Source: Brachybacterium avium
GTDB taxonomy: Bacteria; Actinomycetota; Actinomycetes; Actinomycetales; Dermabacteraceae
Assembly (NCBI RefSeq): GCF_002216795.1
Contig: NZ_CP022316.1
Coordinates: forward strand, 2,757,205 to 2,821,204
DNA length: 64,000 bases
Reading direction: 5' to 3'
The translations under genes were made by a program, and so were the position numbers. This document shows, piece after piece, positions 1-64,000 of the stretch; position 1 is the stretch's first letter, and each line of letters opens with the position of its first letter. Below the pieces are notes generated by a model. It ran no database searches. It was not told where the DNA came from and saw only the letters and a list, made by a program, of their open reading frames with translations.

Positions 1-9
1 GCATGGCCC

Positions 10-45
10 GGGGCGGGCGGCAGGGGTGACCCTGCCGCCCGCCCC
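10..45 (+). terminator. GC-rich hairpin, likely terminator of an upstream gene
   Basis: A perfect 16-bp inverted repeat (10-25 against 30-45) closes a 4-nt loop, GTGA. It is followed by GTCTC and has no T tract. It lies before the promoter region of the first gene, so it probably ends a transcript entering from the left. Intrinsic terminators without a U tract are common in high-GC Actinobacteria. Confidence 0.65.
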
Positions 46-75
46 GTCTCCATCCCGGCAACCGGCATCGGTGCT

Positions 76-89
76 GGTCGTGCACGACC
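76..89. other. 14-bp perfect palindrome upstream of first gene
   Basis: GGTCGTGCACGACC is a perfect palindrome with no loop. It lies about 55 bp before a -10-like TAGAAT (143-148) that precedes the first gene. Its position and symmetry would suit a dimeric repressor site, but no regulator is known for it and chance is possible in such GC-rich DNA. Confidence 0.25.
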
Positions 90-187
90 CGTCGGAGTGG
101 CCGCGACCCGGCGCGCCCGCCTCGGGATGTCGCCGGGCGGCTTAGAATGGTCTGCGTCACATGAGATCGATGGCAGGAGGAGCAGTG

Positions 188-889
188 GTGATCAGCACTC
201 CCGATGCCTCCGCCCCGGTCGAGGGCGGAGACCTGCCCACCCGGACCTTCGGCCCGCCCGCCGCCGTGGTGATCGGCAGCCTGGTGGTGGGCATCTTCTT
301 CCTCGTGGTGCTCGAGTTCCTGGTGATCATCAGCTTCGTCGGCCAGAAGCTGTGGCGGGATCCGGCGCTGATGCACGATCTGGTGTTCACCCTGCCGCTG
401 TTGATCTGGGTGCTGATCGCTGTCGCGGTGACGGTGGTGTGCCTGCGGGTGATCACCTCCTGGCTCCACATCGACGAGGACGGCTTCGTCCTCCGGAGCC
501 TGTTCCGTCGTACCCGCAGCGTCCGCTGGGAGGATGTCGGGCTGGTCATCGCCGCGCGGGACATCGATCGCGGTTCACCTGCTGCAGAAGCGCTCGACGC
601 CCCCGAGACCGCCTATGACGGCGTCTACGTGATGGATTCCGCTGGTCGCCGGATCCTGGCGGTCTCGAGCCGGTTCTTCGGTCACCGCGCGCAGGAGATG
701 ACGCTGCACCGCTCCCGGGAGGCCGGCGTGCGCATCGAGCACATCGACGCGATCACCCACCTCGAGCTGCGTCAGCAGGCACCGCAGGCGATGAGCTTCG
801 TGGATCGCCATCCCAACCTGCTGCTGGCCGCGCTGATCCTGTTCTACATCGGCCACAACCTGCTCACCTTCATCGTGTGGGGGCTGTGA
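188..889 (+). CDS. Membrane protein with PH-like domain, function unknown
   Basis: The protein is about 233 aa. Two hydrophobic helices near the N-terminus (about residues 25-50 and 75-100) are followed by a soluble stretch of short beta-strand-like segments around GFVLRSLFRR...VRWEDV, resembling bacterial PH-like domains. A last helix (LLLAALILFYIGHNLL) sits near the C-terminus. The GTG at 188 is chosen because a strong ribosome site, AGGAGG (175-180), lies 7 nt before it; ATG 161 and GTG 185 are alternatives. A -10-like TAGAAT is at 143-148. The stop overlaps the GTG of the next gene by 4 nt, so the two are probably co-transcribed. Function is not recognised; the PH-like call is an inference from the pattern. 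Confidence 0.7.
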   Translation: MISTPDASAPVEGGDLPTRTFGPPAAVVIGSLVVGIFFLVVLEFLVIISFVGQKLWRDPALMHDLVFTLPLLIWVLIAVAVTVVCLRVITSWLHIDEDGFVLRSLFRRTRSVRWEDVGLVIAARDIDRGSPAAEALDAPETAYDGVYVMDSAGRRILAVSSRFFGHRAQEMTLHRSREAGVRIEHIDAITHLELRQQAPQAMSFVDRHPNLLLAALILFYIGHNLLTFIVWGL

Positions 890-1919
890 GCCGTCCGCCC
901 GCCGCAGACGGCTCACCGGACCCGCGTCCCGGACGTGCCGCCCGGCGACGTGCTCGACGACCCCCGCCGCCGCTGGCCCAGCGCGAGGGCCTGGACGCCG
1001 TGCGCTGGCAGGTCCCCCACGACGCCGCCCCCGGTCGAGGTGCGCTCGAGCTGCTGCAGGAGCGCTTCCCCGCGCTCGCGGATCCGGCCGCGACTCCGCT
1101 GCCGGCGCGCTTCGCCGCCGGGGAGATCGTCGATGCCCAGGGGCGGGCCTGGGCCGCCGAGGATCTGGTCGGCCCGGGGGAGCAGCTGTGGTTCCACCGC
1201 GAGCTGCGTGCCGAAGCGGTCCCTGAGGTCGAGCTGCCCGTCCTGCACCGGGACGAGCATCTGCTGGTGATCGACAAGCCGCACGACATCGCCACCATGC
1301 CCCGCGGCGCGCATATCCTCGCCAGCGCGCTGGTGCGGCTGCGACGCGCCACCGGGATCCAGACCCTGGTGCCGCTGCATCGCTTGGATCGGCGTACCGC
1401 CGGAGTGCTCGCGTTCGGTATCCGCCCTGCAGAGCGGTCCGTCTATCACCAGCTGTTCGCTCGCCACGAGGTGGACAAGGCCTATGAGGCGCTCGTGGTC
1501 CCGGAGCCGGGCTCGTCGCTCCCGCGCGGCCCGGGGGAGCGGTGCACGATGCGGGACCGCTTGCTCAAGCAGCGCGGCGAGCTCACCACTGGGGTCCTCA
1601 CCGGACCGGCGAACGCCGAGACCGAGCTCGAGGTGCTCGAGGCCGGGAGCGAGGGCGTGCTGCGGGTGGGGCTGTGGCCGCGCACCGGTCGGACCCACCA
1701 GCTGCGCGCCCAGCTCGCCGTACGCGGGGCGCCGATCCTGGGGGAGGACCTGTACTGGCCCTCGCAGCGGTCACGGCCGGCCCTGACTCTTCAGCCCGGG
1801 GCCTGCCGCTCCAGCTGCTGGCACGGCGCCTCGCCTTCGTCGATCCCGTCACCGCGGAGCGTCGGGAATTCCGCAGCGAGCAGGAGCTGACCGCACGGTC
1901 TCGTACCCTGGGGCCGTGA
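886..1919 (+). CDS. RluA-family RNA pseudouridine synthase (apparent frameshift)
   Basis: This enzyme family isomerises uridine to pseudouridine in rRNA or tRNA. Visible motifs are VLHRDEHLLVIDKPH, the catalytic-Asp motif PLHRLDRRTAG and the late motif RTGRTHQLRAQLAVRGAPILGEDLY. The family C-terminus (PLQLLARRLAFVDPVT...RREF) is present but in another frame. One base therefore appears to be missing between about 1755 and 1790. Read straight through, the first frame ends at 1890 with an unrelated tail; the corrected frame ends at the TGA 1917-1919 and overlaps the next gene by 4 nt (GTGA). The GTG at 886 overlaps the previous stop in the same way. The break looks like sequence error. Confidence 0.82.
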
Positions 1920-2698
1920 GCGCCCCCCGCATCCCCGACCGTGACGTGCCGCCGCCGGCCCCGCGCCGCACCCGCGCCGGAGAGGTGGTCGTGGGCCCCA
2001 CCGTCCGTGCGCGCTACGTGCCCGCCGCGCTCATCGGGCTGCCCCTGGTGGCAGTGCTGCTGAGCACCTTCGCCGGTGCGGGGATCCAGCAGTGGCGCTC
2101 TTCGCGCCTGCGCGCCGGGCACGACGGAATGCTCGAGCAGCTCCTCGCCCCCGCCTGGGCGCAGCTGCTGCTCGGCGCCGTCCTGCTCTGGGGGCTGCTC
2201 GCGCTGTGGGCGCTGATACCGCTGGTCCTGACTCATCGCGTGGTGCTGCTGGACGAGCGGGCAGGGACGCTGGCGCTGCGCAGAGGCCTGCGCATCGCCG
2301 ACCGAGCACCGCTGTCGCAGGTTCGCTATGCGACCGGCGACAGCGAGCGCGGCGGGGTCGCACTGATCGGGCTGGAGAAGGGGGGCGCCCGCGGCGAGGG
2401 GGAGGCTCTGCGGCAGTGGGTGGTGCCCGAGAGCGGGTGGGACGACGCCGCCTTCGACGGACTGCGCACCCTGCAGACTGCAGCCGGTCTGCGCCCTGCC
2501 CCGCCCCGCGCGGTCCTGGTGCGCGAGAGCCGTCGGATCCACCGCGAGCGCAACCACCGGGAGCTCGCCGCCCGCCTCGGGATGCCCTGGCGGGAGGAGT
2601 ATGTCCGTGACGAGGCCGCCTTCCGGGACGAGTTCGACCGGATCCGCCGCATGCTCGGCGGCAAGGAGCAGCGGCGGGACGAGGACCCCCGCCCCTGA
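1916..2698 (+). CDS. Membrane protein with C-terminal GMPW motif, unknown function
   Basis: The protein is 260 aa. After a basic N-terminus come two hydrophobic segments (about residues 38-60 and 78-108), then a soluble domain of about 150 residues. The C-terminal part contains ELAARLGMPWREEY and a helical acidic/basic tail. The same short motif, [IM]PW preceded by a Gly and followed by acidic residues, recurs in the two membrane proteins at 9429-10340 and 10337-10870. The GTG at 1916 overlaps the stop of the frame-corrected pseudouridine synthase gene, placing it last in a three-gene operon. No function is recognised. Confidence 0.75.
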   Translation: MSAPRIPDRDVPPPAPRRTRAGEVVVGPTVRARYVPAALIGLPLVAVLLSTFAGAGIQQWRSSRLRAGHDGMLEQLLAPAWAQLLLGAVLLWGLLALWALIPLVLTHRVVLLDERAGTLALRRGLRIADRAPLSQVRYATGDSERGGVALIGLEKGGARGEGEALRQWVVPESGWDDAAFDGLRTLQTAAGLRPAPPRAVLVRESRRIHRERNHRELAARLGMPWREEYVRDEAAFRDEFDRIRRMLGGKEQRRDEDPRP

Positions 2699-2724
2699 AG
2701 CGCGGGCCCAGGGAACCGGGAGGC

Positions 2725-4368
2725 TCAGAAGATGGCGCGCAGGCCGAGGACGACCGCGGCACCGATGCCCGCAGCGGCGGGGAGGGTGATGATCCAGGCC
2801 AGGAAGATCGGCCGCATCAGCTTCCAGTTGGCCGCATGGTTGACGATCCCGACGCCGAGGACGGCACCGATCAGGATGTGCGTGGAGGAGACCGGCAGTC
2901 CGAGCACCGAGGCCAGCAGCACGACGGTGGCGGCGGCGACCTCGGCGGCGAAGCCCGAGGACGGATGCATGGCGGTCAGCCCGGTGCCGACGGTGTGGAT
3001 CACCTTGCGGCCCACGAACCACAGCCCGGAGACCAGAGCGATGCCGAAGGCGACCAGCACTGCGGTGGGGACAGCGGCCTCCTGCCCGATCTCCCCGGTG
3101 CGCAGCACATCGAGCACTGCGGCGAAGGGCCCGATGGCGTTGGCGATGTCGTTGGCGCCGTGGCTGAAGGCGAAGGCGCAGGCGGTGAAGACCTGCATCC
3201 AGCTGAACATGATGAAGGTCGCCCGCGAGATCGACTGCTTCTTCAGAGCGCGGGCGAACACGGTGGTCGCCACCCAGACGCCCACCGCGAGCATCACCAG
3301 CATCAGCACGCCGCCCGCGAGCGGGATGTCCAGGCCCACGTTCTTCAGACCCTTGAACACGAGCATCGCCGCCAGCAGCACGGAGGTGCCCGCCGCGAGC
3401 GGGGGCACGCGCTTCTCGAGCGCGTGATAGGCGGCCCGACGCTCCACCTTCCGCGCCGCCTTGCGCTGCTTCTTGGACAGGTGCGAGGCCTGTTCGGCGA
3501 GTTCCGCCCCGGGCCCGCCGGGAGTGAGGTCGAGCGCGGCGGACTCGGCGAAGGCCAGCTGCTGGAGCTCGGAGACGCGCTCGTACCCGTACAGGTGACG
3601 GCCCTGCGCGTCCTCGTCCTCGTCCTCGTCGTCATCGTCGTCGTCCTCGGCGTCGTCGAACCCGCGGGATCCCAGGGCGATCGCCCGGGCGGCGGGTGCG
3701 AGGACATGCCGCTTGATCGCACCGAAGAGGAGGTACGCGGTCACGCCGCCGAGCAGGGGGGAGAGGACCCAGGAGACGACGATCTTGCCGATCTCGCCCC
3801 ACTGCACCATCTCGAATCCACCGGTGCCGGTGACCACCCCGGTGGTGACGGCCGCGCCGACGATGCCGCCGATGATCGCGTGGGTGGTCGAGACCGGCCA
3901 CCCCATCCGGGTGGCGAGGAGCAGCCACACGGCGGCGCCCAGCAGGGCGGCCATCATGATGTAGGCGAAGGACAGCGGATCCACGTGCATGGCATCGATG
4001 TCGACGATGCCGCTGCGTACGGTCTCGGTGACCGAGCTGCCGGCGAGGACCGCGCCGGAGACCTCGAAGACGGCGGCGACCACGAGCGCCTGCTTCATGG
4101 TCAGCGTCCCCGCCCCGACGCTGGTGCCGAAGGAGTTGGCGACGTCGTTGCCACCGATGTTGAACGCCATGAACAGCCCGAAGGCGATCGCGAGGATCAG
4201 CAGGAAGACATTGACATCGGTGCCGGTGTGGGTGAACGCCCAGATGGTGAAGGCGACAGCGGCGGCCGCCGTCATCAGCCCGGCACCGAGGTGCCAGTTG
4301 CGGTCGGGGCCGAGGAATCCCGTGGAGACGGGGGCGTCGGTGGTCTTCGGGGCGGGCGTGCCAGGCAT
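2725..4368 (-). CDS. PiT-family inorganic phosphate transporter
   Basis: The 547-aa membrane protein has the two signature repeats of the PiT/Pho-4 family: GGNDVANSFGTSVGAG near residue 70, and SHGANDIANAIGPF in the second half. These permeases import phosphate, usually as metal-phosphate with H+ or Na+. About a dozen hydrophobic helices are visible. A long hydrophilic loop in the middle holds an unusually acidic Asp/Glu run and a basic segment (KKQRKAARK). ATG 4368 gives the start MPGTPAPKT; the in-frame extension upstream has no family-like sequence. A -10-like TAGAGT on this strand is at 4454-4449. It converges with the membrane-protein operon ending at 2698. Confidence 0.93.
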   Translation of the reverse strand: MPGTPAPKTTDAPVSTGFLGPDRNWHLGAGLMTAAAAVAFTIWAFTHTGTDVNVFLLILAIAFGLFMAFNIGGNDVANSFGTSVGAGTLTMKQALVVAAVFEVSGAVLAGSSVTETVRSGIVDIDAMHVDPLSFAYIMMAALLGAAVWLLLATRMGWPVSTTHAIIGGIVGAAVTTGVVTGTGGFEMVQWGEIGKIVVSWVLSPLLGGVTAYLLFGAIKRHVLAPAARAIALGSRGFDDAEDDDDDDEDEDEDAQGRHLYGYERVSELQQLAFAESAALDLTPGGPGAELAEQASHLSKKQRKAARKVERRAAYHALEKRVPPLAAGTSVLLAAMLVFKGLKNVGLDIPLAGGVLMLVMLAVGVWVATTVFARALKKQSISRATFIMFSWMQVFTACAFAFSHGANDIANAIGPFAAVLDVLRTGEIGQEAAVPTAVLVAFGIALVSGLWFVGRKVIHTVGTGLTAMHPSSGFAAEVAAATVVLLASVLGLPVSSTHILIGAVLGVGIVNHAANWKLMRPIFLAWIITLPAAAGIGAAVVLGLRAIF

Positions 4369-6219
<1,851 letters not shown>

Positions 6220-6272
6220 CCGGGAGCGGGGACGCGGCCGGGGGGAGAGCGAGACCCTCGGCCGCCAGCTGC

Positions 6273-6707
6273 TCAGCTCTCGGTGCTCGCGGCCTGCTCC
6301 GCCACCCGGGTGCCGTGCTGGTAGCCGATCAGCCACAGCACGCCGTAGCGGTCCCGCACCTGCCCGTCGGATGCGCCCCAGGGCCGTCGCTGCAGTTCAT
6401 CGACCACCTCGCCGCCCTCGGCGAGTCCGACGAACCAGGTGCGCAGCGTCGTCGGCTCCGCGGCGCCCAGCAGGGCGACCATGAGCCCGCGGGCGGAGAA
6501 CGGCTCCTCGCCCTCGCCGGCGTCGGCGACGAACAGCTCCACCGCACCGCTGAGCACCCCGTGGGCGATCGCGGAGCCCGGGCCGTCGGCCCGCTCGAAC
6601 TGGGCGAAGGTGTGCTGCTCGACGGTGCCGCCGAACACGCCGCGGTAGAAATCGAGCGCCTCCGCCGCGGTGCCGGGCAGGTGGAGGTACAGGGACGGTG
6701 CGGGCAT
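6273..6707 (-). CDS. VOC-superfamily (PhnB/glyoxalase-like) protein
   Basis: The protein is 144 aa. The opening (SLYLHLPGTAAEALDFYRGVFGG) is typical of PhnB-like members of the vicinal-oxygen-chelate superfamily. Later segments such as LFVADA and RDRYGVLWLIGYQ match the second half of that fold. Members bind a metal or small hydrophobic ligand; the substrate cannot be read from sequence. ATG 6707 is preferred over an upstream in-frame ATG because GGAGGAGA sits a few bases before it and the fold starts immediately after. It converges with guaB. Confidence 0.85.
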   Translation of the reverse strand: MPAPSLYLHLPGTAAEALDFYRGVFGGTVEQHTFAQFERADGPGSAIAHGVLSGAVELFVADAGEGEEPFSARGLMVALLGAAEPTTLRTWFVGLAEGGEVVDELQRRPWGASDGQVRDRYGVLWLIGYQHGTRVAEQAASTES

Positions 6708-6846
6708 GGGCTCTCCTCCGGATCGTGCCGTCGCCCCGGGGACCGGAGCGGGCGTGGTGGGGGTGATCATTCCTCCCCGACGGGCCCGCGTCCACATCGC
6801 CGGACTCGCGGTCCCTCCGGTCGGCTCCCACGTCTAGGCTGAGCCC

Positions 6847-7562
6847 ATGAGCGCGAGCACCACGTCCTGGATCGATGCCCCCCTGCTCGGTTTCGACACC
6901 GAGACCACCGGCACGAATGTCGCCGGCGACCGGATCGTCACCGTCGCCCTGGTGCACTCGGTGGGACCGGGGCGGGAGAACGAGACCGTCGCGACCTGGC
7001 TGATCGACCCGGAGATGGACATCCCCGAGCCGGCACAGCGGGTGCACGGGATCAGCACGGAGCACGCTCGGGCCCACGGGATGAAGGCCGCCGACGCCCT
7101 CGACGAGGTCGCCGCCATGATCGCGGACGCACTCGGCAAGGACATCCCGCTGGTCGCCTTCAACATCAGCTTCGACCTCTCGATCCTGGAGAACGAGCTG
7201 ACCCGTCTGGGCCTGCCCACCCTCACCCAGCGCCTCGGCCACGACATCGCCCCGGTGATCGACGGCCTGGTGATCGACCGCGGGGTGGACCGCTACCGCA
7301 AGGGCAAGCGCACCCTCACCGATGTGCTCGCACACTTCGGGATCGAGCAGGACGGCCGTCTCCACACCGCCGATGTCGACGTCTCCGCCACCTTGGACGT
7401 GGTGCGCGCGATCGCCGCCAAGTACCCGAAGGTCGCCGCTTCCTCGCTCGAGGAGCTGCACCGGGAGCAGACGGGCTGGCACCGCCGCTGGGCCGAGGGA
7501 TGAACGAGTGGCTGACGAAGAAGGGCAAGACGCCGGACGTCAGCACCGCCTGGCCGCTCTGA
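6847..7562 (+). CDS. DEDDh 3'-5' exonuclease (DnaQ-like), apparent frameshift near end
   Basis: The protein resembles the epsilon-type proofreading exonuclease fold. It has the first acidic motif GFDTETTGTN, a middle motif VAFNISFDLSILENEL and the final HTADVDVSAT, giving the DEDDh set. The uncorrected frame stops at 7503 after RRWAEG. A one-base correction in the G run at 7497-7499 restores MNEWLTKKGKTPDVSTAWPL and ends at the TGA 7560-7562, the tail I expect for actinobacterial homologues. A -10 box TAGGCT (6835-6840) lies 6 nt before ATG 6847, so the mRNA is probably leaderless. It is a stand-alone exonuclease, not a full polymerase III subunit. Confidence 0.88.
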
Positions 7563-7640
7563 CCCCCACGGCCGCCGCGAGGGCTCGGGCTGCGCCGGAT
7601 CGCCGGTGCTCCTGCCGCTCGCGGGCTCGCAGTCCGGCGC

Positions 7641-8258
7641 TCACCGCACGTCGCCGGCCTCCTCCCAGCACCGCGAGGTCCGCCCGCGCACCAGGTGGAC
7701 GAGCAGGGCCAGGGCACCGCCGCTGAGCAGCAGCGGCCATCCGGGTTCGAGACCGGAGGGGTGGCCGTCGAGCAGCGACCACACCCCGAGCAGTCCCATC
7801 AGTGCGACCGACGCCCCCACCCCGATCGCCCACACGGCGTGCAGGGAATGCGCATCGAGCAGCTGCCAGCGCACCTCGGGCAGCTCGGCCCCGGCCGCGT
7901 GGCGCCGTCGCCGCGACTCGGCCAGCACCCACAGCTGCAGCAGCCGGGTCAGGGAATATCCGCCGAGCGCGAGCGCGGCGGCGAGCACCAGGATGCTCAT
8001 CGGCCGCACCTGTCCGTCGGCGGGGACCGTCCGCACCGCCTCCACCACGCCCAGCACCGTCAGGACCACCCCGGCGGCGGTGACCAGGGTCGCCAGCAGC
8101 GGCGACGGACCGTCCAGCGGTGCAGCGGTCCGCTCGTCGGCCGGGCCGCCGGCGATCATCCCGTCGGCGTCCAGCCGTGGGAACCGGGCGAGCCCGTCGG
8201 TGATCCCGTGCTCGAGGCCCGGCTCGGGATCGGGGCCGGCGGCAGGGTCGGAGCTCAT
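7641..8258 (-). CDS. Predicted four-helix membrane protein, unknown function
   Basis: The protein is 205 aa. A polar, acidic N-terminus of about 50 residues is followed by two hydrophobic helices (LLATLVTAAGVVLTVLGV and ILVLAAALALGGYSL), a basic loop (AESRRRRHAAG) and two more helices (ALMGLLGVWSL and WPLLLSGGALALLVHLV). No family is recognised. A -10 box TACCGT (8270-8265 on this strand) is 6 nt before ATG 8258, so it should be leaderless. It is divergent from guaB3 and converges with the exonuclease gene. Confidence 0.7.
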   Translation of the reverse strand: MSSDPAAGPDPEPGLEHGITDGLARFPRLDADGMIAGGPADERTAAPLDGPSPLLATLVTAAGVVLTVLGVVEAVRTVPADGQVRPMSILVLAAALALGGYSLTRLLQLWVLAESRRRRHAAGAELPEVRWQLLDAHSLHAVWAIGVGASVALMGLLGVWSLLDGHPSGLEPGWPLLLSGGALALLVHLVRGRTSRCWEEAGDVR

Positions 8259-8322
8259 CGGTCCACGGTAGCCCGCGACCCGCCCTGAGCCGAGAGCGGG
8301 GCGGAGCGGTCATGGCCGACGG

Positions 8323-8328
8323 TAGACT
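8323..8328 (+). promoter_or_regulatory. -10 box of leaderless guaB3 promoter
   Basis: TAGACT is followed by 7 nt and GTG 8336, with ATG in the next codon. No ribosome site is present. The same hexamer and spacing occur before guaA at 19496-19501. Confidence 0.6.
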
Positions 8329-8335
8329 CCCCGAT

Positions 8336-9448
8336 GTGATGAACGAGATCGAGATCGGCCGCAACAAGCGGGGACGGCGCAGCTACAGCCTGGACGACGT
8401 GGCGGTGGTCCCCTCCCGGCGCACCCGGGACCCGGAGGACGTCTCCACCTCGTGGCAGGTGGACGCCTACCACTTCGACATCCCGATCTTCGCCGCGCCC
8501 ATGGACTCCCTGATGTCGCCCGAGACCGCGATCGCGCTCGGCCGCCACGGCGGGCTCGGCGTGCTGGACCTCGAGGGCCTGTGGACCCGGTACGAGGACC
8601 CCACCCCCCAGTTCGACCGCATCGCCGGCGCCTCCGATGACGAGGTGGTGGACGTGATGCGCTCCGTCTACGCGGAGCCGATCAGGACCGAGCTGATCCG
8701 CGACCGGCTCCAGCAGCTGCGCGACGCCGGGGTCACCGCCGCCGGCTCGCTGTCCCCCCAGCGCACCCAGGAGCACTGGAAGACCGTCGTAGACGCCGGG
8801 GTGGACCTGTTCTTCATCCGCGGCACCACGGTCTCGGCCGAGCACGTCTCCACGGGCCGCGAACCGCTGAACCTCAAGCGGTTCATCTATGAGCTCGACG
8901 TCCCGGTGATCGTCGGCGGCTGCGCCACCTACACCGCCGCCCTGCACCTGATGCGCACCGGTGCGGCCGGAGTGCTGGTCGGCTTCGGCGGTGGCGCCTC
9001 CCAGACCACCGAGGAGACCCTGGGCATCTCCGTGCCGCTGGCCGGCGCGGTGGCCGATGTCGCCGCCGCCCGCCGCGACTACATGGACGAATCCGGTGGC
9101 CGCTACGTGCACGTCATCGCCGACGGCGGCCTGGGTCGTTCCGGCGACCTGGTCAAGGCGATCGCCTGCGGCGCCGACGGGCTGATGGTCGGGGCGGCGC
9201 TCGCCCGGGCCGAAGAAGCCCCGGGGCATGGCCATCACTGGGGCAGCGAGGCCCACCACCCGACGCTCACGCGCGGGCATCGGGTCAGCGTCGGCACGGT
9301 GGCCCCGCTCGAGCAGATCCTCTTCGGTCCCTCGATCGCGGCCGACGGCAGCACGAATCTCGTCGGCGCGCTGCGTCACGCCATGGCGACCACCGGCTAC
9401 CTCGACCTGAAGGAGTTCCAGCGGGTCGATGTCATCGCTCAGCCCTGA
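8336..9448 (+). CDS. guaB3: GuaB3-type IMP dehydrogenase-related protein
   Basis: The protein is about 370 aa and matches the IMPDH barrel (SYSLDDVAVVPSRRTRDPEDV, ALGRHGGLGVLDLEG, VIADGGLGRSGDL) but has no CBS module. At the position of the IMPDH catalytic loop (GxGxGxxCTT) it reads VGFGGGASQTTEETLGISVP, so the nucleophilic Cys is absent. This fits the actinobacterial GuaB3 group, whose reaction is not settled to my knowledge. GTG 8336 or ATG 8339 is the start, placed by the leaderless -10 box. The stop overlaps the next gene by about 20 nt. Calling it a second IMP dehydrogenase would go beyond the sequence. Confidence 0.88.
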   Translation: MMNEIEIGRNKRGRRSYSLDDVAVVPSRRTRDPEDVSTSWQVDAYHFDIPIFAAPMDSLMSPETAIALGRHGGLGVLDLEGLWTRYEDPTPQFDRIAGASDDEVVDVMRSVYAEPIRTELIRDRLQQLRDAGVTAAGSLSPQRTQEHWKTVVDAGVDLFFIRGTTVSAEHVSTGREPLNLKRFIYELDVPVIVGGCATYTAALHLMRTGAAGVLVGFGGGASQTTEETLGISVPLAGAVADVAAARRDYMDESGGRYVHVIADGGLGRSGDLVKAIACGADGLMVGAALARAEEAPGHGHHWGSEAHHPTLTRGHRVSVGTVAPLEQILFGPSIAADGSTNLVGALRHAMATTGYLDLKEFQRVDVIAQP

Positions 9449-10340
9449 TGCCGTCGACGGGGCATCGACCGTGACCGCGGCCGGTCGGGGCAGCAGCACC
9501 GCATCGGGACGCGGCCTGCCGCCCATCGTGATCCTGCTGCTCGGCATGCTCATCGCCGGGGCGTGCCTGCCGCTGCTGTTCGGGTCGTTCTACGCCCCGA
9601 ACCCTCCCCCGGGGGAGATGGTCCGGTACCTGCTGCTCGGACTGCTGGACGGGCGCGGGCCGTTCTTCGTCCAGGACCTGCTGTGGAACCGGTTCGTGCT
9701 GATCGTCGCCGTGCTGCTCGTGCTGGTCCTGGCAGTGCTGCCCTGGTGGGCGGTGCACTCGCAGCGTCGTGGTGGTCCGGGCGGCGGTCACCGCATCGAC
9801 GTATCGTTCGGCGCCGCCGGATCGACGTCCCCCGGCCCCGGCGGGATGCGGGTCACCCGCACGGAGCACCGCTCCTCGCTCACCTTCTCCGATGACGGCC
9901 GGATCCTGGACGAGGAGTGCCCGGACGCTCTGACGATCCAGCGCAGCGTCCCGGAGCTGCGGTCGATGGCCCGGGCGACCGGGATCCCCTGGAACTCGGC
10001 CTTCGAGACCGAGGGCGGTGCGCGCGGCTTCCTCGAGATCCTCAGAGCGCTCAGCACCGCGCCCGTGCGGGTGCGGACCGAGGCGGGGGGCAGCCCCGCC
10101 GAGCAGGACCTCGGCACCGACCCGGCGCGGTCTGCCGGGCAGCCGGATCCCGGTGCCGATCCCGAGCCGTCCGGCGATCCCGCGGAGCGCGCTCCCCTCG
10201 AGGAGGGCGGCTCCGACGGGCACCGCTACTCCACCTCATCCTGGTCGTCGATCTACTCCGGATCCGACTACACCTCCACCACCCGGTACACCGGGGACCG
10301 TTCCGAGGGCCCGGGCGAGGACGAGGAGCAGGACCGATGA
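9429..10340 (+). CDS. Membrane protein with GIPW motif, unknown function
   Basis: The protein is 303 aa. Two hydrophobic segments (about residues 30-55 and 85-107) are followed by a soluble domain containing SVPELRSMARATGIPWNS, then a low-complexity acidic Gly/Pro/Ser-rich tail ending in Ser/Tyr/Thr residues. The GIPW element and the two-helix plan match the adjacent gene at 10337 and the one at 1916. The ATG at 9429 overlaps guaB3 by 20 nt; GTG 9471 is a possible alternative start. It is the middle gene of a guaB3-led operon. Function is not recognised. Confidence 0.7.
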   Translation: MSSLSPDAVDGASTVTAAGRGSSTASGRGLPPIVILLLGMLIAGACLPLLFGSFYAPNPPPGEMVRYLLLGLLDGRGPFFVQDLLWNRFVLIVAVLLVLVLAVLPWWAVHSQRRGGPGGGHRIDVSFGAAGSTSPGPGGMRVTRTEHRSSLTFSDDGRILDEECPDALTIQRSVPELRSMARATGIPWNSAFETEGGARGFLEILRALSTAPVRVRTEAGGSPAEQDLGTDPARSAGQPDPGADPEPSGDPAERAPLEEGGSDGHRYSTSSWSSIYSGSDYTSTTRYTGDRSEGPGEDEEQDR

Positions 10341-10870
10341 CCCTCCACCCCGCATCGCGGACCGGGCCGGGACAGGGGCGACGGCGCCTGGCAGCGCTCA
10401 TCCGCTCGCTGCTCCTGCTCCTGCTCGCCGTCGTGCTCTCGCTGCTGCTGATACTGCAGTGGGCGCAGTGGACCCTGGAGCCGAGGATGGTGCAGTACAT
10501 CGCCTCCTGGCTGCTGCGTCCCGCGTCGGGGTTCCTCTCGCTCACCCTGGTGCTGTGGCTGCTGTTCGTCGTGCCCCGTGCCCTGCGCTTCCTGGGCGGA
10601 GCGCGGCGCAGCGGGGGATCCGCCCCTCAGACGGGGGAGGCGGCGTCCGCCGAGTCGGAACCGGCCGGGTCGCAGGGCACGGACAGCGCGGGTGGGGACG
10701 GGCTTCGCGTCCCCACCGGCACCTTCCGGCAGCTGGATGCGGGCCATCGCCGGGAGATGGCCGCGGCGCTCGGCATCCCGTGGCGGGATGAGCTGATCCA
10801 CGATCACCAGAGCTGGGCGGTCGCCTGTCTCGAGGCCGCGCAGGCACGGGCCGCGACGCTGCGCCGCTGA
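10337..10870 (+). CDS. Membrane protein with GIPW motif, unknown function
   Basis: The protein is 177 aa. A basic N-terminus precedes two hydrophobic helices (LLLLLLAVVLSLLLILQW and FLSLTLVLWLLFVVPRAL), then a Ser/Glu-rich linker and a C-terminal helical segment with EMAAALGIPWRDEL. It looks like a shorter relative of the preceding gene. ATG 10337 overlaps the previous TGA by 4 nt, implying translational coupling. It converges with ackA. Confidence 0.7.
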   Translation: MTLHPASRTGPGQGRRRLAALIRSLLLLLLAVVLSLLLILQWAQWTLEPRMVQYIASWLLRPASGFLSLTLVLWLLFVVPRALRFLGGARRSGGSAPQTGEAASAESEPAGSQGTDSAGGDGLRVPTGTFRQLDAGHRREMAAALGIPWRDELIHDHQSWAVACLEAAQARAATLRR

Positions 10871-10925
10871 GGAGCCGGGCCGCGGCGGGGAGCAGCTCCG
10901 GGGCGGCGCCCGGCGCCGGGCATCC

Positions 10926-12143
10926 TCAGGCGGTGCGCGCCACCTCGGCGGCCTGCTGGGCGATCGAGAGCTCCTCGTTCGTCGGCACGATCATCACCGT
11001 CACCCGGGACTGCGGCGTGGAGATCACCCGAGCCTCCTTGCTGCGCACGGCATTCGCCTCGAGATCCAGCTCGATGCCGAGCTCCTCCAGGCCCGTCAGC
11101 AGCCGTTCGCGCACCATCGGCACGTTCTCGCCGATGCCCGCCGTGAACGTCAGCACGTCCAGCCCGCCGAGCACGTAGGTGTAGGAGCCGAGGTACTTGC
11201 GCAGCCGGTGCACGTAGATCTCGGTGGCGAGGGTCGCGGCCTCATCGCCCTCCTCGACCGCCCGGGTGATGTCCCGGAAGTCGCTCATCCCGCACATGCC
11301 CAGCATCCCCGAGCGCTTGTTGAGGATGTCGTCGATCTCGGCGGTGGCGAAGCCGGCGCGGCGGTGCAGGTGCAAGTAGATCGTGGGGTCGATGTCGCCG
11401 GTGCGGGTGCCCATCACGAGCCCCTCGAGCGGGGTCAGTCCCATGGAGGTCTCCACCGCCCGGTCCCCGAGCACGGCGGAGGCCGAGGCGCCGTTGCCCA
11501 GGTGCAGGACGATCTGCCGCAGCCCCGACACCTCGTGGCCCTGGCCGGCCAGGTGCTCGGAGACCGCCCGGGAGACGTACTGGTGGCTGGTCCCGTGGGC
11601 GCCGTAGCGGCGCACCTTGTACTCGGCCGCGATCTCGGGGTTCAGGGCATAGTTCGCCGCCGCCTCGGGCAGCGCGGTGAAGAAGGCGGTGTCGAACACG
11701 GCCACATGCGGCACCTCGGGCAGCAGCGCCAGGGCCCCGTCGATCCCGTCCACTGCCGCATAGTTGTGCAGCGGTGCGAGCTTGCCGAGGTCGTGGATGT
11801 CCCAGCGCACCTGGTCGTCGATGAGGACGGGCTCGGAGTACCGGGCCCCGCCCTGGACGACGCGATGGCCGACGGCGCGGATCCGGTCGTCGCTCAGCGA
11901 CAGACCGACGTCCTCGAAGAGGGACTGCACGATCGTCATCGCCGCCTTGTGGTCCGCCACTGGGCCCTCGAAGCCGGACTCCTGCTGACCCGCGGCGATG
12001 GTCGCGCTGCCGTTGTCCTGCCCGACCCGTTCGACGATGCCGGAGGCATCGACGGCACCGTCCACCGGGTCCAGCAGCTGGAACTTCAGCGAGGAGGAAC
12101 CGGAGTTGATGACGAGGATGCGAGGGGCGGTGGGATCTGCCAT
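10926..12143 (-). CDS. ackA: Acetate kinase
   Basis: The 405-aa enzyme interconverts acetyl phosphate plus ADP and acetate plus ATP. Signatures are VINSGSSSLKFQ near residue 10, FDTAFF, RRYGAHGTSHQYVS, HLGNGASA, GLTPLEGLVMGTRTGD and FTAGIGEN. ATG 12143 is supported by AGGAG 8 nt upstream. It lies 35 nt downstream of pta on the same strand, the usual pta-ackA operon that couples acetyl-CoA to ATP formation or acetate activation. Length and motifs are complete. Confidence 0.97.
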   Translation of the reverse strand: MADPTAPRILVINSGSSSLKFQLLDPVDGAVDASGIVERVGQDNGSATIAAGQQESGFEGPVADHKAAMTIVQSLFEDVGLSLSDDRIRAVGHRVVQGGARYSEPVLIDDQVRWDIHDLGKLAPLHNYAAVDGIDGALALLPEVPHVAVFDTAFFTALPEAAANYALNPEIAAEYKVRRYGAHGTSHQYVSRAVSEHLAGQGHEVSGLRQIVLHLGNGASASAVLGDRAVETSMGLTPLEGLVMGTRTGDIDPTIYLHLHRRAGFATAEIDDILNKRSGMLGMCGMSDFRDITRAVEEGDEAATLATEIYVHRLRKYLGSYTYVLGGLDVLTFTAGIGENVPMVRERLLTGLEELGIELDLEANAVRSKEARVISTPQSRVTVMIVPTNEELSIAQQAAEVARTA

Positions 12144-12178
12144 GGGGTGAGCTCCTAGGCGCTGGGGAGGGAGGGCCG

Positions 12179-14265
12179 TCAGTGGGCGGCGGACGAGGAG
12201 GGCTCGGCCTGCGCCTGTATCGCGGTGATGACCACGGTGTTGATGATGTCGTCCACCAGGGCGCCGCGGGAGAGGTCGTTGACCGGTTTGTTCAGGCCCT
12301 GCAGGACCGGGCCGATGGCGATCGCGCCGGCGGAGCGCTGGACGGCCTTGTAGGTGTTGTTGCCGGTGTTCAGGTCCGGGAAGACGAACACCGTCGCCCG
12401 GCCGGCGACCGAGGAGTCGGGCAGCTTCGTCTTCGCGACCGAGGCATCCACGGCTGCGTCGTACTGGATGGGACCCTCGACGTCGAGCTGCGGATCGGCC
12501 GCCCGCACCAGCGCGGTGGCCTCACGGACCTTGTCCACGTCCGCCCCGGTCCCGGAGGTGCCGGTGGAGTAGGAGAGCATCGCGATGCGGGGATCCACCC
12601 CGAACTGGGAGGCGGTCGTCGCGGACTGCACAGCGATGTCTGCGAGCTGCTCGGCGGTCGGATCGGGGTTCACCGCGCAGTCGCCGTAGACCAGCACCCG
12701 GTCCTCGAGAGCCATCAGGAACACCGAGGAGACGATCTTCGCGCCCGGCTTGGTCTTGATGATCTCGAAGGAGGGTCGAATGGTGTGGGCGGTGGAATGG
12801 GCCGCGCCGGAGACCATCCCGTCGGCCTCGCCCATCTGCACCATCATGGTGCCGAAGTAGGAGACGTCCTGGACCTTCTCGCGGGCCTGCTCCAGGGTGA
12901 CGCCCTTCTTCGCCCGCAGCCGCGCGTACTCGGCCCCGTAGCGCTGGACATGCTCCTCATCGTGCGGAGAGACGATCCCGGCCTCGGAGATGTCGTGCCC
13001 CAGCTGGGCGGCCTTCGCCCGGATGGAGTTCTCGTCCCCCAGCAGGATCAGCTCGGCGACGCCGCGGGCCAGGAGCGCCTCGGCGGCTGCGATGATCCGC
13101 GGCTCATCGCCCTCGGGCAGCACGATCCGCTTCTTCTCGCCGCGCGCCCGGCCCAGCAGCTCGAACTCGAACATCATCGGCGTGACGACCTCGCTGCGAC
13201 TCACCTCCAGGGCGGCCAGCAGTTCCGGGATCGGCAGGTGCTCGGCCACAGCGCGCCGGGCGGCATCCACCTTCTGGGGGCTGGCGACGTCCAACCGGCC
13301 CCGGGACCTCGCGACCATCAGGGCGGTGTCGAAGGTGGACAGATCGGTGGTGATGATCGGCAGGTCCTGCTGCACGCCGGTGATCAGGCGTCCCACCTCG
13401 TCCGGCACGTCGTAACCGCCGGTCAGCACGATCGAGGAGAGCGCGGGGAAGGTACCGGACTGCTGGGCCATCACCAGCCCCGGCAGCAGGTCGTACCGGT
13501 CTCCGGGGCGATCACGGTGCAGTTCTCGGTGAGCCGGCTGAGCACATTGGGCAGGCTCATCGCCGCGATGACCGTCCCGACGGCGACCCGGTCCAGCCAT
13601 TCGGGGTTGCCCTGCAGCAGGGTGCCGCCGACAGCATCCTTGAGCTCCTGCACGGTGGCGGCCAGGATCACCGGGTTCTCGGGGATCGCGGCGACCAGCG
13701 CCCCGGGCACCCGTGCGGCGACGGCCTCTCGGACCGAGTCCAGCGAGCCGGGCTCGGCCCGGTTGACGACGATGGCGATCGGCAGGGCGTGGTGCCCGCC
13801 GAACTCGCTGACGGATACCGTCGCGAGGGCGGCGATCTGGTCGGGGCTGCGGTCCAGACCGGACAGGACGATCACCACGGGCGCGCCCATATTGGCCGCC
13901 ACCTCGGCGTTGAACGCGAGCTCGGTGGGGTTGGCCAGGTCGTTGTAGTCAGATCCGAGGATCACCAGCACCGCATAGCGCTCGGCGAGCTCGCGGTGCT
14001 GGGCGAGGATCTGTTCATGGGCACCATCGGGGTCCGAGAGCACCAGCTGGTGATCCACCCCCAGCGCGTCCTCATACGTCTGATCCACCGCTGGATGGCT
14101 GGTGAGGAGGTCGACGGCGTAGTCGCGCGAGCGGCCGGACTGGACGACGGGGCGGAACACCCCGACGCGGTCGGATCGTGAGGCGAGGGCTTCGAGAAGG
14201 CCGAAAGCCACCATCGACTTGCCGGTCATCCCCTCCGGGCTGGCGATATAGACACTCTTGGACAC
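12179..14265 (-). CDS. pta: Phosphate acetyltransferase (apparent frameshift)
   Basis: The enzyme converts acetyl-CoA and phosphate to acetyl phosphate. The N-terminal part has a P-loop-like segment (ASPEGMTGKSM) and the DRTGG-type region; the C-terminal part is the catalytic PTA domain (RIVLPEGDEPRI, ...VFPDLNTGN). The two parts lie in different frames. The first runs out after NCTVIAP and the other resumes with DRYDLLPGLVMAQQ. Restoring one C on the + strand at about 13503-13504 joins them into a protein of about 695 aa, normal for long-type Pta. GTG 14265 is chosen because a -10 box TATGCT (14278-14273) lies 7 nt upstream. It is followed by ackA. Likely a sequence error rather than a pseudogene. 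Confidence 0.92.
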
Positions 14266-14661
14266 GGTCCCCAGCATAAGCGCGCCACCCGCCCGGGGCG
14301 CGGGACCGATGGGACCGGTCCGGTTCCCGTGCGCAGGTTCGTGGCCCGGCCCTGCAGTCGGATGGCCGCGCGGCAGGGAGGCGGGGCTGCCGGGACCCCA
14401 CTGGCCGCCGGGACCCCACTGGCCGCCGGGACCCCACTGGTCGGCGGGACCTCGATGTGAGATCAGCACGCGCAGGGCTGCACCGCTGTGAAACGACATA
14501 CCTCATAGTGTTAAAGTTCGTTACGATTCTGAGGGATCGCCTCGCGGCTGGTCCTCAGGCTCACTCCGACCATCGTCGACGCCTCATCTCGCGCTGGGGC
14601 CCGCGAACGGCCATCCAGCATCCGGTGCCGCACAGAGCGGCAGGTATCTCAAGGGAGAGAA
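14266..14661. other. Intergenic region between pta and the sugar ABC operon
   Basis: This 396-nt gap holds the pta leaderless promoter at its left end, the tandem repeat and the importer promoter. The right part is distinctly less GC-rich around 14490-14530. A -10-like TACGAT is at 14522-14527, which would give a leader of about 128 nt. CCTCA and TGAGG (about 14501-14533) form a short inverted repeat around this promoter, a possible operator for a sugar-responsive repressor. The ribosome site AAGGGAGAGAA precedes ATG 14662. Confidence 0.45.
14387..14451. repeat. 18-bp tandem repeat upstream of pta
   Basis: Two exact copies of CTGGCCGCCGGGACCCCA (14401-14418 and 14419-14436) are flanked by a partial copy before and a diverged copy after. 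The array lies in the gap between the divergent pta and sugar-importer genes. It could be translated as repeated QWGPG, but only in an upstream extension of pta that I reject. Confidence 0.8.
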
Positions 14662-15990
14662 ATGATTCACAGTGTCAAGAAAGGTAACAAGGCACTTTTC
14701 GGTGCCCTCGTCGCCTCCGTCCTCGTGATCAGCGGATGCGGCGGCACGGCAGAGTCGACCGACGAGGGGACCACCGGCGGCACCGCCGAGGACCCCGTCG
14801 TCATCCAGTACCTCCACCGTCTCCCCGACGGCGAGGGCATGACCCTGGTCCAGGACTCCATCGACCGCTTCAACGACGAGCACCCCGGCATCCGGGTCGA
14901 GGCCACCAAGTTCGATGGCCAGCCCGACGAGTCCTACGCGAAGATCCACCAGAGCGTGGTCGCCGGCGACGGACTGTGCCTGGCACAGGTCGGGTACGAC
15001 TCGATCGGCGCGACGTTCGTCGCCGGCGATCTGATGGATGTCACCGACTATGCCGACGAGTACACCGGCAACTATGCCGAGGGGCCGATGGCCCAGATGA
15101 CCGTGGGCGGCGCCGTCGTCGGCCTCCCGCAGGACACCGGCCCGCTGATCTACATGTACGACACCGCCGCGTTCGACGAGCTCGGCATCGAGGTCCCCAC
15201 CACCTGGGACGAGTTCTACGAGGCCGCCAAGACCGCCCGTGAGGACGGCAAGTACATCGGCACCTTCCAGACCGACGAGGTCAAGGCGCTCATGTCCGGG
15301 CAGGCCGCAGCAGCCGGGTCCACCTGGTTCGAGGGCACCGAGGACGGCTGGGAGGTGAGCCTGGATGACGAGGCCACCGCGCAGGTCGCCGAGGTCTACC
15401 AGAAGCTCATCGACGAGGACCTGATCAAGGTCGTCGGCCGGTGGGACACCTCCTTCACCGACGCCCTGGTCGGCGGCGAGATCATCGGCACCGTCGGCGC
15501 AGGCTGGGAGCCCGCCTTCTTCCTCGGCGACTTCGAGCAGGAGGAGACCTCCTGGGAGGTCGCCCATCTGCCCGCCTTCGATCCCGCCAACCCCTCCACC
15601 GGGCCCGACGGCGGCTCCGGAGTCGCCGTGGTCAAGGGCTGCGAGCACCCCGAGGAGGCGATGCTGGTGGCGAACTGGTACAACACCCAGGTCCCGGATC
15701 TGGTCTCGCAGGGCCTCGTGGTCGCCGCCACCACGGAGGAGCCGCAGACCCCGGAGAACATCAAGCAGCTGTGGAACGGCCAGGACGTCTACAGCGTCCT
15801 CGCCGAGGCGAACGACCGTATGAACCCCGACTTCGCCTTCGGCCCCACCTGGCCCTCGGTCGGTGCGGTCCTGAACGAGACCGGTGCGACGGTCTCCAAG
15901 GGAGGCACCTCGATGGAGGAGCTGTTCGAGGCCGGCCAGACCGCTGCCGTCACCTCCCTCGAGGATGCCGGACTGCCCGTCGTCGAGTGA
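14662..15990 (+). CDS. Sugar ABC transporter substrate-binding lipoprotein (CUT1-like)
   Basis: The protein is 442 aa. A basic start and hydrophobic segment end in the lipobox VISGC (Cys 26), so it is a lipid-anchored extracellular binding protein. The body matches family-1 solute-binding proteins (RFNDEHPGIRVEA, FDELGIEVPTTWDEFYEAAKTA, GQAAAAGSTWFEG). Two permease genes follow. The substrate is probably an oligosaccharide or glycoside but cannot be read from the sequence. No ATPase gene is nearby, so a shared MsiK-type ATPase elsewhere in the genome is likely (inference). Confidence 0.92.
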   Translation: MIHSVKKGNKALFGALVASVLVISGCGGTAESTDEGTTGGTAEDPVVIQYLHRLPDGEGMTLVQDSIDRFNDEHPGIRVEATKFDGQPDESYAKIHQSVVAGDGLCLAQVGYDSIGATFVAGDLMDVTDYADEYTGNYAEGPMAQMTVGGAVVGLPQDTGPLIYMYDTAAFDELGIEVPTTWDEFYEAAKTAREDGKYIGTFQTDEVKALMSGQAAAAGSTWFEGTEDGWEVSLDDEATAQVAEVYQKLIDEDLIKVVGRWDTSFTDALVGGEIIGTVGAGWEPAFFLGDFEQEETSWEVAHLPAFDPANPSTGPDGGSGVAVVKGCEHPEEAMLVANWYNTQVPDLVSQGLVVAATTEEPQTPENIKQLWNGQDVYSVLAEANDRMNPDFAFGPTWPSVGAVLNETGATVSKGGTSMEELFEAGQTAAVTSLEDAGLPVVE

Positions 15991-15995
15991 CCCCG

Positions 15996-16014
15996 CGGGC
16001 TCCCGAGGAGCCCG
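15996..16014 (+). other. Stem-loop just after the binding-protein stop
   Basis: CGGGCTCC (15996-16003) pairs with GGAGCCCG (16007-16014) around a 3-nt loop, a few bases after the TGA. Together with the larger hairpin at 16059-16095 it may partly terminate transcription or protect the upstream mRNA, giving more binding protein than permease. Confidence 0.45.
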
Positions 16015-16058
16015 GGTGATCCGGCCGAGGCCGGAGCGCCCAGATGCATGACCGTCGG

Positions 16059-16095
16059 CGGGCGGGGTGGGGACCACGGCGTCCCACCCCGCCCG
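16059..16095 (+). terminator. Strong hairpin inside the sugar ABC operon
   Basis: A stem of about 15 bp with one bulged G (16059-16074 against 16081-16095) encloses the loop CACGGC. It lies between the binding-protein gene and the first permease gene and has no T tract. Attenuating hairpins in this position are a known way to make binding protein exceed permease. Confidence 0.5.
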
Positions 16096-16138
16096 TCGTG
16101 CGGGCCGCACGCACACCCAGCAAGGAGAGCAGGAACAG

Positions 16139-17130
16139 GTGAGCACTCAGACCGCAACCGCACCTCCCACGGTGCGGCAGCCACGACGGAGCCGGGCACG
16201 GCGCCGCGAGGGATGGTCGGCTGGGCCTTCATGGCCCCCTTCGCCCTGCTGTTCCTCCTGGTCTTCATCGTCCCCATCCTGGCCTCCGTGAAGGAGTCCT
16301 TCTTCCGCCAGGTCGCGACCATCGACGAGGAATGCGCCAATCCGCTCTACGGCTGCACCACCGGATCCGCCGATGAGGTGGTCAGAAGCAGCTTCGTCGG
16401 GTGGGACAACTTCGTCTACGTGCTGACCAGCGAGATGTTCTGGTCCGGGGTGGGCCGCGTGATGCTCTTCGGCGCCGTCCAGGTGCCGGTGATGATCATC
16501 GCCTCGCTGTCCCTGGCCATCCTCATCGACTCCACCGTCCTCAAGCGGGTGACGGTCTTCCGGCTGGGCTACTTCCTGCCCTACGCGATCCCCGGCGTGA
16601 TCGCCGCCCTGGTGTGGACCTACCTGTACACCCCGGAGCTCTCACCGATCTCCGACGTGCTGGGCTGGTTCGGTCTCGAGGTCGACTTCTTCTCCACGAA
16701 CCTGCTGCTGTGGTCGATGGCCAACATCACCACCTGGACCTTCACCGGCTACAACATGCTGATCTTCCTCGCCGCGCTGCAGGCGATCCCCGGCGAGCTG
16801 TATGAGGCCGCCCGGATCGACGGCGCCAACGCCTGGCAGGTCGCCACCAGGATCAAGGTCCCCATGGTCCGCGGCGCCGCGATGCTCGCCGTGCTGCTGT
16901 CGATCATCGGCACGGTGCAGCTGTTCAACGAGCCCACGGTGCTGGCGGTGCGCAACGGCTGGATGGGCCCGGGCTACACGCCGATGATGATGGCCTACAA
17001 CACCGCCATCGGCGGCCAGATCTCGCCCTCCGGGGTGGGACCGGCCTCCGCGATCTCCCTGGTGATGGCGGTCCTGGCCGGACTGCTCGCGCTGGTGTAC
17101 ATGCTGGTCCAGAGGAGGCTTGCCAAGTGA
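16139..17130 (+). CDS. Sugar ABC transporter permease, MalF-like (apparent frameshift near start)
   Basis: This inner-membrane permease has about six helices and the EAA loop that contacts the ATPase (ELYEAARIDGANAWQVATRIKVP). The best start is GTG 16139, preceded by AAGGAGAGCAGGAA, giving STQTATAPPTVRQPRRSRARRREG. That frame does not lead into the membrane domain. Adding one G to the GGG at 16210-16212 joins it to MVGWAFMAPFALLFLL. Without the correction the only starts in the membrane frame lack a good ribosome site. The stop overlaps the next permease gene by 4 nt. Confidence 0.88.
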
Positions 17131-17975
17131 GCGCTGCATTGCGGACCCGTCGGAGCGCCAAGGTGCTCACCATCATCGTGCTGTCGGTGGTGCTGATCTA
17201 CTTCCTGTTCCCCATCTACTGGCTGCTGCTGGCCTCCACGAAGTCCAACGCGGCGATGACCACGAGCAACGGCTTCTGGTTCGCGGACGAGTTCCGCCTG
17301 AAGGAGAACTACGAGACGCTGATCGGCTGGACCCGCGGCTATTTCTGGCGCTGGGTGGGCAACTCTGTGCTCTACTCCACCGTGGCCGGCGCGGCGGGCA
17401 CGCTGATCTCGGTCTCCGCGGGCTACGCGATCGCGAAGTTCCGCTTCCCGGGGCGCACCGCGAGCGTCGGCATCATCTCGGCGGGACTGCTGCTGCCGAT
17501 CGCTCTGCTGACGATCCCGATGTTCATCGTGTTCCACTCGCTGGGGATGACCGACACCATCTGGGCGATCATCCTCCCCTCCTGCGTGAGCCCCTTCGGC
17601 GTCTTCCTGGGGATGATCTACGCGGACTCCTCGGTCCCCACCGAGCTGATCGAGGCGGCCCGCATCGACGGCGCCTCCGAGCTGCGGATCTTCTTCGATA
17701 TGGTGCTGCGACTGCTGGCCCCGGCGATGGTCACCATCTTCCTGTTCATCTTCGTGGCGACCTGGAACAACTTCCTGCTGCCCCTGATGATGCTGAACTC
17801 CGACTCGCTCAAGCCGATCACGCTGGGGCTGTACGGGATGATGAGCTACTTCGACCCGACCTACGGTGCCGTGATGCAGGGCGCCCTGCTCGGTGTGCTG
17901 CCCCTGATCGTGCTGTTCCTCGGCCTGCAGCGGTTCTGGCAGGCCGGCCTCGCCGCCGGAGCGGTCAAGGGCTGA
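17127..17975 (+). CDS. Sugar ABC transporter permease, MalG-like
   Basis: The protein is 282 aa with about six transmembrane helices. The EAA motif reads ELIEAARIDGASELRIFFDMVLRLLAP. It forms the second half of the membrane channel with the preceding permease. GTG 17127 overlaps the previous TGA (GTGA), implying translational coupling. The C-terminus FWQAGLAAGAVKG is typical of CUT1 permeases. No ATPase gene follows. Confidence 0.93.
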   Translation: MSAALRTRRSAKVLTIIVLSVVLIYFLFPIYWLLLASTKSNAAMTTSNGFWFADEFRLKENYETLIGWTRGYFWRWVGNSVLYSTVAGAAGTLISVSAGYAIAKFRFPGRTASVGIISAGLLLPIALLTIPMFIVFHSLGMTDTIWAIILPSCVSPFGVFLGMIYADSSVPTELIEAARIDGASELRIFFDMVLRLLAPAMVTIFLFIFVATWNNFLLPLMMLNSDSLKPITLGLYGMMSYFDPTYGAVMQGALLGVLPLIVLFLGLQRFWQAGLAAGAVKG

Positions 17976-18000
17976 GGGCCCGACGCGGCCGCCCGGGCCC
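17976..18000 (+). terminator. Hairpin after the sugar ABC operon
   Basis: GGGCCCG (17976-17982) pairs with CGGGCCC (17994-18000) around an 11-nt loop, starting immediately after the last permease stop. There is no T tract; moderate support as a terminator. Confidence 0.45.
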
Positions 18001-18067
18001 GCGCGGCAGGATGTGAGAGACGTCCCTGCCCAGGGTTCGTCCCAGCAGCGGCTCGTACCATGGGGGC

Positions 18068-19000
18068 ATGCTCCGCGTCGCTCTCCGTCCCCGGTTCCTG
18101 GGGATGCTCGCCCTGATGGTCGTGGCGACCGTCGTGTGCGGGCTGCTGGCCACCTGGCAGTGGGACCGGGCGCACGAGGTGATCACCGACCAGGCCGCAG
18201 GACCCGCCCAGCTGGGCGATATCCGCGGCGTGCTCGACGTGGGGAGCCCGGTCACCAACCAGATCGCGGGGGACACCGTCACGGCCACAGGCAGCTTCGA
18301 GACGGGCGAGCAGGTGCTCGTGCCGGATCGGAAGATCGGCGGCACCCAGGCCGTGCTGGTGGTCTCCTCCTTCCTCGTGGACCTGGACGACGGCACCCAG
18401 GCCCGCCTGCCGGTCGCTCGCGGCTGGCTGCCCGCGACCGATGTCACCGGGGCCGACGGGCAGATCGATCCCGCGCTCGCCCCCGTCGCCCCGCAGGGCG
18501 AGATCGAGATCTCCGGGCAGCTGGAAGCCAGCGAAGCGGCCCGCAGCGGCGTGGACGGGGGAGTGGTGGGCGAGATCGCGACCCCGCTGCTGGTCAACGA
18601 ATGGGGATCTCCGATGTACTCCGGCTACGTCTCCCTCGACGAGCCCTCCGGAGCGCTCGAGCCGCTGCCGGCGGCGGAGTCCGATTTCTCGCGCGGCCTG
18701 AACTGGCGGAACATCGGCTACTCCTTCCAGTGGGTGATCTTCGGCGGGTTCTTCCTCTACCTGTGGTGGCGTTCGGTGCGGACGACCCACCTCGACGAGG
18801 TCGCCGATCGTCGCGAGGCGATGCAGGCGCTGCTCGGCCACGACGACTCGAGCGCTGAGGCTCCCGCCGCCGACCCCAGCGCAGACGAGGCCCCCGCTGA
18901 CCGGGGCTCCCCACCCGAGCCCCAGCCGGCCAGTGCCGGTCCCTCCCGTACCTCGGCCGTCGACACGACGACCGGCCCTCCCTCCGACAAGGACGTGTGA
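18068..19000 (+). CDS. SURF1-family cytochrome oxidase assembly protein
   Basis: The 310-aa protein has the SURF1 plan: an N-terminal helix (FLGMLALMVVATVVCGLLATWQW), a large extracytoplasmic domain (VTATGSFETGEQVLVPDR, LPVARGWLP) and a second helix near residue 225 (FQWVIFGGFFLYLWWRSVR). SURF1 proteins help insert heme into heme-copper oxidases. A long Ala/Pro/Asp-rich cytoplasmic tail follows. The -10 box TACCAT (18056-18061) is 6 nt before ATG 18068, so it is probably leaderless. The DUF3817 gene follows after 3 nt. Confidence 0.9.
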   Translation: MLRVALRPRFLGMLALMVVATVVCGLLATWQWDRAHEVITDQAAGPAQLGDIRGVLDVGSPVTNQIAGDTVTATGSFETGEQVLVPDRKIGGTQAVLVVSSFLVDLDDGTQARLPVARGWLPATDVTGADGQIDPALAPVAPQGEIEISGQLEASEAARSGVDGGVVGEIATPLLVNEWGSPMYSGYVSLDEPSGALEPLPAAESDFSRGLNWRNIGYSFQWVIFGGFFLYLWWRSVRTTHLDEVADRREAMQALLGHDDSSAEAPAADPSADEAPADRGSPPEPQPASAGPSRTSAVDTTTGPPSDKDV

Positions 19001-19003
19001 CCC

Positions 19004-19405
19004 GTGCCTGCTCCCCGCCCCCTCGACGAAGTCGCTGCCAGGACCTCCTTCGCCCGCTTCCGCGTGGCCTCCATCGTGGAGGGCATCGCCCTGCTGGTGC
19101 TGGTCTCGATCATGGTGATGCGGTACGTGGTGTTCGGCGGCGATGTCGCCTTCACCACCACCTCGGATCAATGGACCCAGATCTCGAAGGTCTGGTCCCC
19201 GATCCACGGCCTGATCTACATGGTCTACGTGGTCCTCGGCTTCGACCTGTGGCTGAAGATGCGCTGGGGACTGCCGCGGATGCTGCTGCTGATGTTCTTC
19301 GGCGTGATCCCGGTGCTGTCCTTCTTCGGGGAGCGCTGGACCCATCAGCGGGTCGAGTCCGACCTCGCCCGCCGTCCCACCCTGCAGGACGAGGCCCGCG
19401 CCTGA
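19004..19405 (+). CDS. DUF3817 membrane protein
   Basis: The 133-aa protein has three helices. It begins with RFRVASIVEGIALLVLV, has the conserved SPIHGLIYMVYV segment and ends with LMFFGVIPVLSFFGERW. DUF3817 proteins are small membrane proteins of unknown function, and in Actinobacteria I recall them often lying just upstream of guaA, as here. GTG 19004 starts 3 nt after the SURF1 stop, so the two are likely co-transcribed. Confidence 0.87.
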   Translation: MPAPRPLDEVAARTSFARFRVASIVEGIALLVLVSIMVMRYVVFGGDVAFTTTSDQWTQISKVWSPIHGLIYMVYVVLGFDLWLKMRWGLPRMLLLMFFGVIPVLSFFGERWTHQRVESDLARRPTLQDEARA

Positions 19406-19495
19406 GCCCCCGCGGGGCTGAGCCCCGGCCGCAGGCGTGACGAGGATTGCCCCCGCCGCTGCCGGACTCCCGCGCCCTGGAGCCGGGCACCCACG

Positions 19496-19501
19496 TAGAC
19501 T
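19496..19501 (+). promoter_or_regulatory. -10 box of leaderless guaA promoter
   Basis: TAGACT is followed by 7 nt and GTG 19509. No ribosome site is present. The hexamer and spacing match those of guaB3. Confidence 0.62.
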
Positions 19502-19508
19502 CTCTCGG

Positions 19509-21097
19509 GTGAACGACACCGACCAGCGCCCCGTCCTCGTCGTCGACTTCGGCGCCCAGTACGCACAGCTCATCGCCCGGCGAGTCCGAGAGGCCCGGGT
19601 CTACTCCGAGGTCGTCCCGCACTCGATGACCACCGCGCAGATCCTCGCCAAGCGGCCCCGCGCGATCATCCTCTCCGGCGGCCCCAGCTCCGTCTACGCC
19701 GAGGGAGCCCCGCGCCTGGACCCGGCCCTGCTGGAGGCCGGGGTGCCCGTGCTGGGGCTCTGCTACGGCTTCCAGTCCATGGCCGCGGCGCTGGACGGCA
19801 CCGTCGCGCCGACGGGGGTGCGCGAGTACGGCGCGACCCGCCTGGAGAGCATCGAGGGCTCCTCGCAGCTGCTGAGCGACCAGGATGTCGAGCAGAACGT
19901 GTGGATGAGCCACGGCGACTCCGTGACCGCCGCCCCCGCGGGCTTCGAGGTCCTCGCCACCTCCTCCGGCAGCCCCGTCGCGGCGTTCGAGAACACCGAG
20001 AAGCGGCTCTACGGCGTGCAGTGGCACCCCGAGGTGGGCCACTCCGACCGCGGCCAGGAGGTGCTGGAGAACTTCCTCCATCGCGGCGCCGGCATCGCGC
20101 CGGCCTGGACCACCGGCAGCGTCATCGAGGAGCAGCTCGAGCGGATCCGCGCCCAGGTGGGCGAGGGCTCAGCGATCTGCGGCCTCTCCGGAGGGGTGGA
20201 CTCCGCCGTGGCCGCCGCGCTCGTGCAGCGCGCCATTGGGGATCGCCTCACCTGCGTGTATGTGAACCACGGGCTCATGCGCCAGGACGAGTCCGAGCAG
20301 ATCGAGCAGGCCTTCGGCGCCTCCACCGGCGGCGCGAGGCTGGTGATGGTCGATGCCGAGGAGCAGTTCCTGAGCGCGCTCGCCGGGGTCACCGATCCGG
20401 AGACGAAGCGCAAGATCATCGGCCGCGAGTTCATCCGCACCTTCGAGCAGGCCCAGGCGGATATCCTGCGCGAGCAGGGCGTCGTCGAAGGGGACCACGC
20501 CGAGGCCACGGCCTTCCTCGTGCAGGGCACCCTGTACCCCGACGTCGTCGAATCAGGCGGAGGTGAGGGCGCGGCGAACATCAAGAGCCACCACAACGTC
20601 GGCGGTCTGCCCGAGGACCTCTCCTTCGAGCTGGTCGAGCCGCTGCGCGCCCTGTTCAAGGACGAGGTGCGCGCCGTCGGCTCCGAGCTGGGGCTGCCCG
20701 ATGAGATCGTCTGGCGCCAGCCCTTCCCGGGGCCGGGACTCGGCATCCGCATCATCGGCGAGGTCACCAAGGAGCGCCTGGACATCCTGCGCGCCGCCGA
20801 CGCGATCGCCCGCGCCGAGCTCACTGCCGCGGGCCTGGACCGCACCATCTGGCAGTGCCCCGTGGTGCTGCTGGCCGACGTGCGCTCCGTGGGCGTGCAG
20901 GGTGATGGCCGCACCTACGGCCACCCCGTGGTGCTGCGCCCCGTCACCAGCGACGACGCGATGACCGCGGACTGGGCCAAGGTCCCCTACGACGTGCTCT
21001 CGCGGATCTCCACCCGCATCACCAACGAGGTCAGCGAGATCAACCGCGTCACCCTCGATATCACCAGCAAGCCCCCGGCACCATCGAGTGGGAGTGA
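19509..21097 (+). CDS. guaA: GMP synthase (glutamine-hydrolysing), frameshift in last codons
   Basis: The enzyme aminates XMP to GMP. The N-terminal class-I amidotransferase domain has [10 protein letters not shown] (nucleophile Cys) and [11 protein letters not shown]. The ATP-pyrophosphatase loop is [14 protein letters not shown], and the C-terminal dimer domain has [12 protein letters not shown]. The family ends in DITSKPPGTIEWE. Here the run at 21072-21078 appears one base short, so the literal frame drifts into an unrelated tail to 21173. With one base restored, the protein ends at the TGA 21095-21097. GTG 19509 is placed by the leaderless -10 box and by family alignment. It acts directly after GuaB. 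Confidence 0.95.
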
Positions 21098-21309
21098 CCT
21101 CCCGCTGAGCCCCGCCGTCAGCTGCCGGGCCGACGACATCTCGCCAGCGCGCCGCGCTCCCGCCGTGGGCTGACCGCTCCCGGCCCGACCGATCGGCGGG
21201 GCGATCGCTTGCCGCTGCGGAGGCGGAGGGGTTATCTTCCCGGGACGCTGCGCAACCGGGGCCCTCTGGCGGCCGTCGCGGCGCCGTCGACCGCAGGGAG
21301 GGCAGAGAG

Positions 21310-22836
21310 ATGACCCAGCCGCAGACAGGCACCATCACGACCCAGGTGCCCTCCAGACTCGACCGGCTGCCCTGGTCCCGCTTCCATTGGCGGGTCGTGC
21401 TCGGGCTCGGCGGGGTCTGGATCCTCGACGGCCTCGAGGTGACGATGGTCGGCAACGTCGCCGCCCGGCTCACCGAGGACGGCAGCGGGCTGGACATCAG
21501 CACCGCCCAGATCGGTGTCGCCGGAGCCATCTATATCGTCGGCGCCTGTCTCGGTGCGCTGTTCTTCGGCCAGCTCACCGACCGGCTCGGCCGCAAGAAG
21601 CTCTTCCTGTGGACGCTCGTGCTCTACCTGGTCGCGACCGTCGCGACGGCGTTCTCGTTCTCCCCCTGGTTCTTCTTCCTCTGCCGCTTCCTCACCGGTG
21701 CCGGGATCGGCGGTGAGTACGCGGCCATCAACTCCGCGATCGACGAGCTGATCCCCGCGAAGGTGCGGGGCCGGGTGGACCTCGTCATCAACGGCTCCTA
21801 CTGGCTGGGCTCCGCCGCGGGCTCCGCGCTGGCGCTGGTGCTGCTCAGCACGGCGTTCTTCCCCATCGACCTGGGCTGGCGTCTGGCCTTCGGCTTCGGC
21901 GCCGTGCTCGGGCTGGTCGTGCTCCTCGTCCGGCGCCACGTGCCGGAGAGCCCGCGCTGGCTGTTCATCCACGGCCACGAGGACGAGGCCGAACGGATCG
22001 TCCGCGGTATCGAGGAGTCGATCGAGGACGAGAAGGGAGTCGAGCTGCCTCCCGCGGAGCAGTCGCTCACCGTCCGTCAGCGCACCGCCATCCCGTTCCG
22101 GGAGATCGCCAAGGTGGCGTTCAAGACCTACCCCAAGCGCTCGCTGCTGTGCCTGGCGCTGTTCGTCGGACAGGCGTTCCTCTACAACGGCATCACCTTC
22201 AACCTGGGCCTCCTGCTCACCTCCTTCTACGGGATCGGTGAGGCCCTCGCCCCGCTGTTCATCATCTTCTGGGCGCTGTCGAACTTCGCCGGTCCGGTGA
22301 TCCTGGGCCACTTCTTCGACTCCGTGGGGCGCAAGCCGATGATCATGCTGGCGTACCTGGGCAGCGCACTGGTGACCTTGCCGCTGGCCTGGGTCTTCCT
22401 CAGCGAGACCGGGGGACTCACCGCCTTCATGATCCTGCTGGTGGTGACGTTCTTCCTGGCCTCCTCCGGGGCCAGCGCCGCCTATCTGACGGCGAGCGAG
22501 ATCTTCCCGATGGAGACACGGGCGCTCGCGATCGCCTTCTTCTACGCAGTGGGCACGGCGGTCGGCGGCATCGCCGGCCCGCTGCTGTTCGGCAACCTCA
22601 TCGCGACCGGGGAGAGGATGCCGGTCGCAGTCGGCTTCCTCATCGCGGCCGTCGTGATGGCCGTGGGCGGCCTGGCCGAGCTGTTCTTCGGCGTCAAGGC
22701 GGAGGGCGAGCAGCTCGAGGACATCGCCGCTCCGCTGACGGCCGAGGAGGCCGACGAGGAGGGCGGCGGTGACAGCGCCGGTGGTTCCTCCGACCACGGC
22801 GACCGCGGCCCGGGCCCGGCGCAGGAGCGCACCTGA
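21310..22836 (+). CDS. MFS transporter, sugar-porter/AAHS-like
   Basis: The protein is 508 aa with about 12 helices. Characteristic motifs are FGQLTDRLGRKKLF between helices 2 and 3, RFLTGAGIGGEYAA, and PESPRWLF before the central loop, as in sugar-porter and aromatic-acid/H+ symporter families. A second-half copy, FFDSVGRKPMI, is also present. The C-terminal tail is acidic and Gly/Ser-rich. ATG 21310 follows GGGAGGGCAGAG. The substrate cannot be inferred. The stop overlaps the next small gene by 1 nt. Confidence 0.9.
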   Translation: MTQPQTGTITTQVPSRLDRLPWSRFHWRVVLGLGGVWILDGLEVTMVGNVAARLTEDGSGLDISTAQIGVAGAIYIVGACLGALFFGQLTDRLGRKKLFLWTLVLYLVATVATAFSFSPWFFFLCRFLTGAGIGGEYAAINSAIDELIPAKVRGRVDLVINGSYWLGSAAGSALALVLLSTAFFPIDLGWRLAFGFGAVLGLVVLLVRRHVPESPRWLFIHGHEDEAERIVRGIEESIEDEKGVELPPAEQSLTVRQRTAIPFREIAKVAFKTYPKRSLLCLALFVGQAFLYNGITFNLGLLLTSFYGIGEALAPLFIIFWALSNFAGPVILGHFFDSVGRKPMIMLAYLGSALVTLPLAWVFLSETGGLTAFMILLVVTFFLASSGASAAYLTASEIFPMETRALAIAFFYAVGTAVGGIAGPLLFGNLIATGERMPVAVGFLIAAVVMAVGGLAELFFGVKAEGEQLEDIAAPLTAEEADEEGGGDSAGGSSDHGDRGPGPAQERT

Positions 22837-23090
22837 TGCCGGTGGGATGCCTGATCTTCGGCCATCGCCCCGCCTTCCGCGCGGACGGCCCCGTCATGCG
22901 CTGGGAGTGCGAGCGCGGGTGCGGTGAGGGCGGCGAGAAGGTCTATGCCACTGCGGCGGAGGCGCAGCAGTTCGCCGCGGCCTTCGACCGGAGGGGCGAT
23001 GCCCGGCTCGGGGAGAACGCGCCCCTGCTGGGCATGTTCCCGTTGCGGATCTGGCGGTGGCTGCGCCGTCGTGGCGCGCGCATCGACTGA
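22836..23090 (+). CDS. Small Cys-containing protein, unknown function
   Basis: The protein is 84 aa. The N-terminal half has Cys residues in CLIFGH and CERGCGEGG, which could bind a metal, followed by a helical segment (AAEAQQFAAAFDRR). It ends in a basic stretch (WRWLRRRGAR). The ATG overlaps the MFS stop, so it is probably translated as the second gene of that operon. No family is recognised with confidence. Confidence 0.65.
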   Translation: MPVGCLIFGHRPAFRADGPVMRWECERGCGEGGEKVYATAAEAQQFAAAFDRRGDARLGENAPLLGMFPLRIWRWLRRRGARID

Positions 23091-23112
23091 ATGCTCTGCG
23101 CCGCGGGCCCGC

Positions 23113-24207
23113 TCAGGCGCTCGGCGGCTCGAGCAGGCGGGAGGGGTGCGAGGGCGCTGAGGAGTGCCAGGACTGCGTGCGCTCGTAGGTCTGCCAGCCC
23201 ATCGCTTCGTAGAGGCCGTCGGCGCCGGTGGGGGAGTCGTCGTCGACCTCGAGGTCCACGTGGGTGCGTCCCCGCTCGGCGGCGTCCCGGATCGAGGCGT
23301 TCAGCAGCGCTTTCGCGATGCCGTGGCCGCGAGCGGAGCGGTGCACGCCCAGATACTCCAGATAGGTCCCCTCGCCCCAGCTCTGCGTCGCCGGGACGAC
23401 GGCGGCGACCAGGCCGCCGGCCGGCAGCCAGATCCCCTCGCGGTTGATCTCCGCGATCCACCAGTGGTCCCAGCCCGCCTCCTCGGGGTTCTCGATGAGG
23501 CGCTGGACGAACTCGGCGAAGGATTCGCGGTAGGAGTTGAAGTGGTCGGCGAAGGACTCCTCGAGCATCCGGTGCACGGTGCGCACGTCCTGGGCGACCG
23601 GCAGGCCGGACTCGTGGCGGTGGACCTGCCGCACGCGGGTCCCTTCGCGCGGCGCAGGCAGCTCCGTCAGCTCCGCCGGGTCGACGGGGCGGCGCATGTG
23701 CAGCCAGGTGCGGACCCTCTCGTAGCCCGCCGCCTCGAGGAGTCGGCTGCGGTCGGTGTCCAGCTCGTTCGCATCGGCGTCCAGCTGGGTGCGCTCGACC
23801 CCGCGCGCCCGGGCGAAGGATCCCCCCACCTCGACCGCCCAGTCCAGCAGCGCGCCGGCCAGGGCGTCACGCTCCGGGCAGTCCTGGGCGATCACGAACT
23901 GGACGTTGGTGCGACCGGTGGCGCGGTCCTCGAGGGCGATCCAGGCGACCGGCGGCTGATCGAGTGTGGGTGAGCCGTCGGCGGCGACGGGCACCACCAC
24001 CACCTCCCGTCGTGCCCAGGACTTCAGCCCCACCATCCGCGAGCGCATCCCGGCCTCGTCGGCCGCCCCGTCGGGCGTGTGGCGGCGGATGTCCGCGGTG
24101 ACCAGTGCGACCACTGCTGGGACGTCAGCCTCGATCGGTACCCGGGATGTCAGCAGACCTTCCAGGGGCACGGGCATCGTGGGCGGGAAGTGATCGGTCA
24201 GCAGCAT
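23113..24207 (-). CDS. GNAT-family N-acetyltransferase, two-domain type
   Basis: The protein is 364 aa, long enough for tandem GNAT domains. The C-terminal domain has a clear acetyl-CoA-binding motif (YLEYLGVHRSARGHGIAKALL, then ADGLYEAMGW). The N-terminal half has a weaker GNAT pattern (ALLDWAVEVG...LLEAAGYERVRTW). The plan resembles mycothiol synthase MshD, but I cannot assign that role. A -10-like AAAGAT lies 6 nt before ATG 24207, in line with a leaderless transcript. The MFS gene lies 12 nt upstream on the same strand. Confidence 0.85.
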   Translation of the reverse strand: MLLTDHFPPTMPVPLEGLLTSRVPIEADVPAVVALVTADIRRHTPDGAADEAGMRSRMVGLKSWARREVVVVPVAADGSPTLDQPPVAWIALEDRATGRTNVQFVIAQDCPERDALAGALLDWAVEVGGSFARARGVERTQLDADANELDTDRSRLLEAAGYERVRTWLHMRRPVDPAELTELPAPREGTRVRQVHRHESGLPVAQDVRTVHRMLEESFADHFNSYRESFAEFVQRLIENPEEAGWDHWWIAEINREGIWLPAGGLVAAVVPATQSWGEGTYLEYLGVHRSARGHGIAKALLNASIRDAAERGRTHVDLEVDDDSPTGADGLYEAMGWQTYERTQSWHSSAPSHPSRLLEPPSA

Positions 24208-24219
24208 CCGCCCATCTTT

Positions 24220-26070
<1,851 letters not shown>

Positions 26071-26115
26071 TCAGCGGGCTTCGACCGGAAGAGAATATCC
26101 CCTTCTTGCAGTCGA

Positions 26116-26136
26116 TGCACTATTTCACTGAGTGCA
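26116..26136. promoter_or_regulatory. Candidate TetR operator between divergent MFS and tetR genes
   Basis: TGCACT (26116-26121) and AGTGCA (26131-26136) form a perfect 6-bp inverted repeat with a 9-nt spacer. It lies about 20 nt from the -10 boxes of both divergent genes (TATTCT on the minus strand, TACGAT at 26158-26163 on the plus strand), covering both likely -35 regions. A shorter overlapping repeat, ACTGAGTGCAGT, is also present. Binding by the adjacent TetR protein is inferred. Confidence 0.55.
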
Positions 26137-26169
26137 GTTTCTGTGATCTGTCGGACCTACGATGGAGCC

Positions 26170-26781
26170 GTGACCGACGAGAACCACCCGACCGAGAAGA
26201 CCCTGGGGCTGCGCGAGCTGAAGAAGCGCCAGTCCCGCATCGCCATGCACCGTGCAGCCCTCGAACTCGTGAACGAGCACGGACTCTCCGGTGTCACCGC
26301 CGAGGCGATCGCCCATCGCGCAGGGGTCTCCACCCGTACCTTCTTCAACCACTGGAGCACCAAGGAGTCCGCGATCATCGGGATCCTCGGCGCCGGCGGG
26401 CAGGAGATCTCCGAGCACCTGCGCCAGCAGATCGAGGAGACCGGACCGCTGGGAGCGCTGCGCACGGTGCTGCGGGAGTTCGTCTGCTCCGCCCCGGTGG
26501 ATGCGGAGCTGCGGGAGCTGAAGAAGCAGGTGATGGTCAAGGAGCCGAAGCTGCACGCCCTCTCCTCCGGCAACCTGATGTCGGTGCAGACCGAGATGGT
26601 CGCGATGCTGACGGAGGCTCTGCCAGGAGAGGACGCCCACGAGCGAGCGATGCTCGCGGTGCAGCTGGGCTTCGCCGTGACCCGCACGGCGTTCGCGATC
26701 TCGATGGCCCGCGGCCTGGACCTCGGCACCGCCTTCGATGACGTCCTGGCGCACTACGACCAGGGCGACCCCGTCTTCTGA
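26170..26781 (+). CDS. TetR-family transcriptional regulator
   Basis: The protein is about 203 aa. The N-terminal helix-turn-helix domain is typical (RIAMHRAALELVNEHGLSGVTAEAIAHRAGVSTRTFFNHWSTKESAI). The C-terminal ligand domain is helical and variable. GTG 26170 is chosen because the -10 box TACGAT (26158-26163) lies 6 nt upstream, implying a leaderless mRNA; the ATG 27 nt upstream would fall before the promoter. It probably represses the divergent DHA2 transporter and itself through the inverted repeat at 26116-26136. Confidence 0.92.
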   Translation: MTDENHPTEKTLGLRELKKRQSRIAMHRAALELVNEHGLSGVTAEAIAHRAGVSTRTFFNHWSTKESAIIGILGAGGQEISEHLRQQIEETGPLGALRTVLREFVCSAPVDAELRELKKQVMVKEPKLHALSSGNLMSVQTEMVAMLTEALPGEDAHERAMLAVQLGFAVTRTAFAISMARGLDLGTAFDDVLAHYDQGDPVF

Positions 26782-26821
26782 CCCGGGTACGGCCGCCCCG
26801 GGCGCACCGGGGACGGACCCC

Positions 26822-27819
26822 TCACCTCACCAGGCGCCCCAGTCCGACCTCCCAGCCGCGGCCGTCGGCCAACCGGTCTGCGACCAGGCGCTCCAAACGG
26901 GTGCCGCGCGGCAGCGATGCGGCGTCGTACGGCGGGCGCTCGCCGAAGACGAAGAACGCCGCGGAATCGTCGGAGCGGTCATGGTGCAGGAGCTCCCAGC
27001 GCTGCGCGAAGGAGCCGAGGTTCGAGCCCGCGCCGAACTCCTCGGTCAGCAGCGGGTTGATCAGCCAGGAGTCGCAGTGGAATTCGTGGCCGAACGGCGG
27101 CGCTCCCTGCGGGCGGTCCGTATCGAGATCGGCGTAGCGGGTGCTGAAATAGGCGGTCGCGCGTGCCAGCGAGTCGTCGACCGCGGCGGGCGTGAGCGGG
27201 CCCGTGGCCGGGATATGGGTGCCGATCACCCAGCGCTCCTGCGCCGTGCCCCGGTCTGCCCGGTGCAGATCGAACTGCAGCCTTCCCAGGTGCACCAGCC
27301 GGCCCCGCCAGTTCAGCGCCATCCAGGGCAGCTGGTGCAGCCCCAGTCGGCCGCTGCTGCGCCGGTGGATGCGCATCTGCTGGCCGAGATCCGCGAGCAC
27401 CTGCCAGGACTGCTCGGCGCTCAACCCTCGCTCGCGATGCCAGGCGCGCACCGTGGAGGTGCTGACCATGAGGGCGAGGATCGCGATCAGGCCCACGCCC
27501 GGCGCGAGGCGCTGCTGCAGGGCGGTCTGCTCCTCCTCCCGGGCGCCGAGCGCGGCCTCGGGACGTCGAGTCCGGCACCGGCACGCAGCAGGTTCGCGGT
27601 GGCGGTGATCTCCGCGAGGACCTCCTGATCCTCCACGGCGGGACCGATCAGGGCACTGAGCTCGGTGTGATCCTCTCCGGTGATGCCCAACAGCTCGTAC
27701 AGCGCAGGGGCCGACGGGGCCCGCAGCATCGCTGCGATCGCGGCGGGAGACAGCTCTTCGGTGGCGCGGACGGCGCGCGGGGGATCCCCGAGGACCTCGA
27801 ACTGGGCGTCATCGTTCAT
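26822..27819 (-). CDS. GNAT-like acyltransferase (DUF5596/GNAT_C type), apparent frameshift
   Basis: The N-terminal part (LYELLGITGEDHTELSALIG) resembles the N-terminal domain of a two-domain acyltransferase family. The larger part matches its C-terminal domain (RAWHRERGLSAEQSWQVLADLGQQM, LGRLQFDL, IGTHIPATGPLTPAAVDDSL). The parts lie in different frames. Restoring one base near 27557-27562 gives GLDVPEAALGAREEEQTALQ and joins them into about 332 aa. ATG 27819 has the -10 box TACGGT (27831-27826) 6 nt upstream. The family name is from memory of these patterns; substrates are unknown. It converges with the TetR gene. Confidence 0.78.
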
Positions 27820-27918
27820 GCGCACACCGTAGCCTCCGCCGTCCGTCGGATGTGAGCTGGGCCGGGATGTCACCCGCAGTCTGTTCGGCGCCCGACGCCG
27901 CCGCTGAGAGTGCCCGAC

Positions 27919-27960
27919 GCGGACGGCGCCCCCACCTCGAAAGGTGGGGGCGCCGTCCGC
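27919..27960 (-). terminator. 19-bp perfect hairpin, terminator of gpmA
   Basis: A perfect 19-bp inverted repeat (27919-27937 against 27942-27960) closes a 4-nt CGAA loop (on the + strand). It starts 15 nt beyond the gpmA stop. It is one of the longest stems in the window. No T tract follows. Confidence 0.85.
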
Positions 27961-27974
27961 GCGGGAGCGTCAGT

Positions 27975-28721
27975 TCACTTCTTGCCCTGATTCGCGACCG
28001 CCTCGGCGGCGGCCTTCGCGGCGACCGGGTCGAGGTAGCGGCCACCCTTCTCGACGGGCTGGAAGTCCTCGTCCAGCTCGTACACCAGCGGCTGGCCGGT
28101 GGGGATGTTCAGCCCGGAGATCTCCTCGTCGGAGATGCCGTCGAGGTACTTCACCAGTGCGCGCAGCGAGTTGCCGTGCGCGGCGACCAGCACCGTCTTG
28201 CCGTCGACCAGGTCGGGCTTGATGCCCTCCTCCCAGTACGGCAGGAAGCGCTCGACGACGTCCTTGAGGCACTCGGCCTTCGGCAGCTGGTCACCGAGGT
28301 CCGCGTACTGCGGGTCCTGGTCCTGGGAGAACTCGGTGCCGAACTCGATCTCGGGAGGCGGGGTGTCGTAGGAGCGGCGCCAGGCCATGAACTGCTCCTC
28401 GCCGTACTTCTCCCGGATCTCGGCCTTGTTCATGCCCTGCAGTGCGCCGTAGTGGCGCTCGTTCAGACGCCAGTCGCGCTTGACGGGGATCCAGTGACGG
28501 TCCGCCGCGTCGAGGGACAGGTTCGCGGTCATGATGGCGCGGCGCTGCAGGGAGGTGTGCACCACGTCGGGGAGGATCCCGGCCTCCTTGAGGAGGTCAC
28601 CGCCCTCGATCGCCTCCTGGCGGCCCTTCTCGGTGAGGTGGACGTCCACCCAGCCGGTGAACAGGTTCTTCGCATTCCAGTCGCTCTCGCCGTGGCGGAG
28701 CAGCACGAGTGTGTAGGTCAT
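27975..28721 (-). CDS. gpmA: 2,3-bisphosphoglycerate-dependent phosphoglycerate mutase
   Basis: The 248-aa enzyme interconverts 3- and 2-phosphoglycerate in glycolysis and gluconeogenesis. Signatures are [10 protein letters not shown] (phosphorylated His), [23 protein letters not shown] and the second catalytic His in [14 protein letters not shown]. Length is normal. The -10 box TACCCT (28733-28728) lies 6 nt before ATG 28721, implying a leaderless mRNA. A strong hairpin follows the stop. Confidence 0.97.
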
Positions 28722-28789
28722 GGGGCCAGGGTACGCGGGCCGGGCGGGGGAGTGCAGATCCTGCTCACGGGCCGCCCGGTGAGCGGTGC

Positions 28790-29215
28790 TCAGGCCTCGA
28801 GCAGGATCGTGAAGGGGCCGTCGCCCGTGAGCGCCACCCGCATCATGGCGCCGAAGCGTCCGGTCGCGACGGTGATGCCGCGCTCCCGGATGGCTTCGAC
28901 CACCTGCTGGACCAGGGGCTCGGCGACCGGGCCCGGTGCGGCCCCGCTCCAGGACGGCCGGCGCCCCTTGCGCGCATCGCCGTAGAGGGTGAACTGGGAG
29001 ACCACCAGCACCTGCGCCCCGGCATCGAGCACCGAGCGCTCACCGTCCAGGATCCGCAGCTCACAGATCTTCCGAGCGATCGTGGCCACCTGCTCGGGGC
29101 CGTCCTGATGGGTCACTCCCACCAGGGCCAGCAGGCCCTCGCCGTCGATCGCACCGACCACCTCGCCGTCCACCTCGACCTGGGCACCGTCGACTCTCTG
29201 GAGCACTGCACGCAT
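28790..29215 (-). CDS. dtd: D-aminoacyl-tRNA deacylase
   Basis: The 141-aa enzyme removes D-amino acids wrongly attached to tRNA. It matches the DTD family from the first residues ([18 protein letters not shown]) through [19 protein letters not shown] and [18 protein letters not shown], the segments that form the proofreading pocket. ATG 29215 begins exactly at the family start. A -10-like CACCAT lies 6 nt upstream, suggesting a leaderless mRNA. The APH-fold gene lies 64 nt upstream on the same strand. Confidence 0.95.
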
Positions 29216-29279
29216 GCCCCGATGGTGGCACAGCTCCGCAGTGCCCGGCGCCGCCGGCGGGCGCCGGTCACGGAGGCCA

Positions 29280-30944
29280 TCAGCTCGGGAGGATCGAGTC
29301 GATCCGTCGCTCCTGGGTGGGGGAGTCGTCACCGTCATCGGAGCGGCCACCGGACACCTGCGGCTGGGGCGGATGCGGCTCGGCGGCCTGGACCGGTCGA
29401 GGCGAGAGGCTCTGCGGGGGCAGGGGCGCGGTGTTCTCCGGCGGCGCCGAGTACGCCGAGGGACCGGAGGGCTGCACCGGAGCCTGCTGCTGCGCCGGGG
29501 CCCGCTGTGGGGGTGCGGGCTGCTGAGCGGGGCCGGGGCTCTGCGGTGGCGGGACCTGGCGCACCCCCGTCGGGCCTTGTGTCGGTGGGACGGGAACGGC
29601 CGGTCGCGAATCGGTGATCGGAGCAGCTGCGGCCTGCTTCGCGGCCTCGGCCTCACGCCGCCGGGACTCGGCATGCCGGGCCGCGGTGACCCATTCCTCG
29701 GCGACCCGCACGATCGCCTCGGTCGCGGCCTCCCACGCCGCCTCCTGCTGACGGTGCGGGCCGGTGGCCAGGGACAGCACCACGCCGGCGGAGCGGAGCG
29801 CGAGCTCGGTGGGGTCGACCCGTTCCGAGAACATCTCGTGCCAGGTGCGGATGGCCTCCTCGACCCGCTCCTGCGTGGCGCGATCGATGCGGCCGGCATT
29901 GCCGTAATCGGCCAGGACGCTGAGATGGGCCAGCAGGCAGGCCAGGTCGTCGGCGCGCCTGCCCGGGCCCACGGTGTCGATGTCGAGCAGGCCGACCACC
30001 CTGCCGCCATCGACGAATACCTGCGCCTCGTAGAAGTCTCCGTGCACCACGTCGTGGGGACGCATGTCCATCCGCTGCTCGAGCGCGGACAGCCCGTCGC
30101 GGATCGACCGCACCAGGGCATCCAGCCGCGGCCCCAGCGAGGGGACCGACGAGCTGACGATGCCGGAGTAGAAATCCACCGAGTCGGTCCAGGGCGGGCG
30201 CAGCGAGAGCGAGTACATCGAGGCGGGCAGCCGGTCCAGCAGAGCGACCAGGTCCTCGGCCCGGCAGGCGTCCACGCCCTCGTCGACCACGGCGCGGGCG
30301 AGAGGCCGCCCGGGCAGCTCGGCGAGGACCACCAGCCCGTTGTGGTGGGCGATCACCTCGGGCACCGGGACACCGGCTGCGAGCAGCCGATGGTGGCGGT
30401 CGACGATCTCCCCGCTGCGATGGGGCTGCATCACCTTCAGGTAAACGGCCCGGGTGCCCTGGGAGGCACGCAGCACTGCCCGGCGTCCCGGACGGTAGGA
30501 CACGACGTCGATCGCGATCGGCACCGACGGGTCCGGGCCGATGGCGGCGCCGAGATCGTGCAGGGTGCGGCCGACGATGTCCGGATAGCAGACCAGCGGC
30601 AGCATCGGCAGCCAGGGGTCGTGGGGGTAGCGCCACACTCGGACGTTGATATCGCCGTCGGTCATCACCAGGGTCTGCTCGGCGACATGGAGGTTCTTCT
30701 CGCGCTCGCCGATATGGGCGCTGGCGCCGAACAGCTCCTCGCGCGCCGGCGCCTGCGGACCGTCCAGCTCGGGCCAGGACACCTGGGTGCGGTACAGCGC
30801 CTTGGTGCTGCGCCCGGGACGGTGATCGACGTGGTCGAGCTGCCAGCTGTGCAGCACTCCACCGGAGTTGCCGACGGCCGAGCGGAGCAGTCCTCCCGCG
30901 CCGGGCCCGGTGAGGAGCTCAGACCCGTCCTGCGTGTGTGACAT
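29280..30944 (-). CDS. APH-fold kinase-like protein with Pro/Gln-rich tail
   Basis: The protein is 554 aa. The middle part has the phosphotransferase catalytic motif [20 protein letters not shown], followed by the metal-binding [10 protein letters not shown]. The ATP-binding lobe is less clear ([12 protein letters not shown]). An N-terminal region of about 130 residues precedes the kinase fold. After about residue 425 the sequence is rich in Ala, Pro, Gln and Ser and looks disordered. The substrate is unknown, and an antibiotic-resistance role should not be assumed. A -10-like AATGAT lies 6 nt before ATG 30944. It is divergent from the DUF3151 gene. Confidence 0.8.
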
Positions 30945-30998
30945 GGGTGAATCATTCCGGTCATGTGGTCATCAGGCGACACCGCCTACGATGCTTGC

Positions 30999-31424
30999 AT
31001 GGCTGATCGTACCGATAACCTCACCAGCGGGAACCTTCTGGGGATTCCCGAGACCCGACTTCCCGACGACTTCGTCGATGTGCAGGTGAGCGAGGAGCTG
31101 GTCGACGGTGACCCGCGGGAGATCACCGCCCGCCATCTCGACTCCCCGCTCGCGTGGGCCACCCTCGCCCAGGATGCCCTGACCGATGGCGATGACGTCG
31201 CGGCCTACGCCTACGCCCGCACCGGCTACCACCGTGGCCTGGATGCGCTGCGCCAGGCCGGCTGGCGCGGGCAGGGGCCGATCCCTGCCTCCCACTCCCC
31301 GAACCGCGGTTTCCTGCGGGCGCTGGCGATGCTGGGGGAGACCTCGCGCCGACTCGGCGACGAGGCCGAGGCCGATCGCGTCACCGGCTTCCTCCGCGAG
31401 GCCGACCCGAGCCTGCTGGACTGA
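30999..31424 (+). CDS. DUF3151-family protein
   Basis: The 141-aa protein matches a small actinobacterial family. It has a variable N-terminus, then HLDSPLAWATLAQDAL, a helix pair with AYAYARTGYHRGLDALRQAGWRG and PNRGFLRALAMLGETSRRLGD. Its helical repeats recall TPR-like packing, but its role is unknown. A -10 box TACGAT (30987-30992) lies 6 nt before ATG 30999, giving a leaderless mRNA. purA follows after a terminator. Confidence 0.85.
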   Translation: MADRTDNLTSGNLLGIPETRLPDDFVDVQVSEELVDGDPREITARHLDSPLAWATLAQDALTDGDDVAAYAYARTGYHRGLDALRQAGWRGQGPIPASHSPNRGFLRALAMLGETSRRLGDEAEADRVTGFLREADPSLLD

Positions 31425-31430
31425 GCGCAC

Positions 31431-31468
31431 CGGCCGGGCGCCCCCGGTTCGCAGGGGGCGTCCGGCCG
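31431..31468 (+). terminator. Hairpin terminator between DUF3151 gene and purA
   Basis: A 15-bp stem with one G-U pair (31431-31445 against 31454-31468) encloses an 8-nt loop and begins 7 nt after the DUF3151 stop. The purA -10 box follows at 31476-31481. Confidence 0.75.
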
Positions 31469-31475
31469 TGCTTGG

Positions 31476-31481
31476 TAGGAT
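31476..31481 (+). promoter_or_regulatory. -10 box of purA promoter
   Basis: TAGGAT would start transcription near 31488 and give a leader of about 63 nt. Unlike most genes in this window, purA has a real ribosome site (CAGGAG) before its ATG. I see no PurR box or riboswitch. Confidence 0.5.
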
Positions 31482-31550
31482 CCACGCGGCCCCGTGCGCT
31501 CCACGTGGCCGACTGCCCGGAAAGTCACATCCCGTTCCTCAGGAGTCGCC

Positions 31551-32849
31551 ATGCCCGCCGTCGTGATCGTCGGAGCCCAATGGGGTGACGAGGGGAAGGG
31601 CAAGGCCACCGATCTCCTCGGTGAGCGGGTCGACTACGTGGTCAAGCCCAACGGAGGCAACAACGCCGGCCACACCGTGGTCGTCGACGGTGAGAAGTTC
31701 GAGCTCAAGCTCCTTCCCGCCGGCATCCTCTCGCCGCAGGTCACGCCGGTCATCGGCAATGGCGTGGTGGTCCATCTCGGCGCGCTGTTCGAGGAGATCG
31801 GGATGCTGGAGTCCCGTGGCGTGGACACCACCCGGCTGCGCATCAGCGCCAACGCGCACATCGTGGCGCCGTACCACCAGACCCTCGACAAGGTCACCGA
31901 GCGCTTCCTGGGCAAGCGGGCGATCGGCACCACCGGTCGCGGCATCGGCCCTGCGTACATGGACAAGATCGGCCGCCTCGGCATCCGCGTCCAGGACCTC
32001 TTCGACGAATCGATCCTGCGGCAGAAGATCGAGGGGGCGCTGCGCCAGAAGAACGAGCTGCTGGTCAAGCTCTACAACCGTCGCGCCGTCGAGATCGACG
32101 AGATCGTCGAGGAGCTGCTGGGCTACGCCGAGCGGCTGCGGCCGATGGTGGTGGACACCACGCTGCTGCTGAACGACGCGCTGGATCGCGACGAGGTGGT
32201 CCTGATGGAGGGCGGCCAGGCCACCTACCTGGATGTCGACCACGGCACCTACCCGTTCGTGACCAGCTCCAATCCCACCGCCGGCGGTGCCTGCACGGGA
32301 ACCGGCATCGGCCCCACCCGCATCGATCGCGTGATCGGGATCGTCAAGGCGTACACCACCCGCGTGGGTGCCGGCCCCTTCCCCAGCGAGCTCGAGGACG
32401 AGTGGGGCGAGTACCTCCAGCGCGTCGGCGGCGAGGTGGGTGTCAACACCGGTCGAGCGCGTCGCTGCGGCTGGTACGACGCGCTGATGATCCGTCATGC
32501 AGTGCGCATCAACGGCTTCACCGACATCGTGCTGACCAAGCTCGATGTGCTCACCGGCATCGATGAGGTGCCGATCTGCACCGGTTACGACGTCGACGGC
32601 GTCGTCCACCGCGAGATGCCGATGACCCAGACGGAGTTCCATCACGCCACCCCGGTCTACGAGACCCTCCCGGGCTGGACCGAGAACCTCTCCGCAGCCC
32701 GCACCTTCGAGGAGCTGCCCGAAAACGCACGGAACTACGTGCGTCGCCTGGAGGAGCTCGCCGGGTGCCGGATCAGCGCCATCGGGGTGGGCCCGGATCG
32801 TGCCGCGACCATCGCCGTCCACGACCTGCTGCCGGAGACGACCAGCTGA
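31551..32849 (+). CDS. purA: Adenylosuccinate synthase
   Basis: The 432-aa enzyme joins IMP and aspartate using GTP, the first step of the AMP branch. Signatures are [18 protein letters not shown] at the N-terminus, [27 protein letters not shown] and [16 protein letters not shown] 31551 is set by the CAGGAG ribosome site and family start. Length is complete. It competes with GuaB for IMP. A probable start of the SCP_3 gene follows within 5 nt of the stop. Confidence 0.97.
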
Positions 32850-32853
32850 CGTG

Positions 32854-33315
32854 GTGACCCGTCGTACCGACCCCGAGGCGGGCCGCCGTGCGCTGACCTC
32901 GTGGGCGACCGACCCGGAGGGGGCAGGGCGCCCGGTGCTCGCACCGGCCGTGCGCCACACCCTGGAGCTGTTCGCCGAGGAGTACCCCGGTGGCGCCGTC
33001 GAGCTGCGGGTCCCGCCCTACGCCGCGGCGCAGGCCATCCCCGGCACCCGGCACACCCGCGGCACCCCGCCGGCGGTCGTGGAGACCGATCCCGCCACCT
33101 GGCTGGGGCTGGCCACCGGCGATCTCGACTGGGAGCAGGCGGTGGCCGAAGGGCGCGTGCGCGCGAGCGGTGAGCGCAGCGACCTGGGCGGGCTGCTTCC
33201 GCTGCTGGGCCCGCGCCGTGTCGTGCGCACGGCCCGTGACCAGGCTGCCCGTGAGCAGCCGGTCCAGGATCAGTCAGTCCAGGATCAGTCAGTCCATGAG
33301 CAGGAGGAGCGATGA
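32854..33315 (+). CDS. SCP_3-type sterol carrier family protein
   Basis: The protein is about 153 aa. The central part matches an actinobacterial small-protein family: AVRHTLELFAEEYPGGAVELRVPPYAAAQAI, HTRGTPPAVVETDPATWLGL and RVRASGERSDLGGLLPL. The family name refers to a sterol-carrier-like fold; the ligand is unknown and bacteria of this kind rarely make sterols. GTG 32851 or GTG 32854 is the start, right after purA. The C-terminus contains a direct repeat giving VQDQSVQDQSV. The stop overlaps cutC by 4 nt. Confidence 0.85.
   Translation: MTRRTDPEAGRRALTSWATDPEGAGRPVLAPAVRHTLELFAEEYPGGAVELRVPPYAAAQAIPGTRHTRGTPPAVVETDPATWLGLATGDLDWEQAVAEGRVRASGERSDLGGLLPLLGPRRVVRTARDQAAREQPVQDQSVQDQSVHEQEER
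33262..33291 (+). repeat. 15-bp tandem duplication inside the SCP_3 gene
   Basis: Two exact copies of GTCCAGGATCAGTCA (33262-33276, 33277-33291) are followed by a partial third copy. They keep the reading frame and add a five-residue repeat (VQDQS) to the protein tail. Confidence 0.85.
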
Positions 33316-34109
33316 GCGTGGCCGTGGAGATCGCGGTGGAGGACCTTGCCGGGCTGGAGGTCGCCGCGCAGGCCGGTGCTGACCGGGTGGAGCTGTGCGT
33401 GGACCTCGCCCGGGGCGGGCTCACCCCGCCGGCGACGCTGGTCCAGGAGTGCACAGCCCGTGCTGCCGCCCTGGCTGGGGCGCGCGATGCCAAGCCCCAC
33501 TTCGACGTGCACGTGCTGATCCGCTGCCGCGCCGAGCACGGCGACTTCCTGGACCGGCCCGAGGAGTTCGCCTACTCGGCCGACGAGATCTCACTGATGG
33601 CGAGGCAGGCCGAGGAGAGCGTCGCCGCAGGGGCGGCCGGTGTGGTGATCGGTGCGCTCACCGAGGACGGCGAGCTGGACCTGCCCGCGATCGAGGCCAT
33701 CCGCGACGGCGCGCTGAGCGCCGGCAGCAGCGCCATGCGAGGGGTCACCCTCACCGTCCACCGCGCGGTCGACGCGCTGGCGGACCGGTCGCGGCGGGAG
33801 GACGCGGCGCGGACCCTGCTGGGCCTCGGGATCCACCGGATGCTGACCTCCGGGGGAGCGAGCCGGGCCCTGGACGGAGCCGAGGACCTGGGCGCCATGG
33901 TCGATGCTGCCCAGGGGCTGCTGGACATCTGCGCCGGAGGCGGGGTGCGCCCCGCCGATATCGGAGATCTCGTGCGCCGCACCGGAGTGGCCGATGTCCA
34001 TCTCTCCGCCCGCCGACGACCTGGCGCCCCGGTCGAGGACGGCGCCCCGAAGACCTGCACCGACCCGGCGATCGTCGCCGCGGCGGTCGATGCCGCTGAA
34101 GGACTGTGA
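33312..34109 (+). CDS. cutC: CutC-family protein
   Basis: The 265-aa protein has the CutC TIM-barrel pattern: VAVEIAVEDLAGLEVAAQAGADRVELCVDLA...GGLTPP, the HVLIRCR segment, VIGALTEDGELD and HRAVDAL. CutC was linked to copper handling in E. coli, but later evidence for that is weak, so its role is open. ATG 33312 overlaps the SCP_3 stop by 4 nt and its own stop overlaps the next gene by 4 nt, so it belongs to a purA-led operon. Confidence 0.92.
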   Translation: MSVAVEIAVEDLAGLEVAAQAGADRVELCVDLARGGLTPPATLVQECTARAAALAGARDAKPHFDVHVLIRCRAEHGDFLDRPEEFAYSADEISLMARQAEESVAAGAAGVVIGALTEDGELDLPAIEAIRDGALSAGSSAMRGVTLTVHRAVDALADRSRREDAARTLLGLGIHRMLTSGGASRALDGAEDLGAMVDAAQGLLDICAGGGVRPADIGDLVRRTGVADVHLSARRRPGAPVEDGAPKTCTDPAIVAAAVDAAEGL

Positions 34110-34504
34110 GCACTGTGAACGACTCCGAGAACCCCAATCATCCAGAACACCCCACGGACCCGGTGGGCCCCGAGGACGGCGCAGGCATCGAGAGCGGCGC
34201 CGACACCGCGCACTCCGCGGGCCGCGGGAGCGCCGAGCCCGTCGATGCCTTCTCTGAGACCGAGGTCACCAGCGTGTACGTGCGCCGGCGCCGCACCCCG
34301 ACCCTGGGCTTCTGGGTCGCTCTCGCGATTCTCGTCCCGGCCGTGGCGGCTCTGCTCAGCGCCCCCTTCTTCGATTTCGCGGATCTCAGCGGGGTGGTCA
34401 ACTTCATGCTGGTGGCCGCGGTATTCATCGGCCTCCCACTGGCTGCGATCGCTGCCCTGGTGGACGCGATCAGGCACCGCGACGAGTCGAGACGACGCCG
34501 CTGA
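34106..34504 (+). CDS. Small two-helix membrane protein, unknown function
   Basis: The protein is 132 aa. The first 65 residues are polar and acidic, rich in Pro, Glu and Asp. A basic stretch (RRRRTP) precedes two hydrophobic helices (FWVALAILVPAVAALLSA and FMLVAAVFIGLPLAAIAAL), and the tail is Arg-rich. GTG 34106 overlaps the cutC stop (GTGA); GTG 34115 is an alternative. No family is recognised. It is the last gene before the purF promoter. Confidence 0.7.
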   Translation: MSTVNDSENPNHPEHPTDPVGPEDGAGIESGADTAHSAGRGSAEPVDAFSETEVTSVYVRRRRTPTLGFWVALAILVPAVAALLSAPFFDFADLSGVVNFMLVAAVFIGLPLAAIAALVDAIRHRDESRRRR

Positions 34505-34589
34505 GCCGAGGCGACTCCCGCGTCCGGATCGCGAGGGATGCCGCTCCCGGTCCCTGCGGACAGTGCTGGGCCGCGCCAGAGGCCTGTGG

Positions 34590-34595
34590 CACTAT
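34590..34595 (+). promoter_or_regulatory. Possible -10 box of leaderless purF promoter
   Basis: CACTAT keeps the conserved A at position 2 and T at position 6 and lies 6 nt before GTG 34602. No ribosome site precedes the GTG. The match is weaker than for guaB or guaA. Confidence 0.45.
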
Positions 34596-34601
34596 GGACC
34601 A

Positions 34602-36092
34602 GTGGCACGTGGCGACGGAAAACTCTCCCATGACCTGCTCCCCGGGGAGAAGGGCCCGCAGGACGCCTGCGGGGTCTTCGGCGTCTTCGCCCCCGGTGAG
34701 GACGTCTCCAAACTGACCTACTACGGTCTCTATGCTCTCCAGCATCGCGGGCAGGAGTCCGCGGGCATCGCAACCAGCGACGGCTCCCAGATCATGGTCT
34801 ACAAGGACATGGGTCTGGTCTCCCAGGTCTTCGACGAGGCGTCGCTCGAGGCGCTCCAGGGCCATATCGCGATCGGGCACACCCGGTACTCGACCACCGG
34901 CGGCTCGAACTGGTCCAACGCTCAGCCCGCCCTCGGCCCCCGTCCCGACGGCACCGTGGCCATGGCGCACAACGGCAATCTGGTCAACACCGAGGAGCTG
35001 CTCGACCTGATCGAGGAGCGCCACGGCAGGCCCCGCACCGGCGAGATCGCCCGGGGCAACACCACCGACACCGCTCTGGTCACCGCGCTGCTGAACGTCG
35101 AGGGGAGCCTCGAGGCTGCCCTGCGGGAGCTGATGCCGCTGCTCCACGGCGCCTACTGCTTCACCCTGATGACGGAGACCACGCTGTATGCGGCGCGGGA
35201 TCCCCAGGGCATCCGCCCGCTGGTGCTGGGGCGCCTCGAGCGCGGCTGGGTGGTCGCCTCCGAGACCGCGGCCCTGGACATCTGCGGTGCCAGCTTCGTG
35301 CGCGAGGTCGCGCCCGGCGAGATGATCGTGATCGACGAGCAGGGACTGCGCTCCGAGCAGGTGATGCCCCCCGTCCCCAAGGGGTGCGTCTTCGAGTACG
35401 CCTACCTCGCCCGCCCCGATACCCGCATCGCCGGGCGCAGCGTGAACGAGGCCCGCACCGAGATGGGCCGCCAGCTCGCCCGGGAGCATCCCGTCGAGGC
35501 GGATCTGGTGATCCCGACCCCCGAGTCCGGCACCCCGGCCGCCATCGGCTACGCCCAGGAATCAGGCATCCCCTACGGCCAGGGCATGGTGAAGAACGCC
35601 TATGTCGGCCGTACGTTCATCCAGCCCAGCCAGACCATCCGTCAGCTCGGCATCCGCCTGAAGCTGAACCCGCTGCGGGAGGTCATCCAGGGCAAGCGGC
35701 TGGTCGTCGTCGACGACTCGATCGTGCGCGGCAACACCCAGCGCGCCGTGGTGCGGATGCTGCGCGAGGCGGGAGCGGCCGAGGTCCATGTGCGGATCTC
35801 CTCCCCGCCGGTGCGCTGGCCCTGCTTCTACGGCATCGACTTCGCCTCCCGGGCGGAGCTGATCGCCAACGGCCTCGGCATCGAGGAGATCGCACGCTCG
35901 CTCGGCGCCGACTCTCTGGGATACATCACCGAGGCGGGGATGATCGCCGCCACCGACCAGCCAGAGGAGGCGCTGTGCACCGCCTGCTTCTCCGGGAAGT
36001 ATCCGGTCGCCCTGCCGGAGCCCGTCGCCCGAGCCCAGGGCATCGTCCAGGCTCCGCCCACCGAACCCTCCCTCGCCGAGAAGGACGCATGA
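34602..36092 (+). CDS. purF: Amidophosphoribosyltransferase
   Basis: The 496-aa enzyme makes 5-phosphoribosylamine from PRPP and glutamine, the first step of purine synthesis. A propeptide of about 22 residues precedes the nucleophile in CGVFGVFA (Cys 23). The PRPP loop reads VVVDDSIVRGNTQR. The Cys residues in GCVFEYAYLARPD, WPCFYGIDF and CTACFSGKYP match those that bind a 4Fe-4S cluster in the Bacillus-type enzyme. GTG 34602 fits a leaderless start. purM follows with a 4-nt overlap (ATGA). Confidence 0.96.
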   Translation: MARGDGKLSHDLLPGEKGPQDACGVFGVFAPGEDVSKLTYYGLYALQHRGQESAGIATSDGSQIMVYKDMGLVSQVFDEASLEALQGHIAIGHTRYSTTGGSNWSNAQPALGPRPDGTVAMAHNGNLVNTEELLDLIEERHGRPRTGEIARGNTTDTALVTALLNVEGSLEAALRELMPLLHGAYCFTLMTETTLYAARDPQGIRPLVLGRLERGWVVASETAALDICGASFVREVAPGEMIVIDEQGLRSEQVMPPVPKGCVFEYAYLARPDTRIAGRSVNEARTEMGRQLAREHPVEADLVIPTPESGTPAAIGYAQESGIPYGQGMVKNAYVGRTFIQPSQTIRQLGIRLKLNPLREVIQGKRLVVVDDSIVRGNTQRAVVRMLREAGAAEVHVRISSPPVRWPCFYGIDFASRAELIANGLGIEEIARSLGADSLGYITEAGMIAATDQPEEALCTACFSGKYPVALPEPVARAQGIVQAPPTEPSLAEKDA

Positions 36093-37252
36093 ACCAGACC
36101 AGCCCCAGCCCCCAGGACTCCCGCTCCTCCGGGATCACCTACGCCGACTCCGGTGTGGACACGGCCGCCGGCGATCGCGCTGTCGAGCTGATGAAGGAGG
36201 CCGTCGCCGCGACCCACGGCCCCCAGGTGCTCGGCGGGATCGGCGCCTTCGCGGGACTGGTCGACGTCAGCGCGCTGAAGGCCTTCGACCGGCCGCTGCT
36301 GGCCTCCTCCACGGACGGCGTGGGCACCAAGATCGCGATCGCGCGAGAGCTGGACATCCACGACACCATCGGTCGTGACCTGGTCGGCATGGTGGTCGAC
36401 GACATCATCGTCGTCGGTGCCGAGCCGCTGGCCATGACCGACTACATCGCCTGCGGCACCGTGGTGCCGGAGCGGATCGCCGACATCGTGCGCGGCATCG
36501 CCGAGGGCTGCCGCCTGGCAGGCTGTGCGCTGGTGGGCGGGGAGACCGCCGAGCATCCGGGCCTGATGGCACCCGAGGACTACGACGTGGCCGGCGCCGC
36601 GGTGGGCGTGGTCGAGGCCGCGGACCTGCTGGGCCCTGAGCGGGTGCGCCCCGGGGATGTGGTGATCGGGATGGATGCCTCCGGCCTCCACTCCAACGGC
36701 TACTCGCTGGTGCGCGCCGTGGTCGCCGCTGCGGGCCTCTCCCTGGACTCCGAGGTGGAGGACTTCGGTCGCACCCTCGGCGAGGAGCTGCTGGAGCCGA
36801 CCCGGATCTACACCGCGGACCTGCTGGCCGTGCTGCGGGATGCCCGCACCCGCGGTGCCGTCCACGCGCTGAGCCATGTGACCGGCGGAGGACTCGCCGC
36901 GAACCTCGCACGCGTGATGCCGCGCGGGCTCGCCGCCCGGATCGATCGCTCCCGGTGGGAGCCGGGAGCGGTGTTCTCGCGGGTGGCCGCTTGGGGCTCG
37001 GTGCCGCAGCTGGATCTCGAGGGCACCTTGAACATGGGCATCGGGATGATCGCCCTGGTCGACGCGGACTCTGCCGACGCGACGCTCGCCGTTCTGGCGG
37101 AGTGCGGGCTCGGCGCGCGGGTGATCGGCGAGGTCGTCGGCGAGGAATCGCTGCCGGTGCCCGGCGGACCGCTGGAGCATGTCGTCACCGGGGCCAAGGG
37201 CGTCGACGGCGGCGGCGTGCTGATGGCCGGTCAGCACGGCGGCTGGAGCTGA
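36089..37252 (+). CDS. purM: Phosphoribosylformylglycinamidine cyclo-ligase (AIR synthetase)
   Basis: The 387-aa enzyme closes the imidazole ring to make aminoimidazole ribotide with ATP. Family segments are YADSGVDTAAGDRAVELMK, GGIGAFAGL, LASSTDGVGTK, DLVGMVVDDIIVVGAEPL, LVGGETAEHPG and GLHSNGYSLVR. ATG 36089 overlaps the purF TGA, so the two are translationally coupled. It is slightly longer than many homologues because of a variable polar N-terminus. A strong hairpin follows and separates it from the convergent DUF3073 gene. Confidence 0.96.
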   Translation: MNQTSPSPQDSRSSGITYADSGVDTAAGDRAVELMKEAVAATHGPQVLGGIGAFAGLVDVSALKAFDRPLLASSTDGVGTKIAIARELDIHDTIGRDLVGMVVDDIIVVGAEPLAMTDYIACGTVVPERIADIVRGIAEGCRLAGCALVGGETAEHPGLMAPEDYDVAGAAVGVVEAADLLGPERVRPGDVVIGMDASGLHSNGYSLVRAVVAAAGLSLDSEVEDFGRTLGEELLEPTRIYTADLLAVLRDARTRGAVHALSHVTGGGLAANLARVMPRGLAARIDRSRWEPGAVFSRVAAWGSVPQLDLEGTLNMGIGMIALVDADSADATLAVLAECGLGARVIGEVVGEESLPVPGGPLEHVVTGAKGVDGGGVLMAGQHGGWS

Positions 37253-37269
37253 GCCGGGATGCTCCCGAC

Positions 37270-37309
37270 ACAGCATGAGGGCCGACCCTCAGGTCGGCCC
37301 TCATGCTGT
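37270..37309. terminator. 18-bp perfect hairpin between convergent purM and DUF3073 genes
   Basis: A perfect 18-bp inverted repeat (37270-37287 against 37292-37309) closes a 4-nt loop, CTCA. It sits about 17 nt after purM and about 40 nt after the convergent DUF3073 stop, so it may work in both directions. No long T tract. Confidence 0.85.
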
Positions 37310-37350
37310 CATGCGTGTGTCACGGTGCTCTCCGGCGGGTGCCGGTGTGC

Positions 37351-37551
37351 TCAGCGGTGTCGTGCGGACGGTGCGTCCTCGTCGGCCCAGTTCTCACTGT
37401 CCTCGGCCCGGTCGTCTCCGTCGGCGCCGGAGGCCTCGCCTCGCTGGGACTGCAGTTCGCGCTGCAGTGCCGTGAGGTCCGTCGGCGGGCTGTAGTACTT
37501 GAGGTCCCGTGCCACCTTGGTGTGCTTGGCTTTCTGTCGGCCGCGACCCAT
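37351..37551 (-). CDS. DUF3073 small protein
   Basis: The 66-aa protein opens with MGRGRQKAKHTKVARDLKYYSP, the signature of an actinobacterial family of unknown function, and ends in an acidic region. Its position convergent to purM is one I recall for this family. AGGGGGT lies a few bases before ATG 37551. The basic start suggests nucleic-acid or ribosome contact, but this is inference. Confidence 0.9.
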   Translation of the reverse strand: MGRGRQKAKHTKVARDLKYYSPPTDLTALQRELQSQRGEASGADGDDRAEDSENWADEDAPSARHR

Positions 37552-37871
37552 GGATCTGACCCCCTGTGCGTCGGCTGCCGGGTGTTCTTGTCGACCCGGA
37601 AGATGGCATTAGTTTCGTTTGCTCAGGGTACATGAGCGCCCTGCGGTCCGGCGAACTCCAAGGGGTGAGACGTGCCGGACATCCCGTTCAGGGCTTTCAG
37701 AGGGCCGAAGCCCCACCGAAACGCCCGATTCGTAGGATCTTGGCCGGACACGGGTCATTTGTTTACCAGCGCATCGGCCCTACCGATTAGTCTGTAGCGG
37801 GTGCCAGCACCAGATCACGCCGAGCGGGCGTGGCGGCGCCCCGAATCCCGCAGTGAAAGGTCACACGCCCA
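37552..37871. other. Divergent intergenic region upstream of bldC
   Basis: This 320-nt gap is less GC-rich than its surroundings in two places (about 37605-37630 and 37735-37795). It holds a short hairpin (GGGCTT 37691-37696 with AAGCCC 37708-37713), -10-like TAGGAT (37733-37738) and TAGTCT (37788-37793), and a possible 24-codon upstream frame (37801-37875). It is the largest likely regulatory region in the right half of the window. Confidence 0.5.
37788..37793 (+). promoter_or_regulatory. -10 box upstream of bldC
   Basis: TAGTCT is followed by 7 nt and a GTG at 37801, the same geometry as the leaderless guaA and guaB3 starts. For bldC itself it would give a leader of about 70 nt. Confidence 0.5.
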
Positions 37872-37875
37872 ATGA
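37801..37875 (+). CDS. Possible 24-codon leaderless upstream ORF coupled to bldC
   Basis: GTG 37801 lies 7 nt after a -10 box and opens a frame of 24 codons. Its TGA (37873-37875) overlaps the bldC ATG (37872) as ATGA. The peptide is polar and Arg-rich (begins VPAPDHAER). Its codons are poor for this genome, so the sequence itself may not matter. The bldC ribosome site (AAAGG, 11 nt before ATG) is marginal, which would make coupling useful. This is a hypothesis from geometry only. Confidence 0.35.
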   Translation: MPAPDHAERAWRRPESRSERSHAQ

Positions 37876-38090
37876 ACGCAACCACGGAGAACCCTTCCGC
37901 GGGCGATGAGGACGCCACCGGGCTGCTGACGCCTGCCGAGGTCGCGAAGATGTTCCACGTCGATCCGAAGACGGTCACCCGCTGGGCCCAGGCCGGCAAG
38001 CTGACGTACATGCGCACCCTGGGCGGCCATCGACGGTATCGCCGCGACGAGGTCGTCGAGCTGCTGCGGGACAGCTCCAAGGACGTGTGA
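37872..38090 (+). CDS. bldC: BldC-type MerR-like transcriptional regulator
   Basis: The 72-aa protein consists almost entirely of a MerR-type winged helix: LLTPAEVAKMFHVDPKTVTRWAQAGKLTYMRTLGGHRRYRRDEV. This matches BldC of Streptomyces, a developmental regulator that binds DNA as head-to-tail arrays and lacks an effector domain. In a non-sporulating relative its targets are unknown. Its stop overlaps the following hydrolase gene by 4 nt. Regulation may involve the upstream frame at 37801-37875. Confidence 0.93.
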   Translation: MNATTENPSAGDEDATGLLTPAEVAKMFHVDPKTVTRWAQAGKLTYMRTLGGHRRYRRDEVVELLRDSSKDV

Positions 38091-39124
38091 GCACTGATCC
38101 GCTCCTGGGGGAGGGGTACGAGACGTACCGGATCGATCTCGGGTCCGACGATGAGGGGCCGCTGGTCGGCACACTGATCCACCGCGAGCCAGGGAGCTCG
38201 CCGGAGGCGGTCGCCGGGCGGCCGCCGATCCTGCTGATGCACGGCTGGTCGGACTACATCCTCGACCGGGAGCTGATGGAGCACCTCGGCCACCGCGGGC
38301 ACGACGTGTGGGGGCTGGACCTGCGCAAGCACGGCCGGAGCCTGCTGCCGGGACAGACCGCGACGGCGATCGACCATCTCAGCCGCTACGACGCGGAGAT
38401 CGGTGCTGCGCTGAGGCTCATCGGCCGTGACCGGCCCCCGGTGCTGCTCGCACACTCCACCGGAGGGCTCACCGCTACGCTGTGGGCCCAGCGGAATCCG
38501 GGCACGGTGGCCGGTCTCGCCCTGAACTCACCGTGGCTGGAGATGCACCTGGGACCGGTCACCCGCGCTCTCGCCCGGGTGCCGGTGCGATTGCTGGCCG
38601 AGCGGCTGCGACGACGACCGATCCTCCCCGTCGGCAGCGCTCACGTCGCCCGTGCCAGCCACCGGGATTTCGGCGGCGCCTATGACTACGATCTCGCTCT
38701 GAAACCGCCGGGAGGCCATCCCTTCCCGGCAGTCACTCTCAACGCGATCATCGACGGGCAGCGACGCCTGGCCGCCGCCGGGCCGCTGACGATCCCGGTG
38801 CTGGTGCTGCACTCGGACCGCACCCGGATCGGCCACCGGTTCAGTGAGCAGATGCGACGCTCGGACTCGGTGCTGAACGTGCGGACCCTTGCTGCGGCGG
38901 CGGCCGCACTGGGCCCGCAGGTGCAGATCGACGCGGTCCCTGGCGCGCGCCACGACGTGTTCCTCTCCGACGCGGATGCCCGCTCCTGGGCCACCGAGAT
39001 CCTTGACGACTGGCTGGAGACGTCCTGCCGGGTGATGCCTACGATGAAGGAGTCCGATCGCGCCGAGGACCTCGGCCCGCCCGCTCCGGGCACGTCCGGG
39101 AAGGAGCCGACCGATGACCGCTGA
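38087..39124 (+). CDS. Alpha/beta hydrolase, lysophospholipase-like
   Basis: The protein is 345 aa. The fold is clear from PPILLMHGWSDYILDRELMEHLGHRGHDVWGLDLRKHG (strand and oxyanion region), the nucleophile motif LLAHSTGG, and a late catalytic His in PGARHDVFLSD. An Asp in VLVLHSDRT could complete the triad. It resembles serine hydrolases of the monoglyceride-lipase type, but the substrate is unknown. GTG 38087 overlaps the bldC stop, making a bldC-hydrolase operon. Confidence 0.87.
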   Translation: MSTDPLLGEGYETYRIDLGSDDEGPLVGTLIHREPGSSPEAVAGRPPILLMHGWSDYILDRELMEHLGHRGHDVWGLDLRKHGRSLLPGQTATAIDHLSRYDAEIGAALRLIGRDRPPVLLAHSTGGLTATLWAQRNPGTVAGLALNSPWLEMHLGPVTRALARVPVRLLAERLRRRPILPVGSAHVARASHRDFGGAYDYDLALKPPGGHPFPAVTLNAIIDGQRRLAAAGPLTIPVLVLHSDRTRIGHRFSEQMRRSDSVLNVRTLAAAAAALGPQVQIDAVPGARHDVFLSDADARSWATEILDDWLETSCRVMPTMKESDRAEDLGPPAPGTSGKEPTDDR

Positions 39125-39590
39125 TGCGCGTTCGCTGCGGAGGCAGGCCGACTCGCTGCGGCGCGCCGCCGACCGCCTCACGATCCTGCGGCTGCGCCTG
39201 GCCAACACGATCGTGGACCTCACCCGTGCGGAGGACCGCGGAACCCGGATGCTGGGCGAAGAGATCCACGAGCACTGGATGCAGGAGCACTATCCGGAGC
39301 TGGGACGCATCGCCGGCGGACTGCGCGCGAGCGCCCGTCGGCTGGACGCGACCGCAGTCGCCGCGGAGCGCAGCACCGGCCGACGCCTCGGCGGATACGC
39401 CGGCGCCGGATTCCTGGGCCGCGGGGATGATGCGCATCGCCACGTGGCCGACGTCGCCGCTTTCGTCGGCACCGAGCAGGGCGCCAGCATCGGCGGGTTC
39501 CCGCTGCTGCCCGGCGCCGAGGACGGCTTCCTCGCCCACCCCTCGCACACCCTCGGCATCGACACCCCCGAGTACGACGAGGGCGACTGA
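39114..39590 (+). CDS. Predicted helical protein, unknown function
   Basis: The protein is 158 aa. The first 80 residues form a long, charged helix-rich segment (RSLRRQADSLRRAADRLTILRLRLANT), possibly coiled coil. A Gly-rich stretch (RRLGGYAGAGFLG) and an acidic C-terminus follow. There is no membrane segment or signal. ATG 39114 overlaps the hydrolase gene by 11 nt, suggesting the same operon. No family is recognised. Confidence 0.68.
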   Translation: MTADARSLRRQADSLRRAADRLTILRLRLANTIVDLTRAEDRGTRMLGEEIHEHWMQEHYPELGRIAGGLRASARRLDATAVAAERSTGRRLGGYAGAGFLGRGDDAHRHVADVAAFVGTEQGASIGGFPLLPGAEDGFLAHPSHTLGIDTPEYDEGD

Positions 39591-39604
39591 ACGGTCGGCG
39601 GGAT

Positions 39605-40741
39605 TCAGACCCGCGAGCGCCGGTCAGGGAGGAGGGCGAGGGCGATCGCCGTGGTGAGCGCACCGGAGATCAGCGGGACCAGCAGCATCGTCACCAGCAG
39701 CAGGAGCATCGCGGCCGCGGCGTCGGCCGCCGCGACGCCCAGGGCGACCAGCACTGCCGCCCCGATCGTCTCCGTGACCCCGGCGCCGCCGGGGGTCAGC
39801 GGCACCAGGGACAGCACCCGACCCAGCGCGAAGATCGCCACCGTGAGCAGCCATGGCACCTCGGCGCCGACCGCCTCGATGGCGAGCACCAGCGCGAGCC
39901 ACTGGAGCACGCGCGCACCGAGTGTCGGCGCCACCAGCGCCGGCCAGCGACGTCGCAGCATCTGGATCAGCACATCACGCTGGAGCAGGATCGACCCGGC
40001 GAGTTGTTCCGGGACCAGCGCGGAGAAATGTGTCAGCAGCGCGGCCAGCACGCTGCGGCGCAGCAGCACGACGGTCAGGGCCAGGGCGAGCACTGCACCG
40101 AGCACTGCCAGCAGCGCCGCCCACCATGCGCCGGGCAGCGTGATCGTGAGGGTGCTCAGCACCGGGCTCAGCGCATAGGCGGCCAGACCCAGGAGCGGTA
40201 TCAGCACCGAGGTGAGCACCATCTCCACCAGGGAGGCGGCGACGATGCCGGTGAGGATGACCGGCAGCACCAGGCCGGAGCGGCGCAGGATCCAGCCCAT
40301 CAGCCCCAGCCCGATCACGGTCCCGCCCGGCACCGCGAGGGAGGCCGCCCCGGCGGTCGGATGCGCCAGCAGGACCGCGGACCAGCGCGCCTCCGGCAGG
40401 GCGGCGCGCACGGTCACCGTCTCGAGCAGCAGGGCGCCGGCGCCGAGCAGCACCATCACGGGCACGGCCCAGAGGGGAAGCGCCCTCAGCGTCCCGGCGA
40501 TCTCGCCCCAGTTCGCCCCTGTGGCCCACGGCAGCGCCCAGCCGAGCAGCCCGATCACCAGCACGATGGAGAGGAGGCCGCCGACGAGACGGCCCCGGGT
40601 GAGCCGTGGCGGCTGCTCGGCGTCGAGCGCAGCCAGGTCCCCGGGGAGCCGGTCGAGGTCCATCGACAGCCGCCGCGCACCGTCCGGCCCATCGGTGTCG
40701 GGGCCCGGGGAGTCGGGGGAGTCGGAGGGGACCGCTGGCAT
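39605..40741 (-). CDS. Flippase-like membrane protein (LPG synthase TM-domain family)
   Basis: The 378-aa protein has a polar N-terminus of about 45 residues, then about eight hydrophobic helices. The motif PLTPGGAGVTE near the C-terminus and the helix pattern match the membrane domain of lysylphosphatidylglycerol synthase and related lipid flippases. No C-terminal aminoacyltransferase domain is present, so lipid lysylation is not expected. It converges with the preceding operon. Confidence 0.85.
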   Translation of the reverse strand: MPAVPSDSPDSPGPDTDGPDGARRLSMDLDRLPGDLAALDAEQPPRLTRGRLVGGLLSIVLVIGLLGWALPWATGANWGEIAGTLRALPLWAVPVMVLLGAGALLLETVTVRAALPEARWSAVLLAHPTAGAASLAVPGGTVIGLGLMGWILRRSGLVLPVILTGIVAASLVEMVLTSVLIPLLGLAAYALSPVLSTLTITLPGAWWAALLAVLGAVLALALTVVLLRRSVLAALLTHFSALVPEQLAGSILLQRDVLIQMLRRRWPALVAPTLGARVLQWLALVLAIEAVGAEVPWLLTVAIFALGRVLSLVPLTPGGAGVTETIGAAVLVALGVAAADAAAAMLLLLVTMLLVPLISGALTTAIALALLPDRRSRV

Positions 40742-40802
40742 GCGGCGATTCTCGCACGGGGCGGGCAGGGACCTCCCAGGCGCAACGACCTAACATGGTG
40801 TC

Positions 40803-41150
40803 ATGTCCTTTTTGATGTCCCTCCTCGTCGTGCTGCACCTGATCTTCTGGGCCGTGGCGCTCGGCACCTGGGTGGCGGCCGCGCGCACCCGTCAGCCGAA
40901 CCCGGGCATGGCCCACGCCGTCGCCGGCGCCGTCGTGATCGGCATCGTGATGGCCGTCCTGATCTCGATCCCGGGCCTCCTGCCATGGGAGCCGAACCAC
41001 ATGAAGCTCGGCATCAAGCTCCTGGTCGGCCTGGTCGCCGTGGCCCTGGCCTACATCGCGAAGAAGAAGGGTCCCGAGACCTCCTCCGCAGTGTGGTTCG
41101 GCATCCCCACCGCGATCGTCGTGAACGTGGTCGTCGCCGTGTTCGTCTGA
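40803..41150 (+). CDS. Small membrane protein, four predicted helices
   Basis: The protein is 115 aa and almost wholly hydrophobic: helices at MSLLVVLHLIFWAVALGTWV, AVAGAVVIGIVMAVLISI, LGIKLLVGLVAVALAYIA and the C-terminal FGIPTAIVVNVVVAVFV. A polar loop with KKKGPE separates the last two. A -10 box TAACAT (40791-40796) lies 6 nt before ATG 40803, so it is leaderless. A hairpin terminator follows. No family is recognised. Confidence 0.75.
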   Translation: MSFLMSLLVVLHLIFWAVALGTWVAAARTRQPNPGMAHAVAGAVVIGIVMAVLISIPGLLPWEPNHMKLGIKLLVGLVAVALAYIAKKKGPETSSAVWFGIPTAIVVNVVVAVFV

Positions 41151-41205
41151 GACGCCCCGGGGCGACCTGCCACGACAGGTCCTCCCCACGCACACTCCGT
41201 CCACA

Positions 41206-41239
41206 CCGGGCCCGACAGCCTCCCCGCTGTCGGGCCCGG
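41206..41239 (+). terminator. Hairpin terminator before pcrA
   Basis: A 14-bp perfect stem (41206-41219 against 41226-41239) with a 6-nt loop CTCCCC ends just before the pcrA -10-like TATCCT at 41243-41248. It terminates the small membrane-protein gene. Confidence 0.75.
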
Positions 41240-41257
41240 CCCTATCCTGGAACCCTC

Positions 41258-44116
41258 ATGAGCTCTCTCTTCGATGATCTGTCGCTGCCCGACGCCTTCC
41301 GCCGCCTCGACGGAGTCTCGGTGACCCCGGGAACCCGCGACCGGGGGCGCGCGGAGGACTCCGCGGCGCCCGCCGGTGACCAGGACCGGCTCGGTGGGCG
41401 GCGGCCGAACACCGGGCCGTCGATCGGGGAGGAGCCGCCGTACGCGGACGCCCCGCCGGTCGAGGACGAGCCGCCGTTCGAGGACGAGCCGCCGTTCGAC
41501 GATGCCCCGCCGCCGGAGGACGAGGATCTGCCGCTGCCCCCGCCGGAGCTCGCGCAGGCCCCGCATCCGGCCGATCGACCCGCGCCCTCCGCCCCGGGAC
41601 CGGGAGCAGGGGCCGGTGCCCCCGGCCTCACCGTGCTGACCGATGGCCTGAACCCGGCGCAGCGCGAAGCGGTCGAGCATCGGGGCTCGCCGCTGCTGAT
41701 CGTCGCCGGCGCCGGCTCCGGCAAGACCCGAGTGCTCACCCGGCGCATCGCCCACCTGCTGCGCTCCGGGGAAGCGCTGCCGGGGGAGATCCTCGCGATC
41801 ACCTTCACCAACAAGGCCGCCGCCGAGATGCGCGAGCGCGTGGGCGAGCTGGTGGGCCCGGTCGCCCGCAGCATGTGGGTCTCCACCTTCCACAGCGCCT
41901 GCGTGCGGATCCTGCGCCGCGACGCCGCCGCGGCCGGGCTGAAGAGCTCCTTCACGATCTATGACAGCGCCGACTCGCTGCGCCTGATCACCACGATCGC
42001 CAAGGACCTCGAACTGGACACGAAGAAGCACGCCCCGCGTGCGCTCGCCTCGAGGATCTCCACGCTGAAGAACGACCTCGTGGACCCGATCGACTTCGCT
42101 GATCAGGCCGAGAGCGCGAAGAATCCCTTCGAGCGGACCCTCGCACGGATCTTCACGAACTACACCGCACGGCTGCGCCAGGCCAACGCGGTGGACTTCG
42201 ACGACCTGATCGGTCTGACCGTCACGCTGCTGCGGGAGAACCCGGCGATCCGCGAGGGCTACCGCCGCCGCTTCCGGCACCTGCTGGTGGACGAGTACCA
42301 GGACACCAACACCGCCCAGTACCAGCTGGTGCGGGAGCTGGTGGGGGAGGACCCCCGCGCCGACCTCACCGTGGTGGGCGACTCGGACCAGTCGATCTAC
42401 GCCTTCCGCGGCGCCACGATCCGCAACATCGTCGAGTTCGAACAGGACTTCCCCACCGCGCGCACCATCGTGCTCGAGCAGAACTACCGCTCCACCCAGC
42501 ACATCCTGTCCGCCGCGAACTCTGTGATCGAGGAGAACGCCGGGCGGCGCAAGAAGAACCTGTGGACCGATCAGGGCGAGGGCGAGCAGATCACCCTCTA
42601 CGTCGCCGACGACGAGCGCGAGGAGGCGCGATACATCGGCCGCCAGATCGACGCGCTGGTCGACGACGGCCGCCGGGCGGGGGACATCGCGATCTTCTAC
42701 CGCGCCAACGCCCAGTCCCGCGCGCTCGAGGACCAGCTGATCCGCGTGGGCCTGCCGTACAAGGTGATCGGCGGCACCCGCTTCTACGAGCGCCGCGAGA
42801 TCAAGGATGCGATCGCCTATCTCCGAGTGCTCACCAACCCGGCCGATGAGATCAACCTGCGCCGCATCCTCAACGTCCCCAAGCGCGGCATCGGCGACCG
42901 GGCCGAGGCGGCGGTCGCGATGCTCGCCGAGCGGGAGCGGATCGGTTTCGGCGAGGCGCTGCGCCGCGCGGAGGAGGCCCCCGGCATCGCCACCCGTTCA
43001 CTGAACGCCGTGCGGACCTTCGTGGCGATGCTCGAGGACCTCCAGGCGATGGCCGCCGACGGGGCCGGGCCCGCCGATCTGCTCGAGGCGATCCTGCAGC
43101 GGTCGGGCTACTACGCCGAGCTGCAGGGCAGCGAGGACCCGCAGGACGAGTCCCGGTTGGAGAACCTCGCCGAGCTGGTCAGCGTCGCTGCCGAGTTCGA
43201 GGCGCAGATGGAGGAGGCCGACGCCGTCGCCAGCGAGTACGAGGACGCGGACGAGGCAGGGGGATCCGACGCGACAGGTGCTGTGGCGGATGCTGCGGCG
43301 GATGGCTCGGCGAACCCGTTGACGGACGCCGCGACGCCGGGGACGGACCTCGCCCCTGGGGCCGACGTCGCCCCCGACGCCGCGCTGACCGCGCCGGATG
43401 ACCCCGAGGCGAGCCTCGTGGACCGCTTCCTGGAGAAGGTCTCACTGGTCGCCGATGCGGATCAGATCCCGGGCGAGGAGGATCAGTTCGTCACCCTGAT
43501 GACCCTGCACACCGCCAAGGGCCTCGAGTTCCCGGTCGTGTTCCTCACCGGGATGGAGGACGGCACCTTCCCCCACAACCGCACCCTGAGCGATCCCGAG
43601 GAGCTCCAGGAGGAGCGGCGCCTGGCCTACGTAGGCATCACCCGCGCCCGCGAGAAGCTCTTTCTGACCCGGGCCCAGATGCGATCGATGTGGGGACAGA
43701 CCCAGTTCATGCCCGCCAGCCGCTTCCTCGACGAGGTGCCCGAGGAGGTGCTGGATGTGGCGCGCGCCGGCTCCACGCTCAGCGGCGCCGGATTCGGCGG
43801 CGGCTACAGCGGCTCCGGCAGCTACGGGGGCGGCTCCAGCTCGAGCAGCCGCCGCGGCCCCTCCTTCAGCGGCGGAATCGGCGGTGGGCGCAGCGACATC
43901 AAACGCCCCAGCCTCGGCTCCGGCCGCAGAGCGACCCCGGCCGACAAGCTGCCTCAGCTCGCGGTGGGCGACCGGATCACCCACGACTCCTTCGGGATGG
44001 GGACGGTCACCGAGGTCGCGGGTCAGGGGGAGAAGACCCAGGTGGAGGTGCAGTTCAAGGCCCCGCATGGCACGAAGCGCCTGGTGCTGCGCTATGCGGC
44101 GATCACCAAGCTCTGA
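41258..44116 (+). CDS. pcrA: UvrD/PcrA-type ATP-dependent DNA helicase
   Basis: The 952-aa helicase unwinds DNA 3'-5' in repair and replication-restart. Motifs are visible in order: TDGLNPAQREAV, Walker A VAGAGSGKTRVL, FTNKAAAEMRERV, LVDEYQDTN (motif II), GDSDQSIYAFRGA, LEQNYRS, TLHTAKGLEFPVVFL and VGITRAREKL. The C-terminal region has a Gly/Ser linker and a Tudor-like domain (VGDRITHDSFGMGTVTEV). An acidic Pro-rich N-terminal extension of about 120 residues and a low-complexity insert at about residues 650-720 make it longer than Bacillus PcrA. ATG 41258 follows the -10-like box closely, so the leader is a few nt. Confidence 0.96.
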   Translation: MSSLFDDLSLPDAFRRLDGVSVTPGTRDRGRAEDSAAPAGDQDRLGGRRPNTGPSIGEEPPYADAPPVEDEPPFEDEPPFDDAPPPEDEDLPLPPPELAQAPHPADRPAPSAPGPGAGAGAPGLTVLTDGLNPAQREAVEHRGSPLLIVAGAGSGKTRVLTRRIAHLLRSGEALPGEILAITFTNKAAAEMRERVGELVGPVARSMWVSTFHSACVRILRRDAAAAGLKSSFTIYDSADSLRLITTIAKDLELDTKKHAPRALASRISTLKNDLVDPIDFADQAESAKNPFERTLARIFTNYTARLRQANAVDFDDLIGLTVTLLRENPAIREGYRRRFRHLLVDEYQDTNTAQYQLVRELVGEDPRADLTVVGDSDQSIYAFRGATIRNIVEFEQDFPTARTIVLEQNYRSTQHILSAANSVIEENAGRRKKNLWTDQGEGEQITLYVADDEREEARYIGRQIDALVDDGRRAGDIAIFYRANAQSRALEDQLIRVGLPYKVIGGTRFYERREIKDAIAYLRVLTNPADEINLRRILNVPKRGIGDRAEAAVAMLAERERIGFGEALRRAEEAPGIATRSLNAVRTFVAMLEDLQAMAADGAGPADLLEAILQRSGYYAELQGSEDPQDESRLENLAELVSVAAEFEAQMEEADAVASEYEDADEAGGSDATGAVADAAADGSANPLTDAATPGTDLAPGADVAPDAALTAPDDPEASLVDRFLEKVSLVADADQIPGEEDQFVTLMTLHTAKGLEFPVVFLTGMEDGTFPHNRTLSDPEELQEERRLAYVGITRAREKLFLTRAQMRSMWGQTQFMPASRFLDEVPEEVLDVARAGSTLSGAGFGGGYSGSGSYGGGSSSSSRRGPSFSGGIGGGRSDIKRPSLGSGRRATPADKLPQLAVGDRITHDSFGMGTVTEVAGQGEKTQVEVQFKAPHGTKRLVLRYAAITKL

Positions 44117-44122
44117 GGGCCC

Positions 44123-44145
44123 TGCCGCCGCGCGAGCGGGCGGCA
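44123..44145. terminator. Short hairpin between convergent pcrA and VOC genes
   Basis: TGCCGCC (44123-44129) pairs with GGCGGCA (44139-44145) around a 9-nt loop. It begins 7 nt after pcrA and lies 14 nt beyond the convergent VOC stop. Modest support. Confidence 0.45.
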
Positions 44146-44158
44146 CCCCTCGTGCGAC

Positions 44159-44575
44159 TCAGCCGGCGGCGACGAGCTCCACCTCGATGCCGTGGGGGTC
44201 CTCGGCGTACCACGCCACATGGTCCTCCCCACCGGCGTGCGGGTACCGGTCGGCGAACAGCTCCCGCCACCCGCGCCCCGGGGCTTCCGCCCGGATCTCC
44301 TCGAGAACAGTCCGGTCGGCGACCCGCAGCGCGAGGTGGTTCATCCCCGGTGAGCGTCGCTCGGCCCGAGCCCCGAGCACGTCCTCGGACTGCTCGAGCA
44401 CGAGATAGGACTCATCGAGGTGCCGCCAGATGCGACCCAGCTCCCAGCCCTCGACCCGTTCTCGCCTCCACTCCAGGGTGGTCAACAACCAGTCCCAGGC
44501 GGGCTCGGCGACACCGAGGTCGGGGGTCCACAGCTCGAGGTGGTGCAGCCCGGAGCTGCGCGGCACGTCGGTCAT
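44159..44575 (-). CDS. VOC-family (glyoxalase-like) protein
   Basis: The 138-aa protein has the paired beta-alpha-beta-beta-beta modules of the family: GLHHLELWTPDLGVAEPAWDWLL in the first half and MNHLALRVADRTVLEEIR with HVAWYAEDPHGIEVELV in the second. His and Glu residues at these places usually bind a metal. The substrate is unknown. A -10-like CAGCAT lies 6 nt before ATG 44575, suggesting a leaderless mRNA. It lies 29 nt downstream of the copper-protein gene on the same strand. Confidence 0.87.
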   Translation of the reverse strand: MTDVPRSSGLHHLELWTPDLGVAEPAWDWLLTTLEWRRERVEGWELGRIWRHLDESYLVLEQSEDVLGARAERRSPGMNHLALRVADRTVLEEIRAEAPGRGWRELFADRYPHAGGEDHVAWYAEDPHGIEVELVAAG

Positions 44576-44604
44576 GGGGCGATGCTGCCCGAGCGGCGGC
44601 CAGC

Positions 44605-47600
44605 TCACGCGGTCACCTCGATCAGTGCACGGGCTCCGCGCTCCAGGTCCACAAAGGAGTGGTTGACCGCGGTGTAGGTGCCGGGCTCGTCGAAGACCAG
44701 CTCGACGAACCCGCCCTGCGCCGCAGCCAGGTCCAGCGCCTGCGCCCCGCCGCGGGTCTCCGCCTCCGGGCGCAGCAGGTACTCGCCCTCCTTGAACACG
44801 GTGTCGAACACCCCGCCCACCACGTGGAAGGAGATCCCGCGGGAGGGGCCGGCCGCGAGCACCCACAGCCGCACCCGCTCCCCGACACGGGCCTGGAGGG
44901 GGGAGTGCACGTACTGGTTCGCGTGCCCGTTGAACACGGTCGCATCCGGGCGCTCGGCCGCGATCTTCGCCGGACTCACGGGATGGGCGCCCTCATGGAT
45001 CACGGCCTCGGAGCCGGGGGCGCCGTCGGGGACCAGATAGTGCTCGGACTGGACCAGGACGTACTCGCGATCCACCTCGGCCGAACCCACCGGGGGCACG
45101 ATCAGTGCGCCCGCCATGCCGGCGGCCATATGGACCGACATCGGCATCGTCGCGCAGTGGTAGAGCCAGATCCCGGAGTAGTCCGTGGTGATCGCGTATT
45201 CGAGCGAGTCGCCGGGCGGGATCGTGCGCATCGCCTCGTCGGGGGCGATGCGGCCCGCGTGCAGATCCAGCGAATGCCCCATCGCGCTGTTGTTCACCAG
45301 GTCCACTGTGAGGCGCGATCCCAGCTCGGAGCGGAGGACCGGACCCACCACCGTGCCGTTGTAGGTCATCGCGTCCATGAGCACGCCTGGCGCGATCTCG
45401 GCGGCGACGTCGGTGACCTCGAAGCGCACCCGCTGCTCGGAGCCGGAGGCCGCAGGCAGGCGTGCATCTCGCACCTGATATCCGGCGCCCGGCGCGGCCT
45501 GCAGATCCAGCGGGACGCGCGAGAGCTCGTCGATGCCGCCAGAGCCGGTGGAGGGCTCCGCCCCCGCCGCGGAGGGACCGGCACCCGTGGCGGTGACGGA
45601 GAGGGTCATCCCCATCGCCCGATGGCCGACGATCGAGCACCAGCCCTCGAGATCATGGGAGATCACCCCGGCCTCCACGGTGGTGCTCGCACCGGGCTGC
45701 AACCTGCCCGAGCTGACGCCGGAGGCGAGCACGAGGTCGTGGACGTCATGGGGGTCGTCATTGGCCAGCTCGATCACCAGTGTGTTCCCGGCCGGCACCT
45801 CGAGCACATCGGGCCGGAAGCGCATATCGGCCATGCTCACCTCGATCGTGGTGGTCTGCCCGGTCGGGGTGACAGCGCCGGCGCCGGGCAGGACCCCGCC
45901 GCGGTCGGTCCCGTCCGGCAGCGAACCCTGAGCACGATCCAGCGCGGCACCCAGCGCCGTCACCCCGAGCACGGAGCCGAGAGCGAGCAGGGTGCTGGTG
46001 AGCGCGCGCCGATCCATGCTCCCCGGGCGCATCTCCGGACGGTCCTTCGCGGGGCTGTTCGGGCGGGAGCCCGGGGCAGCGGCCGTCCGGGCAGGGGCGG
46101 CGGGAGCGCGGGAGGCGGCGGTGCCCGCCGCCGCAGCCTCAGGTGCTGCGGCGCCGGATGCCTCGGCCCGCGCCGGAGCCGCGCCGGGCTGGGCGGCTCC
46201 GGCGTCGGCGGGGCGCCCGACCGGCACAGTTGTGCCGCTGCCCGTCCGGGAGCCGCCCAGCGGCAGAGCCGTCCGCGCACCGTCTCCGGTGCCCGGCGCC
46301 GGAGGGGCGGGGGGAGTCGGCAGATCGGTCCGGCGATGCTTCGCACTGGCCCGGACCGCGGTCACCAGCAGCACCGGGAACGAGACCAGCACGAGGAAGG
46401 CCAGCGTCGACAGCGCCACCCGTGAGAGCGAACCGAAGGAAGCCACCTCCGCCGTGCCGAACGTGAGGGCGGAGAACAGCGCCCCGGCACCGGTGCCCCG
46501 ATCCCGGCGAGCACGAACAGCGTCAGCACCAGGTTGTAGGTGACCACGCGCAGAACGGCGAACCGGCTCATGGCCGCGAGCGCCGCGGTCGTCGAGCGCG
46601 GACCGCCCCGCAACGTCACCGGGAGCAGGTAGCTCATCGCCCCGAACAGCACCTGCAGCAGGAACCCGGCGACGAAGGGCACGGTGAGCTGCTGGACGTC
46701 CGCGGCCGCCAGGGCGCTGGAGAGCTGTTCATCGGCCGCACGCCACCACACCACCAGCAGTCCCAGGACGGTCACCGCGAACCAAGCGACCCCGACCGCG
46801 ATCGAGAGCACCGGGAACAGCGGCAGCGGGACCCGCCGGTCCTGGCGGGCCGAACGGATCCCGAGACGCACCAGGGTGACCGCCACCCAGGTGAAGGAAC
46901 CCAGGTAGGCGATCAGGAACGCGCAGCCCAGCAGCGTCGAGCCGAGGAGCGCACCGGCAGTGGCTCCCAGCACGGACAGCAGCATGCCCAGCAGGCCGCC
47001 GCCGGCCCGCTTCGCGACGCCCAGCTCGATCCGGGTGCGCAGCACCGTCGGCCACAGCGTCAGCAGGGTGCTGGTCACGGTCACACCCACGAAGCCCAGG
47101 ATGTTCACGAGCTGGTGCGCCAGCAGCAGGCGTCCCTGCCAGGGCTCGCCCGGGCTGAACGCCATCAGCGCGCCGAGCGTCGCCCCGACCGGGATCAGGC
47201 AGGCGGCGGCGATGTAGGCCTTGACCGTGAACTCGAAGCGCGGCGCCAGCGCCGTCCGCACCTGCGTGCCCAGCGCTGCGGCGTACCAGACCAGCGCCGC
47301 GGAGACCAGCAGCGCACCGAGCACCACCACCCAGGGCCAGGCGGGCAGCATCCCCAGGATCGTCACCAGCACTCCCACGCTCAGCAGCTGGATCCGGCGC
47401 ACCTGCCGCGGGCGCGACTCCTCACCGAGACGGGTCTTCAGCAGCGCCTCGGCGAAGTGCTGCCCCCACACCATGATCGAGGTCGTGATCAGCCCCAGCG
47501 TGACCATGTGCACCAGCAGCCAGCGTGATTGCGGGATCCACCGATGAATCAGCACCACCACGACCAATGCCGCCATCCACCACATCACCGGACGCGAGGC

Positions 47601-47699
47601 CCGGCGGTGCCACGCGTCGCGACCGCCGGGCGTCCCTCCCGCGCGGGAGGGGCGCTGCGGGGACGACGAAGCTGCGGCGGGGGAGGGAGACGCGGTCAT
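44605..47699 (-). CDS. Membrane-anchored copper nitrite reductase-like protein (apparent frameshift)
   Basis: Two reading frames join into one protein of about 1031 aa if one base is restored in the C run at 46482-46485 (+ strand); the joined stretch reads PVPGALFSALTFGTAEVASFGS. The N-terminal 400 residues hold about ten helices. Next comes a cupredoxin domain with a blue-copper Cys-His-Met set (WCSIVGHRAMGM). Last is a NirK-like pair of domains: GHSLDLHAG (type-1 and type-2 His, catalytic Asp), WLYHCATMPMSVHMAAGM (His, Cys, His, Met), FHVVGG and NHSF. These match copper nitrite reductase ligands, so nitrite reduction to NO is likely; other multicopper roles remain possible. GAGGTGG precedes ATG 47699. 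Confidence 0.85.
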
Positions 47700-47861
47700 G
47701 ACCACCTCGGACGGAGCCCCGGCCGGGGCGACGGGCACCAGGTCGGGACACGGACAGGGACGGTCCCAGAGTACGACCGGGCACAGTCCCGCGTACGCGG
47801 CGAAAGTCCTCGCACGATCCCCGCGCGATCTCTCGCCGCGCCGTCACCCGGGTGGGGCGTG

Positions 47862-48443
47862 TCAGCGGTCGCGCGGGTCCTCGGTCGCGTCGAGTGCCGT
47901 GCGCGAGCGCTTCCACTGGGCGTACAGTCCGCCGCCGAAGCTCACCGCCACGATCAGCCCGACGATGATCAGCACCGTGGTGAAGGGGATCGGGATCCCG
48001 GCAGCGGCGAGGACTCCCCAGATCACGACGAGGGAGAGCCCGATCAGCAGCGCGTCCCGCAGGGCCCGCATGACCCGCGGGACGATGTTCACCGAGGCCA
48101 CGCGCCGACTGGCCACGGTGTAGTAGGCCGCGGCGTCCTTGCCCAGCCGCTCGTGGTCCACGCTCGGGCGCGGCGCCGTGGCAGTCCCTGAGGACCGGGG
48201 CCGGGGGTCTGCCGTCCGGCGGTCCGCTTCGGGTCGTGGGCCGCCCCGCTCCCGGCCGTCGCCGTCACGAACCGTGCTCGGCGGCGCCTCGCGCGGGCGG
48301 TTGCCCTCGTCGATCGCCTTCCCGGCAGCGCGCACATAGGCGCTCGCCTGCCCGGATGCGCGCCGGGCGGCATCCTTCGCCTCGGGGGCCTGCTTGCGTG
48401 CAGTGTTCCGCGCGGCCTTCGCATAGGTCTTCCAGTCGGCCAT
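47862..48443 (-). CDS. Membrane protein with two helices, unknown function
   Basis: The 193-aa protein starts with a charged Ala/Lys/Arg-rich helix (WKTYAKAARNTARKQA), then a disordered Arg/Pro-rich stretch, a conserved-looking segment (KDAAAYYTVASRRV) and two hydrophobic helices (ALLIGLSLVVIWGVLAAAGIP and VLIIVGLIVAVSFGGGLY). ATG 48443 has GAGGAG 6 nt upstream. It is the second gene of an operon with the small membrane protein at 48458-48793. No family is recognised. Confidence 0.7.
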   Translation of the reverse strand: MADWKTYAKAARNTARKQAPEAKDAARRASGQASAYVRAAGKAIDEGNRPREAPPSTVRDGDGRERGGPRPEADRRTADPRPRSSGTATAPRPSVDHERLGKDAAAYYTVASRRVASVNIVPRVMRALRDALLIGLSLVVIWGVLAAAGIPIPFTTVLIIVGLIVAVSFGGGLYAQWKRSRTALDATEDPRDR

Positions 48444-48457
48444 GGCGTCTCCTCGCC

Positions 48458-48793
48458 TCAGCGGTTCTCGTCGCGCGGTCCGCGGTGGCGCTGCTCCGCG
48501 CGCTCACGGATCTCGACATCACGGGGGTCGTGGCGGCGGTCGTCCTCGCGGAAGCGGATGTCGCCCCCGCTTCGCGGCTGTCGCTGCGGACGCGGATTCC
48601 TCGCCCGGTGCTCGTTGTAGTAGGACAGCCCCACGTTCAGTCCCAGGGTGATCACCACGGACAGGACGAAACCGGCGAACGTCGAGCGCACTCCGAGCAG
48701 GCGCAGCACGATGAACAGCACACCGATCGCGATCACACTGAACCCGATGTGATCACGCACGCGCTGGACCAGGCTGCGGGGTCGTCGACTCAT
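48458..48793 (-). CDS. Small membrane protein with charged tail
   Basis: The protein is 111 aa. A basic start (SRRPRSLVQRVRDH) precedes two hydrophobic helices (GFSVIAIGVLFIVLRLLG and FAGFVLSVVITLGLNVGLSYY), followed by a highly charged Arg/Glu/Asp tail. It may belong to a DUF4229-like group, but I am not sure. A -10 box TACGAT (48805-48800) is 6 nt before ATG 48793, so it is leaderless. The next gene follows after 14 nt. Confidence 0.72.
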   Translation of the reverse strand: MSRRPRSLVQRVRDHIGFSVIAIGVLFIVLRLLGVRSTFAGFVLSVVITLGLNVGLSYYNEHRARNPRPQRQPRSGGDIRFREDDRRHDPRDVEIRERAEQRHRGPRDENR

Positions 48794-48924
48794 CCCGCCA
48801 TCGTAGTCGCCGCACCTGGGCGCGCCCCTCAGCCGCCGCCCCGACGTGCCGGTCGGGCGGGCCGGGCCGCGCCCCGCAGGGACGAGGTCGGCAGTGAGAC
48901 TCCCCGCACCCCGGACCTCGTGTC

Positions 48925-48952
48925 TCGACCAGCGAGCCGGAAGCGATACCCT
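48925..48952 (+). promoter_or_regulatory. sucC promoter
   Basis: A -35-like TCGACC (48925-48930) and a -10 TACCCT (48947-48952) are 16 nt apart. Transcription would start near 48959, giving a leader of about 70 nt before sucC. Confidence 0.5.
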
Positions 48953-49028
48953 GACCGTGTTCCCAGGGGTGGCATCGAGGCCAGTGCGGCCTGCCGCCCA
49001 CTGCCGACATCGAGAGGAAATGCACCCC

Positions 49029-50198
49029 GTGGACCTGTATGAGTACCAGGCCCGCGATCTCTTCGAGAAGCACGGCGTACCCGTGCTCGGAGGAGTCGTC
49101 GCGGAGGATCCGGCAACTGCCAAGGCCGGAGCAGAGAAGCTCGGCACCCCGGTCGTCGTCGTCAAGGCCCAGGTGAAGACCGGTGGGCGCGGCAAGGCCG
49201 GCGGCGTCAAGATCGCCAAGTCCCCCGAGGAGGCGGAGCAGAAGGCCTCCGAGATCCTCGGTATGGACATCAAGGGCCACACGGTCCACCGCGTGATGAT
49301 CGCGGCCGGAGCCGACATCGCCGAGGAGTACTACTTCTCGCTGCTGCTGGACCGAGCGAACCGCAACTACCTCGCCATGTGCTCCGTCGAGGGCGGCATG
49401 GAGATCGAGCAGCTCGCCGTCGAGCGCCCCGAGGCGCTCGCCCGCGTTGCTGTCGACCCCACGGTCGGGATCGATGCGGCCAAGGCGAAGGAGATCGTCG
49501 AGACCGCCAAGTTCGATGCCGAGACCGGCGCGAAGGTCGCCCCTGTGCTGGAGAAGCTCTGGGATGTCTACAAGAACGAAGATGCCACGCTGGTCGAGGT
49601 GAACCCGCTGGTCAAGACCGGCGCCGGGGACATCGTCGCCCTGGACGGCAAGATCACCCTCGACGACAACGCCGAGTTCCGGCACGAGGATCATGCCGCG
49701 CTCGTCGACGTCACCTCCGAGGACCCGCTGGAGACCAAGGCCAAGGCGCTGGACCTCAACTACGTCAAGCTCGACGGCCAGGTCGGCATCATCGGCAACG
49801 GCGCGGGACTGGTCATGTCCACCCTCGACGTGGTCGCCTACGCCGGGGAGAAGCACAGCGTCAAGCCCGCGAACTTCCTCGACATCGGTGGCGGCGCCTC
49901 CGCCGAGGTGATGGCCAACGGCCTCGACGTCATCCTCGGCGACGAGCAGGTCTCCGCCGTGTTCGTCAACGTCTTCGGCGGCATCACCGCCTGCGACGCG
50001 GTCGCCAACGGCATCGTCGGTGCCCTGAAGAAGCTCGGGGACACCGCGACCAAGCCGCTCGTGGTCCGCCTCGACGGGAACAACGTCGAAGCGGGCCGCG
50101 CGATCCTCGCGGACTTCGCCCATCCCCTCGTCACCCAGGCCGACACCATGGACGGCGGCGCCGCGAAGGTCGCCGAGCTCGCCGCCGCAGGAAAGTGA
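49029..50198 (+). CDS. sucC: Succinate-CoA ligase, ADP-forming, beta subunit
   Basis: With SucD this 389-aa subunit converts succinyl-CoA to succinate while forming ATP or GTP in the TCA cycle. It has the ATP-grasp start [47 protein letters not shown] and the C-terminal [21 protein letters not shown] and [18 protein letters not shown] 49029 is preferred because the family starts with (M)DLYEYQ and AGAGG lies about 11 nt before it; ATG 49020 is too close to that site. sucD follows after 12 nt. Confidence 0.96.
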
Positions 50199-50210
50199 GC
50201 AGCACCCGAC

Positions 50211-51101
50211 ATGTCTATCTTTCTCGATGAGAACAGCAAGGTCATCGTCCAGGGCATGACGGGCTCGGAGGGCATGAAGCACTCCCAGCGCATGCTCGCC
50301 TCGGGCACCAACATCGTCGGCGGCGTGAACCCGCGCAAGGCCGGCCAGTCCGTCACCTTCGAGGACGGCGCGGAGGTCCCGGTCTTCGGGACCGTCGCCG
50401 AGGCCATGGAGGCCACCGGCGCGAACGTCTCGGTGGTGTTCGTGCCGCCGAAGTTCGCCAAGAGCGCCGCGATCGAGGCGATCGATGCCGAGATCGAGCT
50501 CCTGGTGATCATCACCGAGGGCATCCCGGTCAAGGACTCTGCCGAGTTCTTCAACTACTCGCAGGCCAAGGGCGCCACCCGCATCATCGGCCCGAACTGC
50601 CCGGGCCTGATCAGCCCCGGCAAGTCCAATGCGGGCATCACTCCCTCGAACATCACCGGCGCGGGCAAGCTGGGCCTGGTCTCCAAGTCCGGCACCCTGA
50701 CCTACCAGATGATGTACGAGCTGGCCGACATCGGCTTCACCACCGCCATCGGTATCGGTGGTGACCCGGTCATCGGCACCACCCACATCGATGCGCTCGA
50801 GGCGTTCGAGAACGATCCGGACACCGCCGGCATCGTGATGATCGGTGAGATCGGCGGCGACGCCGAGGAGCGGGCGGCCGAGTACATCAAGGCGCACGTG
50901 ACCAAGCCGGTCGTCGGCTACGTCGCGGGCTTTACCGCCCCCGAGGGCAAGACCATGGGCCACGCCGGTGCCATCGTCTCCGGCTCCGCGGGCACCGCGC
51001 AGGCCAAGAAGGAGGCCCTCGAGGCCGCCGGCGTCAAGGTGGGCAAGACCCCCACCGAGGCCGCCGATCTGATGCGCGAGATCATCAGGGCTCAGGCCTG
51101 A
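50211..51101 (+). CDS. sucD: Succinate-CoA ligase, alpha subunit
   Basis: The 296-aa subunit binds CoA and carries the phosphorylated His. It starts [24 protein letters not shown] and includes [54 protein letters not shown] and [19 protein letters not shown], where the His of GHAGA is the phosphorylation site. The length is normal. It forms an operon with sucC and is followed by a strong terminator. Confidence 0.97.
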
Positions 51102-51146
51102 GCGACGACCCTCACGGCATCGGCGGCTGAGACCGTCACCGACGCG

Positions 51147-51181
51147 CAGCGCCCCGGATCCCCTGCGGATCCGGGGCGCTG
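51147..51181 (+). terminator. sucCD terminator
   Basis: A 15-bp perfect stem (51147-51161 against 51167-51181) closes a 5-nt loop, CCTGC. It lies 45 nt after the sucD stop. No T tract is present. Confidence 0.8.
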
Positions 51182-51295
51182 TGCGTTCCTGACAGGCTGT
51201 CGAGGTCGACGCCGAGGGCGAAACCTCGGGTGCACCTCCGCGGCGCCGACTAAGCTGACCGGAGCCCGTTGTGCGCCCGACCAAGGAGGGGACCT

Positions 51296-52015
51296 GTGTC
51301 CGGAGATCTCATCGACACCACGGAGATGTATCTGAAGACGGTGTTCGAGCTCCACGAGGCCGGCATCGCTCCCATGCGAGCCCGGATCGCCGAGCGGCTG
51401 GGCCATTCGGGACCCACGGTCTCCCAGACGGTCGCGCGGATGGAGCGCGACGGGCTGCTGTACCTCGACGACCAGCGACGCATCCGGCTCACCGACGAGG
51501 GCTCCGAGGTCGCGACCGACGTGATGCGCAAGCACCGCCTGGCGGAGCGGCATCTGCTGGACGTGATCGGGCTGGACTACGCCCACGTCCATGAGGAGGC
51601 CTGCCGTTGGGAGCACGTGATGAGCCTCGAGGTCGAGAAGCGCATCGCGCAGCAGGTCTCGCCCCCGTACCTGGACCCCTACGGCAACCCGATCCCGGGC
51701 CTCGCCGCGCTGGGGATCAAGGAGACCCAGGCCACCGCGGAAGGTAAAGACCCGTCCAATCCGTGCCGCGAGCTGAGCGAGAGTGTCGCCGACGGCCAGA
51801 GCCTCCGGGTGCGACTGGCCCGGATCGGTGAGCGGGTGCAGAGTGATGTCGAACTGCTCGGCGAACTTGCACGTCACGGCATTGTTCCGGGCGCAGAGTT
51901 GGACGTGGAGCGGGTGGGTGGCAGCATCATGCTGACCGGTCCCGAGGGGGGAGAGGTCGCAGTGACCGAGGTCGTCGCCGACCAGCTCCATGTGACAGCG
52001 CTCGCGGCCGGGTAA
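51296..52015 (+). CDS. DtxR/IdeR-family metal-dependent repressor
   Basis: The 239-aa protein matches iron-dependent DtxR/IdeR along its whole length. The N-terminal winged helix reads RARIAERLGHSGPTVSQTVARMERDGLLY. All metal ligands known from DtxR are in place with an offset of one: Met11, His80, Glu84, His99, Cys103, Glu106 and His107. The C-terminus is an SH3-like domain. GTG 51296 follows an ideal ribosome site (AAGGAGGGGA). In the iron-bound state it should repress iron-uptake genes. Conservation of Cys103 favours iron over manganese specificity. Confidence 0.94.
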   Translation: MSGDLIDTTEMYLKTVFELHEAGIAPMRARIAERLGHSGPTVSQTVARMERDGLLYLDDQRRIRLTDEGSEVATDVMRKHRLAERHLLDVIGLDYAHVHEEACRWEHVMSLEVEKRIAQQVSPPYLDPYGNPIPGLAALGIKETQATAEGKDPSNPCRELSESVADGQSLRVRLARIGERVQSDVELLGELARHGIVPGAELDVERVGGSIMLTGPEGGEVAVTEVVADQLHVTALAAG

Positions 52016-52077
52016 AGGCTCCGTCAAGCTCTTTCCAGAACCTTCCAGTCACCCTGACTTTCCGGGCGTCCACCGCC

Positions 52078-52083
52078 TAGTCT
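52078..52083 (+). promoter_or_regulatory. -10 box upstream of the NlpC/P60 gene
   Basis: TAGTCT is followed by 7 nt and an in-frame GTG at 52091, but the codons from 52091 to 52204 are poor for this genome. I therefore take the region as a leader of about 115 nt and the start as GTG 52205. Confidence 0.5.
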
Positions 52084-52204
52084 CGAGGGCGTGCCGCGGC
52101 GAGAAGAGTTGCGGCATTCCCACCGGAGAGCCCCGTCGCGCACCGGAGCGGGAGGCGAGACGTCCACACGCGCGAGGGCATTGTCCTGGGGCTGGGAGCC
52201 ATAC

Positions 52205-53104
52205 GTGTCGAAGACTGCGAACCACACCCACCGTCGCACCGCGCGCGCCGTGACCCCTGCCGCCCGTGCGGGCCGTGCGGGCGCCGGAGCCGCCATGGCC
52301 GCGGCGATGCTGTTCGGCGGCGCCTCTGCCGCCACGGCGGAGACCCAGGCCGATGCCCCGCAGGCCGAGGCCGCTCCTTCGGTGATCGCTCCTGCCGTTG
52401 CGCCCGCTGTCGGCATCCCCGCCGCCGAGTCCGCCACCGAGGATGCGGAGCCCGCCCTCGCTCCCGCCGCCGGGGCCATCTCCATCGAGGTCGGCCCCAC
52501 GGAGGAGGAGATCGCTGCCGCCGAGGCCGCCGAGCGTGAGGCCGCCGAGCGCGCCGCCGCTGAGCGCGAGGCCGAGCAGCAGGACGACCAGGGCACCGAG
52601 ACCCGCCAGGACGAGGGCTCCTCGCGCTCCGCAGATCGCTCCAGCCGCGACAACGACCAGGACGACTCCTCCTCCCAGCAGTCCTCGTCTTCTTCTTCTT
52701 CCTCCTCCTCGTCGTCGTCGTCGTCCGAGGATTCGCAGAAGCAGAAGTCCGCCCCGGCGCCGTCCGCCGCCAAGGGCAGCTCGATCCTCGCCACCGCACG
52801 CTCCGGCGTCGGCACCCCGTACGTCTACGGCGGCACCTCCACCTCGGGCTGGGACTGCTCCGGCTTCGTGCAGTGGGTCTACGCCCAGCACGGCATCAAC
52901 CTGCCCCGCGGCGCCGCCGGCCAGGCCGCCGCCGGTACCGTGATCCCGCGCTCGCAGGCGCAGCCCGGCGACCTGGTCTACAAGCCCGGCCACATCGGCA
53001 TCTACGCGGGCGGGAACCAGTTCGTCGACGCCGGCAACTCCCGCGTGGACACCTCCGAGCGCAACATCTACTCCGGCAGCTGGACCTTCATCCGCGTCGG
53101 CTGA
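52205..53104 (+). CDS. Secreted NlpC/P60-family cell-wall hydrolase
   Basis: The protein is about 299 aa. A basic, Ala-rich N-terminus with a hydrophobic segment (AGAAMAAAMLFGGASAATAET) looks like a long signal peptide. An Ala/Glu-rich helix, an Asp/Arg-rich stretch and a run of 15 Ser residues form a linker. The C-terminal NlpC/P60 domain has GTPYVYGGTSTSGWDCSGFVQWV (Cys about 218) and the catalytic His in KPGHIGIYAG (about 263). Such enzymes cut peptidoglycan peptides, usually between D-Glu and meso-DAP or Lys. GGGAG precedes GTG 52205. A hairpin terminator follows. Confidence 0.9.
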   Translation: MSKTANHTHRRTARAVTPAARAGRAGAGAAMAAAMLFGGASAATAETQADAPQAEAAPSVIAPAVAPAVGIPAAESATEDAEPALAPAAGAISIEVGPTEEEIAAAEAAEREAAERAAAEREAEQQDDQGTETRQDEGSSRSADRSSRDNDQDDSSSQQSSSSSSSSSSSSSSSEDSQKQKSAPAPSAAKGSSILATARSGVGTPYVYGGTSTSGWDCSGFVQWVYAQHGINLPRGAAGQAAAGTVIPRSQAQPGDLVYKPGHIGIYAGGNQFVDAGNSRVDTSERNIYSGSWTFIRVG

Positions 53105-53120
53105 GTCCGCACGCCACGAC

Positions 53121-53150
53121 GGCCCCGCCCACGACACGTGGGGCGGGGCC
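53121..53150 (+). terminator. Hairpin terminator after the NlpC/P60 gene
   Basis: GGCCCCGCCC (53121-53130) pairs perfectly with GGGCGGGGCC (53141-53150) around a 10-nt loop that can pair partly within itself. It lies 17 nt beyond the stop. Confidence 0.75.
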
Positions 53151-53267
53151 GCTCCCATTCCGCGTCCACCTTCACGCCCCGGGCGACCGCCGCATTGCGC
53201 ATGACCTCATAGTCCGACCAGACCCGGGGCGGATGCCCGCGGGGCACGCTCCCGGTAGCGTAGGCGC

Positions 53268-54086
53268 GTGACCACCGCCCGAGACCTCCTCGCCCTCGCC
53301 CTGCTGCTGGGCGCCACCGTGCTCGGAGCCCTCTGGCTGCCGGCCACCTGGATCCACGACAACGTGGTCGCAGAAGACGGCTTCCTGGCCATCACTGTGC
53401 CCCTGGCCGATGATCCCGAGTTCCAGCGCATGCTGAGCGACAGCGCGGTCGAGGAGATCCTCGGCGGCGACGCCGTCCCGGGCTGGATCCAGGAGCAGCT
53501 GACGCCCTTGGCCGAGGAGCAGGCCGCGGAGCTCACCGGCACCGACGTCTACGGGACGATCTGGGGAGCGTCGATGGCTGAGCTGCATCATGCCCTGTTC
53601 ACCCCGGGCGCCTCCGGGCTCGACGTCGACCTGGCTCCTGCGATCGACCGGATCCTCACCCCGGTGGAGGAGCGCCTCCCGATCGACATCCCCCGCCCGG
53701 AGGACACCACCATCACCCTGGCCACCGTTCCCGATCTCCCGCTGCTGACCGCACTGTCCGCCGTGACCCCCTGGGCGCACTGGGCCGGCCCTGCCGCACT
53801 CGCACTCCTGCTTCTCGCACTGGTCCTCGGCGCGCACCGCCGCACCCTGCTCGCGCTGGCCGGGCTGGGAGGGATCCTGGCCGGAGCCGGGGTGTGGTGG
53901 CTCGCCGCCCGGATCGAGACCGTCGTGCCCGACGCCGTGGACCAGGTGGCCTTCCTGGGCCCGATCGTCCAGGAGTTCGAGAGTCGGTTCCAGGCCGCGA
54001 TGTTGCCGCAGGGAGTGATCCTGCTGGGTGCCGGGGCACTGGTGGCAGCGGCCGGAGTGGTGCTGATGGGCCTGCACCGGCGCTGA
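53268..54086 (+). CDS. Membrane protein with large extracytoplasmic domain, unknown function
   Basis: The 272-aa protein has an N-terminal helix (LLALALLLGATVLGALWLPATWI), a soluble domain of about 130 residues that should lie outside the cell (DNVVAEDGFLAITVPLADDPEFQRML), and three helices in the C-terminal third. The plan recalls integral membrane proteins common in Actinobacteria, but I cannot name the family. A -10 box TAGCGT (53256-53261) lies 6 nt before GTG 53268, implying a leaderless mRNA. Confidence 0.72.
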   Translation: MTTARDLLALALLLGATVLGALWLPATWIHDNVVAEDGFLAITVPLADDPEFQRMLSDSAVEEILGGDAVPGWIQEQLTPLAEEQAAELTGTDVYGTIWGASMAELHHALFTPGASGLDVDLAPAIDRILTPVEERLPIDIPRPEDTTITLATVPDLPLLTALSAVTPWAHWAGPAALALLLLALVLGAHRRTLLALAGLGGILAGAGVWWLAARIETVVPDAVDQVAFLGPIVQEFESRFQAAMLPQGVILLGAGALVAAAGVVLMGLHRR

Positions 54087-54123
54087 GCCCCGTTCGCCGC
54101 GGACGCCGCCGCAGCAGAAGAGC

Positions 54124-54944
54124 TCAGAGCAGTCCGAGGCGCTCGAAGGCGGTGACGATGCCGTGCTGCTGCGGGCCGGGGACGCTCACGCCGCCCGCCG
54201 CCTCGAGCACCGCGGCCGGAGCGCCCGCGACAGCGATCGCGGTGCCGGCGGCGCGCAGCATCCCCAGATCGTTCATGCCGTCGCCGATGCCCACCGTCGA
54301 GGCATGGTCCATGCCCAGGTGCTCGGCGACCACCTGCACCCCGTCGGCCTTGTCGACCGAGACCAGGTGCAGCTCGCCGGAGCTGACGTCATCGGTGATC
54401 GAGTTGGGCAGCGCCCCCACTTCGGGCCCGATCTCGCCGGCCAGCTGCTCCACCCGTATCGGGGATCCCCACAGAGAGATCTTCGCGAACGACTCCGCAG
54501 CCAGGTCCTCGGCAGGACGACCGCATCGAGCAGATCCTGCAGTCCGTTGCCCACACCGTCCTCGGGCAGCGGAGGGCGCACCCGGGCCCGCAGCTCGGCG
54601 GCGGAGCGCGGGGTGCACAGCAGTGCCTCCGGGGTCTCGAGGCTGAAGGGGATGTCGTGCTGCTGCAGCACCTCGACGGCGCGCCGACCCAGCTCCACGG
54701 GGAAGCGCTGATCCTGCAGCAGCTGACCTCCGACCTGGATCCAGCCGCCGGCGGAGGCCACCACCCCGTCGAACAGGGCCGCGACCTCGGGGGCTACGAT
54801 CGAGGCCGGGCGACCGGTGCACAGCAGCACCACGTGCCCCCTCGCACGCGCCCGGTGGACGGCCTCCGCATGTGCGCGCGGGGCCACCCCGCGATGCGCG
54901 AAGGTGCCGTCGAAATCGATGAATACGCAGCGGCGATCTGCCAC
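54124..54944 (-). CDS. Cof-type HAD phosphatase (apparent frameshift)
   Basis: The N-terminal motif VFIDFDGTFAHRG is HAD motif I with the nucleophile Asp; LLCTGRP is motif II. The cap domain follows. The last third (LHLVSVDKADGVQVVAEHLGM, GIGDGMNDLGMLRAAG) with motifs III and IV is in another frame. Restoring one base near 54508-54511 gives VVLPEDLAAESFAKIS and joins them into about 273 aa, usual for class-IIB Cof proteins acting on sugar phosphates or similar. GTG 54944 follows GAGGGAG. The break is one of nine similar events here. Confidence 0.87.
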
Positions 54945-55040
54945 GGACGCTCCCTCTTCCCTGATGTTCTCGGACCCTCCAGGATAGGTGACGGGGGCTG
55001 GGCATCACCGGGGGATCCGGCCCGGGGAAGCGGCGGGTGG

Positions 55041-55873
55041 TCAGCGCCGCCGGTGGAGGCTCGCCACCACTGAGACGGTGACGGTCCCCTCCGACAGCTC
55101 CTCGAGGACCTGCGGTGCCACGTGCCGGGCGCTCGGGTCATCGCCACCAGGTCCTGAGCGGACTGGGCGGAGACCGCCAGCGGGAAGCGCACCTCCCGCA
55201 CCGCCTCCGTCGTGAACAGGGGATCCAGCACGGCATGCAGCCGCTCCTCCTTGCGCGGGTCCAGACCCACCATCCCGGCGACAGCGGCGCGGAGCTCGGC
55301 GAGATGATCCACCGCCGGTCGCACCACCAGCAGGTGACCGCCCGGTGCCAGTACGCGAGCGAACTCCGAGGGATTGCGCGGAGCGAACACGTCCAGCACC
55401 AGATCCACCGATCCGTCGGCGAGAGGGAAGCGGGTGAAGACGTCGAAGGCCGCTGCGGCGGCCCGCTCATGAGCGCGAGCGGCGAAGCGCAGCGCCCGCA
55501 CCGAGGTGTCGATGACCAGACCGCGGGCCGACTCCAGCTCGTCCAGCAGTCCGGCGAGGTAGTACCCGGTGCCGCCGCCGATGTCGAGAATCCTTCGGGC
55601 GGTCTCCGGGGCGAGCTCGCCGAGCGCCTCGCGCAGCGGTGCATAGGCGCCGGTGGCCAGGAAGCTGTCCCGCGCCCGAGCCATGTCGTCGTCATCCGCG
55701 CTGGTCGCCGGAGCGCCGGTGAGCAGGGAGACATATCCGGCTCGTGCCAGGTCGAAGCTGTGGCCTGACGAGCAGGTCAGTCTGCGCTCGCCGAGCCTGA
55801 GCAGGTGACGGCAGTGCGGGCACTGCAGTGCCTCGAGCCAGGAGGTCAGAGCGGCAGGGGCAGGGCGGGTCAC
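55041..55873 (-). CDS. RlmA-type 23S rRNA (guanine-N1) methyltransferase (apparent frameshift)
   Basis: The N-terminal zinc site (LQCPHCRHLLRLGERRLTCSSGHSFD) and the SAM-binding motif RRILDIGGGTGYYLAGL match RlmA methyltransferases, which modify a guanine in 23S rRNA; some relatives confer macrolide resistance, but that cannot be told here. The frame breaks at the GGG at 55135-55137: after SAQDLVAMT the corrected frame reads PSARHVAPQVLEELSEG and ends SLHRRR at the stop 55041-55043, about 277 aa. The -10 box TACCCT (55886-55881) is 7 nt before GTG 55873, so it is leaderless. Confidence 0.88.
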
Positions 55874-55922
55874 ACCTGCCAGGGTACGTCTGGTCGGGCC
55901 GGCCCGCCTCGCGCGGCGGAGT

Positions 55923-58298
55923 TCACGTGCCGAGGTACTCCTTCAGATGCTTCCCGGTGAGGGTCGAGGCGTCGGCGACGAGCTCGGCGGGGGAGCCTTC
56001 GAAGACGAGGCGGCCGCCGTCGGTGCCCGCGCCGGGTCCCAGATCGATGAGGTGATCGGCGTGGGCCATCACCGCTTGATGGTGCTCGATGACGATCACC
56101 GTCTTCCCGGCATCGACCAGGCGGTCCAGCAGGCCCAGCAGCTGGTCCACATCGGCCAGGTGCAGACCGGTGGTGGGCTCGTCGAGCACGTAGATCCCGC
56201 CCTCGTCACCCATGTGGGTGGCGAGCTTCAAGCGCTGGCGCTCACCACCGGAGAGAGTGGTCAGGGGTTGGCCGATGGTGAGATAGCCGAGCCCCACATC
56301 ATCCATCCGGCCCAGCAGCGTCGCCGCAGCCGGGACCCGGGTCCCCTCGGCGGAGAACAGCGCCTGTGCCTCGGCGACGGACAGGGAGAGCACCTCGGCG
56401 ATGTTCCTCCCGCCGAAGGTGTGCTCGAGCACGTCGGCCCGGAAGCGACGGCCCTCGCACTCCTCGCACACTGTCTGGACGGTCTCCATGAAGCCGAGCT
56501 CGGTGAAGATGACGCCGGCACCCCGGCAGACCGGGCACGCCCCCTCGGAGTTGTTCGAGAAGAGGGCGGGCTTGACACCGCACGCTCGGGCGAACGCCTT
56601 GCGGATCGGGTCGAGCAGCCCCGTGTAGGTGGCAGGATTCGAGCGCCGGGACCCGCGGATGGCGTTCTGATCCACCACGATCACCCCGGCTTCCTTCGGC
56701 ATCGAGGCGTGGATGAGGGAGCTCTTCCCGGAGCCCGCCACCCCGGTGACCACGGTCAGCACCCCCAGCGGGATGTCGACGTCGACCTCGCGAAGGTTGT
56801 GCCGATCCGCGCCGCGGATCTCCAGGACGCCGCTCGCCTCACGCACCTGGTCCTTCAGCCTCACCCGGCGGTCCAGGTGGCGGCCGGTGAGGGTGTCCGA
56901 GGCGCGCAGCCCGGCCACATCGCCCTCGTACTGCAGCTCGCCGCCCTGGATGCCGGCGCGCGGGCCCAGGTCGACGACGTGATCGGCGATCGTGATCGTC
57001 TCGGGCTTGTGCTCGACCACCAGCACCGTGTTGCCCTTGTCCCGCAGTGCCAGCAGCAGCTGGTTCATGGTGGCGATGTCATGGGGGTGCAGCCCGATCG
57101 TCGGCTCGTCGAAGACGTAGGTGACGTCCGTCAGGGCGGACCCGAGATGGCGGATCATCCGGGTGCGCTGGGACTCCCCGCCGGAGAGGGTGCCCGAGGG
57201 GCGGTCCAGGCTGAGATAGCCGAGGCCGATCTGCACGAAGGAGCTCAGCAGGGCGGAGAGGTTCGTCAGCAGCGGTGCGACGGTCGGTCCGTGGCGGCGG
57301 GCACGCAGGGTCTCGACCCAGTCCGCCAGATCGGTGATCTGCCAGGCGGTGACCTCGGCGATCGAGACCCCGTCGATCTGTGAGCTGCGGGCGTGCTCCG
57401 CCAGGCGGGTGCCCTCGCAGTCGGGGCAGGTCACGAACTTCACCGCCCGGTCCACGAAGGCCCGCACATGGGGCTGCATGGCGTCCCGATCCTTGCTGAG
57501 CATGGATTTCTGGATCTTCGGGAGCAGACCCTCGTAGGTCATGTTCACCCCGTCGATCTTCACCTTGGTGGGCTCCTTGTACAGGAAGTCGTGGAGCTGG
57601 CGCTCGGTGAAGGACCGGATGGGCCGGTCCGCGGGGAAGAAGCCGCTGGAGGCGAAGATCTTCACGAACCAGCCGCCGGGGACGTAGTTCGGGATCGTGA
57701 ACGGGCCCTCGTCCAGCGACAGGTTCTCGTCGTACAGCTCGGTGAGATCCACATCGGAGATGTGCCCCATGCCCTCGCAGCGCGGGCACATCCCGCCCAC
57801 CCGGGAGAAGGTCGTCCTCTTCGCGAGGGCCTTCGCGCCCTTCTGCACGGTCATCGCTCCGGCGGCGGTGACGCTGGGGACGTTGAAGGAGTAGGCGCCG
57901 GGGCCGCCGACATGCGGCTGCGCGAGCGAGGAGAACAGGGCGCGCAGATACGCGTTGGCGTCGGTGACGGTGCCGACGGTGGAGCGCACGTTGGCGCCCA
58001 TCCGCTCCTGGTCCACGATGATGGCAGTGGTCAGCCCCTGCAGCTCATCCACGTCGGGGCGCGCGAGCGTGGCCATGAAACCCTGCACGAAGGAGCTGTA
58101 GGTCTCGTTGATCATCCGCTGCGACTCCGCAGCGATGGTGTGGAAGACGAGCGAGCTCTTCCCGGACCCGGACACGCCGGTGAAGACCGTCAATCGACGT
58201 TTGGGCAGGTCAAGGGAGATATTGCGGAGATTGTTCGCGCGGGCGCCGCGCACCCTGATCAGATCGTGGGTGTCGGCCGGATGGGCGGAAGCGGACAT
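55923..58298 (-). CDS. UvrA-like ABC ATPase lacking the UvrB-binding region
   Basis: The 791-aa protein has two ABC ATPase halves: Walker A FTGVSGSGKSSLVF and VTGVAGSGKSSLIH, signatures LSGGESQR and LSGGERQR, and Walker B segments VFDEPTIGLH and VLDEPTTGLH. Cys pairs such as CPRCEGMG, CPDCEGT, CPVCRGAG and CEECEGRRF are zinc-module remnants. It is about 150 residues shorter than UvrA. The gap falls after SSLAQPHV, where UvrA carries its first zinc module and UvrB-binding domain. It is therefore a UvrA paralogue (UvrA2/DrrC-like), not the main excinuclease subunit. ATG 58298 follows GAGGAG. It is divergent from mycothione reductase. Confidence 0.88.
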   Translation of the reverse strand: MSASAHPADTHDLIRVRGARANNLRNISLDLPKRRLTVFTGVSGSGKSSLVFHTIAAESQRMINETYSSFVQGFMATLARPDVDELQGLTTAIIVDQERMGANVRSTVGTVTDANAYLRALFSSLAQPHVGGPGAYSFNVPSVTAAGAMTVQKGAKALAKRTTFSRVGGMCPRCEGMGHISDVDLTELYDENLSLDEGPFTIPNYVPGGWFVKIFASSGFFPADRPIRSFTERQLHDFLYKEPTKVKIDGVNMTYEGLLPKIQKSMLSKDRDAMQPHVRAFVDRAVKFVTCPDCEGTRLAEHARSSQIDGVSIAEVTAWQITDLADWVETLRARRHGPTVAPLLTNLSALLSSFVQIGLGYLSLDRPSGTLSGGESQRTRMIRHLGSALTDVTYVFDEPTIGLHPHDIATMNQLLLALRDKGNTVLVVEHKPETITIADHVVDLGPRAGIQGGELQYEGDVAGLRASDTLTGRHLDRRVRLKDQVREASGVLEIRGADRHNLREVDVDIPLGVLTVVTGVAGSGKSSLIHASMPKEAGVIVVDQNAIRGSRRSNPATYTGLLDPIRKAFARACGVKPALFSNNSEGACPVCRGAGVIFTELGFMETVQTVCEECEGRRFRADVLEHTFGGRNIAEVLSLSVAEAQALFSAEGTRVPAAATLLGRMDDVGLGYLTIGQPLTTLSGGERQRLKLATHMGDEGGIYVLDEPTTGLHLADVDQLLGLLDRLVDAGKTVIVIEHHQAVMAHADHLIDLGPGAGTDGGRLVFEGSPAELVADASTLTGKHLKEYLGT

Positions 58299-58378
58299 CG
58301 GGCGGCTCCTCGGCGTGCGGCGTGGCACGGTGCGTCCCACGTCGGGAACATTCTGCCACCGGCTGCCACGGCCCGGGC

Positions 58379-58384
58379 TAGCCT
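58379..58384 (+). promoter_or_regulatory. -10 box of leaderless mycothione reductase promoter
   Basis: TAGCCT lies exactly 6 nt before GTG 58391 with no ribosome site. Confidence 0.62.
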
Positions 58385-58390
58385 GGGCCG

Positions 58391-59827
58391 GTGACCGAAA
58401 CGACGCATTTTGACATCGCCCTGATCGGCTCCGGCTCCGCGAACTCCTTCCCGGGTCCCGAGTTCGCCGGTCGCAGCATCGTGCAGATCGATCGCGGGGT
58501 GGGCCCCGACCAGGTCTTCGGAGGCACCTGCATCAACCTCGGATGCATCCCGACGAAGATGTTCGTGCATACCGCGGACCTCGCCCACACCCCCGCCGAC
58601 TCCGCCCGCTTCGGGCTCACCGAGCAGCTGCGGCACGTGGACTGGCCGGCGATCCGGGACCGCATCTTCGGCCGCATCGATGCGATCTCCGTGGGTGGCG
58701 AGGAGTACCGCCGCGACCACGAGGACAATGCGAACCTCACCCTGCTGCGCGGGACCGCCCGCTTCGTGGGCCCGAAGACCCTGCAGGTGACCGGGAACGA
58801 CGGCAGCGAAGGTGCGGACCGGACGATCAGCGCCGACACCATCGTGCTCGGCGCCGGCTCCCGCCCCGTGCTCCCGTCGATCGACGGCCTGGCCGAGGCG
58901 GCACCGCACACCTCCGACACCATCATGCGGGTCGAGCAGCTGCCGGCCTCGCTCGCGATCCTCGGCTCCGGAGTGATCGCGGTGGAGATGGCGCACATCT
59001 TCGCCTCCCTCGGCGTGGAGGTCACCCTGATCGCCCGGTCCCAGCAGGTGCTCAGCAGTGCGGACGCGGACGTCTCCGCCCGGCTCACCGAGATCCTCGA
59101 GCAGCGGCTCCGGTTGGAGAAGGGGCTGTCCACCACCTCCGTCCGCCGCACCGGCGACGGCATCGAGCTGCGCGGTGAGCAGGACGGCGCCGAGGTGCTG
59201 ATCCGGGCCGAGGAGCTGCTGGTCGCCGTCGGCCGACGCCCCAACTCCGACCTGCTGGACGTCGCCGCCGCAGGGATCGACACCGCCGCAGACGGCAGGG
59301 TGGAGGTGGATGCCCACCAGCGCGTGCTCGGCGACGGGGAGGTGCTCGAGGGCCTGTGGGCCTTCGGCGACCTCTCCAGCGCGCATCAGCTCAAGCACGT
59401 CGCCAACCATGAGCAGCGGATCGTGCGGCACAACATCCTGCATCCCGAGCAGCTGCGTCGCAGCGACACCATGCCGGTGCCCAGCGGCGTGTTCAGCCAT
59501 CCGCAGGTCGCCTGGGTCGGGATGGACGAGGAGGCGGCTCGGCGCAGCGGACGGGAGGTGCGGGTCGCGGTCCAGGAGTATGCCTCGATCGCCTACGGCT
59601 GGGCGCTCGAGGACACCACCGGCTTCGCGAAGATCATCATCGATGCGCAGACCACCGAGATCCTCGGCGCGCATCTGATCGGCGCCGAGGCCACCACCCT
59701 CATCCAGCAGCTGATCCAGGCGATGAGCACCGGGCAGACCGCCCGGGACATCGCCACCACCCAGTACTGGATCCATCCGGCCATGCCCGAGCTGATCGAG
59801 AACGCACTGCTGCAGCTCGTGCCCTGA
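58391..59827 (+). CDS. mtr: Mycothione reductase
   Basis: The 478-aa flavoprotein reduces the disulfide of mycothiol with NADPH, keeping the main low-molecular-weight thiol of Actinobacteria reduced. It has the FAD-binding start DIALIGSGSANSFPG, the redox pair in FGGTCINLGCIPTKMFVHTADL, a second Rossmann motif AILGSGVIAVEMA and the C-terminal His-Glu segment YWIHPAMPELIENALLQL. The spacing of TCINLGC and the HTADL stretch distinguish it from lipoamide dehydrogenase. GTG 58391 is leaderless. Confidence 0.93.
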   Translation: MTETTHFDIALIGSGSANSFPGPEFAGRSIVQIDRGVGPDQVFGGTCINLGCIPTKMFVHTADLAHTPADSARFGLTEQLRHVDWPAIRDRIFGRIDAISVGGEEYRRDHEDNANLTLLRGTARFVGPKTLQVTGNDGSEGADRTISADTIVLGAGSRPVLPSIDGLAEAAPHTSDTIMRVEQLPASLAILGSGVIAVEMAHIFASLGVEVTLIARSQQVLSSADADVSARLTEILEQRLRLEKGLSTTSVRRTGDGIELRGEQDGAEVLIRAEELLVAVGRRPNSDLLDVAAAGIDTAADGRVEVDAHQRVLGDGEVLEGLWAFGDLSSAHQLKHVANHEQRIVRHNILHPEQLRRSDTMPVPSGVFSHPQVAWVGMDEEAARRSGREVRVAVQEYASIAYGWALEDTTGFAKIIIDAQTTEILGAHLIGAEATTLIQQLIQAMSTGQTARDIATTQYWIHPAMPELIENALLQLVP

Positions 59828-59866
59828 CCGGCGGGCCCGGCGGCCCGTCCGAGGGAGCCCGGAGAT

Positions 59867-59906
59867 GGCGCGGCCCCGACCACCCGCAGGTGATCGGGGC
59901 CGCGCC
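59867..59906. terminator. Hairpin between convergent mtr and LCP genes
   Basis: A 13-bp perfect stem (59867-59879 against 59894-59906) continues, after one mismatch, into an inner CACC/GGTG pairing. It lies about 40 nt after mtr and 14 nt beyond the convergent LCP stop and may work in both directions. Confidence 0.8.
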
Positions 59907-59919
59907 GTCCGCGTTCAGC

Positions 59920-62100
59920 TCATTCCTCGTGACCGGGGAGGCAGGACTTCAGCGGATCCTGCTCGATCTCGGGGGCCGGGGTGGACTCCTCGGCCTGGCC
60001 GGAGTCGTCCGTCGAGCTCTCCTCCTCGGTGGTCGTGCCCTCGGTGGACTCCTGCTCGTCGTCCCCGCTGCCGCCGCTCTCCTCCGGCGCGTCCCCGGTC
60101 TCGGCGGGGTCGGTGGACCCCGGCTCGGTCTCCCCGAGCACGGACTCCGGCGCCTCCTGCTCCATCGAGTCCTCGATCGAGGCCTGGACCCACTCCTCGA
60201 GATACTCGTAGTCGGGGTTCCCGGAGAAGGTGACGTCCTGCGTGATCGGGTAGGACGTGAACCCGGCGTCCTTGATCCGCAGCGCGAGATCCACGAAGGC
60301 GTCCAGGTTCTTCACCGGGATGTTCGTCTGGATGTTCGCCTCGGTGGCATCGACCAGCCGGGGGATCGAGAAGGCGAGCGTGGTGGGGTCGGCCTCCTCG
60401 GTCACGGCGCGCACGATGCGCTGCTGACGGCACATGCGGTTGAAGTCGTTGGAGCCCTCGCGGGACCGGGCGTACCAGAGCGCATGGAAGCCGTCGAGCT
60501 TCTGCAGCCCGGGCTCGATGTAGCCGTCGATCTTGCTCGCCCCGCCGCCGATCGGGATCCGCCGCTCGACGACCAGGTCCACGCCGCCCAGGGCGTTCAC
60601 GAGGTCCTCGAAGCCCTGCAGGTTCACCATCGCGTAGTAGTCCATGTCGAGCCCGAGGGTCTCCTCGACGGCCCAGCGCGTCGCGGTCAGCCCGGGCTCG
60701 GGGTCGTTCGGGAACAGGTCCGGGCGATCCTCCGCCCAGGTCCAGACCGCGTTGATCAGGCTCTGGTTCTTCCCGAAGTAGTCGAAGCCGTCCGGGAACA
60801 CCTCGGCGGGCGGGGTGTCCTCGGGGAACTGGACCTTCTCGAGGTTGCGCGGGATGGAGAACAGCGCGGTGCGGCCGCTGGCCGTATCGATCGACGCGAC
60901 CATGATGGTGTCCGGCCGGGTGCCGGTGCGGTCTGCGCCGGCGTCCTGGCCCAGCAGCATGATGTTGACCCGCCCGGCATCCGCCCACGGATCCTTGCCG
61001 GAGGTGAAGGGATGATGCCCGCCCTCGCCGCCGCCGAACACGGTCCGGGAGCCGAACAGCCCCTGCAGCGCCCACAGCGATTGGACCCCGCGAGCCGCCG
61101 GCACCGCCACCGCGATCACCATCAGCGCCGCGAGCGCCAGCGCCAGGTAGCGCTTCGCACCGGCGAGCCGCTCCCGACGGGAATGCGCGAGGTTCGCCAG
61201 CACGATCTGCAGGGCCCAGACGATGCCCACCACACCGACGGCGATCATCGCCCCGATCAGGACCCCGCGCTTGGTCGCCAGCATCGCGCCGGTGCGCAGC
61301 GGATCGCCGATCAGCAGGAAGGCTCCGATGCCGACGAGGATCAGCAGCAGCACCGCCAGCAGGGCCCAGCCGAGACGGCGCAGCCGGGTGGTGACCAGGC
61401 CGGACCCGGGCAGGAGGGAAGTCAGCACGGTCCAGAAGGCGACCATGGGCAGCGACCCGGAATCCGCCTCGGCCTCGGCCGCACCAGCAGCGGTGGCGTC
61501 GGTCTCGGCGACGGGGTCCGCAGCGGCTGCAGCGGCGGAGCCCGTCCGCCCGGGCACCGGGGTGGCCGGGCTCTGCGGGGAGCTCGTCGCCCACACATCC
61601 TGCTGGTCGGCGGCGTGCCCGGTCGCCGGAGCCGCCCGGCGGCGACCGCGCGGAGCGGGCGCCGCGCCGGCGGAGCCGCCGACCTGATCGTTGCTCTCGG
61701 CCTCATCGGACCGGGCAGCGGCGGAGGCGCCGCCCTCCGGGGCGGTGGAGGACTGCGAGAGCTGCTCGAGCGGGAACGCGGCACGGCGGCCGCGAGCGCG
61801 CGTCTCCGACTGCTCGGGGTACGACTCGCCCTCGTCGGAGGAACGGTGGGCGGCGCGCGGCGCGGAGGGGGAGGGCTCGGACGGCGAGGGTGCAGCTGCA
61901 GACGGCGAGGGTGCGGACGGAGCGGAGGCAGGACTGCCCCCGGGCCAGGTGCGCTTCTCTCCGGTCGTGCCGAAAGCGGCATCCCGGTTCCGTCGTGCTT
62001 CGTCCGGTGGCAGCGGCGGCGAGGCAGGTCGCCGGGCCGGCTGCTGGTGTCTGCCGGACCGACGGCGTCTGCGGCGGGAGTCCGAGGAGTGGTCCGTCAT
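59920..62100 (-). CDS. LytR-CpsA-Psr (LCP) family protein with large cytoplasmic extension
   Basis: The protein is 726 aa. The first 230 residues are Arg/Pro/Ala/Ser-rich and likely disordered. Three or four helices follow (LLAVLLLILVGIGAFLLI, GVLIGAMIAVGVVGIVWAL, YLALALAALMVIAVAVPA). The extracellular LCP domain has NIMLLGQDAG, RPDTIMVASID, LFSIPRNLEK, GGVDLVV, LDGFHALWYARSR and RMCRQQRI. LCP enzymes attach polymers such as wall glycans to peptidoglycan. The C-terminal 90 residues are strongly acidic. A -10 box TAGGAT (62113-62108) lies 7 nt before ATG 62100, so it is leaderless. Confidence 0.93.
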   Translation of the reverse strand: MTDHSSDSRRRRRRSGRHQQPARRPASPPLPPDEARRNRDAAFGTTGEKRTWPGGSPASAPSAPSPSAAAPSPSEPSPSAPRAAHRSSDEGESYPEQSETRARGRRAAFPLEQLSQSSTAPEGGASAAARSDEAESNDQVGGSAGAAPAPRGRRRAAPATGHAADQQDVWATSSPQSPATPVPGRTGSAAAAAADPVAETDATAAGAAEAEADSGSLPMVAFWTVLTSLLPGSGLVTTRLRRLGWALLAVLLLILVGIGAFLLIGDPLRTGAMLATKRGVLIGAMIAVGVVGIVWALQIVLANLAHSRRERLAGAKRYLALALAALMVIAVAVPAARGVQSLWALQGLFGSRTVFGGGEGGHHPFTSGKDPWADAGRVNIMLLGQDAGADRTGTRPDTIMVASIDTASGRTALFSIPRNLEKVQFPEDTPPAEVFPDGFDYFGKNQSLINAVWTWAEDRPDLFPNDPEPGLTATRWAVEETLGLDMDYYAMVNLQGFEDLVNALGGVDLVVERRIPIGGGASKIDGYIEPGLQKLDGFHALWYARSREGSNDFNRMCRQQRIVRAVTEEADPTTLAFSIPRLVDATEANIQTNIPVKNLDAFVDLALRIKDAGFTSYPITQDVTFSGNPDYEYLEEWVQASIEDSMEQEAPESVLGETEPGSTDPAETGDAPEESGGSGDDEQESTEGTTTEEESSTDDSGQAEESTPAPEIEQDPLKSCLPGHEE

Positions 62101-62150
62101 ATGCCCCATCCTAGATTCACGAGCACCCATCGTCATACCGCGACCTGTGA

Positions 62151-63656
<1,506 letters not shown>

Positions 63657-63734
63657 ATCCGTGCGAGCACGATCCGCCCGGCGGTCGCCACCGTTCCGGT
63701 GCCGGCGGCGGGACGACGACCCCTCTGCCCCGGG

Positions 63735-63740
63735 TACGAT
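63735..63740 (+). promoter_or_regulatory. -10 box of leaderless galE promoter
   Basis: TACGAT lies 6 nt before ATG 63747; no ribosome site is present. Confidence 0.6.
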
Positions 63741-63746
63741 CACCTC

Positions 63747-64000
63747 ATGACGACTCTTGTGATCGGCGGCGCTGGATACATCGGATCGCACGTGGTGCGA
63801 CTCCTCCTGGAGCAGGGGCAGGAGGTGGTGGTGGTCGACAACCTCTCCACGGGCCTGCGCAGCCGCACCGAGGGCGCGGAGCTGATCGAGCTCGACGTGA
63901 CCCTCCCCGAGGCGCGTGAGAGGCTCGCCTTCCAGATGCAGGCCTCGGGCGTCGATTCCGTGATCCATTTCGCCTCCCACAAGCAGGTGGGCGAGTCCGT
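63747..64000 (+). CDS. galE: UDP-glucose 4-epimerase, N-terminal part (cut by window end)
   Basis: The first 84 residues are in the window. The NAD-binding motif GGAGYIGSHVVRLLLEQG, the segment VVVVDNLSTG and the later VDSVIHFASHKQVGES match GalE-type extended short-chain dehydrogenases, which interconvert UDP-glucose and UDP-galactose. Related epimerases share this N-terminus, so the exact substrate is not certain from the fragment. The start is placed by a leaderless -10 box. Confidence 0.9.
   Translation, partial: MTTLVIGGAGYIGSHVVRLLLEQGQEVVVVDNLSTGLRSRTEGAELIELDVTLPEARERLAFQMQASGVDSVIHFASHKQVGES

Follow-up and report, generated by a model that had tools for sequence, protein, structure and literature searches.

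The guaB3 gene of Brachybacterium avium encodes a protein of the IMP dehydrogenase (IMPDH) family that carries neither the catalytic Cys nor the C-terminal tail of its enzyme-like relatives, and GuaB3 is retained almost throughout the class Actinomycetes. With moderate confidence, GuaB3 of this kind is read here as a retired IMPDH holding an independent role in which no XMP is formed, probably that of a metabolite-responsive regulator that would act through the barrel face lying opposite the catalytic one. The absence of the Cys from Mycobacterium tuberculosis GuaB3 (Rv3410c) was in print in 2015, according to the accessible part of that report (PMC4594927); what is new is the phylum-wide pattern. 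The gene lies in a stretch of 64,000 nucleotides that was analysed as a whole (the window), and its features are collected in Table 1.

Table 1. Features of the window discussed in the text. Residue numbers are those of the guaB3 product.
Feature	Position	Strand	Basis
guaB2, a canonical IMPDH carrying a CBS pair and the GSICTT loop	4720..6219	+	TIGR01302 578.2 bits, cut-off 481.5; CBS match
guaB3, Cys-less and CBS-less IMPDH-family protein	8339..9448	+	TIGR01304, AlphaFold2, structure match
Opposite-face loop, residues 43-50, gained constraint	8462..8485	+	constraint comparison
Opposite-face loop, residues 187-190, gained constraint	8894..8905	+	constraint comparison
Former catalytic loop, residues 216-234, Gln223 at 9002-9004	8981..9037	+	210-GuaB3 alignment; profile alignment to GuaB2
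Residues 241-260, helix end and opposite-face loop, gained constraint, class-specific GG insertion	9056..9115	+	constraint comparison, alignment
Asp263-Gly264, aligned with the IMPDH DGG motif	9122..9127	+	GuaB3 alignment; profile alignment to GuaB2
Flap (residues 298-341), less constrained within the class	9227..9358	+	constraint comparison
GIPW gene 1, first gene after guaB3; no family match; outside the conserved story	9429..10340	+	family scans, genus search
GIPW gene 2, relatives in 10/36 genomes of the genus	10337..10870	+	genus search
guaB1-type gene, above the GMP reductase model cut-off	62226..63635	+	NF052358 709.9 bits, cut-off 675

The frame at 8336-9448 is open from a GTG at 8336 and spans 370 aa, with the start probably at the ATG at 8339. 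NCBIfam TIGR01304 places its product in GuaB3, whose members have an IMPDH-type barrel and no CBS domains (563.6 bits, cut-off 342.1; model positions 1-363 of 365). It stays far below the cut-offs of the IMP dehydrogenase model TIGR01302 (117 bits, cut-off 481.5) and of the GuaB1-type GMP reductase model NF052358 (59 bits, cut-off 675; the Cys is absent). Pfam scanning returns an IMPDH domain and no CBS domain. The AlphaFold2 model (pLDDT 88.7, pTM 0.90) matches GuaB3 structures with Z scores of 50.6-53.1, and canonical GuaB2, with which it has the barrel in common, at about 36-37. These family, domain and structure matches bear out the IMPDH-like barrel that an earlier note had recognised in the letters of this DNA. 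The missing CBS module to which that note also pointed is real but nothing special here, since having no CBS is characteristic of the GuaB3 family, and the Cys-containing Synechocystis GuaB3 likewise aligns end to end without CBS. In the genome G000 (3.57 Mb, 3 contigs) there are three IMPDH-family genes, guaB2, guaB3 and the guaB1-type gene, all within the window. Minus-strand ORFs sit between guaB2 and guaB3, and a scan for promoters and terminators found none.

At the position of the former nucleophile the loop reads GFGGGASQTTEETLG (window letters GGGASQTTEE), with Gln223 (CAG, 9002-9004) in the Cys column, as the earlier note had seen when it reported GGASQTTEE in place of a catalytic Cys. 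The profile alignment pairs GSICTT of GuaB2 with GAACTT of Cys-containing GuaB3. Among 221 ORF hits, 210 GuaB3 sequences were aligned, leaving out 9 short pieces, one second hit of a genome already included and the window itself (L003). With Nitriliruptoraceae set apart, all sequences from outside the class have the Cys (99/99), against 0/5 from Nitriliruptoraceae and 3/106 from the class; since 103/106 class sequences lack it, its absence is not a matter of chance. Class sequences carry a range of residues at this position (H 64, Q 9, S 9, V 8, D 4, C 3, Y 2, A 2, R 2, T 2, G 1). The five sequences set apart form family f14, which corresponds to Nitriliruptoraceae: the GuaB3 of the named locus L236 is identical to that of an f14 genome, at zero branch length. 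Among the best 80 named loci by score in one scan, of which the loop pattern left 10 unread, Acidimicrobiia are Cys-containing with a tail in 4/4, and loci labelled Actinomycetes comprise 55 without Cys, 4 with Cys (all unclassified MAGs) and 9 unread by the pattern.

The product has two other Cys, at 196 and 278, and these are the only candidates for an alternative Cys reaching the active site, an escape the earlier note had allowed for. C196 is Cys in 74/103 and C278 in 97/103 of the Cys-less class members, and in Cys-containing relatives about as often, so that neither can count as a new nucleophile. The class member G008 lacks Cys altogether across the aligned region.

Cys-containing GuaB3 proteins, from Synechocystis to Acidimicrobiia, end in a C-terminal tail with an EGK motif. 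A strict EGK is found in 98/99 Cys-containing sequences from outside the class (the remaining one has NEGK) and in all 3 from within it, but in 1/103 Cys-less class sequences and 0/5 from Nitriliruptoraceae, where the C-terminal end of G108 was taken from a second contig. Tail and Cys are thus present together or absent together in all but two rows. In HHalign comparisons the EGK tail falls on the C-terminal segment of GuaB2, in inexact register; that it forms part of a monovalent-cation site is only a guess. Other parts of the active site have fared unevenly. Among the 103 Cys-less class members, Asp263 is kept in 97, and Gly264, Trp302, Arg313 and Gly314 are each kept in 103; the TT after the Cys column is mostly retained. 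The Met304 column, aligned by profile with a Met of GuaB2, is not conserved in the class, nor are G232, F307 and N336 of Cys-containing Actinomycetota. In our reading this is the Met of M. smegmatis IMPDH whose backbone touches the IMP base in the part of that account available (PMC11303537). In the column of the phosphate-site Ser, Ser is found in 50, Ala in 33 and Thr in 13 of the 103, and nucleotide binding may therefore have been lost. A new FMN cofactor was considered and rejected, PF01070 matching in 10/10 proteins scanned with and without Cys alike. In Nitriliruptoraceae (L101-L104, L107) Cys-less GuaB3 also lacks the Asp of ADGG (A 4, S 1), a residue mostly retained in the class.

The earlier note had held a normal IMPDH or GMP reductase to be unlikely. 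The variable Cys column, occupied here by Gln223, the loss of the tail and of the Met aligned with a purine contact, and the title of PDB 8p37, a Synechocystis enzyme with Ser at the Cys column described as a catalytically inactive mutant, all agree with it. It is very unlikely that GuaB3 of the window is a normal IMPDH or GMP reductase, and these features argue strongly that it would be unable to form XMP by the covalent Cys route.

Several GuaB3 proteins are known. The C. glutamicum protein (PDB 2qr6, Z 50.6) and M. tuberculosis GuaB3 belong to the same family and fold and likewise have no Cys in the column, for M. tuberculosis by the portion of PMC4594927 that is accessible, although the loop of the window protein differs in its residues from both. 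Synechocystis GuaB3 (PDB 8p4q, Z 53.1, 49% identity) is a CBS-less barrel of the same kind and is of the active cyanobacterial type, with Cys and EGK tail, of which the window protein has neither; S. elongatus GuaB3 is given as an essential IMPDH in the available text (PMC13273366). Closest among enzyme-like relatives are the Cys-containing GuaB3 proteins found outside the class, in Acidimicrobiia and other Actinomycetota; their identity to class members averages about 57%, and all of them have the tail when the NEGK variant is counted (99/99). Canonical GuaB2 (TIGR01302) is represented in the window by a protein with Cys and CBS, both absent from its GuaB3, and in M. tuberculosis GuaB2 is the sole active IMPDH according to the accessible parts of two reports (PMC5159837, PMC3315515). 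In the available part of one source (PMC5504048), a peptide of C. diphtheriae GuaB that is mycothiolated at the active-site Cys is set beside Rv3410c, given as the ortholog of M. tuberculosis in which the Cys is conserved; by sequence that peptide belongs to GuaB2, not GuaB3.

In the phylum at large, GuaB3 is over cut-off in 161/198 genomes drawn, and canonical IMPDH in 38/198. All 22 genomes of this draw in which a Cys-less GuaB3 was read (17 of the class, 5 of f14) have canonical GuaB2 over cut-off. Among the 99 genomes with Cys-containing GuaB3, 7 have a canonical-IMPDH match of at least 473 bits (3 over cut-off), 7 a GuaB1-scale match, G195 a 229-bit partial match, and the other 84 no second IMPDH-scale match, that is, nothing beyond the level of GuaB3 itself. 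GuaB2 is not sufficient for loss of the Cys, since it also occurs beside Cys-containing GuaB3. The base of the class holds a series of steps. GuaB3 of G255 and G423 has the Cys, with no GuaB2 in the genome; that of G259 has the Cys and GuaB2 immediately upstream (GuaB2 is also upstream in its relatives G280 and G295); that of G258 has lost the Cys and kept the tail, with GuaB2 upstream; and the remaining class genomes lack both Cys and tail. It follows that GuaB2 came to lie beside a GuaB3 that was still complete, and that the Cys was probably lost before the tail. Of the Cys-less class loci scored, 27/30 have GuaB2 upstream in the same orientation, against 0/30 Cys-containing loci from outside the class. 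Scoring needed at least 3.4 kb of upstream flank; loci with less numbered 73 in the class, 69 outside it and 5 in f14. By estimate the gap is below 160 nt in 23/28 linked pairs. In Nitriliruptoraceae the two genes are far apart or on different contigs.

Was the Cys lost once or twice? A tree of 82 rows requires two losses when all columns are used, and gives a single Cys-less clade (support 91, unstarred) when loop and tail columns are removed. With more Nitriliruptoraceae rows, a 49-row tree places these with the out-of-class Cys-containing rows (99-100, starred) for both column sets; the trimmed version counts three changes, because the long-branch G284 leaves the Cys-less class group. In AU tests a single Cys-less clade has p 0.088 (0.054 without G284) and a single loss is thus not rejected. 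A one-residue GG insertion, present in 3/3 Cys-containing and 102/103 Cys-less class members and in 0/5 Nitriliruptoraceae, favours independent losses. By these sequence comparisons, two losses, one at the base of the class and one in Nitriliruptoraceae, are likely.

The Cys-less protein has nonetheless been kept. In a draw from the class, GuaB3 is over cut-off in 184/197 genomes and canonical IMPDH in 168. Several of the 13 genomes without GuaB3 over cut-off are fragmentary, and those of family f73 and G254 look like real losses; in G253, G278, G293, G308, G332 (f73) and G254 (f74), GuaB2 is over cut-off and GuaB3 is not, and these are taken as natural losses. Retention extends to family f93, with genomes of 1.2-1.5 Mb (one of 2.2 Mb), where GuaB3 is over cut-off in 15/15 and where all six genomes examined have His in the Cys column and no tail. 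Three of the six (G273, G317, G379) have a CBS-less GuaB2 directly upstream and a GuaB1-scale gene. G348 keeps GuaB3 beside a CBS-less GuaB2 and has no other PF00478 match, hence no GuaB1. In G359 and G389, PF00478 matches a GuaB1-scale gene and GuaB2 is missing. The f93 GuaB2 genes (L343 in G273, L344 in G379, L346 in G317, L345 in G348) have a contiguous IMPDH domain, with no CBS match in the two scanned.

In G273 and G348, guaB3 is closely followed by GuaA. A GuaA query against the full 1,223,088 bp of G359 hits nothing beyond amidotransferase-like fragments (best 63 bits, 34% over 175 aa); the same query recovers GuaA at 79% in L147 of G348. G359 encodes HGPRT, PurA, PurB and a GuaB1 that passes the GMP reductase cut-off, and so looks like a purine salvager; its de novo purine genes were sought by short motifs only, which is no proof of their absence. 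GuaB3 is therefore kept there where GuaA could not turn XMP into GMP and where there is no GuaB2 to serve. Since this complete 1.22-Mb genome without GuaB2 or GuaA keeps a Cys-less GuaB3, GuaB3 is not only a GuaB2 subunit, an argument drawn from one genus (G359 read fully; G389 read partly, with GuaA looked for in the regions around its two genes). Between G359 and G389, dN/dS is 0.047 for GuaB3 and 0.054 for GuaB1, and across the same 67 genomes mean pairwise identity is 0.66 for GuaB3 against 0.74 for the catalytic part of GuaB2. GuaB3 answers to an IMPDH-family pseudoenzyme whose catalytic residue is gone while the gene stays under purifying selection and, judged on its sequences, is not decaying.

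Constraint has moved from one face of the barrel to the other. After thinning to below 85% identity (57 class and 59 Cys-containing sequences), catalytic-face loops have lost constraint in the class (+0.49 bits, 114 residues) and opposite-face loops have gained it (-0.38 bits, 40 residues); the values are +0.03 bits for helices and +0.13 bits for strands. With columns treated as independent, the opposite face differs from the catalytic face at p 5e-7 and from the helices at p 0.003; faces were assigned from strand order in the AlphaFold model rather than from coordinates. The gain is located in residues 43-50, 187-190, 207-211 and 254-258 and adjoining helix ends, hence in 4/8 opposite-face loops, the other four showing little.

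How might such a protein have arisen, and what might it do? The gene derives from a CBS-less GuaB3-type IMP dehydrogenase, the sole IMPDH found in most sampled Actinomycetota from outside the class. Comparison of present sequences shows canonical GuaB2 arriving just upstream of a complete GuaB3 at the class base, and GuaB3 losing its catalytic Cys and its tail afterwards. Purifying selection keeps GuaB3 for a role that, as one complete genome shows, needs neither GuaB2 nor GuaA. Non-catalytic or otherwise acting, the protein would retain its barrel together with some of the nucleotide-site residues (Asp263, Gly264, Trp302, Arg313-Gly314), may respond to a phosphorylated purine or similar metabolite as candidate ligand, and may act on a putative partner through the newly constrained opposite-face surface (residues 43-50, 187-190, 241-260). 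A bolder form of this proposal, that the IMPDH was retired twice, at the actinomycete base and in Nitriliruptoraceae, giving a near-universal purine-nucleotide sensor that signals through its opposite face independently of GuaB2, GuaB1 and GMP synthesis, is possible and is offered tentatively.

The initial favourite was an accessory pseudo-subunit that would join GuaB2 in a complex and modulate its activity or its response to GTP/(p)ppGpp, much as the inactive Pdx1.2 modulates PLP synthase. The close same-strand linkage of the two genes across the class, their common fold and the loss of the Cys after the arrival of GuaB2 all fit. This reading was lowered because of G359 and G389, which keep GuaB3 without GuaB2; it is further weakened by the scattered genes of Nitriliruptoraceae and the minus-strand ORFs between the two genes in the window, and is now thought unlikely. 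Near-universal retention, together with the surviving barrel, Asp263, Gly264, Trp302, Arg313, Gly314 and most of the TT, would equally suit a protein that is still an enzyme and acts on a nucleotide or similar substrate without a covalent Cys adduct. Such a reading is rather doubtful: the catalytic-face loops are the most relaxed parts of the protein, no loop residue has become newly fixed as a nucleophile, and the Pfam FMN_dh model scores the same in rows with and without Cys. A relic heading for loss could account for the eroded catalytic face and for the class lineages without GuaB3, such as f73, but is scarcely credible in view of an open frame kept class-wide, genomes of 1.2-1.5 Mb included, the low dN/dS, a mean pairwise identity of 0.66 against 0.74 for the catalytic part of GuaB2, and the sites at which constraint was gained.

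The two genes that follow guaB3, at 9429-10870, evolve fast, have TM-like stretches and carry a common GIPW motif. The earlier note saw guaB3 at the head of an operon with them and took the pair as a hint of a regulatory or scaffolding function. The arrangement is real in the window, where GIPW gene 1 overlaps guaB3 by 20 nt and is itself overlapped by GIPW gene 2 by 4 nt, and where the GIPW genes occur in other genomes guaB3 precedes them. It is confined to part of the genus, however: only 9-10 of the 36 genomes searched in the genus have the pair, and in 22 genomes searched beyond these it was not found, save for one weak hit each (E 0.006-0.009), so that there is no conserved co-occurrence beyond part of the genus. 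Against a protein found almost class-wide, the pair thus fails as a clue to function, and GuaB3 as a scaffold or regulator of these membrane proteins is very improbable. A regulatory role on other grounds, as in the preferred reading of a retired, independently acting IMPDH, remains possible.

Gene tables in the literature name GuaB3 a probable or putative IMP dehydrogenase. If GuaB3 has been repurposed with an independent role, such labels are wrong, as are models that count it as an IMPDH, and actinomycete purine control has a part that is unstudied. A 2023 paper in Structure reportedly leaves the function of actinobacterial GuaB3 open, and no account of the phylum-wide pattern of Cys loss was found in a literature search that left most subscription papers outside its reach. 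The steps at the base of the class would form a rare record of an enzyme that was replaced and then re-used. A separate peculiarity concerns GuaB2 itself: in G262 (C65:4167-6656) and G111 (C1:436759-439230) it is split near profile position 300-309, in the catalytic-Cys loop, by an insert of intein-like appearance within a single open frame of about 889 aa.
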